From Cellulomonas aerilata (GTDB taxonomy: Bacteria; Actinomycetota; Actinomycetes; Actinomycetales; Cellulomonadaceae): a DNA stretch of 64,000 bases. Positions 1 to 64,000 of this stretch are shown here, piece after piece. The position numbers were made by a program, and so were the translations under genes. The notes beneath the pieces were generated by a model. It was not told the DNA's origin, did no database searches, and saw only the letters and a list, made by a program, of their open reading frames with translations. How positions within the stretch are numbered: the first letter of the stretch is position 1; every line of letters begins with the position of its first letter. The stretch is from the NCBI RefSeq assembly GCF_007991755.1, contig NZ_BJYY01000009.1, positions 1 through 64,000 of the forward strand, written 5' to 3'.

Positions 1-108
1 GTCCGCCACCGGGGCGGCGTCGTCTGCCGGGGCGGCGTCCGCCACCGGGGCGGCGTCGTCGGCCGGGGCGGCGTCCGCCACCGGGGCAGGGTCGTCCGTC
101 GGCGTGCT
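1..108. repeat. 36-bp in-frame tandem repeat
   Basis: Units begin at 1, 37 and 73. The first two are identical except for one base and the third diverges after about 16 bases. The unit is a multiple of three and encodes 12 residues on the minus strand, so copy number can change without shifting the frame. The array runs off the left edge, so the total copy number is unknown. Confidence 0.85.
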
Positions 109-528
109 GTCGGCGGGGGCGACCGACTGACCGAGTGCCTCGTCCGGCGACGGGGCCGTGGGGGCGTCGTCCGCAGGGACGGCGTCGACGCCGGGGGCGA
201 CCGGCTCGCCCGCGTCGTCGTCCCGGGACGACGACGCGTCGTCCGTCACGGCGGCGGCGGTGGGCGGGTCCCCGGCCGCGAGGCCGGCGTCGGCCACCGC
301 GTCGGCGGGCTCGTCGCCGCCCGCTGCCCCGGTCACGAGGTCGGCATCGCCCGCGTCCACGGACGCGACCGGCTGAGCCGGCGCCTCGTCCGCAGCCGCC
401 GCGGGAGCCGCCTCGTCGGTCGAGGCGAGGTCGTCGACCGGTTCGGGGCGTCCGTCCGGTGCCCCGGCGACGGCGTCGTCGCCGGTCGGGTCCTGGCCGG
501 TCGTGGCGTCGGTGGTGTGCTCGGTCAC
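1..528 (-). CDS. Acidic Ala/Pro/Asp-rich N-terminal part of a DUF349-like protein (truncated by window edge)
   Basis: On the minus strand a GTG at 528 opens a frame that stays open to the window edge. Its first 176 residues are almost only A, D, P, V, T, G and E, with no recognisable domain, and end in 12-residue repeats of the form AAPADDAAPVAD. The start overlaps the cyclophilin stop codon by 4 bp (GTGA), so the two are translationally coupled. In related actinobacteria the gene next to this cyclophilin often encodes a DUF349 protein with such a disordered acidic N-terminus. That identity is inferred from context; the diagnostic domain lies outside the window. The coding call is fairly safe because of the start overlap and open frame. 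Confidence 0.6.
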   Translation of the reverse strand, partial: MTEHTTDATTGQDPTGDDAVAGAPDGRPEPVDDLASTDEAAPAAAADEAPAQPVASVDAGDADLVTGAAGGDEPADAVADAGLAAGDPPTAAAVTDDASSSRDDDAGEPVAPGVDAVPADDAPTAPSPDEALGQSVAPADSTPTDDPAPVADAAPADDAAPVADAAPADDAAPVAD

Positions 529-1319
529 TGGGTCTCAACTCCCTGGATGGTGACGCCGGTGGCCGGCGGGCCGTCGGACCCACCGCCCTGGACCCCGGCG
601 TCCGCGACTGCCGTGACGACGTCCAAGCCGGACGTCATTCGGCCGAGAACGGTGTAGCCACCCGCCTCGTCGGCGGGGATCTGCGAGTCCTCGTACACGA
701 GGAAGAACTGGCTGCCCATCGAGGAGGCGTCGCCGCCCACGCGCGCCATCGCCACGGTGCCGGCCGGGTAGACGTCGTCGGCGGGGGCGTTCTCGATCGG
801 CCCGAACGTGTACCCCGGGCCCCCAGAGCCGGACCCGGTCGGGTCCCCGCACTGCAGCACCTTGATCCCGCCGGTCACCAGGCGGTGGCACGACGTCCCG
901 TCGAAGTAGCCCTGCCGGGCCAGGCTGACGAACGAGGCGACCGCCTGCGGTGCCTTCGCGCCGTCGAGCTCGATGCCGATCGCCCCGACGTCCGTGGTGA
1001 TCGTGCCGGTCCAGGTGCGCCCCTCGGCCAGGGACGGGTCCGGGAGGGTGTAGGCGCCGGCGGTCGGCGTCGCGGCCGGGTCGACGGGCGCGGCCGGGTC
1101 GGCGGGCGCGGTGGCGTCCGGCGTGGCGGCCGCCCCCGCGATGCCCGGGTCGTCCTCGCGGGTCAGGGCGAGACCGAGGGCGATGGCGAGACCGAGCACG
1201 ACGACGGCGAGAATGCCCCCGGCGATCTGGCGCTGACGCAGGCGCTTGGCGCGCAGCCGAGCCTGGTGGCGCTCGTACCGCTTGCGCGCGTTCTCGCGCT
1301 CGCGCTTGCTCGGGGACAC
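525..1319 (-). CDS. Membrane-anchored cyclophilin-type peptidyl-prolyl cis-trans isomerase
   Basis: 264 aa. A basic N-terminus (residues 1-31, rich in R and K) precedes one membrane segment at about 32-52, then an Ala/Pro/Asp linker, then a cyclophilin domain from about residue 95 with FVSLARQGYFDGTSCHRL and GSQFFLVYEDS. The inferred role is prolyl isomerisation of proteins outside the membrane. I chose GTG 1319, not the longer frame starting at 1385, because a strong GGGAGG ribosome site lies just upstream and the sequence VSPSKRERENARKRYER is typical of the family. It shares an operon with the downstream acidic protein through a 4-bp overlap. Mycobacterium has a ppi gene in the same neighbourhood. 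Confidence 0.9.
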   Translation of the reverse strand: MSPSKRERENARKRYERHQARLRAKRLRQRQIAGGILAVVVLGLAIALGLALTREDDPGIAGAAATPDATAPADPAAPVDPAATPTAGAYTLPDPSLAEGRTWTGTITTDVGAIGIELDGAKAPQAVASFVSLARQGYFDGTSCHRLVTGGIKVLQCGDPTGSGSGGPGYTFGPIENAPADDVYPAGTVAMARVGGDASSMGSQFFLVYEDSQIPADEAGGYTVLGRMTSGLDVVTAVADAGVQGGGSDGPPATGVTIQGVETQ

Positions 1320-1417
1320 CCGACCTCCCTGTGCCTGTCGTCGCAGTGCGACGGGTGCGACCGTCCGCGGGCACAGTCTAGGCAAGGAGACCCGGCCTGC
1401 CGGTGACTCGCCGTGGC

Positions 1418-1423
1418 TAGCCT
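1418..1423 (+). promoter_or_regulatory. -10 box TAGCCT; predicts a leaderless mRNA for the MBL gene
   Basis: TAGCCT ends 6 nt before the ATG at 1430, so transcription should begin at or next to the start codon. No Shine-Dalgarno sequence is visible. The same arrangement occurs before rarA, aroQ and the SatD-like gene in this window. Confidence 0.5.
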
Positions 1424-1429
1424 GGCCGG

Positions 1430-2209
1430 ATGCGCCTGCTCACCGTCGTCGCGCCCGTGTTCGGGACCAACTGCTACGTCCTGGTGGCCGACGACGGCGT
1501 CGCGTGCGTCGTGGTCGACGCGGGCGGCGGCGTGGCCGGCGCCGTACGGGGGCTCGTCGCCCGGGAGGGGCTGCGGCCGGTGGCGGTCCTGGCCACCCAC
1601 GGCCACGTGGACCACACGTGGGACGCCACCGCGCTGTGCGAGGAGTTCGACGTCGACCTGCACGTGCACGCCGCGGACGCGTACCGGCTCGCCGACCCGT
1701 TCGGGACGCTCGGCGTCCTGGCGGCCGGCGTGCACGACCTGCGCGGCCCGCTGGCGCAGGCCCTGGCCGCCGTCGGCATGCCGGCGGCGTCGTACCGTCC
1801 GCCCGGGCGGGTCCGGACGTTCGACCCGGGTCCGGAGGCCGCGGACCTCGACCTCGGTGGCGCGGCGTTCGGCGGCCGGCCGCTGCAGGCGCGGCACGCG
1901 CCCGGCCACACCGAGGGCGCCACCCTGTACCTGGTCGCGGCCGTGCCCGGGGAGGGCAGCGCGCTCCCCGACTCGCCGTCGCCCGCGTCGCTGGTCGCCG
2001 GCGCGACCGCCACCGCGCTGACCGGGGACGTCCTGTTCGCCGGGTCGATCGGCCGGTCGGACCTGCCCGGCGGCGACGAGACGACCATGGCCGCCACCCT
2101 GCGGGACCGGGTCGCCACGCTGCCGCCCACCACGCTGGTGCTGCCCGGGCACGGCCCGGCGAGCCGGATGGACCTCGAGCTGAGGAGCAACCCCTACCTC
2201 GCCGCGTGA
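1430..2209 (+). CDS. Metallo-beta-lactamase-fold hydrolase (glyoxalase II-like)
   Basis: 259 aa. The zinc motif HGHVDH lies at residues 57-62, followed by the further metal-ligand regions HAPGHTEGATLYLV, GDVLFAGSIGRSDLPGGD and LPGHGPAS. This is the glyoxalase II/YcbL branch of the MBL fold, usually a cytosolic thioester hydrolase. Its position directly before hisS matches the order in Mycobacterium. The substrate is not evident; mycothiol-linked thioesters are possible in an actinobacterium, but that is a guess. Confidence 0.9.
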   Translation: MRLLTVVAPVFGTNCYVLVADDGVACVVVDAGGGVAGAVRGLVAREGLRPVAVLATHGHVDHTWDATALCEEFDVDLHVHAADAYRLADPFGTLGVLAAGVHDLRGPLAQALAAVGMPAASYRPPGRVRTFDPGPEAADLDLGGAAFGGRPLQARHAPGHTEGATLYLVAAVPGEGSALPDSPSPASLVAGATATALTGDVLFAGSIGRSDLPGGDETTMAATLRDRVATLPPTTLVLPGHGPASRMDLELRSNPYLAA

Positions 2210-2301
2210 TCCCGCCACGCTCGCCGGGTGACCCCCACGGGTGACCACGGCGGGCGCACCGGCGGATCACCCCGGCCGTCGGACTGGCAGGATGAGGCCC
2301 C

Positions 2302-3726
2302 ATGTCCCGCCCCACCCCCCTGTCCGGATTTCCCGAGTGGCTGCCCGCGGGGCGCGTCGTCGAGCAGCACGTGCTGGCCACCCTGCAGCGCACGTTCGAG
2401 CTGCACGGGTTCGCGGGCATCGAGACCCGGGCCGTCGAGCCGCTCGACCAGCTGCTGCGCAAGGGGGAGACCTCCAAGGAGGTCTACGTGCTGCGTCGCC
2501 TGCAGGAGGAGACGCCGTGGACCGGCGCCGCGGACGCCGTAGACGCCCCCCGCTCGCCGGACGACCGGCAGCTCGGCCTGCACTTCGACCTCACGGTGCC
2601 CTTCGCGCGCTACGTCCTGGAGAACGCCGGTCACCTGGCGTTCCCGTTCAAGCGGTACCAGATGCAGAAGGTGTGGCGGGGCGAGCGCCCCCAGGACGGC
2701 CGGTTCCGCGAGTTCGTGCAGGCCGACATCGACGTGGTCGGCGCCGGTGACCTGCCGTACCACTACGAGGTCGAGATCCCGCTCGTGATCGCCGAGGCGC
2801 TCGGGGCGCTGGCGGACGTCGGCATGCCGCCCGTGCGCATCCTCGTCAACAACCGCAAGGTCGCCGAGGGCTTCTACCGCGGCCTGGGCCTGGACGACGT
2901 CGACGGCGTCCTGCGCAGCATCGACAAGCTCGACAAGGTCGGGCCCGAGGCGGTGGCAGACCTGCTCGTCGCCGAGGCCGGCGCCACGCGCGACCAGGCC
3001 GCCGCCTGCCTGGAGCTCGCGTCGATCTCCGGAACCGACGCCGGCGTCGTGGACGAGGTCCGCACGCTCGCCGCCCGCCACGGGGTGGTGTCCGACCTGC
3101 TCGAGACCGGCCTGGCCGAGCTCGGTGCGCTGGTCACCGCGGCCGCCGAGCGGGCACCGGGCGTCGTGGTCGCCGACCTCAAGATCGCCCGCGGCCTCGA
3201 CTACTACACCGGGTCGGTCTACGAGACGCTCATGGTGGGTCACGAGCAGCTCGGCTCGGTCGCCTCCGGGGGCCGGTACGACACGCTCGCGTCCGACGGG
3301 GCCAACACCTACCCCGGCGTCGGGCTGTCCATCGGGGTCTCCCGGCTGGTGTCGCGGCTGCTCGGGGCGGACCTCGTCCGGGCCTCGCGCCCTGTCCCGT
3401 CCGCCGTCGTCGTCGCGGTGGCCGGCGAGGACACGCGCGCCGTGTCGGACCGGGTGGCGGCGACGCTGCGCTCGCGCGGGATCCCGGTCGAGGTCGCGCC
3501 GACGGCGGCGAAGTTCGGCAAGCAGATCAGGTACGCCGACCGGCGGGGGGTCCCGTTCGTGTGGTTCCCGGGGACCCCGGCGTCCACCGGCGCGGACGGC
3601 ACGCCGGTCGAGGCGACGGCCGACCAGGTCAAGGACATCCGGTCCGGCGTACAGGCGGAGGCCGACGCCGCGACGTGGGAGCCCCCGGCCGAGGACCGGT
3701 GGCCGCGGGTGGTCGCCGCCGGCTGA
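2302..3726 (+). CDS. hisS: Histidyl-tRNA synthetase
   Basis: 474 aa, class II synthetase that charges tRNA-His. Visible features are the motif 2 region around FDLTVPFARYVL and KRYQMQKVWRGERPQDGRFREF, the histidine-specific GLDYYTGSVYETLM and GGRYDTL, and a C-terminal anticodon-binding domain. The length is slightly longer than the common 420-430 aa form, as in many high-GC actinobacteria. It lies 92 nt after the MBL gene. Confidence 0.97.
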   Translation: MSRPTPLSGFPEWLPAGRVVEQHVLATLQRTFELHGFAGIETRAVEPLDQLLRKGETSKEVYVLRRLQEETPWTGAADAVDAPRSPDDRQLGLHFDLTVPFARYVLENAGHLAFPFKRYQMQKVWRGERPQDGRFREFVQADIDVVGAGDLPYHYEVEIPLVIAEALGALADVGMPPVRILVNNRKVAEGFYRGLGLDDVDGVLRSIDKLDKVGPEAVADLLVAEAGATRDQAAACLELASISGTDAGVVDEVRTLAARHGVVSDLLETGLAELGALVTAAAERAPGVVVADLKIARGLDYYTGSVYETLMVGHEQLGSVASGGRYDTLASDGANTYPGVGLSIGVSRLVSRLLGADLVRASRPVPSAVVVAVAGEDTRAVSDRVAATLRSRGIPVEVAPTAAKFGKQIRYADRRGVPFVWFPGTPASTGADGTPVEATADQVKDIRSGVQAEADAATWEPPAEDRWPRVVAAG

Positions 3727-3766
3727 CGCCCGGTCCACAGAGCCGGCATGCCCGCTTGACCGCGGG

Positions 3767-3782
3767 TCGAACACCTGTTCGA
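3767..3782. promoter_or_regulatory. LexA (SOS) box TCGAACACCTGTTCGA
   Basis: A perfect 16-bp palindrome that matches the actinobacterial SOS box TCGAAC-N4-GTTCGA. It lies between a TTGACC -35-like hexamer (3756-3761) and a weak TCGAAT -10-like hexamer (3779-3784), and overlaps the latter. LexA bound here would block polymerase, so the radical SAM gene just downstream should be DNA-damage inducible. Confidence 0.85.
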
Positions 3783-3791
3783 ATGATCCTC

Positions 3792-4898
3792 ATGCGATGG
3801 GACGGGCAGCGGGTCGACGGCACCGCCGCGCTGGACGACGCCGGCGTGCTGCCGGGGCTGACGCTCGCCGGCCTGGTGCGCAGCGTCCGCACGCCGGACT
3901 TCGCCGGGGTGACGTTCCACGAGGTGGCGTGCAAGAGCGCGCTGAACAAGGTGCCGCCGGCGTCGAGCATGCCGTTCCGGTGGACGGTGAACCCGACGCG
4001 GGGCTGCCTGCACGCGTGCACGTACTGCTACGCCCGGCCGACGCACGAGTACCTCGACCTGGACGCCGGTCGCGACTTCGAGACGCAGGTCGTCGTCAAG
4101 ACCAACGTCGTCGACGTGCTGCGCGCCGAGCTCGCGCGCCCGTCGTGGAAGCGCGAGCACGTGGCCCTGGGCACCAACACGGACCCCTACCAGCGCCCCG
4201 AGGGCCGCTACCGGCTGATGCCGGGGATCATCGAGGCGCTCGCGGCCTCCGGCACGCCGTTCTCGATCCTCACCAAGGGGCCCCTGCTGCGCCGGGACCT
4301 GCCGCTGCTGCAGCGGGCCGCCGAGTCGGTGCCGGTCGGCATCGGGGTCTCGCTCGCGCTGCTCGACCCCGTCCTGCAGCAGTCGGTCGAGCCGGGGACG
4401 CCGCTGCCGCAGGCGCGGCTGGACCTGGTGCGCGCCGTGCGGGACGCCGGGCTGCCGTGCGGTGTGATGATCGCGCCGGTCCTGCCGTGGCTCACCGACA
4501 CGGTCGAGCACCTGGACCCGCTGCTCGGGCGGCTCGCCGACGCGGGCGCGACCGGCGTGACGGTCCTGCCGCTGCACCTGCGGGGCTCGGTCAAGCCCTG
4601 GTACCTGGACTGGCTGGCGCGCGAGCACCCCGCGCTGGTGGGCCGGTACCGGCGGCTGTACGGGAACGGCGCGTACGTGCCGACCGAGTACAAGGACTGG
4701 CTGCGCGCACGGACCAAGCCCCTGCTGGAGCAGCACGGGTTCGAGCGGCGGGTCGAGCGGCAGGCCGGCGGCATCCCGCGCCCGGACGAGGGTGCGTTCC
4801 CGACCGGGAGCCTGGTCGGGTGGGGCGGCTCGGGGGTCGCCTCCTTCGAGGGCGCCGACGCGCTCGCCCCCGGGGCGGCGCAGACGACGCTCTTCTGA
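3792..4898 (+). CDS. Radical SAM protein of the Rv2578c/SplB-like family, SOS-controlled
   Basis: 368 aa. The iron-sulfur motif is CLHACTYC (CX3CX2C) within NPTRGCLHACTYCYARPT, a signature shared with spore photoproduct lyase relatives and with Mycobacterium Rv2578c. The later region TVLPLHLRGSVKPWYLDW is also family-like. The substrate is unknown; the SOS box points to DNA repair or DNA-damage metabolism. Two ATGs are possible, 3783 and 3792. I chose 3792 because the family starts with MRW and because it lies 7 nt after the -10-like box, consistent with a leaderless transcript. It converges with the PPOX gene, with only 11 nt between. Confidence 0.88.
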   Translation: MRWDGQRVDGTAALDDAGVLPGLTLAGLVRSVRTPDFAGVTFHEVACKSALNKVPPASSMPFRWTVNPTRGCLHACTYCYARPTHEYLDLDAGRDFETQVVVKTNVVDVLRAELARPSWKREHVALGTNTDPYQRPEGRYRLMPGIIEALAASGTPFSILTKGPLLRRDLPLLQRAAESVPVGIGVSLALLDPVLQQSVEPGTPLPQARLDLVRAVRDAGLPCGVMIAPVLPWLTDTVEHLDPLLGRLADAGATGVTVLPLHLRGSVKPWYLDWLAREHPALVGRYRRLYGNGAYVPTEYKDWLRARTKPLLEQHGFERRVERQAGGIPRPDEGAFPTGSLVGWGGSGVASFEGADALAPGAAQTTLF

Positions 4899-4909
4899 GC
4901 GCCGCCGCG

Positions 4910-5377
4910 TCAGCCCTCGGCGAGCCGTGCCGGGAACCCGCCGGTGGCGACCGGCCCCCACGACTCGATGGTGACCCGGATGATCGACTTGCCCTGCGTG
5001 GTCATCGCCTCGCGGTACTCCGCCCAGTCCGGGTGCTCCCCGGCGATGTTGCGGTAGTACTCCACGAGCGGCTCCACCGAGTCCGGCAGGTCCAGCACCT
5101 CGGCGGTGCCGTCGACCTGCACCCAGGCGCCGCCGAAGTCGTCCGACAGCACGCACAGCGACACCCGGCCGTCCCGGCGCGCGTTCGCGGTCTTGGCCCG
5201 CTCCGGGTAGGTCGAGATCACGATGCGGCCGGCGTCGTCGACCCCGCACGTGACGGGGGACAGCTGCGGCATGCCGGACGAGCGGACCGTCATCAGCACC
5301 GCGTGGTGGCGCGGCCGGACGAACTCGAGCAGCTCCTCGCGGGAGACGCGGTCGGCGGTGGCGATGGTGCGGGCCAT
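4910..5377 (-). CDS. PPOX-class F420-dependent oxidoreductase-like protein
   Basis: 155 aa. A split-barrel flavin/deazaflavin fold is suggested by the N-terminal [19 protein letters not shown] and the central [20 protein letters not shown], which are typical of the pyridoxamine oxidase-like F420 family in actinobacteria. The substrate is unknown. The start ATG at 5377 is preceded by a GGGAG site; the frame extends further upstream, but with low-complexity sequence unlike the family. It converges on the radical SAM gene. Confidence 0.85.
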
Positions 5378-5502
5378 GACGGCTCCCGGGGGGACGGTAC
5401 GGACGGCGGGGACGCGAACCGGGACAGTCTGCCGTGCCCGCGCCGGGCAGGTGGGCCCGAGCGGGGCAGGTGGGCCCGGACGACCGTCACCGGGCCCGCG
5501 AC

Positions 5503-5508
5503 TAGGAT
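5503..5508 (+). promoter_or_regulatory. Probable -10 box TAGGAT for aspS
   Basis: TAGGAT lies 47 nt upstream of the aspS GTG. A convincing -35 hexamer was not found at 17 nt (ACGACC). The same TAGGATCGAC string precedes efp. Confidence 0.45.
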
Positions 5509-5555
5509 CGACCGGGCGCCGAACGCCGTGCGCCACCACCCCGAGAGGATCCTCC

Positions 5556-7406
5556 GTGCTCCGCACCCACACCGCCGGCTCGCTGCGAGCCGAGCACACC
5601 GGTCAGACCGTCACCCTCACGGGCTGGGTGGACCGGCGGCGCGATCACGGTGGTGTGGCGTTCATCGACCTGCGGGACGCGTCGGGCATCGCCCAGGTCG
5701 TCATCCGCGACGAGGCGGTCGCGCACGGGCTGCGCAACGAGTTCGTGCTGCAGGTGACCGGCGAGGTCGGGCGCCGCCCGGAGGGCAACGAGAACGCGAA
5801 CCTCCCGACCGGGGAGGTCGAGCTGACCGCGGCCGACGTCGTCGTGCTCAACGAGTCCGCCGCGCTGCCGTTCCAGGTGTCGTCCGCCCTGGACGAGACG
5901 ATCGGGGAGGAGGCGCGGCTGCGTCACCGGTACCTGGACCTGCGCCGGCCCGTCCCGGCCGCCAACCTGCGGCTGCGCGCCAAGGCGAACCAGGCCGCGC
6001 GCCGCGTGCTGGACGCGCAGGACTTCGTCGAGATCGAGACGCCGACCCTGACCCGCTCCACGCCCGAGGGTGCGCGGGACTTCGTCGTGCCGGCGCGCCT
6101 GGCGCCCGGCTCCTGGTACGCGCTCCCGCAGTCGCCGCAGCTGTTCAAGCAGCTCCTCATGGTCGCCGGCATGGAGCGCTACTACCAGATCGCCCGCTGC
6201 TACCGCGACGAGGACTTCCGCGCCGACCGCCAGCCGGAGTTCACGCAGCTCGACGTGGAGATGAGCTTCGTCGAGCAGGACGACGTCATCGCCGTCGCCG
6301 AGCAGGTCCTCACCTCGCTCTGGGACCTCATCGGCTACTCCATCCCCACGCCGATCCCGCGGATGACGTTCGCCGACGCGATGTCCCGCTACGGGTCGGA
6401 CAAGCCGGACCTGCGCTTCGGGCAGGAGCTCGTCGAGCTCACCGAGTACTTCCGCGAGACGCCGTTCCGGGTGTTCCAGGCGCCCTACGTCGGCGCCGTC
6501 GTGATGCCCGGCGGCGGGTCCCAGCCCCGCCGGACGTTCGACGCCTGGCAGGACTGGGCCAAGCAGCGCGGCGCCAAGGGGCTGGCGTACGTCACGGTCT
6601 CGGAGGACGGCGAGCTCGGCGGCCCGGTCGCCAAGAACCTGTCCGACGCCGAGCGTGCCGGCCTCGTCGAGGCCGTCGGCGCCGAGCCGGGCGACTGCGT
6701 CTTCTTCGGGGCCGGCACGCCGTCCGACGCGCGCGCGCTGCTCGGTGCCGCGCGGCTGGAGATCGGCCGGCGCTGCGGCCTGATCGACCCGGCCGAGTGG
6801 GCGTTCGTGTGGGTCGTGGACGCGCCGCTGTTCAAGCCGACCGGCGAGGACGACGACGTCGCCGTCGGGGGCGGTTCGTGGACGGCCGTCCACCACGCCT
6901 TCACCTCACCCACCCCGGACTGGATCGACCGCTTCGAGGAGAGCCCGGGGGACGCGCTCGCCTACGCCTACGACATCGTCTGCAACGGCAACGAGATCGG
7001 CGGCGGGTCCATCCGTATCCACCGCCGCGACGTGCAGCAGCGGGTGTTCGAGGTCATGGGCATCGGCGAGGCGGAGGCCCAGGAGAAGTTCGGGTTCCTG
7101 CTCGACGCGTTCGCGTTCGGCGCGCCCCCGCACGGCGGGATCGCGTTCGGCTGGGACCGCATCCTGACGCTGCTGACCGGCTCGGACTCCATCCGCGACG
7201 TCATCGCGTTCCCCAAGTCCGGCGGCGGCTACGACCCGCTGACCGGCGCGCCGGCCCCGATCACCCCCGAGCAGCGCCGGGAGGCCGGGGTCGACGCGAA
7301 GCCGGTCCTCAAGGGGGACGCCGCCGGGGCGTCGGTCGCGACCCAGGGCACGCCCGCGGCCGCGGCCGGCGGGACCGGCTCGGTCTCCACCACGCCGGCG
7401 GGCTGA
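5556..7406 (+). CDS. aspS: Aspartyl-tRNA synthetase (bacterial type)
   Basis: 616 aa. N-terminal OB anticodon domain ([19 protein letters not shown]), class II motif 2 in [19 protein letters not shown], a GAD insertion domain in the middle and motif 3 [15 protein letters not shown]. The start is GTG 5556 with a GAGAGG site; the upstream extension in the same frame is not family-like. The C-terminus carries an extra Ala/Gly/Thr tail of about 40 residues beyond the catalytic core. As in other actinobacteria it may serve both tRNA-Asp and tRNA-Asn; this cannot be decided here. Confidence 0.97.
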
Positions 7407-7454
7407 GGGCGGCCGACGGCGGCCGCCGGTCACCGAGGTCGACGTGAGCGTCGG

Positions 7455-8219
7455 GTGAGAATCACCGAGCTGCCGGACCCGTGGTGCCGCTCGCCGTACC
7501 TCCTGGGTGAGCACGCCCAGGCCGAGGTGCGCGCGGCGTGGACCTCGCCCGACGCCGTGCTGGCCGTCCTCGACGGACCGGGACGCCGGTGCGGGCTGTT
7601 CGGGCTCGGCGACCCCGCCGCGCTCGCCCGCCTGCTGGAGCAGGCGGTGCGCGAGGGTCGGCCCGCGCTCGCGGAGATCCGGTACGTCACCTCCCAGCGC
7701 GGGGCGTTCGAGGCGATGGACCCGGCGCTCGCTCCCGGCCTGGGCGTCGCCGCCGACGGGTCCGCCTGGGACTGGATGTGGACGGCCGGACCTCTCACCG
7801 GGGACCCGGACGGCGCCGAGCGCCTGCCGCTGGGAACGGCCACGGCGGCGGAGGTGGCCGACTTCCTGTCGCGCGGGCACCCCACGGCGAGCACCGCGCC
7901 GGACGACGAGCGGCTCATCGGCTGGTGGGGGGTCCGGCGGGGCGGACGGCTCAGGGCCGTCGTCGGTGCCATCCTGGTCACCCCGGGGCTGCCGCCGCAC
8001 CTGGTGTCGCTCGGCGTCGACCCCGCGACCCGCGGGCAGGGGCTGGCCGGGGTCGTCATGAGCGCCGCGGTGGGCGACTGCCTCCTCGTCGTCCCCGAGG
8101 TGGGCCGACCGATGGTCAGCCTGGGGCTGTACGCCAGCAACGACGTGGCGCGCCGGGTCTACGCACGGCTGGGCTTCCGGCTCGAGCACGAGCTTGCCTC
8201 GCGGCACCGGCCGGGCTGA
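7455..8219 (+). CDS. GNAT-family N-acetyltransferase
   Basis: 254 aa. The C-terminal half has the acetyl-CoA motif A region VSLGVDPATRGQGLAGVV and the usual later segment LYASNDVARRVYARLGF, where an asparagine and a tyrosine often assist catalysis. The N-terminal half has no clear signature and may be a degenerate GNAT domain. The substrate is unknown. It follows aspS by 48 nt and may be cotranscribed with it. Confidence 0.85.
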   Translation: MRITELPDPWCRSPYLLGEHAQAEVRAAWTSPDAVLAVLDGPGRRCGLFGLGDPAALARLLEQAVREGRPALAEIRYVTSQRGAFEAMDPALAPGLGVAADGSAWDWMWTAGPLTGDPDGAERLPLGTATAAEVADFLSRGHPTASTAPDDERLIGWWGVRRGGRLRAVVGAILVTPGLPPHLVSLGVDPATRGQGLAGVVMSAAVGDCLLVVPEVGRPMVSLGLYASNDVARRVYARLGFRLEHELASRHRPG

Positions 8220-8257
8220 CCCGGCGGGGCGCCGGCCGCACGACCCGGACAAACCGC

Positions 8258-8285
8258 CTCAACAGAGCCGGGCCCGTGCCGATGG
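8258..8285 (+). promoter_or_regulatory. Sigma-28 (FliA/WhiG)-like promoter CTCA-N16-GCCGATGG
   Basis: CTCA at 8258-8261, 16 nt, then GCCGATGG at 8278-8285, in the gap between the GNAT gene and the six-gene sensory operon and 81 nt before its first start codon. Elements with the same spacing occur before the pilin and pilT genes. The form agrees with WhiG-type (TAAA-N15-GCCGATAA) and actinobacterial FliA-type promoters. Function is inferred. Confidence 0.55.
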
Positions 8286-8366
8286 AGCACCTGTGACCCC
8301 ATCCATCCGCGCAGGCCGGACGCCCCGGCGACCCTGGGCCGCGCCCCACGACCGTGAGGTGCTCCG

Positions 8367-8756
8367 GTGACCACGATCCTGGTGGCGGACGACGACGCGG
8401 ACATCCGCGACCTCGTCTCCTTCAAGCTGGAGCAGGCGGGCTACCGGGTGGTCGCCGTCGGCGACGGCGTGCAGGCGCTCGACGCGGTCCGGGCGGAGCT
8501 GCCGGACCTGGCCGTCCTCGACCTGATGATGCCCGGCCTGTCCGGGCTCGACGTGTGCGCCCAGATCCGCCGGGAGCCGGCGTCGGCCACGCTGCCGGTC
8601 ATCATGCTGACCGCCCGCGTGCAGGAGCAGGACGTGGCGACGGGGTTCGCCACCGGCGCCGACGACTACGTGACCAAGCCGTTCAGCCCGCGGGAGCTGC
8701 TCAGCCGTGTCCAGGCCGTGCTCGCCCGCGTGCCGGTCGCGGCGACCGCGCCGTGA
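8367..8756 (+). CDS. Stand-alone response regulator receiver
   Basis: 129 aa with only a CheY-type receiver domain: acidic pocket DDD at 8-10, phospho-acceptor D52 in LAVLDLMMPG, T82 and K104 (VTKPFSPREL). There is no output domain, so it should act through protein contacts, plausibly on a product of the same operon. GTG start with GAGGTG upstream. Its stop overlaps the next gene by 4 bp (GTGA). Confidence 0.93.
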   Translation: MTTILVADDDADIRDLVSFKLEQAGYRVVAVGDGVQALDAVRAELPDLAVLDLMMPGLSGLDVCAQIRREPASATLPVIMLTARVQEQDVATGFATGADDYVTKPFSPRELLSRVQAVLARVPVAATAP

Positions 8757-9793
8757 TCCTGGCCGCCTTCGGGGTCACCTCCGCAGTGGCGGCGCTCGTG
8801 ATGCTCGGTGTCGTGGCCCGCCGGGTCACCCGCCGGCTGCGGGAGGCCCGGGTCCGGCGCCTGACCGCGCAGCACCGCCCCCTGCTGCTGTCCCTGGTGG
8901 CGGGCGACCCGCCCGAGGCCCGGGAGGCGGCGACCGCCGTCGCGGCCCTCGACACGGCGTCGTGGCGCGTGCTGGAGCCGGCGGTCGTCGCGCTGCTCGC
9001 GAAGGTCCGCGGCGAGGGCCACGAGGAGGTCGTGCGGCTGCTGGGCACCCGCGGCGTGCTCGTCCGGGCGCGCCGGGACCTGCACCGCCGACGCGCCTCC
9101 CGGCGCGCGGCCGCTGCCGACCTGCTCGGACGCGCCCAGGTCCCCGGGACCGTCCGGTCGCTCGTGCGCCTGCTGGACGACCGTGACGCGGACGTCCGCC
9201 ACGTCGCCGCCCGCTCCCTCGGCCGGCTCGGCTCCGCCTCGGCCGTCCCCTCGCTGCTGCGCGCGCTCGCCGCGGAGCCCCCACGCGTCCCGCCGGCCGC
9301 GGTCGCGCAGGCGCTGCTGCGGATCGGTCCGGCCGGTGCGCCGGACCTGCTCACCGCCGTCGACCACCCCGTCGCCGTCGTGCGCTCGACCGTCGTCGTC
9401 GTCCTGGGCCGGCTCGGGGTCACCGGCGCCGGCACCGCGCTGCGCGGCCTGCTCGCAGGCGACCCCCTCACCGACGTGCGCTGCCTGGCCGCGACGGCCC
9501 TCGGTGCGCTCGGGATGCCCGGCGCCGTGCCGGACCTGGTCCGGGCCACGCGGCCCGGCTCGCCCGGGGCGCTGCGCGTCGCCGCGACCCGCGCGCTCGG
9601 GGACCTCGGCGCGTCCAGCACCGTCGCGGTGCTGGACGGGCTGCTCCACGACCCCGACGCGCGCGTCGCGACCGAGGCGGGGCACGCGCTGCTCGGCCTC
9701 GGCGTGCCCCGCGCCGACGTCCTGGCCCGCTCGACGCCGTCGTCCGTCGTCGCCGTCGCCGAGCGCGTCCCCGCCCTGACGGGTGCCGCATGA
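8753..9793 (+). CDS. Membrane-anchored HEAT-repeat protein
   Basis: 346 aa. One N-terminal membrane segment (about residues 2-22), a basic linker, then about six or seven HEAT/ARM-like helical repeats from about residue 100, for example PGTVRSLVRLLDDRDADVRH and the similar GTALRGLLAGDPLTDVR. Such arrays are protein-binding scaffolds. It sits between the receiver and the glycosyltransferase and overlaps both by 4 bp, so a role linking the receiver to the membrane enzyme is an attractive inference. Start GTG 8753. Confidence 0.85.
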   Translation: MILAAFGVTSAVAALVMLGVVARRVTRRLREARVRRLTAQHRPLLLSLVAGDPPEAREAATAVAALDTASWRVLEPAVVALLAKVRGEGHEEVVRLLGTRGVLVRARRDLHRRRASRRAAAADLLGRAQVPGTVRSLVRLLDDRDADVRHVAARSLGRLGSASAVPSLLRALAAEPPRVPPAAVAQALLRIGPAGAPDLLTAVDHPVAVVRSTVVVVLGRLGVTGAGTALRGLLAGDPLTDVRCLAATALGALGMPGAVPDLVRATRPGSPGALRVAATRALGDLGASSTVAVLDGLLHDPDARVATEAGHALLGLGVPRADVLARSTPSSVVAVAERVPALTGAA

Positions 9794-11262
9794 GCGACTT
9801 CGTCGCCGGCGACCTGCGCGACGCCGTCGCCCTCGTCATGGACCTGTCCCTGTGGCCCGTGCTCGTCTACTTCCTGCTGCTCAACTCCAGCTACCTGGCC
9901 CTGGTGCTGCTCGCGGCGCGGGAGGGGAGCCTCAACCGCCGCCGCGCGTCCTTCACCGACCACGACGAGACGCTGTCGTCCCCGCTGACCCCCGCGGTGT
10001 CCGTGCTGGTCCCCGCCTACAACGAGGAGGCGGGGATCGTCGCGTCGGTCAGCGCGCTGCTCGCGCTGCGCTACCCGCGTCACGAGGTCGTCGTCGTCGA
10101 CGACGGCTCCACCGACGCCACGTTCGCGCGCCTCGTCGAGGCCTACGGGCTGGTCCCCGAGGCCCGCCGCATCCCCGACGACGTGGCCACCACCGCCACG
10201 GTGCTGTCGGTCCACGTCCCGGCGGACGGGCGCACGCCGCTGGTCGTGGTCCGCAAGACCAACTCCGGGCGCTCCGACGCCCTCAACGTCGCCATCAACG
10301 TGGCCCGGCACGAGCTGGTGTGCTTCGTCGACGCCGACTCCCTCCTGGACCCCGACGCGCTGACCGTGGTGGCCCGCCCGTTCGTCGACGACCCGGCCCG
10401 GGTCGTCGCCTCCGGCGGCGTCGTGCGCGCGGTCAACGGCAGCCGGGTGGTCGCCGGACGTGTCGTCGAGGCCCGCATGCCCCAGGGATGGCTGCCGCGC
10501 ATCCAGGTCATGGAGTACCTGCGCGCCTTCCTGCTCGGGCGCGCGGGATGGTCCCGCATCGGGGCGCTCGTGCTGATCTCCGGCGCCTTCGGCCTCTACC
10601 GCCGCGACGTCCTGGTGGAGGTCGGCGGCCTGGACCCGACCTGCATCGGGGAGGACTTCGAGCTGTGCGTCGCGGTCCACCGGGCCATGCGGGACCAGGG
10701 CCGGGACTACCGCGTGGTCGCGGTGTCCGAGCCGATCTCCTGGACGGAGGTCCCGTCGACCCGGCGGGTCCTCGGCAGCCAGCGGCGGCGCTGGCACCGC
10801 GGGCTGCTGGAGGTCCTGTGGCGCCACCGCCGCATGATCGGCAACCCCCGCTACGGGCGCGTGGGCCTGGTCGCGCTGCCCTACTACGTCGTCTTCGAGC
10901 TGCTGGCGCCGGTCCTGGAGCTCGTCGGCGCCGCCCTGGGGCCGCTCGCCCTGGTGACCGGGCTGCTGGAGCCGGCCCGCGCCCTGGCCGTCGTGCTGGC
11001 GGTCTACGCGTACGCGATGTTCGTCTCCATGGCCGCCCTGGCGGTCGAGGAGTTCTCCTTCCACCGCTACGGCCGGTGGCGGGACCTGGCCGTGTCGGTC
11101 GGCGTCGCCCTGGTCGAGAACCTCGGGTACCGCCAGCTCACCGCGTGGTGGCGCCTGCAGGGCCTCTGGGCGGGGCTGCGGCGTCGGGAGCAGGTCTGGG
11201 GCGTGATGACGCGGCAGGGGTTCGGGACCGAGGCGGCCACCCCGTCCCCGAGCGCCGCGTGA
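9790..11262 (+). CDS. Processive family 2 glycosyltransferase, membrane bound
   Basis: 490 aa. A membrane segment near residues 15-45 is followed by a GT-A domain with VSVLVPAYNEEAG, VVVVDDGSTDA (first Asp), VCFVDADSL (DAD), IGEDFEL and the QRRRWHRG form of the Q-x-x-R-W motif found in processive synthases (cellulose, hyaluronan and PNAG types). Three more membrane segments lie in the C-terminal 130 residues. It should polymerise and export a cell-surface polysaccharide; the sugar cannot be told. There is no PilZ domain. The genes on both sides overlap it by 4 bp. Confidence 0.9.
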   Translation: MSDFVAGDLRDAVALVMDLSLWPVLVYFLLLNSSYLALVLLAAREGSLNRRRASFTDHDETLSSPLTPAVSVLVPAYNEEAGIVASVSALLALRYPRHEVVVVDDGSTDATFARLVEAYGLVPEARRIPDDVATTATVLSVHVPADGRTPLVVVRKTNSGRSDALNVAINVARHELVCFVDADSLLDPDALTVVARPFVDDPARVVASGGVVRAVNGSRVVAGRVVEARMPQGWLPRIQVMEYLRAFLLGRAGWSRIGALVLISGAFGLYRRDVLVEVGGLDPTCIGEDFELCVAVHRAMRDQGRDYRVVAVSEPISWTEVPSTRRVLGSQRRRWHRGLLEVLWRHRRMIGNPRYGRVGLVALPYYVVFELLAPVLELVGAALGPLALVTGLLEPARALAVVLAVYAYAMFVSMAALAVEEFSFHRYGRWRDLAVSVGVALVENLGYRQLTAWWRLQGLWAGLRRREQVWGVMTRQGFGTEAATPSPSAA

Positions 11263-14200
11263 GCACCGGGAGCCACACGGCCGCACGACGGGGCGACCGG
11301 TCCGGCAGCCCGCACGTCCAGAACCCTCCCGGGACCGGTCCGGCGGCCGATGACACAGGTGTGCCCCCCTCCACGAGCCGCCCACGACGTCCCGGCCGGG
11401 TGCCGGCCGTCGCCCTGGTGGTCGCGATCGTCGGCCTGTCGACCTCGACCGGCCTGGCCGTGCTGCTCAGCGAGCAGCAGGGACGCGCCGAGGAGCGGCT
11501 GATGGACCAGCGCGCCACGGCGATGCAGGCGGCGGTCACCACCGAGGCCCGGCGCTACGTCGAGACCCTGACCACGCTCGCCGCGGGCGCCGCCTCCATG
11601 CCGGAGGTGGACGCCGCCTCCTTCGACGCCCTGACCGCCACGCTGCAGGGCATGGAGCTGCCCGGGGCCTCCGGCATCGCGTTCGTCGTGCCCGCCGACG
11701 GCGCCGAGGTGCCGGCCGTCCAGGAGCAGTGGCGCCGCCGCGGCGTCGCCGACCTGCAGCTGCGGCCCTCGCCCGACCGGGACGAGCACATCTTCTCGGT
11801 GCTGCAGCGCCCGGTGTCGGCCGGGACCCTGGCGCCCCTGGGGCAGGACCTCCTGGTTTCCCCCCAGGCCACCGCGGCGCTGCTGCGCGGCCGGGAGCTG
11901 TCCACGGTCACCGTGTCTCGCCCGTACCAGCTCCTGTCCGACCGGGACCTGCCGGCCGACGAACGTCAGCTGTCGTTCCTCATCTCCGCCCCGGTGCTCG
12001 CGCCGGCCGCCGACGGGGGACCGCGCGCGTTCCGCGGCTGGCTGGTCATGGGCATGCGCGGCGAGGACTTCATGGGCTCGACGCTGCACCAGACGGGCGA
12101 GGGGCTGGCCCGGGCGGCGCTGCTCGCCGACGGCGGCGACGGCTGGACGACCGTCGCCGGCGACGACCCGGATCCCGGCAGCGCCGGGGACCTGCGCCGC
12201 ACCGAGCGGATCGTCATCGCCGACCAGCAGTGGCTGCTGCAGGCGCACGCGCACCGCGCCGACCTGCCCGGTGGCGACGACGTCCTGGCCTTGGCCGTCG
12301 GCGCCGGCGGAGTGGGGCTCACGGTGCTCTCGACCGCACTCGTCCTGGTGCTCGCGACCGCGCACCGCCGGGCCGAGCGCCGGGTCGAGGAGGCCACCCG
12401 CGAGCTGCGCTCCGCCCGTGAGGAGGCCCAGCGCCAGGCCGGGCTGCTCGGCGCCGTGATGGACAGCCTCGGGGACGGCGTCACCGTGGTGGACCAGGAC
12501 GGCAGCTACCTCCTGAGCAACCGGGCGGCCCGTTCGATCCTCCGGCTCGAGGAGCCCGACGGACCCGACCGGTGGCCGTCGCACCACGGCGTCTTCCTGG
12601 CGGACGGCGGCGAGCCGTTCCCCGTGGCCGACCTGCCGGTGGTGCGCGCCCTGGCCGGCGAGTCCGTCGACGACGTCGAGATGTTCCTGCGCAACGAGGC
12701 GCGACCGGACGGGCTGTGGCTCGAGGTCTCCGCGCGCCCGCTGGACCCGCGCACCGGCCAGTCCGGTGCGGTCACCGTCTTCCAGGACGTGACCGCGCGC
12801 CGCTCCGCGCACGAGGCGGTGCGGCGCTCGGAGGAGCAGCTGCGCCTGCTGCTCGACGGCGCCCGCGACCACGCCATCGTCATGCTGGACGCGCAGGGTC
12901 ACGTGGCCAGCTGGAGCGCCAACGCCGAGCGGATCAACGGGTACACCGAGGCCGAGGTCCTCGGCCGGCCCTACACGATGCTCTTCCCCGCGGACGCCGT
13001 CGCCGCGGGGGAGCCGCAGCGTGCGCTCGCCGACGCGGTCCGGACCGGGCGGATCGAGCCCGAGTGGTCGCTGGTCCGCAAGGACGGCACCCGCTTCTGG
13101 GCGCTGAGCGTGCTGACGCCGGTGCACGACGACGCCGGCGCCCTGCGCGGGTTCGTCAACGTCACCCGCGACATCACCGCGCGCAAGCGGGACGAGGCAC
13201 GGTTCCGCGACCTGCTCGAGGCCGCCCCGGACGCCCTCGTCGGGTGCACCGAGGACGGGACGATCGTGTTCGCGAACAGCAAGGTCGACGAGCTCTTCGG
13301 GTACCGGCGCGAGGAGCTCCTGGGGAGTCCCCTGGAGGTGCTGGTGCCCGAGGCGGCGGCCTCCGGCCACGCCGCCCATCGCGCCCGCTACCTGCACGAC
13401 CCCGTCGCCCGACCGATGGGCAGCGGCATGCAGCTGTCCGCCCGACGTCGGGACGGCTCCCTCTTCCCCGCCGAGGTCAGCCTGAGCACGCTGGAGTCCG
13501 ACGACGGCGTCATCGTCTCGGCGGCCGTGCGGGACATCAGCGACCGGGTGCGTGCCCAGGGTGAGCTGCAGCGGCTCAACGGGGCGCTGCGCGACCTCAA
13601 CACCGAGCTCGAGCTGCGCGTGCACGAGCGGACGGCGCAGCTCGAGGCGCAGGCCGACGCGCTGCTCGAGGTCAACAGCGAGCTCGAGGCGTTCTCCTAC
13701 AGCGTCTCGCACGACCTGCGCGCGCCCCTGCGGGCGGTCGACGGGTTCGCCGCGGTGCTCGCGATGGACCACGCGGACCAGCTGGACGACGCCGGACGGC
13801 GGTACCTGGACCGGGTCCGGGCCGGGGCCCAGCAGATGGGCGAGCTCATCGACGGGCTGCTGTCGTTCTCGCGGCTGCAGCGTCAGGACATGTCCGTCCG
13901 GCCCGTCGACCTCGACCCGCTGGTGACGGACGTGTGGGAGGAGCTGGCCGTCGAGCGTGCGGGCCGGGTGGTCGACCTCGCGGTCGGCCACCTGCCGCCC
14001 GTCGAGGGCGACCCCCGCCTGCTGCGTCACGTCGTGGCCAACCTGGTGGGCAACGCCGTCAAGTACACCCGCGGCCGCGAGCGCGCCCTGGTGGAGGTCG
14101 GCAGCCGGACCGGGGACGACGGTGCACCGGTCTACTTCGTGCGCGACAACGGCACCGGCTTCGACATGCGCTACGCCGACAAGCTGTTCAAGGTCTTCCA

Positions 14201-14435
14201 GCGCCTGCACCGGGCGGAGGACTACGAGGGCACCGGCATCGGCCTGGCGCTGACCGCGCGCATCCTGCACCGCCACGGCGGCCGGATCTGGGCCGACGCC
14301 GAGCCCGACCGCGGCGCCACCTTCTCCTTCACCCTTCCCGGCCCGGACGCGGCGACCGCCCTGGTGGCGGCAACCGTCCCCGCGACGTCCGCCGACCCCA
14401 CCCCCGCCATCCCCACCCCGAGGAGCGTGCGATGA
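11259..14435 (+). CDS. CHASE-type sensor histidine kinase with three PAS domains
   Basis: 1058 aa. Membrane segment about 48-70, an extracellular CHASE-like sensor about 80-335, second membrane segment about 341-370, PAS domains near 395-515, 527-645 and 648-770, a coiled linker, HisKA with phospho-accepting H818 (SVSHDLRAPL), and an ATPase domain about 890-1030 with NLVGNAVKYT, DNGTGFD and GTGIGLAL. The kinase core resembles phytochrome-type (Cph1-like) kinases, which often pair with Rcp1-like receivers such as the next gene. GTG start overlapping the glycosyltransferase stop by 4 bp. The ligand is unknown. Confidence 0.9.
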   Translation: MSTGSHTAARRGDRSGSPHVQNPPGTGPAADDTGVPPSTSRPRRPGRVPAVALVVAIVGLSTSTGLAVLLSEQQGRAEERLMDQRATAMQAAVTTEARRYVETLTTLAAGAASMPEVDAASFDALTATLQGMELPGASGIAFVVPADGAEVPAVQEQWRRRGVADLQLRPSPDRDEHIFSVLQRPVSAGTLAPLGQDLLVSPQATAALLRGRELSTVTVSRPYQLLSDRDLPADERQLSFLISAPVLAPAADGGPRAFRGWLVMGMRGEDFMGSTLHQTGEGLARAALLADGGDGWTTVAGDDPDPGSAGDLRRTERIVIADQQWLLQAHAHRADLPGGDDVLALAVGAGGVGLTVLSTALVLVLATAHRRAERRVEEATRELRSAREEAQRQAGLLGAVMDSLGDGVTVVDQDGSYLLSNRAARSILRLEEPDGPDRWPSHHGVFLADGGEPFPVADLPVVRALAGESVDDVEMFLRNEARPDGLWLEVSARPLDPRTGQSGAVTVFQDVTARRSAHEAVRRSEEQLRLLLDGARDHAIVMLDAQGHVASWSANAERINGYTEAEVLGRPYTMLFPADAVAAGEPQRALADAVRTGRIEPEWSLVRKDGTRFWALSVLTPVHDDAGALRGFVNVTRDITARKRDEARFRDLLEAAPDALVGCTEDGTIVFANSKVDELFGYRREELLGSPLEVLVPEAAASGHAAHRARYLHDPVARPMGSGMQLSARRRDGSLFPAEVSLSTLESDDGVIVSAAVRDISDRVRAQGELQRLNGALRDLNTELELRVHERTAQLEAQADALLEVNSELEAFSYSVSHDLRAPLRAVDGFAAVLAMDHADQLDDAGRRYLDRVRAGAQQMGELIDGLLSFSRLQRQDMSVRPVDLDPLVTDVWEELAVERAGRVVDLAVGHLPPVEGDPRLLRHVVANLVGNAVKYTRGRERALVEVGSRTGDDGAPVYFVRDNGTGFDMRYADKLFKVFQRLHRAEDYEGTGIGLALTARILHRHGGRIWADAEPDRGATFSFTLPGPDAATALVAATVPATSADPTPAIPTPRSVR

Positions 14436-14896
14436 CCGCCGTGCCGAACCGCGTGCTGCTCGTCGAGGACAACCCCGACGACCTCGAGCTGGCCCGGATC
14501 GCCTTCCGGCGCGCGGAGTTCGCGAGCCTCGTCGACGTCGCCCGCGACGGCGCGGAGGCGCTCGACTACCTGTTCGCGCAGGGGGCCTGGGCGCACCGCG
14601 GCAGCGAGCCCCCGCCCCGCCTGGTCCTGCTCGACATCAAGCTGCCGCTCGTGGACGGCATCGAGGTGCTGCGCCGGCTCAAAGGCGACCCGGGGCTGCG
14701 GCACGTGCCCGTCGTCATGATGACCTCGTCCGCGCAGGACCGGGACCTGTCGGCCTGCTACGAGCTCGGCGCGAACAGCTACATCGTCAAGCCCGTCGAC
14801 ATGGAGAAGTTCCTCGCCGTCATCCAGGGCATCGGGCTCTACTGGCTGGTGCTGAACGAGCCCGACCCCGACGCCGGACGGGTGGTCCGCGCGTGA
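14432..14896 (+). CDS. Rcp1-like single-domain response regulator
   Basis: 154 aa. Acidic pocket ED at 12-13, phospho-acceptor D68 in LVLLDIKLPLVDG, and a lysine in IVKPVDMEKF. The insertion before the phospho-acceptor (AQGAWAHRGSEPPPR) is typical of the Rcp1 family, the partners of phytochrome-like kinases. No output domain. It overlaps the kinase upstream (ATGA) and the kinase downstream (GTGA), which supports a phosphorelay among the three. Confidence 0.93.
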   Translation: MTAVPNRVLLVEDNPDDLELARIAFRRAEFASLVDVARDGAEALDYLFAQGAWAHRGSEPPPRLVLLDIKLPLVDGIEVLRRLKGDPGLRHVPVVMMTSSAQDRDLSACYELGANSYIVKPVDMEKFLAVIQGIGLYWLVLNEPDPDAGRVVRA

Positions 14897-16416
14897 GCGC
14901 GCCGCTGGACGTGCTGCTGCTGGAGGACTCCGCCCTGGACGCCGAGCTGCTCGTGCTCGAGCTGCGCCGCGCCGGCTTCTCCCCGACGTGGCGACGCGTC
15001 GACGACCGCGAGGGCTACCTGGCGGCACTGGCCGGCGACCCCGACATCGTGCTCGCCGACTACTCCCTGCCCCAGCTCACCGCGCTGGACGCGCTGGAGC
15101 TCCTGCGCGACAGCGGCCAGGACATCCCGGTCATCGTCGTGTCCGGCGCGATGAGCGAGGAGGCCTGCGTCGAGGCGCTGCGCCACGGCGCGGTGGACTA
15201 CCTCCTCAAGGACCGGCTCACGCGGCTCGGCCCCGCGGTGGAGCACGCGCTCGAGCAGCGGCGCCTCGTGCGCGAGCGCGCCCGCGCCCGGCTCGCCTCC
15301 ACCCGGCACCAGCAGCGGTTCCGGGCGGCCTTCGACAACGCCCCCCTCGGGATGGCCGTCACCACTCCCGGCGGGGAGATCCTGGAGGCCAACCCGGCCC
15401 TGGTGGCGATGGTGCCCGGTCCCCGGGTCGACCTGCGCGGAGGCCGGCTCACCGCCGTCGTCGCCGAGGAGGACCACGCCGTCGTCGAGGACCACGTGCG
15501 GGCGCTGGTGGACGGCGGGGACCCGGTGACCAACCACGAGATCCGCCTGCGCGGGTCGGACGGCGCGGTCACCTGGACCCACTACACCGCGTCCCTCATC
15601 CACGACGGCGACCCGGCAGCCAGGCGCCTGGTCCATCAGTTCCTCGACATCACCGCACGCCGGCGCGCCGAGCAGGAGCTCGTGCGCCAGGCGGAGGAGC
15701 TGACCCGCACCAACGCGGAGCTGCAGGAGCTCGACCGGCTCAAGAGCACGTTCGTCGCCACGGTCTCCCACGAGCTGCGCACCCCGCTGAGCAACATCTG
15801 CGGGTACACCGAGATGCTCACCGAGGCGGACGAGACGGACCTGGGACCCGCCCAGCGGCGCATGGTCGAGGTCGTCGACCGCAACGCCGGGCGCCTGCTG
15901 GCGCTCATCGAGGACCTGCTGACGTTCGCCCGCACCGAGTCCGGGACCCTGAGCCCGAACCTCACCCCGGTCGACGTCCAGGAGCTGGTCGAGCAGGTCC
16001 TGCGCGACCTGGGGCCGTCCGCCTCCGCCGCCGGCGTGACGCTGCGGACCCGGCCGGCCCCGGGGCCCGTCGTCGTCCCGGCGGACCGCCTGCAGGTGGA
16101 GCGCGTGCTGGTCAACCTCCTGTCCAACGCCGTGAAGTTCACCTCGCCGGGCGGCACCGCGGTGGTGAGCACGCAGGTGGGGGAGTCCACGGTCGCGGTC
16201 ACGGTGGCCGACGACGGCCCGGGGATCCCGGTCGAGGAGCAGGCGCGGCTGTTCCAGCGCTTCTTCCGGGCCCACGACGCCTACACGCGCCAGATCCCGG
16301 GCACCGGGCTCGGTCTGTCCATCGCCCGGGCCATCGTCGAGGCGCACGGCGGCACCATCGAGCTGACGTCGCGGCCGGGGACGGGCACCACGGTCGTCGT
16401 CACGCTGCCCCGGTGA
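14893..16416 (+). CDS. Receiver-PAS-histidine kinase (cytosolic)
   Basis: 507 aa, no membrane segment. Receiver domain 1-125 with D56 (IVLADYSLPQ), PAS domain about 145-260, HisKA with H293 (TVSHELRTPL), ATPase domain to the end with NLLSNAVKFT, DDGPGIP and GTGLGLSIAR. An N-terminal receiver fused to a kinase lets an upstream phosphotransfer event control its activity. It is the last intact gene of the coupled operon. After its stop the same frame continues into a decayed kinase tail. Confidence 0.92.
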   Translation: MSAPLDVLLLEDSALDAELLVLELRRAGFSPTWRRVDDREGYLAALAGDPDIVLADYSLPQLTALDALELLRDSGQDIPVIVVSGAMSEEACVEALRHGAVDYLLKDRLTRLGPAVEHALEQRRLVRERARARLASTRHQQRFRAAFDNAPLGMAVTTPGGEILEANPALVAMVPGPRVDLRGGRLTAVVAEEDHAVVEDHVRALVDGGDPVTNHEIRLRGSDGAVTWTHYTASLIHDGDPAARRLVHQFLDITARRRAEQELVRQAEELTRTNAELQELDRLKSTFVATVSHELRTPLSNICGYTEMLTEADETDLGPAQRRMVEVVDRNAGRLLALIEDLLTFARTESGTLSPNLTPVDVQELVEQVLRDLGPSASAAGVTLRTRPAPGPVVVPADRLQVERVLVNLLSNAVKFTSPGGTAVVSTQVGESTVAVTVADDGPGIPVEEQARLFQRFFRAHDAYTRQIPGTGLGLSIARAIVEAHGGTIELTSRPGTGTTVVVTLPR

Positions 16417-16431
16417 GCGGACCGAGGTCGG

Positions 16432-16734
16432 CAGACCCTCAGGGACCGGTCACCGCGGCAGCTGTTCGACCGCTTCACGCGCGCCGACTCCGCCGGTCCT
16501 GCGCGGGGCGCCGGGCTCGGGCTGTCCATCGTGCGGGACCTCGCCCGCGCCCACGGCGGTGACGCGACCTACGACCTGGCGACCAACAGCTTCCTCGTCA
16601 CCCTCCCGGGGGCGCTCGCGGAGGGCGCCGCCGACCCTGCCGTCGGCGGCGCCGCCGCGACGACCCGACACGGTCCGGGGAAGCCTGCGACGAACTCTGC
16701 GCCGGCACGGCTCGAGGTCTCCGCGGCGGGATAG
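16432..16734 (+). pseudogene. Remnant of a histidine kinase C-terminus
   Basis: The frame encodes RQLFDRFTRADSAG then GAGLGLSIVRDLARAHGG, which are the F and G2 boxes of a histidine-kinase ATPase domain, then FLVTLPG and a non-conserved tail ending at the TAG 16732-16734. The N and G1 boxes and the dimerisation domain are missing, and no plausible start or ribosome site precedes it. It is in the same frame as the preceding kinase, separated by that gene's TGA. It probably derives from another kinase by deletion. Confidence 0.7.
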
Positions 16735-16823
16735 GACGCGACGGGGACGTCCGGGCGGACCACGCCGGGGGACGGCCGGTCGAGCCGCCGTCCCCCGGCG
16801 CCGGCCGGAGGTCCCGCCGTGGG

Positions 16824-17342
16824 TCAGGCGCCGGGCCCGGCCAGCACCGCGCAGAGGTCCTCGACCTGACCGGTCAGCCGGGTCAGGACGAAGTTCTCGA
16901 AGACCACCACGCCCTGGACGAAGAAGAGCCCGGGCTCACCGCCCGGCAGCAGGTCGTCCGGGTCGTTGCCGGCGAAGATGGGCGTGACGGTCGCGCCGAA
17001 CGCGGTCGACCGGGCCCCCTTGTTCGTGATCGGCCCGGAGATGTCCCGGACGACGCTCCGGCCGGTCTCCTTGTTGGTCAGCCGGACGACGAAGGGCCCG
17101 AGCACCACGGTGCGGCCTTCGCCGAAGTCGACCTCCTCCAGCCCGGCCGGCTCCGCCTCCTCGATCTCGACGGGGAAGGAGCAGGCTGCTCCGGCGGGGA
17201 ACGTGGCGGGCAGCCCGGACGGGGACGCCTCGCGCGTCGGCGGCTCGGCCGACGCCGTACCGGCGACACCGCCGGTGAGGACCAGGGCCGCGGCTGCGGC
17301 GGCAGCCCCGACGGCCCTGCGTGCATGCAGGCGTTGCACCAT
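16824..17342 (-). CDS. Small secreted protein of unknown function
   Basis: 172 aa. A clear signal peptide (MVQRLHARRAVGAAAAAAAL..., probable cleavage after TASA, about residue 33) precedes a mature part of about 140 residues with two cysteines and a predicted beta-rich pattern (TVVLGPFVVRLTN, GLFFVQGVVVFENFVL). I do not recognise the family. ATG 17342 is preceded by GAGGTG at good spacing; two in-frame upstream ATGs lack this. It stands alone between the kinase remnant and the FMN reductase. Confidence 0.75.
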   Translation of the reverse strand: MVQRLHARRAVGAAAAAAALVLTGGVAGTASAEPPTREASPSGLPATFPAGAACSFPVEIEEAEPAGLEEVDFGEGRTVVLGPFVVRLTNKETGRSVVRDISGPITNKGARSTAFGATVTPIFAGNDPDDLLPGGEPGLFFVQGVVVFENFVLTRLTGQVEDLCAVLAGPGA

Positions 17343-17593
17343 GTGGCACCTCATGTGCTGTGAGGACTCTGCGGTGGACGTGGTGCGCGGCGACGGCACG
17401 CACCGCTGCGGCGGCGCGGCGGGTCAGGTCCCGTCGGTCGCCCGACCACCCGGCGGGCCGCCTCCCTCGCCGGCGGGGGAGGCGCAGGCCCTGGGCGGGC
17501 CGCCCGACGTGTGCACTTCGATGCCGACCATGGTAGGGACCCCGGCGGTCCCGGCGACAGCCTCGCCGGACCGACGACGCGGGCCCCGGGGTG

Positions 17594-18211
17594 TCAGAGG
17601 TCGCCGAGCAGTTGCGCGAACGACGGGGCGTCGGCGAACACGTCCACCGGTCCGGAGTTCTCCCGTGCGGCGACCATCTCGGCCAGCTCCCGGCCCGCGC
17701 GGCGGATCCGGCCCGGCAGCGGGTTGACCGCGTCGGCCTCACCGGCCCAGTCGTCCGTCGCGGCGAACACCGCGGTCCCGGCGACGTCGGCCCGCAGGTA
17801 GGTAAACAGCGGGCGCAGGGAGTACTCCAGGGCCAACGAGTGGCGCGGGGTCCCGCCCGTCGCACCGAGCAGCACCGGCATCCCGGCGAGGGAGTCCTTG
17901 TCGAGGACGTCGACGAACGACTTGAACAGACCCGAGTAGCTCGTGGTGAACAGCGGCGTGACGGCGATGACGCCGTCGGCCCCGGTCACCGTGTCCAGCA
18001 CGTCCTTCAGAGCCGCGCTGGGGAAGCCGGTCAGCATCATGTTGACGACGTCGTGCGCGATGTCGCGCAGCTCGAAGGTCCGGACGTCGGCCGTGATCTC
18101 ACGTGCGGCGAGCTCGTCGGCGGTGGCCTGCGCCAGACGGTCGGCGAGCAGGCGGGTGGACGACGGCTGACTGAGGCCCGCGGTCACGACCGCGAGGGTG
18201 CGGGTGGTCAT
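17594..18211 (-). CDS. FMN reductase, CE1759 family
   Basis: 205 aa flavodoxin-like NADPH-dependent FMN reductase: start TRTLAVVTAGLSQPSSTR, the FMN loop region VIAVTPLFTTSYSGLFK and GATGGTPRHSLALE. The family typically supplies reduced FMN to a neighbouring luciferase-like monooxygenase, which is the gene immediately upstream (38 nt gap). ATG 18211 has an AGGAGA site. It is the second gene of that two-gene operon. Confidence 0.88.
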   Translation of the reverse strand: MTTRTLAVVTAGLSQPSSTRLLADRLAQATADELAAREITADVRTFELRDIAHDVVNMMLTGFPSAALKDVLDTVTGADGVIAVTPLFTTSYSGLFKSFVDVLDKDSLAGMPVLLGATGGTPRHSLALEYSLRPLFTYLRADVAGTAVFAATDDWAGEADAVNPLPGRIRRAGRELAEMVAARENSGPVDVFADAPSFAQLLGDL

Positions 18212-18249
18212 GGCTGGTTCTCCTGACGGTGACGGTGCGGAGCGGGGGT

Positions 18250-19440
18250 TCACAGGCCGAACGCGGAGCCGGCGCGCGCGGCGGCCGGGGCGTCGTCCTC
18301 GGCGGTGCGGCCGGTCCAGCGGTCGGCGACGGGCGCCGTGCTGCCCGGGGCCGGGGCGGCGGCGGCGGCACGGGCCGCGACGCGCTCGGCGTGGCTCGGC
18401 GGGTCCGCCGGCACGTGCGCGGGGCGCTTGGCCTCCATCTCCCTGCGGAGCACGGGGACCACCTCGCCGCCGAGGAGGTCGAGCTGCTCCAGGACCGTCT
18501 TGAGCGGGAGCCCGGCGTGGTCCATGAGGAACATCTGCCGCTGGTAGTCCCCGACGTGCTCGCGCATCGAGGCGTACCGGTCGATGACCTGCTGCGGGCT
18601 GCCGACCGTCAGCGGCGTCTGCTCGGTGAACTCCTCCAGCGTCGGGCCGTGGCCGTAGACCGGTGCGACGTCGAAGTACGGGCGGAACTCGCGGACGGCG
18701 TCCTGGCTCCTCGCACGCATGAACACCTGGCCGCCGAGGCCGACGATCGCCTGGTCGGCGGCGCCGTGGCCGTAGTGCTCGAAGCGGCGCCGGTAGTAGG
18801 CCACCATCGTCGCGGTGTGCTCGACAGGCCAGAAGATGTTGTTGTGGAAGAAGCCGTCCCCGTAGTAGGCGGCCTGCTCGGCGATCTCGGGGCTGCGGAT
18901 CGACCCGTGCCAGACGAACGGCGGGACGCCGTCCAGGGGACGCGGGGTGGAGGTGAAGCCCTGCAGCGGGGTGCGGAACTTGCCCTGCCAGTCGACGACC
19001 TCCTCGTCCCAGAGGCGGCGCAGCAGCGCGTAGTTCTCGATCGCGAGCGGGATGCCCTGGCGGATGTCCTGGCCGAACCAGGGGTAGACCGGGCCGGTGT
19101 TGCCGCGGCCCATCATCAGGTCCATGCGGCCGTCCGAGATCACCTGGAGCATCGCGTAGTCCTCGGCGATCTTCACCGGGTCGTTGGTGGTGATCAGCGT
19201 CGTGGACGTCGACAGGACGATGCGCTCGGTCTTGGCGGCGAGGTAGCCCAGCATCGTCGTCGGCGAGGACGGCACGAACGGCGGGTTGTGGTGCTCGCCG
19301 GTGGCGAAGACGTCGAGGCCGACCTCCTCCGCGTGCTGGGCGATGGTCAGCATCGAGCGGACCCGCTCGGTGTCGTCCGGCGTGTGGCCCGTGGTGGGGT
19401 CCGTGGTGACGTCCCCGACGGTGAAGATCCCGAACTGCAT
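18250..19440 (-). CDS. FMN-dependent luciferase-like monooxygenase, CE1758 family
   Basis: 396 aa LLM-class TIM-barrel enzyme: MQFGIFTVGDVT, the active-site region DVFATGEHHNPPFVPSSP, GRMDLMMGRGNTGPVYPWFG and PFVWHGSIRSPEIAEQAA. It would oxidise an unknown substrate with FMNH2 supplied by the adjacent reductase. The last 40 residues are Ala/Pro-rich and not part of the fold. ATG 19440. An imperfect palindrome 22-42 nt upstream is a candidate operator. The MMPL exporter lies upstream on the same strand. Confidence 0.9.
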   Translation of the reverse strand: MQFGIFTVGDVTTDPTTGHTPDDTERVRSMLTIAQHAEEVGLDVFATGEHHNPPFVPSSPTTMLGYLAAKTERIVLSTSTTLITTNDPVKIAEDYAMLQVISDGRMDLMMGRGNTGPVYPWFGQDIRQGIPLAIENYALLRRLWDEEVVDWQGKFRTPLQGFTSTPRPLDGVPPFVWHGSIRSPEIAEQAAYYGDGFFHNNIFWPVEHTATMVAYYRRRFEHYGHGAADQAIVGLGGQVFMRARSQDAVREFRPYFDVAPVYGHGPTLEEFTEQTPLTVGSPQQVIDRYASMREHVGDYQRQMFLMDHAGLPLKTVLEQLDLLGGEVVPVLRREMEAKRPAHVPADPPSHAERVAARAAAAAPAPGSTAPVADRWTGRTAEDDAPAAARAGSAFGL

Positions 19441-19462
19441 GGCTGCGTCCTTCGTCAAAGTC

Positions 19463-19482
19463 GATGCATCTGCATGTACATC
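19463..19482. promoter_or_regulatory. Imperfect 20-bp palindrome, candidate operator for the monooxygenase operon
   Basis: GATGCATCTGCATGTACATC is symmetric at 14 of 20 positions around a central TGCA and is unusually AT-rich for this genome. It sits 22 nt upstream of the monooxygenase start, where a repressor such as a MarR- or TetR-type protein could bind. No such regulator gene is adjacent. Confidence 0.35.
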
Positions 19483-19556
19483 CGCCCCAACGGCTCGGGT
19501 GCGCCGCCTATTCCGGAGGCCGCCGTCCCCTGCGCGCCGTGCCGGCCGCCCGACGG

Positions 19557-21800
19557 TCAGTGCGTGATGGCCAACCGGTCGTACACGCGCCGCAGCGGCG
19601 CCGGCGCCCACCAGTTCGCGCGGCCCAGCAGCGTCATGGTCGCCGGGACGAGCAGCAGCCGCACCAGCGTCGCGTCGATGATCACCGCGACCGCGAGGGA
19701 GAAGCCGACCTCCTTGATGACCAGCAGCTCGCCGAAGACGAAGCCCGTGAACACCACGACGATGATGGTGGCGGCGGACGTGATGATCCGCCCGGAGCGC
19801 TGCAGGCCCAGCCGGACGGACTCGTCGTCGGGGTGCCCGGCGTCGTGCAGCTCCTTGATCCGCGAGAGCAGGAACACCTCGTAGTCCATCGCGAGCCCGA
19901 ACGCGAAGGCGATGACCAGCGCGACGACGTAGGTCTCGATGCCGCCGGTCGAGGTGAAGGCCAGCAGGCCGGCGAGGTTGCCGTCCTGGAAGGCCCACAC
20001 GAGCACCCCGAGCGAGGCCGCGAGGGAGATGGTGTTGGTGAGCAGCGCCTTGACCGGGATGACGACCGACCCGGTCATGAGGAACAGCAGGACGAAGGTC
20101 GCCAGGACCACCAGGGCAGCCGCCCACGGCGCCCGGTCGGTGAGGGCGGTGACGAAGTCGATCTGGCCGGCCGCCTGGCCGGTGACCCAGGTCGGGAAGC
20201 CGGGGTCGAGGTCCCGGACGTCCCGCACGACGTCCTGCGTCGTGTCGCCCGCCGCGTCGCCGGCGGTCCGGACCCCCACCAGCACGCGGGAGCCCAGCGC
20301 GAGCGGCGGGTCCACCGACTCCACGCCGTCGATGTCGGCCAGCGACGTGGCCCAGGTCGTCGCGTCCGCCAGCGACGTCTGGGCGACCACCACCACCGAC
20401 GGCGACGTCGAGGCCGGGTAGTCCGCCGCCAGCGCCTCGACGTACTCGCGCTGCCGGGAGTCCGCCGGCAGCAGCTCGATGGTGGAGTTGCGCAGCTGCA
20501 GGTGCGCGAGGGGCAGGGACAGCACCGCGAGCACGACCACGACGCCGCCCATCACCGCCCACGGACGGCGCTGCACGCGTGCGGTGAGGCGGGAGAACGA
20601 GCCCTCCTCGGACTGGACGTCCGCGGTGCGCGCGAGCAGCACCCGCAGCCCCGGCACCCGGCTGATGAGCCCGGGGCGCAGGAGCCGGCGCCCGAAGATC
20701 GCGAGCATCGCCGGGACCAGCGTGAGCGCGGTGGCCAGCGCGATGAGGATGACCGCGACGCCCGCCGCACCGAACGCGCGCAGGATGTCGGGCCGGAAGA
20801 GGATCAGCCCCGCCACGGAGATCCCGACCGTCAGCGCGGAGAACGCGACGGTGCGCCCGGCCGTCGCCATGGTCCGGGCGACCGCCGTGGCGACCGCGAC
20901 GTCCCTGCGGTGGCGGCGGTGCGGCTGCGCACCCTCGGCGCCGATCGCCGCGTGCAGCTCCTCGCGGAACCGCGACACGATCAGCAGCCCGTAGTCGATG
21001 GACAGGCCCAGCCCGAGCAGCGTGACGATGTTCACCACGGAGGAGTCCAGGTCCAGCCACGAGGAGAACCCGTACAGCGTCCCCAGCCCGCCGGCGATCG
21101 ACGCGATGGCCCCGACCATCGGCACGCTGGCCGCGAGCAGCCCGCCGAACACCAGGACCATCACCAGCAGGGCGATCGGCAGCGCGATCGCCTCCCCGGT
21201 GGCGAGGTCCTCCTCCACCTGGTCGGTGATGGCCTCGACGATGAGCGACTCGCCGCCGACCACGCCGGTGGCGTCCGGCGCGACGCCCGCGAGGTCGTCC
21301 GGCACGGCGTCCAGCCGTCGCTCGACGGCGGCCAGCGCCCGCTCACGGGCCGCCTCGTCCAGGTCGGGCCGCAGCTCGACCACGACGAGGAAGCCGTCGC
21401 CGCCGGTCGCGATGAGCGGCGCGGCCGCCGGGTTCGCCGCGCCCTGGGGGAGCAGGAGCGGGTCGATGACGGTCGCCACGCCGTCGACGGCGGTCAGGTC
21501 CTCGTGCACCGGCGCCATGGCCTCGACCAGGCCGTCGGCCGTGGGGTCGACGCCGTCCAGCAGCAGGGTCAGCGAGGCCGCCTGGATCGAGGACGACTCG
21601 ATGAGGTCGTTCGCCTCCTGGCTCTCCGACCCGGGGACGTACGGCTCGCCGCTCGACAGCCGGTCGAAGAGGCTCTCGCCGCCCACCCCGACGATCGCGA
21701 GGCCGAAGCCGCCGGCGGTGAGCAGGGCCCAGACGACCACGGAGATCAGGGGGCGTCGGGCGATGCGGCGGCCAAGGGTCTCGAACACGCCGGTCAGCAT
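19557..21800 (-). CDS. MMPL-family (RND-like) membrane transporter
   Basis: 747 aa with two homologous halves. Each half has one membrane segment, a large extracytoplasmic domain and a block of about five membrane segments, for example GLSIDYGLLIVSRFREEL in the first half and GLAMDYEVFLLSRIKELH in the second. The D-Y pair in each is typical of proton-coupled MMPL proteins. Members export lipids or hydrophobic compounds; the cargo here is unknown. Its nearness to the monooxygenase pair (116 nt) suggests detoxification, by inference only. The ribosome site before ATG 21800 is weak; GTG four codons later is an alternative. Confidence 0.9.
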   Translation of the reverse strand: MLTGVFETLGRRIARRPLISVVVWALLTAGGFGLAIVGVGGESLFDRLSSGEPYVPGSESQEANDLIESSSIQAASLTLLLDGVDPTADGLVEAMAPVHEDLTAVDGVATVIDPLLLPQGAANPAAAPLIATGGDGFLVVVELRPDLDEAARERALAAVERRLDAVPDDLAGVAPDATGVVGGESLIVEAITDQVEEDLATGEAIALPIALLVMVLVFGGLLAASVPMVGAIASIAGGLGTLYGFSSWLDLDSSVVNIVTLLGLGLSIDYGLLIVSRFREELHAAIGAEGAQPHRRHRRDVAVATAVARTMATAGRTVAFSALTVGISVAGLILFRPDILRAFGAAGVAVILIALATALTLVPAMLAIFGRRLLRPGLISRVPGLRVLLARTADVQSEEGSFSRLTARVQRRPWAVMGGVVVVLAVLSLPLAHLQLRNSTIELLPADSRQREYVEALAADYPASTSPSVVVVAQTSLADATTWATSLADIDGVESVDPPLALGSRVLVGVRTAGDAAGDTTQDVVRDVRDLDPGFPTWVTGQAAGQIDFVTALTDRAPWAAALVVLATFVLLFLMTGSVVIPVKALLTNTISLAASLGVLVWAFQDGNLAGLLAFTSTGGIETYVVALVIAFAFGLAMDYEVFLLSRIKELHDAGHPDDESVRLGLQRSGRIITSAATIIVVVFTGFVFGELLVIKEVGFSLAVAVIIDATLVRLLLVPATMTLLGRANWWAPAPLRRVYDRLAITH

Positions 21801-21919
21801 CGCAGGTGCGGACGGGTGCGGCGCGCGCCGGCAGGCAGCCCGCCGAGCGCGCCGGCAGCCCTGTCCCGGGGGTCCCCGGTGCCGTCCGAGGGGCGGCGGC
21901 CGGCGCGGGTGGGCCTGCG

Positions 21920-21925
21920 TAGGCT
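21920..21925 (+). promoter_or_regulatory. -10 box TAGGCT; predicts leaderless rarA mRNA
   Basis: TAGGCT ends 6 nt before the rarA ATG and no Shine-Dalgarno sequence is visible. Confidence 0.5.
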
Positions 21926-21931
21926 CGCACC

Positions 21932-23332
21932 ATGGATCTGTTCGACGCGGTCACCTCGACCTCGCAGGGGCTGCCGCAGGCCGCGCCGAACGCCCCGCTC
22001 GCCGTCCGGATGCGACCGAGCTCGCTGGACGAGGTGGCCGGCCAGGAGCACCTGCTGGTGGCCGGCTCGCCGCTGCGCCGTCTGGTGGGGCCCGCCGACG
22101 AGACCTCGCGGCGCGCCGCCCCGACGTCGGTGGTCCTGTGGGGGCCGCCCGGCACCGGCAAGACGACGCTGGCGTACCTGATCGCCGCGACGTCCGGACG
22201 CCGGTTCGTCGAGCTGTCCGCCGTGACGGCCGGGGTCAAGGACGTGCGTGCGGTGATCGACGACGCGCGCCGCCGGCTCGCGACCGGGGGCGGCGAGACC
22301 GTCCTGTTCATCGACGAGGTGCACCGGTTCACCAAGGCGCAGCAGGACGCCCTGCTGCCCAGCGTGGAGAACCGCTGGGTCACGCTGGTCGCGGCCACCA
22401 CCGAGAACCCGAGCTTCTCGGTGAACTCCCCGCTGCTCTCCCGGTCGCTGCTGCTCACCCTGCGCCCGCTGGGCACCGAGGACGTGCGCACCCTGGTCCG
22501 GCGCGCGGTCACCGACGAGCGCGGCCTGGGCGGCGCGGTCGTCGTGGAGCCGGACGCCGAGGAGCACCTGCTGCGCCTGGCCGGTGGGGACGCCCGCAAG
22601 GCGCTGACCATCATGGAGGCGGCGGCGGGCGCGGCGCTGTCCGACGGCGCCGGCGTGGACCGGGGACCGGACGGCGCCGCCGTGCCGGCCTCGCCGGCCG
22701 TCGTGGACCTGGCGACCGTGGAGCGGGCGATCGACGTCGCAGCGGTGCGCTACGACCGCGACGGCGACCAGCACTACGACGTCATCAGCGCGTTCATCAA
22801 GTCCATACGCGGGTCGGACGTCGACGCCGCGCTGCACTACCTCGCCCGGATGATCGCGGCCGGCGAGGACCCGCGGTTCATCGCGCGCCGGATCGTGATC
22901 GCCGCCGCCGAGGACGTCGGGATGGCCGACCCGAGCGCGCTGCAGACGGCGGTCGCCGCCGCGCAGGCCGTCGCCCTGATCGGGATGCCGGAGGCCCGGA
23001 TCCTGCTCGCCGAGGCCGTCGTCCACCTGGCCACCGCGCCGAAGTCGAACAAGGCGTACCTGGGCATCGACGCGGCGCTGGCCGACGTGCGGGCCGGGAG
23101 GATCGGGTCGGTGCCGCCCCACCTGCGCGACGCCCACTACGCCGGCGCGCCGAAGCTCGGCCACGGGCAGGGCTACCGCTACGCGCACGACGAGCCGCAC
23201 GCCGTCGCCCCGCAGCAGTACCTGCCGGACGAGCTGGTCGGCACGCGCTACTACACCCCGACCGACCGCGGGTTCGAGCGGTCGGTCGGGGAGCGGCTCG
23301 AGCGCATCCGCGCGATCCTCGACGACCGCTGA
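21932..23332 (+). CDS. rarA: Replication-associated recombination protein A (RarA/MgsA), AAA+ ATPase
   Basis: 466 aa. Walker [10 protein letters not shown], Walker [10 protein letters not shown], sensor 1 AATTENPSF and a C-terminal clamp-loader-like tetramerisation domain ([15 protein letters not shown], then [16 protein letters not shown]). The family acts at stalled replication forks together with SSB and DNA polymerase. The position before rpsD and alaS matches other actinobacteria. It diverges from the MMPL gene. Confidence 0.95.
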
Positions 23333-23388
23333 CGCCGACGTCACACCCGGGCACGCCGAGCGGGACCGGCCCTGGCGGGCGGGTGCGG

Positions 23389-23569
23389 TAGAGTCGTGAG
23401 GTCGTCCGGCCAGGACCCGCACCTGTCAGCACCGCGGGACCGGGGACGACCACCCTGGGGCCTCAGCCGCTGCGATCAGTCTCGCGCACCTGGTCGGCCC
23501 CACGCCCGCCGGGGACCACTCCTCGACCGCGGGTGTGACGTCACCACCGAACGACAGGAAGAACACACC
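23389..23569 (+). promoter_or_regulatory. rpsD promoter -10 and structured 5' leader
   Basis: A TAGAGT -10 box at 23389-23394 would give a leader of about 170 nt. It can form two hairpins: GGTCGTCC (23400-23407) with GGACGACC (23444-23451), containing an inner CCCGC/GCGGG pair, and TGGGGCC (23456-23462) with GGCCCCA (23496-23502). Long structured leaders before r-protein genes often bind the encoded protein; S4 autoregulation is known in other bacteria. Here it is inference from pairing only. Confidence 0.45.
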
Positions 23570-24196
23570 GTGTCCTCTGTGACCCGTGCGCGCCGTCAGG
23601 TGCGCCTCTCCCGTGCGCTGGGCATCGCCCTGACGCCGAAGGCCGTCAAGCACTTCGAGAAGCGGCCCTACCCGCCCGGCGAGCACGGCCGTGCCCGCCG
23701 CCGGACCGAGTCCGACTACGCCGTCCGTCTGCGCGAGAAGCAGCGCCTGCGCGCCCAGTACGGCCTGCGCGAGAAGCAGATGGCCCGGGCGTTCGAGGAG
23801 GCCCGCAAGGACGCCGGTCTGACCGGTGAGGCCCTGGTCGAGCTGCTCGAGACCCGTCTCGACGCCCTGGTGCTGCGCTCGGGCTTCGCCCGCACGATCC
23901 TCCAGGCCCGCCAGGTCGTCGTGCACCGTCACGTGCTCGTCGACGGCAAGATCGTGGACCGTCCCTCGTTCCGGGTGAAGCCCGGCCAGACGATCCAGGT
24001 CAAGCCGAAGAGCCAGGCCACCGTGCCGTTCCAGGTCGCCGCTGCCGGCGCGCACCGCGACGTCCTGCCGGCCGTCCCGGGCTACCTCGACGTCTCGCTC
24101 GAGAAGCTGTCCGCCGTGCTGACGCGCCGCCCCAAGCGCGCCGAGGTCCCGGTGACCTGCGAGGTCCAGCTGGTCGTGGAGTACTACGCCCGCTGA
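23570..24196 (+). CDS. rpsD: 30S ribosomal protein S4
   Basis: 208 aa. GTG 23570 with an AGGAAG site gives VSSVTRARRQVRLSRALG; the frame is open upstream but that part is leader RNA. The S4 RNA-binding domain is clear (LETRLDALVLRSGFA, ARQVVVHRHVLVDGKIVDRPS). The N-terminal zinc-finger cysteines seen in some S4 proteins are absent; this is the C-minus form. S4 nucleates 30S assembly. Here the gene stands apart from the alpha operon, monocistronic between rarA and a hairpin terminator. Confidence 0.96.
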   Translation: MSSVTRARRQVRLSRALGIALTPKAVKHFEKRPYPPGEHGRARRRTESDYAVRLREKQRLRAQYGLREKQMARAFEEARKDAGLTGEALVELLETRLDALVLRSGFARTILQARQVVVHRHVLVDGKIVDRPSFRVKPGQTIQVKPKSQATVPFQVAAAGAHRDVLPAVPGYLDVSLEKLSAVLTRRPKRAEVPVTCEVQLVVEYYAR

Positions 24197-24246
24197 CCCA
24201 CCCGCACGCCCGGTCGGCCGCCGCACGCGGCACGCCGCCCACCCCG

Positions 24247-24283
24247 GACGCCCCGTTCGCGCCTCACGGCCGAGCGGGGCGTC
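24247..24283 (+). terminator. Hairpin downstream of rpsD
   Basis: GACGCCCCG (24247-24255) pairs perfectly with CGGGGCGTC (24275-24283) across a 19-nt loop, 51 nt after the rpsD stop. There is no U-tract, as is usual in high-GC actinobacteria. Confidence 0.6.
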
Positions 24284-24364
24284 TGTCGTGGGGCGGTAGT
24301 GTTCTCGCGGCCCGCCGGGAGCCCCGGCCGGGCACGTCAGCGGTACGTCAACGAGGAGCAGGTC

Positions 24365-24730
24365 ATGTCGGTCGGAGACATCGCAGGGCTGATCGCGGCG
24401 ATCGCGTTCGTCCTGCTCGTGGGCGTGCTGGCGGTCCCGCTGGTCAAGCTGGGACGGGTGCTGGACGAGACCCGCGCCTCCGTCAAGCAGATCACCGACC
24501 ACACCGTCCCGGTCCTGGACGAGACGGCCGCCACCATCGCCTCGACGAACACCCAGCTGGGCAAGGTCGACGCCATCACGACCTCGGCGGCGCAGGTCGG
24601 GGAGAACGTCTCGGCGCTCACGTCGCTGTTCGCGGCGACGGTCGGCGAGCCGATGCTCAAGCTCGCCGCGCTCTCCTACGGGGTGCGCCGGGCGGTCGGC
24701 TCGGTCCTGCCGGGGCGGACGACGCCGTGA
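24365..24730 (+). CDS. DUF948-family membrane protein
   Basis: 121 aa. One membrane segment (about residues 6-28) followed by an amphipathic coiled-coil-like region (VLDETRASVKQITDHTVPVL), the pattern of DUF948. Function is unknown. ATG 24365 has GAGGAG upstream. It is coupled by a 4-bp overlap to the next small gene and precedes alaS, a common actinobacterial arrangement. Confidence 0.8.
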   Translation: MSVGDIAGLIAAIAFVLLVGVLAVPLVKLGRVLDETRASVKQITDHTVPVLDETAATIASTNTQLGKVDAITTSAAQVGENVSALTSLFAATVGEPMLKLAALSYGVRRAVGSVLPGRTTP

Positions 24731-25140
24731 GGCGCCTGTTCTGGGTCGCCGTCGGCGCGGCCGGGACGGTCACCGCCCTGCGCAAGGCCCGAGAGGTCAC
24801 CGACCGGCACGTCCCCGCCGGCGCCCGCAGCGCCCTCGGCGCGGCCGCGGGCGTGACCGGCGCCGTGCGTCGCGCCCGCGAGGAGTTCCGGACCGCGACG
24901 GCGCAGCGCGAGTCCGAGCTCCGCGCGGACCTGCTCGCGGGTGCTGACCTGGCGCGCTCGCGCACGACCGTCGACGCCTGGCGCGCCCAGCGCGCCGCCT
25001 CGTCCGGTGCGGACGGCGCGTCCGGCGCGAGCGCGTCGGACCCGCGCGCGGGGGACCGGGGCGGCAGAGCGCGTCCGGGCGGCGGCTCGCACCGCGCGGA
25101 GGATCCCGAGGACGGCCCCGAGGGCTACTCCTTCTACTGA
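24727..25140 (+). CDS. Hypothetical small protein between DUF948 gene and alaS
   Basis: 137 aa. A short hydrophobic N-terminus (RLFWVAVGAAGTVTAL), a basic helical middle and a disordered Gly/Ala/Asp-rich C-terminus ending DGPEGYSFY. The GTG start overlaps the DUF948 stop (GTGA). No domain recognised; its conserved position suggests it works with the DUF948 protein. Confidence 0.7.
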   Translation: MRRLFWVAVGAAGTVTALRKAREVTDRHVPAGARSALGAAAGVTGAVRRAREEFRTATAQRESELRADLLAGADLARSRTTVDAWRAQRAASSGADGASGASASDPRAGDRGGRARPGGGSHRAEDPEDGPEGYSFY

Positions 25141-25193
25141 CACAGCCGGGCGGCGGGGGGAACACCCGCCGCCCCCCCGACCTTGAGGACACC

Positions 25194-27905
25194 ATGCGTA
25201 CCGCCGAGATCCGCCAGCGCTGGCTCGACTACTTCTCCAGCCGCGGCCACGCCGTCGTGCCCTCGGCGTCCCTGGTCTCGGAGGACCCGTCGCTGCTGTT
25301 CACGGTCGCCGGCATGGTGCCCTTCATCCCCTACATGGTGGGGGAGCGGACCCCGCCGTGGCCGCGCGCGACCAGCGTGCAGAAGTGCGTCCGGACCCTC
25401 GACATCGAGGAGGTCGGCAAGACCACCCGGCACGGCACGTTCTTCCAGATGAACGGCAACTTCTCCTTCGGCGACTACTTCAAGGAGGAGGCGATCCGCA
25501 TGGCGTGGGAGCTCATCACCACGCCGCAGGACGCCGGGGGCTACGGGTTCGACCCCGAGAAGGTCTGGGTCACCGTCTACCAGGACGACGACGAGGCGTA
25601 CCAGCTCTGGCAGGACGTCGCCGGCATGCCGGTCGAGCGCATCCAGCGCCGGGGCAAGAAGGACAACTACTGGTCCACGGGGCAGCCCGGCCCCGCGGGC
25701 CCGTGCTCGGAGATCTACATCGACCGCGGGCCGGAGTTCGGCGCCGAGGGCGGGCCGGTCGTGGACGAGGACCGGTACCTGGAGATCTGGAACCTCGTGT
25801 TCATGCAGTACGAGATCGACGAGGTGAGGAGCAAGGAGGAGTTCCGCGTCCGCGGGGAGCTCAAGCAGAAGAACATCGACACCGGCATGGGCCTGGAGCG
25901 GGTCGCGTACCTGCTGCAGGGCGTCGACAACATGTACGAGATCGACGAGGTGTTCCCCGTCATCGAGGCCGCGCAGCGCCTGTCGGGGCGTCGCTACGGC
26001 GCCGACCACGACGACGACGTGCGCATGCGGGTCGTCGCGGACCACGTGCGGTCCGCGCTCATGCTGATCGGCGACGGCGTGACGCCGTCCAACGAGGGCC
26101 GCGGGTACGTGCTGCGGCGGCTGCTGCGCCGCGTGGTGCGCTCCATGCGGCTGCTCGGGGTGGACGACGCCACGTTCCCGGTGCTGTTCGCGACGTCCCG
26201 CGACGCGATGAAGCACTCCTACCCCGAGGTCGAGCGCGACTTCGACCGGATCTCGCGCGTCGCGGTCGCGGAGGAGGAGGCGTTCCGCCGCACCCTGGTG
26301 GCCGGCACGACGATCTTCGACAGCGCCGTGGCGGCCGCGAGAGCGCACGTCGGGTCCACCACGTCCTCCGTGCCGACCCTGGGCGGTGACGAGGCGTTCA
26401 CGCTCCACGACACCTACGGCTTCCCGATCGACCTGACGCTGGAGATGGCGGCGGAGCAGGGCGTCACGGTCGACGAGCCGGCGTTCCGCGCCCTCATGCA
26501 GGCGCAGCGGCAGCGTGCCCGCGCGGACGCGATGGCCAAGAAGGCGGGGCCTGCGGGCACCGAGGCGTACCGCGCGCTGCAGTCCGAGCTCGCAGGCCCG
26601 GTCCAGTTCCTGGGCTACACGGACCAGGTGGCGCGGGTCCGCGTCGACGGCCTGCTGGTCGACGGCGCCCCGGTCCCGGCGGCCACGGCCACCGACTCCC
26701 AGCTCGCGGTCGAGGTGGTCCTCGACCGCACGCCGTTCTACGCCGAGGCCGGCGGGCAGCTGGCCGACCACGGCACGATCCAGCTCGACTCCGGCGCGGT
26801 CATCGAGGTCGACGACGTCCAGGCGCCGATCAAGGGCTTGTCCGTGCACCGCGGCCGACTCGTCGACGGCAGCGTCGCGCTCGGGGACCCCGGGACGGCC
26901 ACGATCGACACCGAGCGCCGCCGGGCGATCAGCCGCGCGCACACCGCGACCCACATGGTCCACAAGGCGGTCCGGGAGGCGCTCGGGGACACCGCGACGC
27001 AGGCCGGCTCGGAGAACGCACCGCACCGCATCCGGTTCGACTTCCGGCACGGGTCCGGCCTGCCCGGCGGGGCACTGGGCGAGATCCAGGAGCGCGTCAA
27101 CACCCGGCTCGCCGAGGACCTCGAGGTCACCGACGCCGTCATGGGTCTGGACGCGGCGCGCGCCTCGGGCGCGATGGCGCTGTTCGGCGAGAAGTACGGC
27201 GACCGCGTCCGCGTCGTCTCCATCGGCGGGGACTGGTCCCGCGAGCTGTGCGCCGGCACCCACGTCCCGTCCTCGGGGCACCTGGGCATGGTCACGCTGC
27301 TCGGGGAGTCCTCGATCGGCTCAGGCGTGCGGCGGGTCGACGCCCTGGTGGGCGACGGCGCCTACGGCTTCCACGCCAAGGAGCACGCGCTCGTCGGCCA
27401 GCTCACCGGCCTGCTCAACGTGCGCACCGAGGAGCTGCCCGCACGCGTCGGCTCCCTGGTCAGCCGGCTCAAGGAGGCGGAGAAGGAGCTCGCGCAGCTG
27501 CGGCAGGGCCGGCTCCTGGCCGCCGCGGGGGAGCTCGCGGCGACCGCGCCCACCACGGCCGACGGGACGCGGGTCGTCACCCACGACGCCGGCGAGGTCT
27601 CGTCCGCCGACGACCTGCGCGCGCTCGCGCTGGACGTGCGCGGGCGGCTGGGGGAGTCCGCGGCGTCCGTCGTCGCGGTCGGCGGGGTCAGCAAGGACCG
27701 GCCGCTGGTCGTCGTGGTGACGAACGCCGAGGCGCGCTCGCGCGGCATCCGCGCCGGTGCGCTCGCCAAGGCGGCGTCCGGCGTCCTCGGCGGCGGCGGC
27801 GGCGGCAAGGACGACATGGCCCAGGGCGGCGGCACCGACGTCGCGTCGCTGCCCGCCGCACTGGCGGGCGTCGCGTCGCAGGTCGGCTCGGCAGCCACCC
27901 GGTGA
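25194..27905 (+). CDS. alaS: Alanyl-tRNA synthetase
   Basis: 903 aa, of normal length. Class II catalytic core with KCVRTLDIEEVGKTTRHGTF and FSFGDYFKEEAI, editing domain with the zinc-binding HTATH and CAGTHVPSSGHLG, and C-terminal C-Ala domain ending in the glycine-rich GGGGGGKDD segment. It charges tRNA-Ala and clears mischarged Ser/Gly. The stop overlaps ruvX by 4 bp. Confidence 0.98.
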   Translation: MRTAEIRQRWLDYFSSRGHAVVPSASLVSEDPSLLFTVAGMVPFIPYMVGERTPPWPRATSVQKCVRTLDIEEVGKTTRHGTFFQMNGNFSFGDYFKEEAIRMAWELITTPQDAGGYGFDPEKVWVTVYQDDDEAYQLWQDVAGMPVERIQRRGKKDNYWSTGQPGPAGPCSEIYIDRGPEFGAEGGPVVDEDRYLEIWNLVFMQYEIDEVRSKEEFRVRGELKQKNIDTGMGLERVAYLLQGVDNMYEIDEVFPVIEAAQRLSGRRYGADHDDDVRMRVVADHVRSALMLIGDGVTPSNEGRGYVLRRLLRRVVRSMRLLGVDDATFPVLFATSRDAMKHSYPEVERDFDRISRVAVAEEEAFRRTLVAGTTIFDSAVAAARAHVGSTTSSVPTLGGDEAFTLHDTYGFPIDLTLEMAAEQGVTVDEPAFRALMQAQRQRARADAMAKKAGPAGTEAYRALQSELAGPVQFLGYTDQVARVRVDGLLVDGAPVPAATATDSQLAVEVVLDRTPFYAEAGGQLADHGTIQLDSGAVIEVDDVQAPIKGLSVHRGRLVDGSVALGDPGTATIDTERRRAISRAHTATHMVHKAVREALGDTATQAGSENAPHRIRFDFRHGSGLPGGALGEIQERVNTRLAEDLEVTDAVMGLDAARASGAMALFGEKYGDRVRVVSIGGDWSRELCAGTHVPSSGHLGMVTLLGESSIGSGVRRVDALVGDGAYGFHAKEHALVGQLTGLLNVRTEELPARVGSLVSRLKEAEKELAQLRQGRLLAAAGELAATAPTTADGTRVVTHDAGEVSSADDLRALALDVRGRLGESAASVVAVGGVSKDRPLVVVVTNAEARSRGIRAGALAKAASGVLGGGGGGKDDMAQGGGTDVASLPAALAGVASQVGSAATR

Positions 27906-28501
27906 GCGACGGGCCGGGCACCGCCGCACCCGCGGGGACCGACGACGGCGACGGCCGGCGGCGCGGCGCCCGGGTCGGCGTCGACGTCGGGTCGGTCCGC
28001 GTCGGGCTCGCCGCGAGCGACCCGGACGGCATCGTGGCGACCCCCGTGGAGACCGTCCCGCGGGACGCGGTCGGGTGGGGCCGGTACTCCAGGTCGCGCG
28101 GTCCCCTGCCCGCCGACGTCGCCCGCATCGCGGCCGAGGTCGCGGACCGGTTCGCCGCGGTGGTCTACGTGGGTCTGCCGCGTCACCTCTCCGGGGCGGA
28201 GGGTTCGGCATCCGAGGCCGCACGCGTCTACGCTGAGGCGCTGGCGTCCGCTGTCGCACCCGTGCCCGTGCGGCTCGTGGACGAGAGGATGAGCACGGTG
28301 TCCGCTCACCAGGCGTTGCATGCGTCCGGGCGGTCCGGACGCCGCCACCGGCAGGTCGTCGACCAGGCGGCCGCGGTGGTGATCCTGCAGTCCGCTCTCG
28401 AGGCGGAGCGCGCCGGGGGGTCGCGAGCGGGGGAGCGGGTCGTGGACCCGGCTCCACCGGCACGCGGCGTGGCAGGCGACGGCGAGACGACGGAACGGTA
28501 G
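27902..28501 (+). CDS. ruvX: RuvX/YqgF Holliday junction resolvase-like nuclease
   Basis: 199 aa. RNase H-like fold motifs RVGVDVGSVRVGLAASD, VYVGLPRHLSG, LVDERMST and VDQAAAVVILQSAL keep the expected acidic residues. The family processes the 5' end of pre-16S rRNA in E. coli and may cleave junctions. Extra N-terminal (about 22 aa) and C-terminal (about 35 aa) disordered tails. GTG overlaps the alaS stop. Confidence 0.93.
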   Translation: MSDGPGTAAPAGTDDGDGRRRGARVGVDVGSVRVGLAASDPDGIVATPVETVPRDAVGWGRYSRSRGPLPADVARIAAEVADRFAAVVYVGLPRHLSGAEGSASEAARVYAEALASAVAPVPVRLVDERMSTVSAHQALHASGRSGRRHRQVVDQAAAVVILQSALEAERAGGSRAGERVVDPAPPARGVAGDGETTER

Positions 28502-28504
28502 ACA

Positions 28505-29743
28505 GTGCGAAACGAGGAACCCGGAGAGCAGCCGGCAGCGTGGACGTGGCCGGCGGTGGAGAGCGGTCGCCCCGGCGCCGCCGGTCATCTGGCCGTGGGT
28601 GAGCTGCTCGAGCCCGAGACCACCGAGGTGGAGGTGCCGGCGACCCGGGCGAGCCGCCGCGACCAGAGCCGGGAGCGCCTGCGTCGCAAGCGCCGGCGTC
28701 GGTCCGTGATCGCCGTCGTGCTGGCCGTGCTGCTGCTCGTCGGCGCGGGCTATGTCGTCGTGCGCGTGCTCGCCCCGCTCTTCGACCGCAGCGGCACCAC
28801 GCAGAGCGTCGCCGACCACCCCGGGCCCGGGCACGGGTCGGCCCAGGTCGTCGTCAACCCGGGGGACACCGGCGCCGCGATCGGCGCGACCCTCGAGGGG
28901 GCCGGCGTCGTCGCGAGCGTGAACGCGTTCACCACCGCCTACACCGCGAACCCCGCCGCCGCGTCGATCCAGCCGGGCACCTACGAGCTGCTGCTGGAGA
29001 TGAAGGCGTCCGACGCGGTCAACGCGCTGCTGGACACCGCCCGGCGCATCTCCTACAAGGTGACGATCCCCGAGGGGCTCACCGCGAACCAGACCTACGA
29101 GCGCATCTCCGCCGTGACCCTGATCCCCGTCGAGGAGCTGCAGGCGGCGGCCACGGGCGGCGGTGTGGGCCTGCCGCCGGAGTCCGGCGGCAGCATCGAG
29201 GGGTGGCTGTTCCCCGCGACCTACTCGTTCGAGCCCGCGTCGACCGCCACGACGATCCTCTCCGAGATGGTCGCCAAGACGGTCTCGGTGCTCGACGGCC
29301 TGGGCGTCCCGGCCGAGCGGCGCCAGACCGTGCTGATCATGGCGTCGGTCGCGGAGAAGGAGGTCTCCTTCCCGGAGGAGTACCCGAAGGTCGCGCGGGT
29401 CATCCAGAACCGTCTGGACCGCGAGATCCCGCTCGGGATGGACACGATCAACGCGTACGGCCTGGGCAAGCCGGCGATCGAGCTGGTCGCCGCCGACTTC
29501 GAGGTCGACAACCCCTACAACTCGCGCATGCACCTGGGCCTGCCCCCCACCCCGATCTCCAACCCGGGCGAGGCCGCCATCGCCGGGGCGCTGAGCCCGG
29601 CCGAGGGGAACTGGGTCTACTTCATCACCGTGGACCTGGACACCGGCGAGACGATCTTCACGGACTCCTACGACGAGTTCCTCGCCGGCAAGGCGCAGTA
29701 CCAGGAGTGGCTCGCGAACGACGGCTCGGGGGAGGACGGCTGA
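28505..29743 (+). CDS. mltG: Endolytic murein transglycosylase MltG
   Basis: 412 aa. Cytosolic disordered N-terminus, membrane segment about 67-89, LysM-like region, then the YceG catalytic domain with the glutamate in SVAEKEVSFPEEYPKVA and later NPYNSRMHLGLPPTPISNPG. It cleaves nascent glycan strands and sets their length. It lies 3 nt after ruvX and 8 nt before aroE, in the conserved alaS-ruvX-mltG-aroE operon. Confidence 0.95.
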   Translation: MRNEEPGEQPAAWTWPAVESGRPGAAGHLAVGELLEPETTEVEVPATRASRRDQSRERLRRKRRRRSVIAVVLAVLLLVGAGYVVVRVLAPLFDRSGTTQSVADHPGPGHGSAQVVVNPGDTGAAIGATLEGAGVVASVNAFTTAYTANPAAASIQPGTYELLLEMKASDAVNALLDTARRISYKVTIPEGLTANQTYERISAVTLIPVEELQAAATGGGVGLPPESGGSIEGWLFPATYSFEPASTATTILSEMVAKTVSVLDGLGVPAERRQTVLIMASVAEKEVSFPEEYPKVARVIQNRLDREIPLGMDTINAYGLGKPAIELVAADFEVDNPYNSRMHLGLPPTPISNPGEAAIAGALSPAEGNWVYFITVDLDTGETIFTDSYDEFLAGKAQYQEWLANDGSGEDG

Positions 29744-29751
29744 GCCCGGCC

Positions 29752-30597
29752 ATGCGTGCCGCCGTCCTCGGCCACCCCATCGAGCACTCCCTGTCCCCGA
29801 CGCTGCACCGAGCCGCCTACGCCGCGCTCGGGCTGGTCGACTGGCGCTACGACGCCGTCGACGTCACGTCCGAGGGCCTGCCGGACCTGCTGCGCGACCT
29901 CGACGACGCCTGGGCCGGGCTCAGCCTGACGATGCCGCTGAAGCAGACGGTCCTCCCGCTGCTGGACCACGTCGAGCCGCTGGCCGAGGTGGTCGGAGCG
30001 GTCAACACCGTGCTCGTGCAGGGCGCCCCGGGCCGGCCGGTGCTGGTCGGGGCGAACACGGACGTCCACGGCCTCCTGGCCGCCCTGGGCGAGCGGCTCG
30101 TGCGCGGGTCCGGCCCCTTGACCGGGGCCGTGCTCGGGGCGGGCGCCACCGCCGCGTCGACGCTCGCCGCCCTCGCGCAGCTGGGGTGCACGACGCCGGT
30201 CGTGCACGTTCGCTCCGTCGGCCGGGCCGGTGCCCTCATGCGAGCGGCGCACCGGATGGGCGTCGAGCCGCGGTACGCCCCGCTGGACGACGCGCTGGGC
30301 TCGCTCACGGGAGCCGACGTCGTCGTCTCCACGCTCCCGGCGCACGCGGCCGACGGCCTCGCCGGCCAGCTGGGCGCGTCGGCAGCCGGCACGGCGGTGC
30401 ACGGCGTCCTGCTGGACGTCGTCTACGAGCCGCGTCCCACGGCGCTGTCGGTCGCGTGGGAGGCGCGCGGCGGCGCCGTCGTCGGCGGTGAGCGCATGCT
30501 GCTGCACCAGGCGGTCGAGCAGGTCCGGCTGATGACGTCCCGTCCGGCGCCGCTGGAGGCGATGGAGCGGGCGCTGGCGGAGCGGCTGGCGGGGTAG
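29752..30597 (+). CDS. aroE: Shikimate dehydrogenase
   Basis: 281 aa. Substrate site HSLSPTLHRAAY, catalytic lysine in LTMPLKQTVLP, substrate aspartate in GANTDVHGL and the NADP-binding loop region GAVLGAGATAAST. It reduces 3-dehydroshikimate. ATG 29752 is chosen because MRAAVLGHPIEHSLSP matches the family start; the nearest GGAGG is somewhat far upstream, so coupling to mltG is likely. The remaining shikimate genes aroC, aroK, aroB and aroQ lie beyond the pilus locus. Confidence 0.95.
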   Translation: MRAAVLGHPIEHSLSPTLHRAAYAALGLVDWRYDAVDVTSEGLPDLLRDLDDAWAGLSLTMPLKQTVLPLLDHVEPLAEVVGAVNTVLVQGAPGRPVLVGANTDVHGLLAALGERLVRGSGPLTGAVLGAGATAASTLAALAQLGCTTPVVHVRSVGRAGALMRAAHRMGVEPRYAPLDDALGSLTGADVVVSTLPAHAADGLAGQLGASAAGTAVHGVLLDVVYEPRPTALSVAWEARGGAVVGGERMLLHQAVEQVRLMTSRPAPLEAMERALAERLAG

Positions 30598-30630
30598 AGG
30601 CCGGCGCGCGAGGGGCTCGCAGCCGAATCC

Positions 30631-30658
30631 CTACGCGCGAGCAGCGACCTGCCGATGG
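30631..30658 (+). promoter_or_regulatory. Sigma-28-like promoter (degenerate -35) before pilB
   Basis: GCCGATGG at 30651-30658 with CTAC 16 nt upstream (30631-30634) instead of CTCA. It is the weakest of the five sites but keeps the spacing and position, 66 nt before the pilB start. Confidence 0.42.
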
Positions 30659-30724
30659 TGCACAGGACACCCGCACCGGCGGCCGCCGCCGGTCGTCGGG
30701 TCCCCGCACCCGGAAGGCCGCCAC

Positions 30725-32401
30725 GTGAAGCAGCTCGGACAGATCCTGCTCGACGAGGGGCTCGTCACCGAGTCCCAGCTGTCCGCCGCGCTGGCCGAGC
30801 AGCAGGTGCGCGGCCGTTCGCTGGGCACGACGCTGGTCGAGATCGGGCTGGTCACCGAGCGCCAGCTGGTCCAGGCACTCGCCGTGCAGGTCGGCATGCC
30901 GTTCGTCGACCTGGACGAGTACCCGGTGGACCGGATGGCGGCGTCCCTGGTGCCCGGCTCGCTGTGCCGCCGGCACGTCGTCCTGCCGGTCCGGATCGAG
31001 GACGGCTATCTCGTGCTGGCCACCGCCAACCCGGGCAACGTCGTCGCCGTCGACGACGTGCGGACGCACTGCGGGATGGCCGTGCGCACCGTCGTGGCGA
31101 CGCGTGACGACCTCATGCGTGCCATCGACCGCTACTGCCGGGTCGACGGCGAGATGGAGGACCTCTCGTCCGCGTTCGAGCAGCAGGTGCCCGAGCAGCC
31201 CGCGGACGACCTGGCGCGCATCGGCGAGGTCGCCGATGACGAGGCACCCATCGTCCGGTTCGTGAACCTGCTGATCACGCAGGCGATCACCGACCGGGCC
31301 TCGGACATCCACCTCGAGCCGACGGAGCACGACCTGCGGGTGCGGTACCGCATCGACGGCGTGCTGCACGAGACGCAGCGGGCGCCGCGGGCGATCGTCG
31401 GTGGCGTCATCTCGCGCGTGAAGATCATGGCCGACATCGACATCGCCGAGCGTCGGCGCCCGCAGGACGGCCGGCTGTCGGTCACCCACCAGGGACGCCA
31501 GGTCGACCTCCGGGTGGCCACCCTGCCCACCGTGTGGGGCGAGAAGATCGTCATGCGGATCCTGGACAACACCTCGACGAGCCTCGACCTGCGCGACCTG
31601 GCGTTCCTCGGCGGGAACCTCGACACCTACCGCGCCGCCTACACCAAGCCCTACGGGATGATCCTGGTCACCGGCCCGACCGGGTCGGGCAAGTCCACGA
31701 CGCTCTACGCCACGGTCAACGCGGTGTCCCGGCCCGAGGTCAACGTCATCACCGTCGAGGACCCGGTCGAGTACCGGCTGCCGGGCATCAACCAGGTGCA
31801 GGTCAACCCGAAGGCGGGCCTGACGTTCGCCGGGGCGCTGCGCTCGATCCTGCGGTCCGACCCCGACGTCGTGCTGCTGGGCGAGATCCGCGACCACGAG
31901 ACCGCGCAGATCGCCATCGAGGCCGCCCTCACCGGGCACCTGGTGCTGTCGACCCTGCACACCAACGACGCGCCGTCCGCCGTCACCCGACTCGTGGAGA
32001 TGGGGATCGAGCCGTTCCTGGTCGGGTCGGCGCTCGACGCCGTGGTGGCCCAGCGGCTGGCACGCCGGCTCTGCGACCGCTGCAAGGAGGCGTACCTGCC
32101 CGAGGAGTCCGAGCTCCGGGCGGCGCGGTTCCCGTGGACGCCCGGCGACGACGTGCCGAAGCTCCACCGTCCCGTCGGCTGCGGGTCCTGCTCGGGCACC
32201 GGGTACCGCGGCCGCATCGCGGTCCACGAGGTCATGCGGGTCACCGAGGAGATCGAGCGGCACGCGGTCGCCCGGTCGTCCGGCGCCGACGTCGCGCGGA
32301 CCGCTCGTGCCCAGGGCATGGTGCCGCTGCGCGAGGACGGCTGGGCCAAGGTGGCGCTCGGGCTGACGTCGATCGACGAGGTGCTCCGGGTCGTGAGCTG
32401 A
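30725..32401 (+). CDS. pilB: Type IV pilus extension ATPase PilB (GspE family)
   Basis: 558 aa. The N-terminal GspE_N/MshEN region (about 1-145) has two consecutive motifs, LGQILLDEGLVTESQL and LGTTLVEIGLVTERQL. Walker A GPTGSGKST is at 317-325, Walker B LLGEIRDHETAQIA, the histidine box STLHTNDAPSAVTRL, and a four-cysteine zinc knuckle CDRC...CGSC. It powers pilin polymerisation from the cytosolic side. GTG start with GGAAGG. It is followed by pilT after 147 nt that hold a second promoter-like site. Confidence 0.95.
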   Translation: MKQLGQILLDEGLVTESQLSAALAEQQVRGRSLGTTLVEIGLVTERQLVQALAVQVGMPFVDLDEYPVDRMAASLVPGSLCRRHVVLPVRIEDGYLVLATANPGNVVAVDDVRTHCGMAVRTVVATRDDLMRAIDRYCRVDGEMEDLSSAFEQQVPEQPADDLARIGEVADDEAPIVRFVNLLITQAITDRASDIHLEPTEHDLRVRYRIDGVLHETQRAPRAIVGGVISRVKIMADIDIAERRRPQDGRLSVTHQGRQVDLRVATLPTVWGEKIVMRILDNTSTSLDLRDLAFLGGNLDTYRAAYTKPYGMILVTGPTGSGKSTTLYATVNAVSRPEVNVITVEDPVEYRLPGINQVQVNPKAGLTFAGALRSILRSDPDVVLLGEIRDHETAQIAIEAALTGHLVLSTLHTNDAPSAVTRLVEMGIEPFLVGSALDAVVAQRLARRLCDRCKEAYLPEESELRAARFPWTPGDDVPKLHRPVGCGSCSGTGYRGRIAVHEVMRVTEEIERHAVARSSGADVARTARAQGMVPLREDGWAKVALGLTSIDEVLRVVS

Positions 32402-32435
32402 CCGGGTCGCGATGGACCTCTCGGCGCACCGGTCG

Positions 32436-32463
32436 CTCACACATCCGCGCCGGCGGCCGATAG
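32436..32463 (+). promoter_or_regulatory. Sigma-28-like promoter CTCA-N16-GCCGATAG before pilT
   Basis: CTCA 32436-32439, GCCGATAG 32456-32463, 85 nt before the pilT GTG. Of the five sites it is the closest to the WhiG consensus -10 GCCGATAA. Confidence 0.58.
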
Positions 32464-32548
32464 GTCGACGACGACGGTGCGGCCCGCCGGGCGCGCGCCG
32501 CCATGCCGGAGCCCGCCGTCGGCGGACCGACGACCTGGAGGCGCATCT

Positions 32549-33811
32549 GTGAGCCAGCCCCACGCGACAGCGGACGACCTGCGCGGCACCACGCCGCGGT
32601 ACGACGGCGTCCCGGGCGGCGCGCTCGACCGGGTCCCGACCCAGCCCTCGGGCGGCGACCCGGACCTCGACGGCGTGCTGCGGGCCATGGTGGCCCGGGG
32701 CGCGTCGGACCTGCACCTGACGGTCGGCGCGTCGCCGACCATCCGCGTGGACGGTGCGCTCCGGCCGCTGGACGTGCACGAGGCCGTCGGCCCCGACTCC
32801 GTGCGACGCATGCTGTACGGCATCCTCACGCCGGCGCAGCGCGCGACGTTCGAGGAGAACCTGGAGCTCGACCTCGCCTACGCCATCTCCGGCGTCGGCC
32901 GCTTCCGGGTCAACCTCTACCAGCAGCGCCGGTCCGTCGGCGGGGTGTTCCGCCTCATCCCGCACGAGATCAAGGCGCTCGACCAGCTCGGGATGCCGCC
33001 CGTGGTCGGCACCTTCGCGGGCCTGCCCCGTGGGCTGGTGCTCGTCACCGGGCCCACCGGGTCCGGCAAGTCCACGACCCTGGCGTCGCTGATCGACCTC
33101 GCGAACCGCACCCGGGACGACCACATCGTCACGGTGGAGGACCCCATCGAGTACCTGCACCGCCACAAGCGATCGCTGATCAACCAGCGCGAGGTCGGCA
33201 CGGACACGCACTCCTTCGCCAGCGCGCTGAGGCACGTCCTGCGTCAGGACCCGGACATCATCCTCGTCGGCGAGATGCGTGACCTGGAGACGATCTCCGT
33301 GGCGCTGACCGCGGCGGAGACCGGCCACCTCGTCTTCGCGACGCTGCACACGCAGGACGCCGCCCAGACCGTCGACCGGATCATCGACGTCTTCCCGGCC
33401 GAGCAGCACGGCCAGGTCCGCACCCAGCTCGCCGGCGCGATCCAGGGCGTCGTCTCCCAGACGCTGTGCAGGACGGCGTCCGGCCGAGGTCGCGCCGTCG
33501 CGACCGAGGTGATGGTCGCGACGCCGGCGATCCGCAACCTCATCCGCGAGGGCAAGACCCATCAGCTCATGTCCGCCATGCAAGCCGGGGCGCAGCACGG
33601 CATGCACACCCTGGACCAGGACCTGGCCCGCCTCACCGCCGCGGGCTCGATCACCTGGGAGGAGGGCCTGGAGCGCTGCCACGACCGGGAGGACTTCTCC
33701 CGGCTCACCGGTCGGTCGGGCAGTGGACGGCAGCTGCGCTGGTCCTCGGTCGACATCCCCGGGGACGCCTTCGGGTCGGCGGGCCTGGATCTCGGACCGG
33801 TGGTCGGCTGA
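32549..33811 (+). CDS. pilT: Type IV pilus retraction ATPase PilT
   Basis: 420 aa. PilT-type N-terminal SDLHLTVGASPTIRVDGAL, Walker A GPTGSGKSTT, Walker B ILVGEMRDLETIS and LVFATLHTQDAAQTVDRI. It depolymerises pili, giving twitching and DNA uptake in other bacteria. The GTG at 32549 has GGAGG 8 nt upstream. A disordered N-terminal stretch of about 45 aa and a C-terminal tail of about 30 aa extend beyond the usual core. The stop overlaps pilC by 1 nt. Confidence 0.95.
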   Translation: MSQPHATADDLRGTTPRYDGVPGGALDRVPTQPSGGDPDLDGVLRAMVARGASDLHLTVGASPTIRVDGALRPLDVHEAVGPDSVRRMLYGILTPAQRATFEENLELDLAYAISGVGRFRVNLYQQRRSVGGVFRLIPHEIKALDQLGMPPVVGTFAGLPRGLVLVTGPTGSGKSTTLASLIDLANRTRDDHIVTVEDPIEYLHRHKRSLINQREVGTDTHSFASALRHVLRQDPDIILVGEMRDLETISVALTAAETGHLVFATLHTQDAAQTVDRIIDVFPAEQHGQVRTQLAGAIQGVVSQTLCRTASGRGRAVATEVMVATPAIRNLIREGKTHQLMSAMQAGAQHGMHTLDQDLARLTAAGSITWEEGLERCHDREDFSRLTGRSGSGRQLRWSSVDIPGDAFGSAGLDLGPVVG

Positions 33812-35040
33812 TGTCGGACGCCACCACGACCTTCCAGTACGCGGTCCGGGACAGCGCGGGGAAGGTCGTCAAGGGCCGGATCGAGGCGGTCAACACCGCC
33901 GCCGTCGCGTCCCGGCTGAAGACCATGGGCCTGGCCCCGATCGCGATCGACCCGGTGCGGACGACCGGGCTGCGCCGCGAGCTGACCCTGCCGTCCCTGG
34001 GCGACCGGGTGCCGCTGAAGGACGTCGCGATCATGTCCCGGCAGCTGGCGACCATGGTGTCGGCCGGCCTGTCCCTGCTGCGCGCCCTCGCCATCCTGGC
34101 CGACCAGACGGAGAACAAGGTGCTGGCCAAGGTGCTCGCGCGGGTGCGGCACGAGGTCGAGGGCGGCGTGTCGCTGTCCAGCGCGATGGCCGCTCACCGC
34201 GAGGTGTTCCCACCCCTCATGCTCAACATCATCCGGGCCGGCGAGACCGGCGGCTTCCTCGAAACCGCGCTGGTGTCGGTGGCGGAGAACTACGAGTCCG
34301 AGGTCAAGCTGCGCAGCACCATCCGGTCCGCGATGACCTACCCCGCCATGGTGTTCGGGATGGCGGTCCTGGCGGTGATCGGGATGCTCGTCTTCATCGT
34401 CCCCGTGTTCCAGGGCATGTTCGAGGACCTCGGCGGCGAGCTGCCGCTCCCGACCCGCATCCTCGTCGCAGCGAGCCACGCGATGACCTGGCTGTCACCC
34501 CTGCTCGTCCTCGCCGGGGTGGTCGGCGCCTGGTGGTGGAACAAGCACCGGTACGACGACGCCGTGCGCGCCGTCATCGACCCGTTGAAGCTGCGGGTGC
34601 CGGTCTTCGGGACGCTGTTCACGAAGATCTCGATCGCCCGGTTCAGCCGCAACCTCGGCACGATGATGGGCGCCGGCGTGCCGATCCTGCACGCCCTCGA
34701 CGTCGTGGGGGAGACCAGCGGCAGCTGGGCCGTGGAGCGCGCGGTCGCCGAGGTGAAGGAGAGCGTCCGCAACGGGCAGCCGCTCGCCGCACCGCTCGGT
34801 GACCATCCGGTGTTCCCGCCGATGGTGGTGCAGATGATCGCGGTGGGCGAGGACGCCGGTGCGCTGGAGACGATGCTCGCGAAGATCTCCGAGTTCTACG
34901 ACCAGGACGTCCAGGCGACGACGGAGCAGCTGACCTCACTCATCGAGCCGCTGCTCATCGCGGTCCTCGGCACGCTCATCGGCGGCATGATCATCGCCCT
35001 CTACCTGCCGATCTTCAACATCTTCACCCTCGTGGAATAG
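33811..35040 (+). CDS. pilC: Type IV pilus inner-membrane platform protein PilC (GspF family)
   Basis: 409 aa with two GspF domains: VAIMSRQLATMVSAGLSLL in the first and ARFSRNLGTMMGAGVPILHA in the second, with three membrane segments (about 180-200, 228-250, 380-405). It anchors the ATPases and the pilus base. The start overlaps the pilT stop by one base. Confidence 0.95.
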   Translation: MSDATTTFQYAVRDSAGKVVKGRIEAVNTAAVASRLKTMGLAPIAIDPVRTTGLRRELTLPSLGDRVPLKDVAIMSRQLATMVSAGLSLLRALAILADQTENKVLAKVLARVRHEVEGGVSLSSAMAAHREVFPPLMLNIIRAGETGGFLETALVSVAENYESEVKLRSTIRSAMTYPAMVFGMAVLAVIGMLVFIVPVFQGMFEDLGGELPLPTRILVAASHAMTWLSPLLVLAGVVGAWWWNKHRYDDAVRAVIDPLKLRVPVFGTLFTKISIARFSRNLGTMMGAGVPILHALDVVGETSGSWAVERAVAEVKESVRNGQPLAAPLGDHPVFPPMVVQMIAVGEDAGALETMLAKISEFYDQDVQATTEQLTSLIEPLLIAVLGTLIGGMIIALYLPIFNIFTLVE

Positions 35041-35120
35041 CCCTGCCGCGCGTTCGTGCTGCCGCCGGCGGGAGCCGACCCGGCGTACGGGTGAATAGCG
35101 CACGGAAACGCCACGAGGCC

Positions 35121-35148
35121 CTCACGCAGCTGCGGCGGGTGCCGATCC
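35121..35148 (+). promoter_or_regulatory. Sigma-28-like promoter CTCA-N16-GCCGATCC before the pilin gene
   Basis: CTCA 35121-35124 and GCCGATCC 35141-35148, in the 165-nt gap between pilC and the major pilin, 57 nt before the pilin ATG. A separate promoter fits the need for far more pilin than machinery. Confidence 0.57.
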
Positions 35149-35205
35149 AGAAGTCACACGGCGAACGCCGACCACGTCCCCACGACTCCCGAAGGAGAGC
35201 CCACC

Positions 35206-35619
35206 ATGGAGGCTCGCATGCGCAAGGCCCTCGACGAGAACCAGAAGGGCTTCACCCTCGTGGAGCTGCTCGTCGTCGTCATCATCATCGGCATCCTCGC
35301 CGCCATCGCCATCCCGGTGTACCTCGGTCAGACCGGCAAGGCGAAGGACGCCGCCGCCAAGGCCGACCTGGCGAATGCCAAGACCGCGCTTGTCATGACG
35401 CTCGTCGACAACCCGCCCGCGGCGTCGGTCTCGCTCGGGTCCATCACCGCCCTGGTTCCTGGCGCCGAAGGGTCCACGGGCACGACCGACTTCAAGGGCA
35501 AGTACACGAAGGGCACGGCCGGCGCCGCCGACACCTTCTGCCTCCAGATCACGTCCGCGAGCACGGCGATCTTCTCGGTGCTCGACACCGGCTCCATCAA
35601 GGCCGGCGCCTGCGCCTGA
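35206..35619 (+). CDS. pilA: Major type IV pilin
   Basis: 137 aa. Class III signal with cleavage after G15 (NQKG/FTLVELLVVVIIIG), Glu at mature position 5 and a hydrophobic N-terminal helix. The mature protein is about 122 aa with two cysteines near the C-terminus (TFCLQ and GACA), which could close a D-region disulfide loop. ATG 35206 has AAGGAG. It has its own promoter-like site upstream and two tandem hairpins just downstream, consistent with high, separate expression. Confidence 0.95.
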   Translation: MEARMRKALDENQKGFTLVELLVVVIIIGILAAIAIPVYLGQTGKAKDAAAKADLANAKTALVMTLVDNPPAASVSLGSITALVPGAEGSTGTTDFKGKYTKGTAGAADTFCLQITSASTAIFSVLDTGSIKAGACA

Positions 35620-35624
35620 TCGAG

Positions 35625-35641
35625 CGTCTTGCCACAAGACG
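35625..35641 (+). repeat. Small inverted repeat after the pilin gene
   Basis: CGTCTTG (35625-35631) and CAAGACG (35635-35641) form a perfect 7-bp stem with a 3-nt loop, 5 nt after the pilin stop and abutting the larger hairpin. Confidence 0.7.
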
Positions 35642-35674
35642 TGTGGGGTGCGACGGCGACGTCGCACCCCACAC
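35641..35674 (+). terminator. Strong 14-bp hairpin after the pilin gene
   Basis: GTGTGGGGTGCGAC (35641-35654) pairs perfectly with GTCGCACCCCACAC (35661-35674), loop GGCGAC. There is no U-tract. It can end most transcripts, or protect the 3' end of the pilin mRNA while letting some polymerase continue into the minor pilins. Confidence 0.75.
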
Positions 35675-35713
35675 CCCTGTCTTGACATGTTCCGCATCAC
35701 GGAGGAGGGCGTC

Positions 35714-36127
35714 ATGGATGAGGACGCGGGCCGTCCCGACGACAGCGGCCTCAGCCTGGCCGAGGTGATCGTGTCGATGCTCGTCCTGGCCGTCGTCGCC
35801 ATGGCGTTCCTGCCGGTGGTCGCCCGCACCACCACGGCAGCGGCCACCGAGACGGCCGTCGCCACCGCGACCAGGCTGGTGAGCCGGCAGCTCGAGCTGG
35901 CCCGGGTCAGCGGTGCGACCTGCACGGCGCTCAGGGCCACGACGGCCGACGTGGACGCCCGTGACGGCGAAAACCGCAGGTACGCCGTCACCACCGAGCT
36001 GGTCCCGGTGGCACCGAGCACCGCGTGCCCGGGACTCGTGCGGTACACCGTCCGGGTGGCGCGCACCGGCACACCAGGCCCAGCGCTGGCCACCGGCTCG
36101 ACCTACGTGCTGCTGGAGAACCCGTGA
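35714..36127 (+). CDS. Minor pilin (prepilin-like)
   Basis: 137 aa. Prepilin motif DDSG/LSLAEVIVSMLVLAVVAM with Glu at mature position 5 followed by a hydrophobic helix. The rest is not conserved; two cysteines (ATCTALRA and STACPG) could pair. ATG 35714 is preceded by GGAGGAGG. It overlaps the next minor pilin by 4 bp. Minor pilins prime assembly or form the pilus tip. Confidence 0.88.
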   Translation: MDEDAGRPDDSGLSLAEVIVSMLVLAVVAMAFLPVVARTTTAAATETAVATATRLVSRQLELARVSGATCTALRATTADVDARDGENRRYAVTTELVPVAPSTACPGLVRYTVRVARTGTPGPALATGSTYVLLENP

Positions 36128-36795
36128 GGACCCGACCGCTCCGGCTCCCCACCGACGACCGGGGCATCACCGCCGCCGAGATGCTGGTGTCCTCCGCACT
36201 CGTCCTCGTCTTCCTGCCGCTCGCCGGCATCGTCGTGAGCTCGGCCGTCACCACCCAGCGCGAGGTGCGGGCCACCACGGATGCCGGCATGGCGGCGCAG
36301 CTCGTCGCGGCGTCCGTGGAGGACGGGGTCCGCTTCGCGGGGACCGTGCGCCTGGACCCCTGGTCCGCCACCCACGCCAACGAACGCCTCGTCGTCAGCA
36401 CCCGTGCGGGGACGGCGAGCGTCTACACCGCCGTGTGCCAGGCGTGGTTCTACGACGCCGCGAACGAGACGCTGTCCACCAAGCGCGTCCCGGCCGGCCC
36501 CGCAGCCCCGGGCGCTCTCGCCGAGCCCGTGACGCGCGAGGAACGGGAGACCTGGACCGTGCTCGCGGAGGGCGTCACCCGCCGACCGGTCGACCCCTCG
36601 CAGGTGGACGGACAGATGCGTCCGCTGTTCACCCACTCGACGACGCCGACCGCCGGCACCGTCACGCTCGACCTGCGGTTGCCGACGTCGCCGCGGGCAG
36701 TGGGGGAGGTCGTCACCTCGCGGGACGCCGTGGTCGTGTCCACGTCCGTCACCACCCGATCACCCCGAGACATCACGAGGTCCCCGTGCTCCTGA
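36124..36795 (+). CDS. Minor pilin, PilW-like
   Basis: 223 aa. Prepilin motif DDRG/ITAAEMLVSSALVLVFLP with Glu5, then a longer head domain. GTG overlaps the previous stop (GTGA). By position between a PilV-like and a PilX-like gene it matches PilW; sequence alone gives only the prepilin class. Confidence 0.83.
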   Translation: MRTRPLRLPTDDRGITAAEMLVSSALVLVFLPLAGIVVSSAVTTQREVRATTDAGMAAQLVAASVEDGVRFAGTVRLDPWSATHANERLVVSTRAGTASVYTAVCQAWFYDAANETLSTKRVPAGPAAPGALAEPVTREERETWTVLAEGVTRRPVDPSQVDGQMRPLFTHSTTPTAGTVTLDLRLPTSPRAVGEVVTSRDAVVVSTSVTTRSPRDITRSPCS

Positions 36796-38039
36796 CCACG
36801 TGTCCTCGCCTCCTGAGCCCAGCCCGCCGGCGCGCGGTCCCGGTCGCTCCGACGGATGCCGGGGTGGCCATGGCCACGGTCGTCTGGGTCGTCACGCTCA
36901 CCGGGATCATCGCCGCGACCCTGGCGACCATGACGGTGTTCGCCATCGGTCACACGAGCAGCAACCGCGCCTCCGTGCAGGCCGTCGCCGCTGCGGAAGC
37001 GGGGATCGACTACGCCCGCACCAGGCTCATGGACCCCACGATCTGCCGCCCGGACCCGTCCGGTGGCCCCGCAACCATCGCGAGCCCGACCCCCGGCCCG
37101 GTGTTCACCGTGCGGGTCCAGTACCAGCGCCCGAACGCGCCGACCGGGGAGTGGGTGAACGGCTGTCCGGTCGCCGAGGCCTCCGAGGTGCGCCTGCGGG
37201 CGACCGGCGACGCGATCCAGCGAGGGGTTGCCGGCCAGAGCTCGGGCGACGTCGAGACCGTCGACTCGGTCTACACCGGCAGGAAGCTCGAGTTCCCCTA
37301 CGTGGAGATGACGACGCAGTCGCCGCGAGCGGGCGGGCACCTCCTGGAGTTCGCCACGGGGACCGAGGGCACGGGCCTGACGACCCGGTCGGCGACAGCC
37401 GCCCAGTTCCCCGGACTCACCAAGGACGACTACCGGTGGCGACGGTTCGACGTCATGTCGGTCCCGGACATGGCGGCCGGACTCGGCGCCGGCCTCTCAA
37501 GCACCTGCACCCTCACCGCGACTGCGGGGGCGACCGCTCTTCGGGTCACGGTTCCGCTCAGGGTCGAGGCCCGGTCGAGCAGCTGCTCGGCGCTGCGGCT
37601 CTCCTCGGCGACCGGCGCGAGGTTCACGGTCGAGCTCGGGGCGGACCTCGTCATCTTCGCCGACCAGTTCGAGCTCAGCGGGACGCTGGTCGTGCGCTCC
37701 ACCGACGGGCTGCCGCACACGTTGTACGTCGTGCGTCCGTGGACCGGGTCGTGCGCGAGCGATGCGGCCGACGTCAAGATCGGGCGTGGAGCGGGGGGCA
37801 CCGGGATCCAGACGCTGGACGGCGCGCGCGTGATGCTGTACAGCGCGGCCGGCATGGTGTTCGGGGAGTCCGGCGCGCCCCAGCAGCAGGACTTCGCCGG
37901 CCAGATCTACGCCTGCTCCCTCTGGTACCACGACAAGGTCCGCCTGACGTACGCACCAGCCACCGCGAGGATCCTCGGGAACGACGCGCCCTGGCCTGCC
38001 ACCCAGCTGGTGTCGAAGCTCGACATCCCGAACCCCTAG
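36786..38039 (+). CDS. PilX-like pilus-associated protein with a large head
   Basis: 417 aa. The N-terminal segment DAGVAMATVVWVVTLTGIIA is hydrophobic like PilX_N but lacks a glutamate at position 5. The region after it is large (about 360 aa), with several cysteines and a beta-rich C-terminal half (FTVELGADLVIFADQFELSG). GTG overlaps the preceding gene by 10 nt. It may form the tip complex with the two minor pilins, or be an adhesin. Family call is moderate. Confidence 0.7.
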   Translation: MLLTTCPRLLSPARRRAVPVAPTDAGVAMATVVWVVTLTGIIAATLATMTVFAIGHTSSNRASVQAVAAAEAGIDYARTRLMDPTICRPDPSGGPATIASPTPGPVFTVRVQYQRPNAPTGEWVNGCPVAEASEVRLRATGDAIQRGVAGQSSGDVETVDSVYTGRKLEFPYVEMTTQSPRAGGHLLEFATGTEGTGLTTRSATAAQFPGLTKDDYRWRRFDVMSVPDMAAGLGAGLSSTCTLTATAGATALRVTVPLRVEARSSSCSALRLSSATGARFTVELGADLVIFADQFELSGTLVVRSTDGLPHTLYVVRPWTGSCASDAADVKIGRGAGGTGIQTLDGARVMLYSAAGMVFGESGAPQQQDFAGQIYACSLWYHDKVRLTYAPATARILGNDAPWPATQLVSKLDIPNP

Positions 38040-38051
38040 GCCGAGAGCCCC

Positions 38052-38825
38052 ATGTCACTCCTCGTCGCCCCGCTCGCCCTCCTCGGCCTCCTCGTCGGCT
38101 CCTTCCTCAACGTGGTCGTGTCCCGCGTGCCCGCCGGCGAGTCGGTCGTGCACCCGCCGAGCCGGTGCCCGACCTGCGGCAGCCGCATCCGCCCGTGGGA
38201 CAACGTGCCGGTCCTCTCGTGGCTGGTCCTGAGGGGTCGCTGCCGGGACTGCGGCACGCGGATCTCCGCGCGCTACCCGGCGGTGGAGGCGGCGACCGCC
38301 GTCCTGTTCGCGCTGGTCGCGCTCCTCGTGGGGCCGTGGGCCGTGCCCGCCTTCGCCTACCTGGCCGCCATCGGCGTCGCGCTCGCGCTGATCGACCTCG
38401 ACACCCACCGGCTCCCGAACGCGATCGTCCTGCCGTCGTACCCCGTGCTCGGGGCGCTCCTCGCGCTGGCCTCGTGGGGCACCGGCGACTGGTCGGCGCT
38501 GCTGCGGGCCGTCATCGGTGGCACGGCGCTCTGGGTGGCGTACTTCGCGCTGTGCCTGGCCAAGCCGGGCGGCATGGGCTTCGGCGACGTCAAGCTCGCC
38601 GGCCTGCTGGGTGGCGCACTGGCGTGGCTCGGCTGGGGACCGTTCGCCGTCGGCGCCTTCGGCGCGTTCGTCCTCGGCGGCCTCTTCGCGGTCGTGCTGC
38701 TGGTCACCGGCCGCGCCGGTCGGGGCAGCGGCATCCCGTTCGGCCCGTGGATGCTGCTGGGCGCCGGCCTCGGTGTCGCCGTCGGGGAGCCGCTGTGGGG
38801 TGCCTACCTGGGCCTCCTGGTCTGA
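38052..38825 (+). CDS. pilD: Prepilin peptidase PilD (A24 aspartic protease)
   Basis: 257 aa, polytopic. N-terminal methylase-like domain with the paired zinc motifs CPTC and CRDC, catalytic aspartates in ALIDLDTHRLPN and GFGDVKLAG. It cleaves and N-methylates the prepilins encoded just upstream. Start 12 nt after the PilX-like stop. Confidence 0.95.
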   Translation: MSLLVAPLALLGLLVGSFLNVVVSRVPAGESVVHPPSRCPTCGSRIRPWDNVPVLSWLVLRGRCRDCGTRISARYPAVEAATAVLFALVALLVGPWAVPAFAYLAAIGVALALIDLDTHRLPNAIVLPSYPVLGALLALASWGTGDWSALLRAVIGGTALWVAYFALCLAKPGGMGFGDVKLAGLLGGALAWLGWGPFAVGAFGAFVLGGLFAVVLLVTGRAGRGSGIPFGPWMLLGAGLGVAVGEPLWGAYLGLLV

Positions 38826-38839
38826 CGGGCGACGCGGCG

Positions 38840-38855
38840 GGTCCTTCGCAGGACC
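38840..38855 (+). repeat. Small hairpin after pilD
   Basis: GGTCCT-TCGC-AGGACC forms a 6-bp stem with a 4-nt loop, 15 nt after the pilD stop. It may be a weak terminator between the pilD and pilM units. Confidence 0.35.
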
Positions 38856-38880
38856 GGCACGACGGCGCCGGGCGCAACAG

Positions 38881-38908
38881 GTCACAACGGGTGATCGCCT
38901 GCCGATAG
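38881..38908 (+). promoter_or_regulatory. Sigma-28-like promoter GTCA-N16-GCCGATAG before pilM
   Basis: GTCA 38881-38884 (one mismatch to CTCA), then GCCGATAG 38901-38908, 38 nt before the pilM GTG. Confidence 0.55.
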
Positions 38909-38946
38909 GCCGGGCGGACCACGTAGACCACAGAAGGAGCCCCGCC

Positions 38947-40011
38947 GTGCCCAAGGCAGGAGTCGTCGGCCTCGACGTCGGCAGCACGCACGTGCGCGCC
39001 GCCGAGATCCGGCTCGCGCGCGGCCGCGCAGGGGGGAATCCCGTGCCGACCCTGACCCGGTACGCCGAGGTGCGCCTGCCGCTGGGCGCCGTCCGCGACG
39101 GCGAGGTGGCCGACCCCTCCGCCGTGACGGACGCCCTCAGGCGGCTGTGGGCCGAGGGCCGGTTCTCCACCCGCGACGTCAACATCGGCGTCGGGAACCA
39201 GCGCGTCGTCGTCCGCGAGCTCGACCTGCCGTGGATGCCCCTGCCGCACATCCGCGCCTCGCTGCCGTTCCAGGTGCAGGAGCTCATCCCCATGCCGGTC
39301 GAGGAGGCGCTGCTCGACTACTACCCGACGGGGGAGCGCGAGGGCTCGTCCGGACGGATGGTCCAGGGCATGCTCGTCGCCGCCACCCGGGACACCGTCC
39401 GCGCGAACCTCATGGCCGTGGAGTCCGCCGGGCTGCGGACGCAGATGGTGGACCTCGGTCCGTTCGCCCTGCTGCGGTCGCTGGCCCACGGCGACCACGC
39501 GGCGCGGACCGTCGCCCTGGTCGAGATCGGCGCCCGCATCACCCAGGTCGTCATCGTCGCGCACGGCGTCCCGCGCTTCGTGCGCATGCTGCCGTCCGGC
39601 GGGCAGAACGTCACCGACGCCGTCGCCGCGGCCCTCGGCATCGCCGCGGCCGAGGCGGAGGACGTGAAGCGGGCGGTCGGGATCGGCCGCGAGGTCGGCC
39701 CCGAGCAGGAGGCGGCCGCGGAGGCGATCAGCACCGTGGTCCGGCCGCTCGTGGAGGCCGTGCGCAACACCTTCGTCTACTACGCGAGCAACAACACCGG
39801 GGCCGGGATCGAGGTGGCGGTCCTCAGCGGGGGCGCGTCCCAGCTCCCCGGCCTGGACCGGTACCTGGCCGCGACGAGCCGGCTGCCCGTCGTCGCCGGC
39901 GATCCGCTGGGGTCGCTGCGGGTCGTGCGTGACGAGCGCCTCCGGTCGGTCACCCGGAACGCCGCCGTCATGGCGACGCCGATCGGTCTGGCGTACGGGG
40001 TGGCGGCATGA
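38947..40011 (+). CDS. pilM: Type IV pilus assembly protein PilM (actin-like)
   Basis: 354 aa. Actin-fold nucleotide-binding features GVVGLDVGSTHVRAAEIR (phosphate 1) and VALVEIGARITQVVIV (phosphate 2), and the PilM segment LPFQVQELIPMPVEEALLD. It forms the cytosolic ring that binds the PilN N-terminus. GTG 38947 has AAGGAG. It overlaps pilN by 4 bp. Confidence 0.93.
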   Translation: MPKAGVVGLDVGSTHVRAAEIRLARGRAGGNPVPTLTRYAEVRLPLGAVRDGEVADPSAVTDALRRLWAEGRFSTRDVNIGVGNQRVVVRELDLPWMPLPHIRASLPFQVQELIPMPVEEALLDYYPTGEREGSSGRMVQGMLVAATRDTVRANLMAVESAGLRTQMVDLGPFALLRSLAHGDHAARTVALVEIGARITQVVIVAHGVPRFVRMLPSGGQNVTDAVAAALGIAAAEAEDVKRAVGIGREVGPEQEAAAEAISTVVRPLVEAVRNTFVYYASNNTGAGIEVAVLSGGASQLPGLDRYLAATSRLPVVAGDPLGSLRVVRDERLRSVTRNAAVMATPIGLAYGVAA

Positions 40012-40682
40012 GGGCACGGACGGCGACTCTCGCCGCACCCGCCCGTCCCCAGGTCAACCTGCTGCCCGGGGACGTCCGGCAGGCCCGGACGCTCGGCGTC
40101 GTCAAGCGCTGGACGCTGGTCTCCAGCGGGGTGACGCTGCTCGCCATCGGCACCGTCGCCGCCGTCGCGCAGCTGCAGACCCAGATCGCGGACTCCGAGC
40201 TCGCGCAGGCGGACGCCGAGTCGGCCGGGATCGTGGCGGAGCAGCGCCCGTTCGCCCGGATCACCTCGCTGCGGGCCGAGCTGGAGACGCTCCGATCGGC
40301 GCGTGACCACGGGGTTGCCCAGGAGATCCTGTGGTCGGACTACCTCGGTGCGATCACAGCGGTCACCCCACCCGGCGTCGGGATCAGCACGCTCGACTAC
40401 ACGGGCGCGACCCCGCTCGCCGCCGCCCCCGGCTCGGCCGACCCGCTCGTCGTGGCCGGGATCGGGGCGATCACCTTCACCGCCCTGGCCGCGGACGTGC
40501 CGGACACCGCCGCGTGGGCCGACGCCCTGGACGCCGTGCCGGGGTTCCGCGACGTCCGGGTCACCACGGTCGACCGCGCCGACAAGGGCGGCGACCTCCG
40601 CTACGAGATGACCGGGACGATCCAGGTCGACGACGCCGCGCTGGCCCACCGCTTCGACCCGCAGCCCGAGGGGGACCGATGA
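40008..40682 (+). CDS. pilN: Type IV pilus assembly protein PilN
   Basis: 224 aa. The short cytosolic N-terminus RPQVNLLPGDVRQ contains the VNLLP-type PilM-binding motif, followed by one membrane segment (about 40-60), a coiled coil and an extracytoplasmic ferredoxin-like domain. It bridges PilM and PilO. ATG overlaps pilM (ATGA). Confidence 0.9.
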   Translation: MRARTATLAAPARPQVNLLPGDVRQARTLGVVKRWTLVSSGVTLLAIGTVAAVAQLQTQIADSELAQADAESAGIVAEQRPFARITSLRAELETLRSARDHGVAQEILWSDYLGAITAVTPPGVGISTLDYTGATPLAAAPGSADPLVVAGIGAITFTALAADVPDTAAWADALDAVPGFRDVRVTTVDRADKGGDLRYEMTGTIQVDDAALAHRFDPQPEGDR

Positions 40683-41704
40683 CCCGCCGCAATGGCTCCG
40701 TCGAATGGATCGCCGGCACGGCCGTCGTGTGCCTGCTCGCGCTGGTCGCGTCGTGGCTGCTCCTGTTCGGACCGCTGCTGGACCAGGCCGCGGCCACGCG
40801 TGCCCAGGCCGAGCAGGTCCGCGACCAGAACGAGGCGCTGCGTGCGTCCGTGGACGCGCTGCGCGCCGACTTCGCGCACCTCGCCGAGTACGAGTCCGAG
40901 CTGACCGCCCTGGACGCCGCCGTGCCGTCGCGGGCCACGCTGACCGACCTGACACGCGAGCTGGCCGCCGCCGCGACCGCCGCCGGTGTGACGATCGTCG
41001 GGATGGACGTGTCGACCGCGGTGGCCCTCACCGGTGAGCCGGTAGCGCCGCCCGCGGCCGCCGAGGGCGCCGCCTCGGACACCGCCGCGACCACCGACCC
41101 GGCCGCGCCTGCCGCGCCGGCCGCCCCGCCGGCGGGTGCGGCCCCGGTGGCTCCGCCGGTACCCGGCATGGTCGCGATCCCGCTCAGCATCGACGTGGTC
41201 GGCTCGGTGGAGCCGGCCCGGGCGTTCCTCGCTGCGGTGCAGACCGCTCTGGACAGGCAGCTGCTCGTCACGACGCTCGCCGTCAAGGCGCTCGAGGAGT
41301 CGGACCCCACCGACAGGATGCCGGCCACCGCGGTCGGCGACGTCGAGGTGACCGTCGGCGCCCTCGCGTACGTGCTGCCGCGCTCGGACTCCGAGCCCAC
41401 CGAGGACGGCGTGCCGCTGCCGGGCGGCTCCGGGGCGAACCCGTTCGTCCCGTCCGTCGAGGCACCCGCGCCCGTGCCGCCCGACCCGGCCCAGTCGGTG
41501 GCGGACGCCGTGGCGGCGGCGATCGCCGAGGCGTCCGCGACCGCCGAGGCGGCAGCCGCCGAGCGCGCAGCCGCAGCGGCGGCGGCGGCAGCGGCGACCC
41601 AGGCAGCGTCCTCGACCCCGCCCGCGGCCACGACGACGTCGACGACCCCCGGCGTCGAGGTCGACGCCGACGCCGCACCCGCGGACCCGCCGTCCGGCGG
41701 CTGA
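40679..41704 (+). CDS. pilO: PilO-like pilus alignment protein with long low-complexity tail
   Basis: 341 aa. Membrane segment about 12-32, coiled coil with repeated [11 protein letters not shown], then a small folded domain interrupted by an Ala/Pro linker (residues about 122-160), and a C-terminal tail of about 110 residues that is almost only Ala, Pro, Thr, Glu and Val. PilO normally ends near 200 aa, so the tail is an addition. It overlaps pilN by 4 bp. No PilP or PilQ follows, as expected without an outer membrane. Confidence 0.85.
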
Positions 41705-41844
41705 GAGCCACCGGCCGACGAGCCACCGGCCGGTCGTCCCTCGCCCCCGTCGCACGTGACGTCCCTCCGCAGCGCCGGCCCCTGCCGCGTCCGCAGCCCG
41801 GACGTGGGCCGGGACCCCTCGGCGAGCGTGGAAGGATCGACGCC

Positions 41845-43038
41845 ATGCTGCGTTGGTTGACCGCCGGAGAGTCGCACGGCCCCGCCCTCACGGGGATCCT
41901 CGAGGGGCTGCCGGCCGGCGTCGAGGTGACGACCCGGGACATCCAGGACGCGCTCGCGCGACGGCGGCTGGGCTACGGCCGCGGGGCCCGGATGAAGTTC
42001 GAGCAGGACGAGGTCCGGATCCTCGGCGGCGTCCGGCTCGGACTCAGCCAGGGCGGCCCGGTGGCCCTCGAGATCGGCAACACCGAGTGGCCGAAGTGGG
42101 TCGACGTCATGTCCGCCGACCCGGTCGACGACCCCGAGAAGCTCAACCGCGCGCGCAACGCGCCGCTGACCCGACCCCGTCCCGGCCACGCCGACCTCGT
42201 CGGCATGCGCAAGTTCGGCTTCGACGACGCGCGCCCCGTCCTCGAGCGCGCCTCCGCCCGCGAGACCGCCACGCGCGTGGCGCTGGGGACCGTGGCGGCC
42301 AGGTTCCTGGAGCAGGCCGCCGGCATCCGGCTCGTCTCGCACGTCGTCGCGATCGGCCCGGTCGGCGTGCCCGACGACGCCCCGCTGCCCACGCCGGACG
42401 ACGTCGCCCTCCTCGACGCCGACCCCGTCCGCTGCGCGCACCCACCGACGTCCGCGGCGATGGTCGCCGAGATCGACGACTGCCACCAGGCGGGGGACAC
42501 CCTCGGCGGGATCGTGGAGGTCCTCGCGTACGGCGTCCCGTCGGGCGTCGGCACCTACGTGCACGGTGACCGGCGCCTGGACGCGCGGCTGGCCGCGGCG
42601 CTCATGGGCATCCAGGCGATCAAGGGCGTCGAGGTCGGCGACGGCTTCCGCACCGCGGCCCGGCGCGGCTCGCAGGCGCACGACGAGATCGAGCGCGACC
42701 CGCTGTCCGGACGCATCCGCCGCCGCAGCAACCGTGCCGGCGGCATCGAGGGCGGCATGGCGAACGGCGAGGTCCTGCGCGTCCGCGCCGCCATGAAGCC
42801 CATCTCGACCGTCCCGCGCGCGCTGTCCACGGTCGACACCGCCAACGGCGAGCCGGCCAAGGCGCAGCACCAGCGCTCCGACGTGTGCGCGGTCCCGCCG
42901 GCCGCCGTCGTCGCCGAGGCCATGACCGCCCTGGTGCTGGCCGACGCGCTGCTGGAGAAGTTCGGCGGGGACTCCGTGGCCGAGGTCGCGCGCAACGTCG
43001 CCGGCTACCTCGCCGCGGTCCCCGAGCTGCAGCGGTGA
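41845..43038 (+). CDS. aroC: Chorismate synthase
   Basis: 397 aa. Signature [21 protein letters not shown] at the start, [15 protein letters not shown], and [11 protein letters not shown]. It makes chorismate from EPSP using reduced FMN. A weak AAGGAT box ends 7 nt before the ATG, so a leaderless start is possible. The stop overlaps aroK by 4 bp. Confidence 0.98.
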
Positions 43039-43592
43039 GCGGGTCCGGACCGCGCGTCGTGCTCATCGGCCCGCCCGGCGCCGGGAAGTCGACCGTGGGG
43101 CGGGCGCTCGCCCACGAGCTCAGGCTGCGGCTGCGGGACACCGACGCGGACGTCGAGGCCGGCGCCGGCAAGCCCATCCGCGAGATCTTCGTCGACGACG
43201 GCGAGCCGCACTTCCGCACCCTGGAGCGCGCGGCCGTCGCCCGGGCCCTCGAGGAGCACGACGGCGTCCTGGCGCTCGGCGGCGGCGCCGTGATGGACCC
43301 GCTGACGGAGGCCGATCTCGTCGCGTACGCCGGGCGGGGCGGCGTCGTCGTCTTCCTCGACGTGTCGCTCGCGCACGCCTCGCCGCGGGTCGGCTTCAAC
43401 CAGGCCCGCCCGCTGCTGGTCGGCAACCCGCGCGCGCAGTGGCAGGCGCTCATGGAACGGCGCCGACCCGTCTACCAGCGCCTCAGCACCCTGGCCGTCA
43501 GCACGGACGGCCGCACCGCCGGGCAGGTCGCCCGGACCATCGCCGAGAGCCTGGTCTCCGGCGACGACGGACCGAAGGACGCACAGCCGTGA
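43035..43592 (+). CDS. aroK: Shikimate kinase
   Basis: 185 aa. P-loop [11 protein letters not shown], shikimate-binding [18 protein letters not shown] and GGGAVM, lid region [18 protein letters not shown] overlaps aroC, and the stop overlaps aroB (GTGA). Confidence 0.96.
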
Positions 43593-44752
43593 CCGAGACC
43601 GACCGCACCACCGCCGCCACCGCCCCGCGGGTCGTCCGCGTCGAGGGCGAGCGTCCCTACGACGTCGTCATCGGCCGGCGCCTGCTCGGCGAGCTGCCGG
43701 CCCTCCTGGGCGCCGACGTCCAGCGCGTGCTGATCATCTGCACCGAGGCGATGACCGCGTCTGCCGACGCCGTCCGCGAGGACCTCGTCGCCCAGGGGTA
43801 CCAGGCGATCCTCGCCGAGGTGCCCGACGCCGAGGGCGCCAAGTCCGCCGAGGTCGCCTCGTTCTGCTGGGGCGTGCTCGGGCAGGCCGACTTCACGCGC
43901 TCCGACGCGATCGTGTCCCTGGGCGGCGGTGCCACCACCGACCTCGCAGGGTTCGTGGCGTCCACCTGGCTGCGCGGCATCAAGGTAGTGCACATCCCCA
44001 CCACGCTGCTGGCGATGGTCGACGCCGCCGTCGGGGGCAAGACCGGCATCAACACGGCGGAGGGCAAGAATCTCGTCGGCACGTTCTTCCCGCCGGCCGG
44101 TGTGCTCTGCGACCTCGCGGCGCTGGAGTCGCTGCCGAAGTGGGACTTCGTCGCGGGCCTGGCCGAGGTCATCAAGTGCGGCTTCATCGCCGACCCGCGC
44201 ATCCTCGAGCTCGTCGAGGCGGACCCGGCGGGGCTCGTGGAGCGCGGCGGCGCGTCGGGGGAGGACAGCGCGGGCGAGGACGTCCTGACCGAGCTGATCG
44301 AGCGCTCCATCCGCGTCAAGGCGCGGGTCGTGGGGGAGGACCTCACCGAGGCGGGCCTCCGCGAGATCCTCAACTACGGGCACACCCTCGCCCACGCGAT
44401 CGAGCAGGTCGAGCGCTACGCGTGGCGGCACGGGGCGGCGGTGTCCGTCGGGATGATGTTCGTCGCCGAGCTGGCGCGGCTCGCGGGCCGCCTCGACGAC
44501 GCCGTCGTCGACCGTCACCGCGACATCCTCACGTCGGTGGGCCTGCCGGTGACCTACCGCGGCGACCGGTGGGAGCAGCTGCTCGCGGTCATGCGGCGCG
44601 ACAAGAAGTCCCGCGGGGACCTGCTGCGCTTCGTCGTGCTCGACGACCTCGCCAGGCCCGCACGGCTGGAGGGCCCGGACCCGACGCTGCTCGCTGCGGC
44701 CTACGCCGAGATCAGCGCGGACGCCCCGACGACGAGGACCATCTCGCTGTAG
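43589..44752 (+). CDS. aroB: 3-dehydroquinate synthase
   Basis: 387 aa. NAD- and zinc-binding motifs [36 protein letters not shown], the metal-ligand segment [10 protein letters not shown] and [12 protein letters not shown]. Second step of the shikimate pathway. A short insertion ([13 protein letters not shown]) lies in the C-terminal domain. In many actinobacteria aroQ follows directly; here 2.5 kb of other genes intervene. Confidence 0.97.
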
Positions 44753-44820
44753 GGCCTGGGCGCGTCCCCGCGTCCCCGCGTGGCCGCCTGACGCGAGCAC
44801 CGGGCGGGCGGCGATCGACC

Positions 44821-45255
44821 TCAGGCCTGCTGGCTCGCGTAGGCCTCGGGACCCTGCTGGGCGGCGACCGGGTCCATGTACCCGAACTCGAGGACGTTGC
44901 CGTCGGGATCGGTGAGCTGGCGCTGGTACATGAAGCCCAGGTCGGTGGCCGGGTGCGACTCCGTGCCGCCCGCGGCGATGCCGTCGGCGACGGCCTTGTC
45001 GATCGCCTCACGGTCGTCGAGGAAGATGGCGGTCGCCACGGACACGGCTGCTGCCGGGTCGCCGATCGGCCGGTCGGAGAAGGTCTGGAAGTACTCCCGG
45101 ACGAGGATCATGAAGTAGCTGTGGTCCTCCTCCACGACCACGCACGCGGCGTTGTGGTCGGTGAAGAGAGGATTGATGGTGAATCCGATCGCCGTGTAGA
45201 ACGCCTTCGCGCGCTCGAGGTCGCTCACCGGCAGGTTGACGAACATCGCGGTCAT
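44821..45255 (-). CDS. VOC-family (glyoxalase/bleomycin resistance-like) protein
   Basis: 144 aa. Two beta-alpha-beta-beta-beta units: MFVNLPVSDLERAKAFYTAIGF and TDPDGNVLEFGYMD; the glutamate near the end is a usual metal ligand. It resembles the PhnB/YjdN-like group of VOC proteins. Substrate unknown. Opposite in strand to the aro genes, so it appears inserted. The frame extends upstream into Pro/His repeats that are probably not translated; ATG 45255 is preferred. Confidence 0.85.
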   Translation of the reverse strand: MTAMFVNLPVSDLERAKAFYTAIGFTINPLFTDHNAACVVVEEDHSYFMILVREYFQTFSDRPIGDPAAAVSVATAIFLDDREAIDKAVADGIAAGGTESHPATDLGFMYQRQLTDPDGNVLEFGYMDPVAAQQGPEAYASQQA

Positions 45256-45820
45256 GGTGGTCTCGCTCTCGTGGACGGGGTGTGCGGTGCGGTGCGGGCG
45301 GTGCGGGCGGTGCGGCCGCGCTGGCGTGACCGTGGCCCTTGCTCCCTGGCTTCGACCGCCCGGTTGCTCGCAAGTCATCGGAGCAAGTGGTGAGGGGCCT
45401 GGTAGGCGCCGCGACCGGGCGGTCTCGACGGGTGGTCGTCAGCCGGTTGGGCGGTCTCGACGGGTGGTGGTCAGCCGGTTCGGCGGTCTCGACGGGGTGG
45501 TCGTCAGTGCGGCCGGGCCTCGACCTGGCCCGGCTGAGCCGCGGTAGGACCGGCAAACGGGCTGCGAGGGCGCCGCCATGCCGCCCCCCTCGCCCGGATG
45601 CGCGGCCACCTCACCCATCGCTTCCCCGACCTGAGGGGACACCGTCGTCGCCCAGCAGGTTCTGGGCGGCGCCATTTCTCGACGGCTTCGCCCAGCATTC
45701 CACCCGCCCCCAGGTCGCTCGGACGAGAACCCGTCCACAGGCCATTGATCACTTCTCCGGCGTGTCAGTGGCTCCTCCTAGCATGGGAATTGAGCAAAAG
45801 CCCGAGAACCCCGCGACGGA
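45256..45820. other. 565-nt gap without a gene: short repeats, a hairpin and a possible promoter
   Basis: It holds a GGTGCGGGC-type microsatellite at about 45285-45320, a 32-bp repeat array (listed separately), a GCCCAG/CTGGGC hairpin (45650-45655 and 45662-45667) and a TAGCAT -10-like box (45779-45784) before the HNH gene. No convincing coding frame was seen. Confidence 0.6.
45421..45512. repeat. 32-bp tandem repeat, about three copies
   Basis: Units start at 45421, 45453 and 45485 with GGTCTCGACGGG. The first two differ at two bases; the third has a one-base insertion and diverges at its end. Similar GGTCTCGAC-type intergenic repeats occur in actinobacteria, often near HNH genes (from memory). 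Confidence 0.75.
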
Positions 45821-47213
45821 ATGGAGGCGGACGTGGACGTCGTCGAGCACCCGCCTGCCGCATCGTCCGCGGACCTGGCCGGACTGGCCCCCGACGTGGC
45901 GGCGGCACTGAGCGTGCTGGCGCAGGTCACGGACACCCTGTGCGCGGCCGACGTGTCGCAGTGCGAAGGCCGCGCCGCCCTCGCGATGGTGAACGCCCTG
46001 GCCGCGGCGACGAGCCGGCTCGAGGCGCTGAAGATCCGCACCCTGCCGGTGGTCGAGGCGGACGGGCTGTGGGCGACCGGCGGAGCGCGGTCGTTCGCGA
46101 CCTGGGTCGCTCGTCGCCACCACCTGCCGACGCACACGGCGCACGCCCAGGTCAGGCTCGGCCGGACGCTGCGGGACTCGCTGCCCCTGACCGACCTGGC
46201 GGCCCGGTCCGGTGAGATCTCGCTCGCGCACGCGCAGGTGCTCGCGACGCTCGCCCCCACGACGCCGCAGCGGTGCGCGGTGCTCGCGGACCCCGACAAC
46301 GAGTGCAACGAGGCCTTCCTCGTCGGTGAGGCGCGCACGCGGTCCGTCGACGGCCTGCGGCTCCTCACACGCCACTCGGCCGCGGTCTTCGACCCCGACG
46401 CGGACGACCGCGGGTACGTCGAGGCGTGCGACCGGGAGCACCTGCAGCTGAGCCGTCTCGGCGACGGCTACCACCTCCAGGGCTGGCTCACCGTCCCGCA
46501 CGGTCAGACGCTCAAGGTGGCCCTGGAGGCCGCCACCGCCGTACCCGCAGCGGACGACGACCGCACCACGGACCAACGACGGGCCCAGGCCCTGGCCGAC
46601 GTCGCGCAGATCAGCCTCGACCACGGTCGCACCGGCAGCCGGCGGACGACCCGGCCGCGGCTCAGCGTGCTGGTCGGGCATGCGGAGCTCGCCGCGCTGG
46701 TCGCGGCCGCGCGTCGCCGTTCGGGCGAGCACGCGACGGGGGAGACGCCGGCTCGCACGCCGGGATACGGCACGCGGGCGATTCTCGCCGGCGAGAGCGT
46801 CGCCGGGCCGCCGCAGCTCGAGGACGGCACCCCCATCCCCAGGGCGCTGCTCGACCGGCTGGCGTGCGACAGCGAGATCCAGCGGATCATCTTCGGGCCG
46901 GTCGCAGGTCATGGACGTCGGCCGGGCGGAACGGACCTTCACCGGCCCCCGACGTGCGGCGATCGTCGCCCGGGACAAGCACTGCCGATATCCGACCTGC
47001 GCTGCGCCGCCGGTCCTGGCGGACGCGCACCACGTGCAGCACTGGGCACGGGACCACGGGAGCACGAGCGTCGACAACGGGATCCTGCTCTGCTGGTACC
47101 ACCACGACCTCGTCCATCGACGCCACATCGAGATCCACCGACGACGCGAGCGCTGGGTGTTCACCGACGCGCACGGCGACGAGATCGGCGCGGAGCACGA
47201 CGCGCCGGCGTGA
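45821..47213 (+). pseudogene. DUF222/HNH endonuclease-like gene with a frameshift
   Basis: The first frame (from ATG 45821) encodes a DUF222 region with LATLAPTTPQR and DSEIQRIIFGP. At about 46900 the match moves to the next frame, which encodes SQVMDVGRAERTFTGPRR, then CRYPTCAAPP and the HNH core AHHVQHW...DNGILLCWYHHDLVH, ending at 47213. A two-base loss or one-base gain explains it. Intact relatives are about 450-470 aa. They are multi-copy in actinobacteria and of uncertain function. A sequencing error cannot be excluded. Confidence 0.8.
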
Positions 47214-47251
47214 AGGCGTGAGGCGCGGCGTCTCCTCGGTGCGCCGGGCCC

Positions 47252-47257
47252 TAGGCT
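47252..47257 (+). promoter_or_regulatory. -10 box TAGGCT; predicts leaderless aroQ mRNA
   Basis: The box ends 7 nt before the aroQ ATG, and no ribosome site is visible. Confidence 0.5.
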
Positions 47258-47264
47258 CGCCGCC

Positions 47265-47711
47265 ATGACTCGCGTGCTCGTGCTGAACGGACCCAACCTC
47301 GGCCGGCTGGGGGTACGGGAGCCCGAGGTCTACGGGGCGGCGTCGTACGACGACCTCGTGTCCGCTGCCGGCGCATGGGGCACCGAGCTCCACCTCGACG
47401 TGGAGGTGCGCCAGACCGACGACGAGTCGGAGATCGTCCACTGGCTGCACGAGGCGGTCGACTCGCGCGTCCACGTGGTCATCAACCCCGCCGCGTTCAC
47501 GCACTACTCGTACGCGCTGCGGGACGCCGCTGCGCAGGTGACGACCTCCGGGCTCCTGCTCGTGGAGGTGCACCTGTCTAACCCCGCGGCGCGCGAGGCG
47601 TTCCGCTCGCACTCCGTCGTCGGGCCCGTCGCGACGGGGACGGTCGCCGGCTTCGGCTTCGACTCCTACCGCCTCGCCCTGCAGGCCGTCGCGCAGCGTC
47701 TGACCGCTTGA
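47265..47711 (+). CDS. aroQ: Type II 3-dehydroquinate dehydratase
   Basis: 148 aa. VLVLNGPNLGRLGVREPEVYG with the catalytic tyrosine near residue 23, the substrate region INPAAFTHYSYALRDAA, and VEVHLSNPAAREAFRSHS with the catalytic histidine region. Dodecameric enzyme of the shikimate pathway. It is cut off from aroCKB by the VOC and HNH genes and has its own apparent promoter. Confidence 0.96.
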   Translation: MTRVLVLNGPNLGRLGVREPEVYGAASYDDLVSAAGAWGTELHLDVEVRQTDDESEIVHWLHEAVDSRVHVVINPAAFTHYSYALRDAAAQVTTSGLLLVEVHLSNPAAREAFRSHSVVGPVATGTVAGFGFDSYRLALQAVAQRLTA

Positions 47712-47728
47712 TCCGATTGCAGCAACAA

Positions 47729-47755
47729 GGTTCCGACATGGTGGAGCGAGGAACC
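47729..47755. promoter_or_regulatory. Inverted repeat GGTTCC-N15-GGAACC, candidate operator
   Basis: Perfect 6-bp arms at 47729-47734 and 47750-47755, just upstream of the TAGCCT box (47762-47767) and of the SatD-like gene, which has a C-terminal HTH. A TTGC-A-GCAA repeat lies at 47717-47725. Autoregulation is an inference. Confidence 0.35.
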
Positions 47756-47761
47756 AGACTC

Positions 47762-47767
47762 TAGCCT
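47762..47767 (+). promoter_or_regulatory. -10 box TAGCCT; predicts leaderless mRNA for the SatD-like gene
   Basis: It ends 7 nt before the GTG at 47775; no Shine-Dalgarno sequence is visible. Confidence 0.5.
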
Positions 47768-47774
47768 TGTCGAC

Positions 47775-48410
47775 GTGCTCGTGATGACGGTCGACCAGAT
47801 CGGCAGCCGTCGCGTGGGGGACCGCGTGGACGACCTGCTCGAGACGCTCGCTCAGCACCTGGCCCGGGAGCCCGGACGGCGTCCGGTCCGCGCGTTCGAG
47901 CGCACCGTCGGCGACGAGGTGCAGGCGGTGCTCGACGACGCCGTGCTCGTCGTCGAGCTCAGTGCGGCCATCCTGCGCACCGGGGGCTGGAGCGTCGGGA
48001 TCGGCGCCGGACCGGTGGTCGAGCCGCTGCCGGCGTCCAGCCGGGCGGGTTCGGGGGACGCGTTCGTGCTCGCCCGCGCGGCGGTCGAGCGGGCCAAGAC
48101 CCGCCCCGGCGGTGTCGCGGTCGCCGTCGTCGGCAGCGACCCCGTCCCCGCCGCAGACGCCGAGGCGGTCCTCACGCTGCTGGGCGCCGTGGCGTCCCGG
48201 CGGACGGCGGCCGGGTGGCAGGTCATCGACGCCGTCCGGGACGCCGGCGCAGGGGCTCGTCAGGGGGAGGTGGCCCGGCGCCTCGGGGTCACCCAGCAGG
48301 CGGTGAGCCAGCGCCTGCGCACGGCCCTGTGGGCGGAGGAGCTGGCAGCCCGGCCGCTCGCGGCGCGGCTGCTGCGGGCCGCCGAGGGCACCCGGGTGCT
48401 CGGCGCGTGA
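47775..48410 (+). CDS. SatD-family-like protein with C-terminal helix-turn-helix
   Basis: 211 aa. The N-terminal two thirds has the SatD pattern: an initial strand (LVMTVDQIGSR), TVGDEVQAVL, WSVGIGAGPV and SGDAFVLARAAVERAK. The C-terminus has a helix-turn-helix, GEVARRLGVTQQAVSQRL. SatD proteins are linked to acid stress in streptococci, but their biochemistry is unclear. Here it is probably a DNA-binding regulator. GTG start chosen from the -10 spacing. Confidence 0.7.
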   Translation: MLVMTVDQIGSRRVGDRVDDLLETLAQHLAREPGRRPVRAFERTVGDEVQAVLDDAVLVVELSAAILRTGGWSVGIGAGPVVEPLPASSRAGSGDAFVLARAAVERAKTRPGGVAVAVVGSDPVPAADAEAVLTLLGAVASRRTAAGWQVIDAVRDAGAGARQGEVARRLGVTQQAVSQRLRTALWAEELAARPLAARLLRAAEGTRVLGA

Positions 48411-48434
48411 ACCGCCGCCCCTGCGTCGGCAGGC

Positions 48435-48440
48435 TAGGAT
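48435..48440 (+). promoter_or_regulatory. Probable -10 box TAGGAT for efp
   Basis: TAGGAT followed by CGAC, as before aspS, 66 nt upstream of the efp GTG. No clear -35. Confidence 0.45.
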
Positions 48441-48506
48441 CGACGGCGGTCTGCCGGGCGCCGAGTGCGCCGGCACGCATGCACCCCCTCGACGAAAGCA
48501 GCCATC

Positions 48507-49070
48507 GTGGCCACCACCAACGACCTGAAGAACGGCACCGTCCTGCGCATCGACGGTCAGCTCTGGACCGTCATCGAGTTCCAGCACGTCAAGCCCGGCA
48601 AGGGTGGCGCGTTCGTGCGCACCAAGCTCAAGAACGTCCTCTCCGGCAAGGTCGTCGACAAGACGTTCAACGCCGGCCTGAAGGTCGAGACGGCGAACGT
48701 CGACAAGCGCGACATGCAGTACCTGTACAAGGACGGCACGGATTACGTGTTCATGGACACGGACAACTACGACCAGCTGCACGTGTCGGAGACGACCGTC
48801 GGCGACGCGTCGAACTTCCTGCTCGAGAACCAGAGCGCGATGGTCGCCACCAACGAGGGCATCCCGCTGTACGTCGAGCTGCCGCCGTCGGTCGTCCTGG
48901 AGATCACCTACACCGAGCCCGGCCTGCAGGGTGACCGCTCCACCGGCGGCACGAAGCCGGCGACGCTCGAGACCGGCCACCAGATCCAGGTCCCGCTCTT
49001 CCTGGAGACCGGCACCCGGGTCAAGGTCGACACCCGCGACAGCAGCTACCTGGGCCGCGTGAACGACTAA
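48507..49070 (+). CDS. efp: Translation elongation factor P
   Basis: 187 aa, of normal length. KOW-like domain with the modification-loop region [20 protein letters not shown]; the residue at the loop tip is a lysine (PGKGG). Two OB domains follow, ending [13 protein letters not shown]. It rescues ribosomes stalled at polyproline. GTG start; nusB begins at the base after the stop. Confidence 0.97.
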
Positions 49071-49487
49071 GTGGGTGCCCGGACCAAGGCGCGCAAGCGC
49101 GCCCTCGACGTCCTCTTCGAGGCGGAGCAGCGTCAGCGGGACCCGCTGACGCTGCTCGCCGAGCGGATCGCCGAGCCCGGCACCGAGGCGGCCCTGCCGC
49201 AGTACTCCGTGGACATCGTCGAGGGCGTCCTCGCCGAGCGGCCCCGCATCGACGAGGTGCTGTCCACGCACTCCCACGGCTGGACGCTCGAGCGCATGCC
49301 GGCCGTCGACCGCGCCCTGCTGCGCATCGGCACCTGGGAGGTCCTCTACAACGACGAGGTGCCCGACGCCGTCGCGGTGGACGAGGCGGTCGAGCTCGCC
49401 CGCACGCTGTCCACCGACGAGTCCCCGACCTTCGTCAACGGCCTGCTCGGCCGGATCGTCGACCTCAAGCCGACGCTGCTCGCCTGA
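49071..49487 (+). CDS. nusB: Transcription antitermination factor NusB
   Basis: 138 aa, all-helical: [19 protein letters not shown] at the N-terminus, the central helix [20 protein letters not shown], and the C-terminal [16 protein letters not shown]. It works with S10 at boxA in rRNA antitermination. Directly abuts efp, the usual pair. Confidence 0.96.
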
Positions 49488-49494
49488 CCGGTCC

Positions 49495-49525
49495 CGACCG
49501 GCCTGTCCGGTCTTGCCCGGTCGGC
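49495..49525. terminator. Convergent hairpin between nusB and the GGDEF-EAL gene
   Basis: CCGACCGG (49495-49502) pairs perfectly with CCGGTCGG (49518-49525) over a 15-nt loop. It lies in the 58-nt gap between two converging genes, so it could serve both strands. Confidence 0.55.
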
Positions 49526-49545
49526 ACCTCCGGCAGGAGCGGTCC

Positions 49546-51759
49546 CTACCGCTCGGCGGGCCGGGGGAGCCGGACCGGCCCCGGACGGCCCGCCGCCGGC
49601 CGCCCGAGGAGGAACCCCTGCAGCTTCGGCACGCCGAGGGCGACCAGCGCGTCGAGCTGCTCGAGGGTCTCCACGCCCTCGGCCACGACGTCCAGCCGGT
49701 AGGCCTGCGCCAGGCTGACGATCGCGCGGACCACCGCTGCGCCCTCGTCCGTCGTCACCGCGTCGACGAACGCGCGGTCGATCTTCAGGACGTCGACCGG
49801 CAGCGTCGCGAGCCGCGCGAAGGAGCTGTAGCCGGTCCCGAAGTCGTCGATCGCGATCCGCGCGCCGAGCGCGCGCAGACGCGTGAGCGACTCCAGGACG
49901 TGCGGCATGTCCTGCAGCAGCGCGCTCTCGGTGATCTCGAGGGTCAGCCGGCCCCAGTCCCCGCGGCCCCAGTCGGCGACGACGTGGTCGACGAAGGACG
50001 GCTCCGCGAGCTGGCGTGCGGCCACGTTGACCATGACGGGGAGACCCATCCGCCGCGAGCCGCCCCTGGCGATGCCCACGATCGTGCGGCCGATCGGGAC
50101 GATCAGCCCGGTGTCCTCCGCGAACGGCAGCCACTCACCGGGCATCCGCAGCCGTCCGCCGTGCTCCCACCTCGCAAGGGCCTCGACGCCGACCACCTCG
50201 AGCGTCCGGGCGTCCACGACGGGCTGGTAGTGCACGGTGAGCTCGTTGCCGACCAGGGCGACGTCGAGCTCGCGCCGCAGCTCCTCCTCGGCCTGCATGC
50301 GGGCGCGGAGCGCGTCGTCGAACACGACGACGCCGGACCGGGTGCGCTTGGCCTCGAGCATCGCGGCGTCGGCCTGGCGCAGCAGGTGCTCCGGCGCGCC
50401 GGCCGACTCGGGGCACCACAGGGCGATGCCCACCGACAGCAGCGGGACCGCGCGGTCCGGCACGCCGGTCGACAGGCCGCTCCGGATGCGCCACGCGAGG
50501 TCGCGCAGCGCCTCCGGCGGCCCCGGTTCCGCCAGGACGACGACGAGCTCGTCGCCGCCGAAGCGCGCGACGACGCCGTCCTCGCCGGCCGTCGCCCGCA
50601 GGTGGCGGCCGGCGTCCGTGAGCAGGCGGTCGCCCCAGGCGTGGCCGTGCAGCTCGTTCTCGATCTTCAACCCGTCGAGGTCGCAGAAGAGGACCGCCAG
50701 CTGGTGGTTGCGCTCGGACGCGGTGCGGATCGCCGCGGCGAGGTGGCGCTCGAGCGCATGCCGGTTGGGCAGCCCGGTGAGGGAGTCGACGAACGCCGCC
50801 TGCCGCAGGTCCCGCGCCAGGGTGATCCGCTCGGCCGCGCTGGAGACCAGGCGGGCCAGGTCGTCGAGGAACCCGGCGGCCCGCGGGTCGGTCGACGCCC
50901 CGTCGGCACGCTCGAACGTGGTGACGAACCGACCGCAGGGCAACGGGCGGGTCGTGCCGGCGACCGTCGGGTCGCCGAGGTGCCGGCGCGCGATCGTCTC
51001 GGCCTGCTGCAGCAGGCCGTCGGGCTCGGTCGCCACCGACGCCGCGCTGCTGGCCTCCGAGAGCGCGTCCCGCAGCGCGTGCTGCCGACGGGTCTCGCGA
51101 TCCACCGTGGCGAGGCGCCCCAGCCCGACGGCCGTCAGGCCGGCCACCAGCGGCAGCGTCCAGGTGACCGTCAGGGGGTGCGTCCAGGGACCGACCGGCG
51201 CCAGGTAGGGGAGCGCCAGGAGCGCGACCGACACCAGCCCCGTCCCGCCGATGACGACCGACGCGCGCCGGTCGTCCGTGCTCCGCAGCGCGCGCAGCAG
51301 ATAGCCGACGACGACGAGCAGCGGCAGGAAGAACGTCGGGACCGCGAGCGGACCGCGGACGCTGCTCGCCCCCGTGGAGGCGACCACGACCAGGTCCGTG
51401 GTGAGCCACACGACGGCGCGCAGCGCGAAGGCGGCCGCTGCGGCGAGCACCCAGGCACGGACCGGCGGCCCACCCGTGAAGGCGGCCACGGTCGGCAGCG
51501 CGAGGACCACGCAGGTCGCCAGCACCTGCGCCCGGGCGAACATGACGACGTCGTACGCCGTCCCGGGCGGCAGGACCGACAGGGCGACGTTGACGGCGAG
51601 CAGGACCCCGATCGCCGCCGTCCACGCCAGCAGCCAGCCCGAGCCGCTGCGCCCGCGGTCGTTGCGCCACCAGATGGCCTGCAGGAGGCACAGGCCTGCG
51701 ACCAGGCCGGCCGCCACGCTCTGCGTGACGACGGCGACGAAGGAGACGCTCACGGGCAT
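49546..51759 (-). CDS. Membrane GGDEF-EAL cyclic-di-GMP turnover protein
   Basis: 737 aa. About seven membrane segments (1-220), a coiled or GAF-like linker, a GGDEF domain with GGDEL at about 396, and an EAL domain from about 505. The EAL motifs are intact: [43 protein letters not shown] and VAEGVET. No RxxD inhibitory site precedes GGDEL. It may both make and degrade c-di-GMP. ATG 51759 is chosen because GATACT (51766-51771) lies 6 nt before it; ATGs at 51777, 51786 and 51846 are alternatives. Confidence 0.9.
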
Positions 51760-51970
51760 GGGACGAGTATCAGTCATCAAGCCCATGACTGGAGTCCTGA
51801 AGGACTGCACAAGCCGGCGCGTCGCCCGCACGGGCGCCAGGTCCACCCGATCGAGCCACCCGTCCGGAGCAGCACCGGAGCCGTCGACGGTCGACCACCG
51901 GGTGCCCGCTGGGCGGACGCCCGTCCAGCTGCACGGTCACCGGCGGGTATCGTCGGCGCCGACAGACATT

Positions 51971-52005
51971 CCTTTAAGGCCCGTCCTGTGAGGCGGGGAA
52001 GGAGG
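51971..52005 (+). promoter_or_regulatory. PyrR-binding RNA element overlapping the pyrR ribosome site
   Basis: CCTTTAAGG is followed by a hairpin CCGTC-CTGTGA-GGCGG and then GGAAGGAGG. This matches the PyrR-binding loop pattern (CAGUC-CAGAGA-GGCUGG-AAGG) of pyr leaders. The ribosome site is the tail of the element, so PyrR-UMP binding should block translation of pyrR, as proposed for mycobacteria, rather than act by attenuation. A possible -10 (TATCGT) lies at 51948-51953. Confidence 0.75.
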
Positions 52006-52012
52006 TCGCCGG

Positions 52013-52573
52013 ATGACGTCCGGCCCTGCTGTGCCCACGACCGTGCTGGGCGCTCCCGAGATCGGTCGAGCGCTGACCCGCATCGCCCACGAGCTCCTCG
52101 AGCGCAACAAGGGTGCCCACGACCTCGTCCTGCTCGGCATCCCGACGCGGGGCCTGCCGCTCGCCGAGCGCCTCGCGCGCCGCCTCGCCGCCGTCGAGCC
52201 GGGCCTGGACCCGCTGGCGCTGGTCGGGGTCCTCGACGTGACGATGTACCGCGACGACCTGTCCCGGCACCCCACCCGGCCGATCGGGACCACCCGGCTG
52301 CCCGCAGGCGGCATCGACGGCAAGGTGGTCGTGCTGGTCGACGACGTCCTGTACTCCGGCCGCACCATCCGCGCCGCGCTCGACGCGATCAACGACCTCG
52401 GCCGCCCGCGTGCGGTGCAGCTGGCCGCGCTCGTCGACCGTGGGCACCGCGAGCTGCCGATCCGCGCGGACTACGTCGGCAAGAACCTGCCCACGTCCCA
52501 GGCCGAGCGGGTCCGGGTGCTGCTGGACGAGACGGACGGCCGCGACGCCGTCCTCATCGAGGCGACCCGGTGA
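52013..52573 (+). CDS. pyrR: PyrR bifunctional regulator and uracil phosphoribosyltransferase
   Basis: 186 aa. PRPP-binding motif [34 protein letters not shown] and the RNA-binding basic surface region. It senses UMP/UTP and binds the leader element directly upstream of its own gene. The stop overlaps pyrB by 4 bp. Confidence 0.97.
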
Positions 52574-53565
52574 GGCACCTGCTCTCCACCGGTGACCTCG
52601 ACCGCGACGCCGCCGTCCTGATCCTCGACACCGCGGCGCAGATGGCCGCCACCCAGTCGCGGGAGATCAAGAAGCTCCCCACCCTGCGCGGCCGGACGGT
52701 GGTCAACCTCTTCTTCGAGGACTCCACCCGCACCCGCATCTCCTTCGAGACGGCCGCGAAGCGGCTCTCCGCCGACGTCATCAACTTCTCCGCCAAGGGC
52801 TCGAGCGTCTCCAAGGGCGAGTCCCTCAAGGACACCGCCCTGACGCTGCAGGCCATGGGCGCCGACGCCGTCGTGATCCGGCACCAGGCGTCCGGGGCTC
52901 CGCACGTCCTGGCCCGGTCGGGGTGGGTGGACGGCGCTGTCGTGAACGCCGGCGACGGCACGCACCAGCACCCCACCCAGGCGCTGCTCGACGCCTACAC
53001 GATCCGCCGGCACCTGGTCGGCGGCGCGGGCGCGAGCGACCCCGCCGGTCGCGACCTGGACGGCCTGCACGTGGCGATCGTCGGCGACGTCCTGCACTCG
53101 CGCGTCGCCCGCTCCAACGTGCAGCTGCTCACCACGCTCGGTGCCCGCGTCACGCTGGTGGCGCCGCCCACGCTGGTGCCGGTGGGCGTCCAGCAGTGGC
53201 CGTGCGACGTGTCCTACCACCTGGACCCCGTGCTCGCGGACGGGGCGCCCGACGCCGTCATGATGCTGCGCGTCCAGCGCGAGAGGATGGGCGCCGGGAC
53301 GTCCGCGGGCGGGTTCTTCCCGACGCCGCTGGAGTACACGCGGAACTACGGCCTGGACCAGCGCCGCCTGGACCTGCTGCCGGACCACGCCGTCGTCATG
53401 CACCCCGGCCCGATGAACCGGGGGCTGGAGATCTCCGCCGACGCGGCGGACTCGCCGCGTGCGGTGATCGTGGAGCAGGTGGCCAACGGCGTCGCGGTGC
53501 GGATGGCGGTCCTGTACCTGCTGCTGGCGGGGGAGACGCACGAGGAGAGGACGGGGATCGCGTGA
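52570..53565 (+). CDS. pyrB: Aspartate carbamoyltransferase catalytic subunit
   Basis: 331 aa. Carbamoyl-phosphate site [13 protein letters not shown], the SKGESLKDT loop, [16 protein letters not shown] and [12 protein letters not shown]. No regulatory PyrI gene follows, as is usual in actinobacteria. GTG overlaps pyrR and the stop overlaps pyrC. Confidence 0.97.
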
Positions 53566-54929
53566 GCGGCTCGACGAGGTACGTGCTGCGGGGGGTCGCG
53601 CCGCTCGGCGGTGACCCGGTCGACCTGCTGCTGGCCGACGGCGTCATCGCCGCGGCGGGACGGGGCGACATCCAGGCGGCGCTCGACCGCGACGCCGCAG
53701 CGGGGTCGCCCGTCGTGGAGGTGGACGGCGCCGGCCTGGTGGCCCTGCCGGGCCTGGTCGACCTGCACACCCACCTGCGCGAACCCGGCCGCGAGGACGC
53801 CGAGACGGTCGGGTCCGGCACGCGCGCCGCCGCCCTGGGCGGGTTCACGGCCGTGCACGCGATGGCGAACACGTCGCCGGTCGCCGACACCGCCGGCGTC
53901 GTGGAGCAGGTGTGGCGGCTGGGCCGCGACGCCGGCTGGGTTGACGTCCACCCCGTCGGCGCGGTCAGCATCGGCCTGGACGGCGAGCACCTCGCCGAGC
54001 TCGGCGCGATGGCTGCCTCCGCCGCCCGGGTCCGCGTCTTCTCCGACGACGGCCGGTGCGTCCACGACCCGGTGCTGATGCGCCGCGCGCTGGAGTACGT
54101 CAAGGCCTTCGACGGCGTCGTCGCCCAGCACGCGCAGGAGCCGCGCCTGACGGTCGGCGCGCAGATGCACGAGGGGGTGGTGTCCGCCGAGCTCGGGCTG
54201 ACGGGCTGGCCCGCGGTCGCGGAGGAGGCGATCATCGCCCGCGACGTGCTGCTCGCCGAGCACGTCGGCTCGCGGCTGCACGTGTGCCACCTGTCCACCG
54301 CCGGGTCCGTGGAGCTGATCCGCTGGGCCAAGTCCCGCGGCATCGACGTCACCGCCGAGGTCACCCCGCACCACCTGCTGCTGACCGACGAGCTCGCCCG
54401 CGACTACGACCCGGTCTACAAGGTCAACCCGCCGCTGCGGACGCAGGCCGACGTCGACGCCGTCCGCGACGGCCTGGCGGACGGGACGATCGACATCGTC
54501 GCGACCGACCACGCCCCGCACACCCGCGAGGACAAGGACTGCGAGTGGGCCGCGGCGGCCATGGGGATGACCGGCCTGGAGACGGCGCTCTCCGTCGTGC
54601 AGGAGACCATGGTGGAGACCGGCCGCATGACCTGGGCGGACGTCGCCCGGGTGCTGTCCGAGGCGCCCGCGCGGATCGGGCGCGTCACCGACCACGGCCG
54701 CCCGCTGACCGTCGGCGAGCCGGCGAACCTCACGCTCGTCGACCCGGCGGCGCGCACCACCGTCGTCCCGGAGCGGCAGGGCACGGCGAGCGTCAACTCC
54801 CCGTTCCGTGGGCGCGAGCTGCCCGGCCGGGTGGTGGCGACCTTCCTGCGCGGACGCGCGACCGTCCTGGACGGGCACGCCGTGCCCGCCCCGTCGGCGA
54901 CCGCCCCCGCGTCCGGCGAGGTGCGCTGA
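53562..54929 (+). CDS. pyrC: Dihydroorotase
   Basis: 455 aa, class I amidohydrolase. Metal site [10 protein letters not shown], further metal histidines in VAQHAQEP and [10 protein letters not shown], substrate loop [11 protein letters not shown], and catalytic [12 protein letters not shown]. Overlaps pyrB by 4 bp and the next gene by 1 nt. Confidence 0.96.
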
Positions 54930-55546
54930 TGCCCCCCGCCGTGACCGTCGCGCTGCTGGCCGCGGCCGGCGTCGCCGCGCTGTGGGGCATGCGCAGCGGG
55001 TGGCAGCGCCGCGGGGAGCGGACGGCCGCCGCGGTGCCGGACCTGCCCGACGTCCCCGCCGCGGACGACAGGTCCCTCGGCGCCGCCCGCACCGCACCGA
55101 TCGAGGGCACGTACGTCTCGAGCACCGTCTCCGGTGACTGGCTGGAGCGCGTCGTCGCGCAGGACCTGGGCACCCGGTCGGCCGCCGTGGTGCAGGTGTT
55201 CGACGCCGGCGTCCGCATCGAGCGTCCGGGCGCGCGCAACCTGTTCCTCCCGGCCTCCGCGCTGCGCGCCGCCGGGACCTCGGGCGGCATGGCCGGAAAG
55301 TACGTGGGCGGCCAGGGCCTGGTGGTCCTGACCTGGCAGCCCCCCGCGAGCGGCGCCGCCGCGCTCGACACCGGCCTGCGGCTGCGCCGCTCGGCCGACC
55401 GCGAGCCGCTGCTGACCGCCGTGCGCGGCCTCATCGACCACACGGACGCCGGCGACCGCACGGCCGGCCCGGACGACGCCGGCACCGACACGGCCGGCCC
55501 GAACGACGCCGGGGCTCCCGGCGGCGGCGACAAGGAGACAGCGTGA
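54929..55546 (+). CDS. Membrane protein with PH-like domain in the pyr operon
   Basis: 205 aa. An N-terminal membrane segment (about 4-20), a PH-like beta domain (about 58-170: [38 protein letters not shown]), and a disordered tail with a repeated TAGP-DDAG unit. Mycobacterium has an uncharacterised membrane protein at the same place between pyrC and carA (Rv1382). Function unknown. It overlaps pyrC by 1 nt and carA by 4 bp, so it is translated with the pathway. Confidence 0.8.
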
Positions 55547-56771
55547 CCGAGCAGACCGCCCGCGCGGCGGGCCCCGCCGTGCTCGTCCTGGAGGACGGGC
55601 GCGTGTTCACCGGGCGCGCGTACGGCGCCACCGGCCGCACGGTCGGCGAGATCGTCTTCAACACCGGCATGACCGGCTACCAGGAGACGCTCACCGACCC
55701 CTCCTACCACCGGCAGATCGTCGTCATGACGGCGCCGCACGTCGGCAACACCGGCGTGAACGACGAGGACGACGAGTCCACCCGCATCTGGGTCGCCGGC
55801 TTCGTCGTCCGCGACCCCGCCCGCCGCGCCTCGAGCTGGCGCTCCACGCGGGACCTGGACTCCGAGCTCGCCGAGCAGGGCGTGGTGGGGATCAGCGCGA
55901 TCGACACCCGTGCGCTGACCCGGCACCTGCGCGAGCGCGGCGTCATGCGCGCCGGCATCTTCTCCGGGGACGCGCTGGCCGGACGCGACGGCAGCGCCCG
56001 TCCCGTCGCCGAGCTCCGCGCCGAGGTCGAGGCCGCACCACGGATGGCCGGCGCCGACCTGGCCGGCGAGGTCTCCACCGGCACCGCGTACGTCGTGCCC
56101 GCGCTCGGCCCGGACGGGGAGCGCCTGGCGACCCCGGTCGCCACCGTCGCCGCGGTGGACCTGGGGATCAAGTCCAACACCCCCCGCTCGCTCGCCCAGC
56201 GCGGCGTCGAGGTCCACGTGCTGCCCGCGACCGCGACCATCGACGAGGTGCTCGCGACCGGACCGGACGGGGTGTTCTTCTCCAACGGCCCCGGGGACCC
56301 CTCCGCCGCGACGCACGAGATCGACCTGCTGCGCGACGTCCTGGACCGGCGGATCCCGTTCTTCGGCATCTGCTACGGCAACCAGCTGCTCGGCCGGGCG
56401 CTGGGGTACGGGACCTACAAGCTCGCCTACGGCCACCGCGGGGTGAACCAGCCGGTGATGGACCGGACCACCGGCAAGGTGGAGATCACCGCGCACAACC
56501 ACGGCTTCGCCGTCGACGCCCCGCTGGACGGCGAGAGCGTCGCCCCGCACGACGGCGGCCGCTACGGCCGGGTCGTCGTCTCCCACGTGGACCTCAACGA
56601 CGACGTCGTGGAGGGCCTGTCGGCCCTGGACCTGCCGGCCTTCTCGGTGCAGTACCACCCCGAGGCCGCCGCCGGACCGCACGACGCCGCCTACCTGTTC
56701 GACCGCTTCCTGGACCTCATGCAGCAGGGCGCGCCCTCGGCCGCCCCCACCACCCCGAAGGACGCCCACTG

Positions 56772-56772
<1 letters not shown>
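55543..56772 (+). CDS. carA: Carbamoyl-phosphate synthase small subunit
   Basis: 409 aa. N-terminal CPSase domain ([20 protein letters not shown]) and class I glutaminase with nucleophile Cys in [12 protein letters not shown] and catalytic histidine in QYHPEA. It supplies ammonia to CarB. GTG overlaps the PH-like gene; the stop overlaps carB by 1 nt. Confidence 0.97.
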
Positions 56773-60094
<3,322 letters not shown>

Positions 60095-60098
<4 letters not shown>

Positions 60099-61015
60099 GC
60101 GCAGCCGGTCCCGCCGCCACCGCGGGGGAGCGCCCGTCGTTCGGCGCCCGGCTCACGCGCGCCATGGACGCCGACGGGCCGCTGTGCGTGGGCATCGACC
60201 CGCACCCGGGGCTGCTGCACGCCTGGGGCCTGCCGGACGACGCCTCGGGCGTGCGCGAGCTGGCGCTGCGGGTCATGGACGCCGTCGGCGGGCGGGTGGC
60301 CGCCGTCAAGCCGCAGTCCGCGCTGTTCGAGCGGCACGGCGCCGTCGGCGTCGCGGTGCTCGAGGAGGTCGTCGCCGCCGGACGGGCGACGGGGACCCTG
60401 GTGATCGTCGACGCCAAGCGCGGCGACATCGGCTCCACCATGGCCGGGTACGCGGACGCCTACCTGCGCGACGGCTCGCCGCTCGCCGGCGACGCGCTGA
60501 CCGTGTCCCCGTACCTCGGGTTCGGGTCGCTGTCCCCCGCCGTGGAGGCCGCCGCGGCGACCGGACGTGGGCTGTTCGTGCTCGCGCTGACGTCCAACCC
60601 GGAGGGTGCGAGCGTCCAGCACGCGGTCGGGCCGGACGGTCGCAGCGTGGCCCGGGTGGTCGCCGAGGAGGCGGCCGCTCTCAACGCCGCCGAGCTGGGG
60701 CGGGCGGACGCCACCGCGGAGCCCCGGTCGGCGCGCGCGGTGCTGGGGTCCACCGGCCTCGTCGTGGGCGCCACCATCGGCGACGCGGCCCGGCGGCTGG
60801 GCGTCGACCTCGCCGCCGTCGGGGGACCGCTGCTGGCGCCCGGCGTCGGGGCGCAGGGAGCCGGGCCGGCCGAGCTGGCCGACGTCTTCGGCGCCGCCCG
60901 TGGCGCGGTGCTGGCGTCGTCGTCCCGCGGGGTGCTCGCGGCCGGCCCGCAGGTCGCCGCGCTCCGGGCAGCGGCCCTGCGTGCGGCGGCCGACGCGGCC
61001 GCCGCACTGGCCTGA
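60095..61015 (+). CDS. pyrF: Orotidine-5'-phosphate decarboxylase (type 2)
   Basis: 306 aa. [16 protein letters not shown] and the catalytic [16 protein letters not shown], then [15 protein letters not shown]; the longer size fits the actinobacterial type 2 group. Last gene of the pyr operon (pyrD and pyrE are not here). GTG overlaps carB. Confidence 0.95.
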
Positions 61016-61096
61016 GGTCGACCCGGCGCGCGCCCGCGCCGCACCGGACCCGCACCTGACCTGCGGAGAGACACACCGCGGGGCCGGTGCGCGCGA

Positions 61097-61125
61097 TTGC
61101 CGTCGACCCCCCTGGTCGCTAGGTT
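61097..61125 (+). promoter_or_regulatory. Promoter TTGCCG-N17-TAGGTT for mihF
   Basis: -35 TTGCCG (61097-61102), 17-nt spacer and -10 TAGGTT (61120-61125), 39 nt before the mihF start. It is the best -35/-10 pair found in the window. Confidence 0.65.
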
Positions 61126-61164
61126 CGACAGACGACCCCGCCCACGACGATGAGGTGACCACGC

Positions 61165-61476
61165 GTGGCCCTACCGCCGCTCACCCCCGAACAACGCACC
61201 GCAGCGCTGGAGAAGGCTGCCGCGGCCCGACAGGCCCGAGCCGAGGTGAAGAACCGCCTCAAGTACTCCCAGGGCTCGCTCTCGGAGGTGATCGAGCAGG
61301 GCCGCACGGACGACACCATCGGCAAGCTCAAGGTGGTCGCCCTCCTGGAGTCGCTGCCCGGCGTCGGCAAGGTCAAGGCCCGCGCGATCATGGCCGAGGT
61401 GGGGATCTCCGAGACGCGGCGGGTCCGCGGCCTCGGCCCGCACCAGGCCAAGGCGCTCGTCGACCGCTTCGGCTGA
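61165..61476 (+). CDS. mihF: Mycobacterial-type integration host factor (mIHF)
   Basis: 103 aa. Basic N-terminal helix, the core LLESLPGVGKVKARAIMAEVG (helix-two turns-helix) and the C-terminal RVRGLGPHQAKALVDRFG. An essential actinobacterial nucleoid protein that bends DNA. GTG with GAGGTG upstream and its own promoter. The neighbouring gmk-rpoZ-coaBC order is conserved. Confidence 0.95.
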   Translation: MALPPLTPEQRTAALEKAAAARQARAEVKNRLKYSQGSLSEVIEQGRTDDTIGKLKVVALLESLPGVGKVKARAIMAEVGISETRRVRGLGPHQAKALVDRFG

Positions 61477-61554
61477 CCGCACCCGCGCCCGGCACCACCT
61501 GCGCGCCCCGGCACCATCCGCCCGCACGTCACCCTCAGGAGCACCGCACCACCC

Positions 61555-62124
61555 ATGACGACGACGCCAGCCCGGCTCACCGTTCTCGCCGGACCGACCG
61601 CCGTCGGCAAGGGGACCGTCTCCGCCGACGTCCGCGCGCGGTACCCCGACGTGTGGCTCTCGGTCTCCGCGACCACGCGCGACCCCCGACCGGGGGAGGT
61701 GGACGGGGTGCACTACCACTTCGTCTCGACCGAGCGGTTCGACGAGATGGCCGAGCGCGGCGAGCTGCTGGAGTGGGCGGTCGTGCACGGACGCAACCGC
61801 TACGGCACGCCCCGCCGGCCGGTCGAGGAGAAGCTCGCCGCGGGGGAGCCGGCGCTCCTCGAGATCGACCTGCAGGGCGCCCGGCAGGTGCGGCAGACCA
61901 TGCCCGGGGCCCTGTTCGTGTTCCTCGCGCCGCCCACGTGGGAGGAGCTGGAGCGCCGGCTGGTGGGCCGCGGCACCGAGGGGCCCGAGGAGCGCGCCCG
62001 CCGGCTCGACACCGCGAAGGTGGAGCTCGCCGCGGAGTCCGAGTTCGACGTGACGATCGTCAACGACGACGTGCACCGGGCGACGGACGAGCTGGTCCGG
62101 ACCATGGGTCTGGCGACCCGGTAG
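61555..62124 (+). CDS. gmk: Guanylate kinase
   Basis: 189 aa. P-loop [10 protein letters not shown] (usually GPSGVGKGT), GMP-binding [19 protein letters not shown] and [13 protein letters not shown], lid segment [14 protein letters not shown]. It phosphorylates GMP to GDP. AGGAG lies about 14 nt before the ATG. The TAG stop is also the first half of a -10 box for rpoZ. Confidence 0.96.
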
Positions 62125-62127
62125 ACT
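62122..62127 (+). promoter_or_regulatory. -10 box TAGACT before rpoZ, overlapping the gmk stop codon
   Basis: TAGACT at 62122-62127, 36 nt before the rpoZ GTG; its first three bases are the gmk stop. The -35 at 17 nt (GGACCA) is poor. Confidence 0.45.
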
Positions 62128-62163
62128 CGGCCCCGACTTCCCCCCACCTCCAGGAGGACCACC

Positions 62164-62436
62164 GTGTCCGGAACCGTTGCCGAGCCCGTCGGCATCACCG
62201 ACCCGCCGATCGACAAGCTGCTCGAGAGGGCCAGCTCCAAGTACTCGCTGGTCGTCTACTCGGCCAAGCGCGCGCGGCAGATCAACGCGTACTACTCCCA
62301 GCTCAACGAGGGCCTGCTCGAGTACGTCGGCCCGCTGGTCGAGACCCGCCCGCAGGAGAAGGCCCTGTCCATCGCGATGCGCGAGATCAACGACGGCCTG
62401 CTGACCGCCGAGCACAACGAGCCGACCGGCGCCTGA
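62164..62436 (+). CDS. rpoZ: RNA polymerase omega subunit
   Basis: 90 aa. [21 protein letters not shown] and [16 protein letters not shown] are typical actinobacterial omega. It aids folding of the beta-prime subunit. GTG with a strong GGAGG. coaBC follows after 7 nt. Confidence 0.96.
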
Positions 62437-62443
62437 CCCGCCC

Positions 62444-63685
62444 GTGCGCATCCTCCTCGGCGTCGCGGGCGGGATCGCCGCCTACAAGGCGGTCCTGCTC
62501 CTGCGCCTGCTGCGTGAGGCCGGGCACGACGTCCGCGTCATCCCGACCCACGCAGCCCTCGAGTTCGTCGGGCGGCCCACCTGGGAGGCGCTGTCCGGTC
62601 ACCCGGCCACGCCGGAGGTGTTCGAGGACGTCGAGCACGTCCCGCACGTCTCCCTGGGCCAGGGCGCGGACCTCCTCGTCGTCGCGCCCGCCACCGCGGA
62701 CCTGCTCTCGCGAGCGGCGACCGGCCGGGCGGACGACCTGCTGACCAGCACGCTGCTGACGGTCCGCTGCCCGGTGCTCCTCGCCCCGGCGATGCACACC
62801 GAGATGTGGGACCACCCGGCGACCCGGGCGAACGTCGCCACGCTGCGCCAGCGGGGCGTGCACGTCCTGGAGCCTGCCTCCGGACGCCTCACCGGCAGCG
62901 ACACCGGCCCGGGACGCCTGCCCGAGCCGGCCGAGATCGCCGCGGCCGCGCTGGCGCTGGTGCGCCCGGGCGACGCCGGCTCGCACGCAGCCGCGGCCGG
63001 GACGGACCCGGCCCGCGCGCAGGACCTGGCCGGACGCCATGTGGTGGTGTCCGCCGGCGGCACCCGCGAGCCGATCGACCCGGTCCGGTTCCTCGGCAAC
63101 CGCTCCTCGGGCCGTCAGGGCCTCGCCCTGGCCCGGGCGGCCCGTGCCCGCGGCGCCCGGGTCACCCTGGTCGCCGCCAACGTCACGCTGCCGGACCCGG
63201 ACGGCGTCGACGTCGTCCACGTGGAGTCCACCGCCGAGCTGCGCGACGCGGTCCACGCCGCCGCCAAGGACGCCGACGTCGTGGTGATGGCGGCCGCCGT
63301 CGCCGACTTCCGTCCCGCGAGCACAGCCGGGCACAAGATCAAGAAGCGTGACGACGGCGTGGTGGCCCCGATCGCCCTCGAGGCGAACCCGGACGTCCTC
63401 GCCGAGCTCGCCGGGGAGCTGCGGCGCCCGGGCCAGGTCGTCGTCGGGTTCGCGGCGGAGACCGGCGACGACGCCGGCGACGTGCTCGAGCACGGCCGGC
63501 ACAAGGCCCGGCGCAAGGGTGCCGACCTGCTCGCGGTGAACGCCGTCGGCGGCGGCCTCGGCTTCGGGACCGCGGACAACGAGGTGACGATCCTGGACGC
63601 GTCCGGCGACGTGGTCGGGCGTGCCGCGGGGTCCAAGGACGTCGTCGCGGACGGCCTGCTGGACGCCGTCGTGCACCTGCTCTAG
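62444..63685 (+). CDS. coaBC: Phosphopantothenoylcysteine decarboxylase/synthase
   Basis: 413 aa fusion. CoaC half: ILLGVAGGIAAYKA, catalytic histidine in VEHVPHVSLG and PAMHTEMWDHPA. CoaB half from about residue 190: VVVSAGGTREPIDPVRFLGN and the conserved IKKRDDG, needed for the synthase. Two steps of coenzyme A synthesis. The GTG start lies close after rpoZ. Confidence 0.96.
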   Translation: MRILLGVAGGIAAYKAVLLLRLLREAGHDVRVIPTHAALEFVGRPTWEALSGHPATPEVFEDVEHVPHVSLGQGADLLVVAPATADLLSRAATGRADDLLTSTLLTVRCPVLLAPAMHTEMWDHPATRANVATLRQRGVHVLEPASGRLTGSDTGPGRLPEPAEIAAAALALVRPGDAGSHAAAAGTDPARAQDLAGRHVVVSAGGTREPIDPVRFLGNRSSGRQGLALARAARARGARVTLVAANVTLPDPDGVDVVHVESTAELRDAVHAAAKDADVVVMAAAVADFRPASTAGHKIKKRDDGVVAPIALEANPDVLAELAGELRRPGQVVVGFAAETGDDAGDVLEHGRHKARRKGADLLAVNAVGGGLGFGTADNEVTILDASGDVVGRAAGSKDVVADGLLDAVVHLL

Positions 63686-63707
63686 GCACCCCGCTCGTCC
63701 CGGGTGC
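63686..63707 (+). terminator. Hairpin after coaBC
   Basis: GCACCC (63686-63691) pairs with GGGTGC (63702-63707) over 10 nt, immediately after the coaBC stop. Confidence 0.45.
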
Positions 63708-63723
63708 ACCCGCGAACGGCACC

Positions 63724-63777
63724 TTGTCCTGCTCGTGACGCGGCGAGTAGCGTCGGGCTCCCGGCGACGTCGCCGGG
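63724..63777 (+). promoter_or_regulatory. Promoter and 18-bp perfect palindrome before the last gene
   Basis: TTGTCC (63724-63729), an 18-nt spacer and TAGCGT (63748-63753) form a plausible promoter. The palindrome CCCGGCGACGTCGCCGGG (63760-63777) follows at about the start of transcription, flanked on both sides by GGGCTC overlapping its ends. It could be an operator or form a leader hairpin. Confidence 0.5.
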
Positions 63778-63796
63778 CTCGGCCTCGAGGTGCGGC

Positions 63797-64000
63797 ATGA
63801 AGCGACAGGTCATGCGAGCCGACATCACGGCCGCGGTCGTCGGCCTCGGGCTGGCGGCCACGATGCTGGTCGGCACGGCGGTCCCGGCCGTCGGAGGGCC
63901 ATCGGGCGCCTCGGCCGCAGGGGCGACGGTGCGCGAGCTCGACCGTGACCTCGACCCGCCGGCGATGCCACCGATCGGGTGGACGCCGTGCGGTCTGGGC
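63797..64000 (+). CDS. Secreted protein, probably an alpha/beta hydrolase (truncated by window edge)
   Basis: The first 68 residues are visible: MKRQVMRADITAAVVGLGLA and a hydrophobic core form a signal peptide, with probable cleavage near residue 41 (after SASA or AAGA). The mature start ends PPIGWTPCGLG, which resembles the beginning of secreted tripeptidyl aminopeptidase-like alpha/beta hydrolases of actinobacteria. That identity rests on about ten residues. ATG 63797 has GAGGTG upstream. Confidence 0.6.
   Translation, partial: MKRQVMRADITAAVVGLGLAATMLVGTAVPAVGGPSGASAAGATVRELDRDLDPPAMPPIGWTPCGLG

Follow-up and report, generated by a model that had tools for sequence, protein, structure and literature searches.

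Are the type IV pilus genes of Cellulomonas aerilata transcribed by a motility sigma factor? The question arose from the locus in contig NZ_BJYY01000009.1, where similar two-part elements precede several pilus genes. Coordinates below are positions in the window, the 64,000-nt stretch of this contig that was analysed.

The pilus locus and its two-part elements

The locus contains the following genes:

30725..32401, + strand: pilB, assembly ATPase with MshEN domain (Pfam T2SSE 6e-138, MshEN 9e-22)
32549..33811, + strand: pilT, retraction ATPase (Pfam T2SSE 3.5e-47, scanned from the upstream in-frame start 32477)
33811..35040, + strand: pilC, inner-membrane platform protein (Pfam T2SSF 4e-63)
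35206..35619, + strand: major pilin (Pfam N_methyl 2e-9)
35687..36127, + strand: minor pilin-like protein (weak N_methyl, 21.1 bits vs cut-off 21.2, scanned from 35714)
36124..36795, + strand: putative minor pilin (by locus position; no Pfam match)
36786..38039, + strand: putative pilus-associated protein (by locus position; no Pfam match)
38052..38825, + strand: pilD, prepilin peptidase (Pfam A24_N_bact, Peptidase_A24)
38947..40011, + strand: pilM (Pfam PilM_2 3e-39)
40008..40682, + strand: pilN-like (by its place behind pilM; no Pfam match; in 23/24 loci pilM is followed by a relative)
40679..41704, + strand: pilO-like (by order after pilN; a relative at the same place in 24/24 loci)

The initial annotation had described four elements with a 16-nt spacer upstream of pilB, pilT, the pilin gene and pilM, and all four can be read directly from the sequence. 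A fifth site of like form lies elsewhere in the window:

30631..30656, + strand: putative WhiG/FliA promoter of pilB; CTAC (30631-30634), N16, GCCGAT (30651-30656); 68 nt to GTG 30725
32436..32461, + strand: putative WhiG/FliA promoter of pilT; CTCA-N16-GCCGAT; 87 nt to GTG 32549
35121..35146, + strand: putative WhiG/FliA promoter of the major pilin gene; CTCA-N16-GCCGAT; 59 nt to ATG 35206 (71 nt to a second ATG)
38881..38906, + strand: putative WhiG/FliA promoter of pilMNO; GTCA-N16-GCCGAT; 40 nt to GTG 38947
8258..8283, + strand: fifth site, 83 nt upstream of a single-domain response regulator gene (8367-8756; Response_reg domain)

The pilB element is the weakest of the four, its -35 box (CTAC) agreeing with CTCA at 2 of 4 positions. 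With a pattern picked once the finding was known, and outside which the pilB CTAC falls (NTCA-N16-NCCGAT), five sites were found in the window, four of them non-coding with a start at most 200 nt away, namely those of pilT, the pilin gene, pilM and the response regulator. The same boxes at spacers of 12-15 and 17-20 nt gave five sites jointly, none of them non-coding ahead of a gene. A looser scan of the window alone (CTCA-N14-18-GCCGAW) found 3 matches vs 1.17 expected, a number reached in 11 of 100 shuffles; as this is not significant by itself, the scan was set aside as evidence. A c-di-GMP riboswitch was also considered, given the likeness of GCCGATGG to the 3'-terminal part of the class I aptamer. 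An Rfam scan of positions 30000-40000 (E ≤5) returned three matches, all below the gathering score and none of them a c-di-GMP riboswitch.

The sigma factor and the predicted regulon

A FliA/WhiG homologue, which the initial annotation had proposed to look for, is present: a single sigma factor in the genome exceeds the NCBIfam FliA_WhiG cut-off (261 bits vs 189.6), and its closest solved protein is Streptomyces WhiG (structure 6PFJ; 2e-89). Two more proteins match the FliA model under the cut-off, at 166 and 113.6 bits. Among 25 genomes (this one and 24 relatives), a sigma above the cut-off occurs in 23, a counterpart of the 113.6-bit protein in all 25 and one of the 166-bit protein in 17. 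A 48-residue RsiG probe, which a diverged RsiG could escape, matched in 0/25 of these genomes; across the phylum it matched in 126/197, with no match in the C. aerilata genome. The best FlgM match in the genome scored 13.5 bits vs a cut-off of 25. A 152-aa protein encoded after one site (L011) was considered as RsiG-like, and a solved-structure search with it gave no RsiG.

Scanning the genome for CTCA-N15-17-GCCGAW yielded 55 matches vs 13 for the reversed control pattern, with an N16 spacer in 40 of the 55. Restricting the matches to those that are non-coding and within 180 nt of a start left 23, all but one with N16 (22/23). Note that gene calls outside the window came from a home-made codon-usage gene finder, and some starts may be off. 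Of the 22 targets with an exact non-coding N16 site, 12 are accounted for by five GGDEF genes, two EAL genes, two methyl-accepting chemotaxis protein (MCP) genes, cheA, pilT and the pilin gene; exact sites thus precede seven GGDEF/EAL genes. CTCA-N16-NCCGAT is found upstream of flagellin (fliC), flgB, flbD, fliM, flhA and cheA, and a site within one mismatch precedes all six testable MCP genes of the seven in the genome. The genome scan suggested at the outset therefore finds the element again ahead of flagellar, chemotaxis, MCP and pilus genes, 24-88 nt from their starts. Its -35 box is CTCA, not the published TAAA, and its -10 box is like GCCGAT; the Actinoplanes FliA consensus is presumably CTCA-N15-17-GCCGAA.

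Conservation among relatives and across the order

We examined 24 relative loci, of which 6 were testable for pilB, 16 for pilT, 19 for the pilin gene and 23 for pilM; in the others the gene or the 150 nt of upstream sequence was absent. The pilM site is present in 23/23 testable relatives, and the letters between its -35 and -10 boxes vary despite the kept site. Scored on its opposite strand, the pilM stretch gave 7 for the 23 testable named relatives. The pilin site was found in 14/19 (shuffle mean 0.5) and the pilB site, scored at ≥9/10, in 4/6 (shuffle mean 0.2). The pilT site was found in only 3/16 and is therefore perhaps lineage-specific. Comparison genes had the site in 0/17 (pilC), 0/23 (pilN), 2/24 (pilO) and 0/23 (aroC) relatives. 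The four sites are unequal in solidity: that of pilM is widely conserved and that of the pilin gene usually so, the -35 box of pilB is poor and the pilT site is seldom found. In the nearest relative found (L063), N16 sites scoring 10/10 stand ahead of all four genes. In three genomes, namely L072 (C. septica), L082 (C. biazotea) and G149, the pilM site is present but no sigma exceeds the cut-off. Assembly gaps are likely here, since G149 consists of ~580 contigs and L072 and L082 gave matches on high-numbered contigs.

Across the order, PilM was found in 89/248 genomes, or 88 excluding that of the window. Upstream stretches of pilM were taken from 86 of the 88 (leaving out G104 and G118, with partial PilM), and sigma and flagellin were scored in 80 (leaving out G104, G118, G131 and G231, with partial or weak PilM, and, from the heavily sampled family f9, G235, G245, G255 and G265), with an E threshold of 1e-52 for the sigma. 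The strict pilM site occurred in 53/69 sigma-positive vs 1/11 sigma-negative PilM genomes (Fisher p 2.8e-5, kinship ignored), its mononucleotide-shuffle rate being 0.8%. By family, it was present in 8/9 sigma-positive vs 0/3 sigma-negative families (p about 0.018, by hand); the latter are f4, f18 and f19, with 10 genomes. On the coding strand 55/86 stretches carried the strict site, vs 1/86 on the opposite strand. Loose scoring gave 59/86 and 23/86, respectively (shuffle mean 7.25), and 14/86 on the opposite strand remained when the coding start was removed. The spacer spectrum of the 86 stretches was confined mainly to N16 (12) and N17 (43), each other spacer from 10 to 23 occurring 0 to 4 times. 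Comparing sigma region 4 by eye, we saw no link to the N16 spacer, as genomes with N16 are not set apart from those with N17.

The sigma-positive family f9 has the strict site in only 2/15 genomes. Here the -35 box differs (TTGAG), and so does the -35-binding region of the sigma, where TLAEIG becomes TLAQIG or TLGQIG. A relaxed motif admitting the f9 form, written post hoc after f9 had been seen, gave 61/69 vs 1/11. Among the sigma-positive genomes without detectable flagellin, 11/15 have a FliA-type pilM site, 5 of them in the strict form. Because the pilM site persists without flagellin and the f9 -35 box and sigma change together, we tentatively propose, at slightly less than even odds, that WhiG/FliA governs type IV pili in this order as an ancient, general role, one that can be uncoupled from flagella.

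Interpretation, rivals and known systems

The genome encodes the sigma, and the common element is consistently placed, conserved and co-occurs with the sigma. We consider it highly probable (about 0.87) that the elements are -35/-10 promoters of the WhiG/FliA-type sigma, in one regulon that includes the type IV pilus locus. This sigma would recognise CTCA-N16-NCCGAT and transcribe, as one regulon, the genes for flagellar structure and export, flagellin, chemotaxis and MCPs; several c-di-GMP-making and -degrading enzymes would also belong to it. Of the pilus genes, pilMNO and the pilin gene would be the firm targets and pilB a likely one; pilT may be a lineage-specific addition. RNA polymerase bearing the sigma would initiate at the elements, and pili would be made with the motile state. 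Judged from sequence, sigma-28-type control of the pilus locus is well supported. As the initial annotation had proposed, sigma-28 promoters are predicted for the locus, given the FliA/WhiG sigma and the same element at flagellar, chemotaxis and MCP genes; the four promoters it had listed side by side are, however, not equally solid, the pilT site being found in only 3/16 testable relatives.

GCCGAT is frequent in GC-rich sequence, and the four matches might be coincidental; the non-significant loose window scan and the pilB and pilT sites, singly weak or little conserved, would fit this. Chance does not, however, account for the spacer specificity in the window, the genome-wide excess over the control, the retention of the pilM site in every testable relative though its inter-box letters vary, or the strand bias of the strict site across the order. 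These counts exclude coincidence for pilM and, less strongly, for the pilin gene, and for the set of four we regard it as very improbable. Somewhat less far-fetched, yet still improbable, is that the elements bind another regulator, or another sigma sharing flagellar and pilus targets. The two sub-threshold FliA matches leave room for the latter, but the two-part form with its fixed spacer and its distance from target starts argues against this reading, as do the resemblance of the -10 box to the published flagellar GCCGATAA and the lack of strict sites in f4, f18 and f19.

A better-founded doubt concerns extent: sigma-28 dependence could be confined to pilMNO and the pilin gene, with pilB and pilT mainly using other promoters and their own sites weak or accidental. 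The scarcity of the pilT site among relatives and the CTAC of pilB speak for this, but the complete set of sites in L063 speaks against it, and we think it rather unlikely. Returning to the WhiG/FliA promoter reading, one motility sigma probably switches on pilus, flagellar, chemotaxis and c-di-GMP genes, because the pilus genes share their promoter signature.

The initial annotation had called this a new link in a Gram-positive, which it is not: PMC8325347 (2021) describes WhiG-type promoters with mapped start sites in the type IV pilus cluster of Rubrobacter, and states that WhiG-like sigma factors transcribe both pilus and flagellar genes in Actinoplanes. WhiG-family pilus control is thus already known in two distant actinobacteria. 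Like the system here, the WhiG regulon of Rubrobacter radiotolerans (PMC8325347) has a WhiG-type sigma and flagellar-type promoters in the pilus cluster and at DGC/PDE genes. Rubrobacter WhiG is gated by RsiG and c-di-GMP (PMC8325347), whereas the RsiG probe finds nothing in the C. aerilata genome and the predicted regulon also takes in flagellar and chemotaxis genes. For Actinoplanes missouriensis zoospores, WhiG-like sigmas are likewise said to transcribe both pilus and flagellar genes, with no RsiG (Kimura 2019 and Jang 2016, as cited in PMC8325347). That organism is, however, mycelial and sporangium-forming, with three FliA-family factors, in contrast to one above the cut-off here. Streptomyces WhiG, for all its closeness in sequence, differs in controlling sporulation in a non-motile organism, held by RsiG (PMC8325347). 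Among the titles and abstract starts found in the open-licence literature, none concerned WhiG/FliA together with type IV pili in Cellulomonadaceae or Micrococcales. What is new is the wide conservation across one order, the combined regulon and the absence of a detectable RsiG or FlgM.

In conclusion, the analysis yields a concrete, testable regulon in which one sigma would govern flagella and chemotaxis together with type IV pili and c-di-GMP turnover. The putative pilM promoter is kept in most of the sigma-positive families that were sampled in this one order, with no known anti-sigma to gate the sigma. If the tentative separation from flagella is true, pili, not flagella, would retain this sigma in non-flagellate actinobacteria. 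The shared promoters suggest that these bacteria switch swimming and pilus-based surface behaviour jointly.

Putative WhiG-type elements in the pilus locus and a FliA/WhiG sigma factor

The locus consists of type IV pilus genes by Pfam (T2SSE with MshEN, T2SSE, T2SSF, N_methyl pilin, prepilin peptidase and PilM_2), with no Pfam match for 3 of the 10 proteins scanned. It is flanked by what we take by eye to be aroE and aroC, ordinary genes. Reading of the sequence confirmed four putative sigma-28 (WhiG/FliA)-type elements before pilB, pilT, the pilin gene and pilM, all with a 16-nt spacer:

30631-30656, + strand: pilB element, CTAC-N16-GCCGAT, 68 nt before the likely start codon
32436-32461, + strand: pilT element, CTCA-N16-GCCGAT, 87 nt before the likely start codon
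35121-35146, + strand: pilin element, CTCA-N16-GCCGAT, 59 nt before the likely start codon
38881-38906, + strand: pilM element, GTCA-N16-GCCGAT, 40 nt before the likely start codon

The loose pattern CTCA-N14-18-GCCGAW was not above chance in the window (3 matches vs 1.17 expected; at least 3 in 11 of 100 shuffles). Spacer specificity is a stronger test of chance than this loose pattern. NTCA-N16-NCCGAT occurred at 5 window sites, 4 of them non-coding and within 200 nt of a start, vs 5 sites in total for the eight other spacers of 12-20, none non-coding near a start; note that this form was picked after the finding was known and that the pilB site does not fit it. Across the whole genome, CTCA-N15-17-GCCGAW gave 55 matches (N16, 40; N15, 3; N17, 12) vs 13 for the reversed pattern, and 22 of the 23 that were non-coding and within 180 nt of a start had N16.

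The FliA/WhiG homologue that the initial annotation suggested looking for is present: one protein of the genome scored above the NCBIfam FliA_WhiG cut-off (261 vs 189.6 bits), with two further matches below it. Among proteins of solved structure, the one above the cut-off is most similar to Streptomyces WhiG (6pfj, 2e-89). By eye, the neighbours of its gene are presumably a recombinase on one side and rpsB and tsf on the other. This neighbourhood agrees with the local synteny of whiG-like genes outlined in PMC4255298. The protein (L060:24-881) carries KFQTYA and RIHGA and differs at residues 106 and 114, which are E and R in all 40 other aligned sigma factors.

The element before motility and c-di-GMP genes

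The genome encodes flagellin, and, in the test that the initial annotation had proposed, sites lie before flagellar, chemotaxis and pilus genes. Within the flagellar cluster, CTCA-N16-NCCGAT is found upstream of flagellin (65 nt), flgB (80 nt), flbD (61 nt), fliM (24 nt), flhA (75 nt) and cheA (42 nt), and an MCP gene and cheB have sites that differ from it by one letter. In the pilus locus, pilT and the pilin gene are likewise marked. All six MCP genes with enough upstream sequence have a site of at least 9/10 letters 45-88 nt upstream (N16 in five, N15 in one); the seventh, with 48 nt of upstream sequence, was left out of the count.

The 22 exact non-coding N16 targets include five GGDEF, two EAL and two MCP proteins, and one each of CheA, PilT and pilin. 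Six of the ten further targets have an assignment: one each is a response regulator, histidine kinase, VanY-type peptidase, DivIVA-like protein and Wzz-type protein, and one is a weak metallopeptidase match. The remaining four comprise three without a Pfam match and L026, which lay outside the Pfam scan. Since the genome has 37 GGDEF matches and only five are among the exact targets, most GGDEF genes are without the exact element. Sites of the same form precede the genes for L026 (secreted, by eye presumably glycoside hydrolase-like), L043 (Wzz-type), L057 (secreted, no Pfam match), L016 (DivIVA-like) and L024 (VanY-type peptidase), which are possible further regulon members.

A search of the genome for the anti-sigma factor FlgM found none (best 13.5 bits vs a cut-off of 25). 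A 48-residue RsiG probe, which recovers solved RsiG chains and across the phylum has matches in 126 of 197 genomes, had no match in this genome nor in 24 relatives. A flagellate member of the order encodes a twin-motif RsiG-like protein (L231:6750-7343, G025:C1:418749-419342; PF22802, 1.4e-19) about 2-9 kb from flagellin and other flagellar genes, which we take by eye to be flhA, flgL and flgK. This protein is perhaps a c-di-GMP-gated anti-sigma factor beside flagellar genes.

Conservation of the pilus sites and co-occurrence with the sigma factor

We compared 24 PilM loci of Cellulomonas, Actinotalea and Pengzhenrongella (window PilM is 75% identical to that of C. endophytica), counting sites of at least 9/10 letters.

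Table. Sites upstream of pilus genes in testable relatives (shuffle means for the four sets, 0.2 to 0.5)
Gene: coding strand; opposite strand
pilM: 23/23; 7/23
pilin: 14/19; 3/19
pilB: 4/6; 0/6
pilT: 3/16; 0/16

Comparison genes had few sites (pilC 0/17, pilN 0/23, pilO 2/24, aroC 0/23, pilD 4/23). Because of the counts per gene, the predicted sites of pilM and the pilin are firm and that of pilB is likely; the pilT site is perhaps lineage-specific. At pilM, the letters between the boxes vary among species, and 22 of 23 relatives have CTCAAG-N15-NCCGAT, i.e. N17 from CTCA. The window (38881-38906) and C. endophytica (L063) have N16 without AAG; sites in the window's own genome are mostly N16.

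In an order-wide sample of 248 genomes, 89 had PilM; 86 upstream stretches were fetched and 80 genomes tested for the sigma factor, which scored above cut-off in 69. The strict site (NTCA-N15-17-NCCGA[TC] in the 161 nt upstream of pilM) was found in 53 of 69 sigma-positive vs 1 of 11 sigma-negative genomes (Fisher 2.8e-5, kinship ignored; shuffles 0.8%), the exception being G149, an assembly of about 580 contigs. By strand it occurred in 55/86 coding vs 1/86 opposite, and spacers peaked at N17 (43) and N16 (12), with 0 to 4 at every other spacer from 10 to 23. Looser scoring separates the strands less well (59/86 vs 23/86; shuffles 7.25).

By family, most tested members had the site in 8 of 9 sigma-positive families, and no member had it in any of the 3 sigma-negative families. 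The exceptional sigma-positive family, f9, had the strict site in 2 of 15 genomes; many have TTGAG where the -35 would stand, then GCCGATA, and a relaxed pattern, written after f9 had been seen, fits 10 of 15. Sigma region 4.2 in f9 reads TLAQIG or TLGQIG, with Q at the residue that is E (32) or D (1) in the 33 other aligned factors. This is suggestive, no more, of a joint change in the -35 and region 4.2.

Flagellin was present in 57 of the 80 genomes. Fifteen had the sigma factor without detectable flagellin, 11 of them with a strict or relaxed pilM site (strict in 5). Three had flagellin without the sigma factor; two of these lacked a pilM site and the third is G149. None of the 8 genomes that lack the sigma factor as well as flagellin had the site. 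Judged from these genomes, the predicted sigma-pilus link does not require flagella. Examples with sigma factor and PilM but no detectable flagellin include L099, L093, L092 and f9 upstream stretches; two genomes of family f18 (L170, L144) have flagellin and PilM with no FliA/WhiG sigma factor at 1e-52.

Relation to known WhiG-type regulons

For Rubrobacter, PMC8325347 describes promoters of the WhiG type, with mapped starts, both inside the pilus cluster and ahead of DGC/PDE genes; putative promoters of C. aerilata lie before genes of the same kinds. The paper also states that in Actinoplanes WhiG-like factors transcribe pilus and flagellar genes alike. Therefore, the predicted sigma-28-type mechanism for the pilus genes is well supported (sigma gene, shared element, conservation), but the initial annotation's proposal that the link would be new in a Gram-positive is not. 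What is added here is a predicted combined regulon in a Cellulomonas-like bacterium and a putative pilM promoter that is widely conserved and kept in genomes without flagellin.
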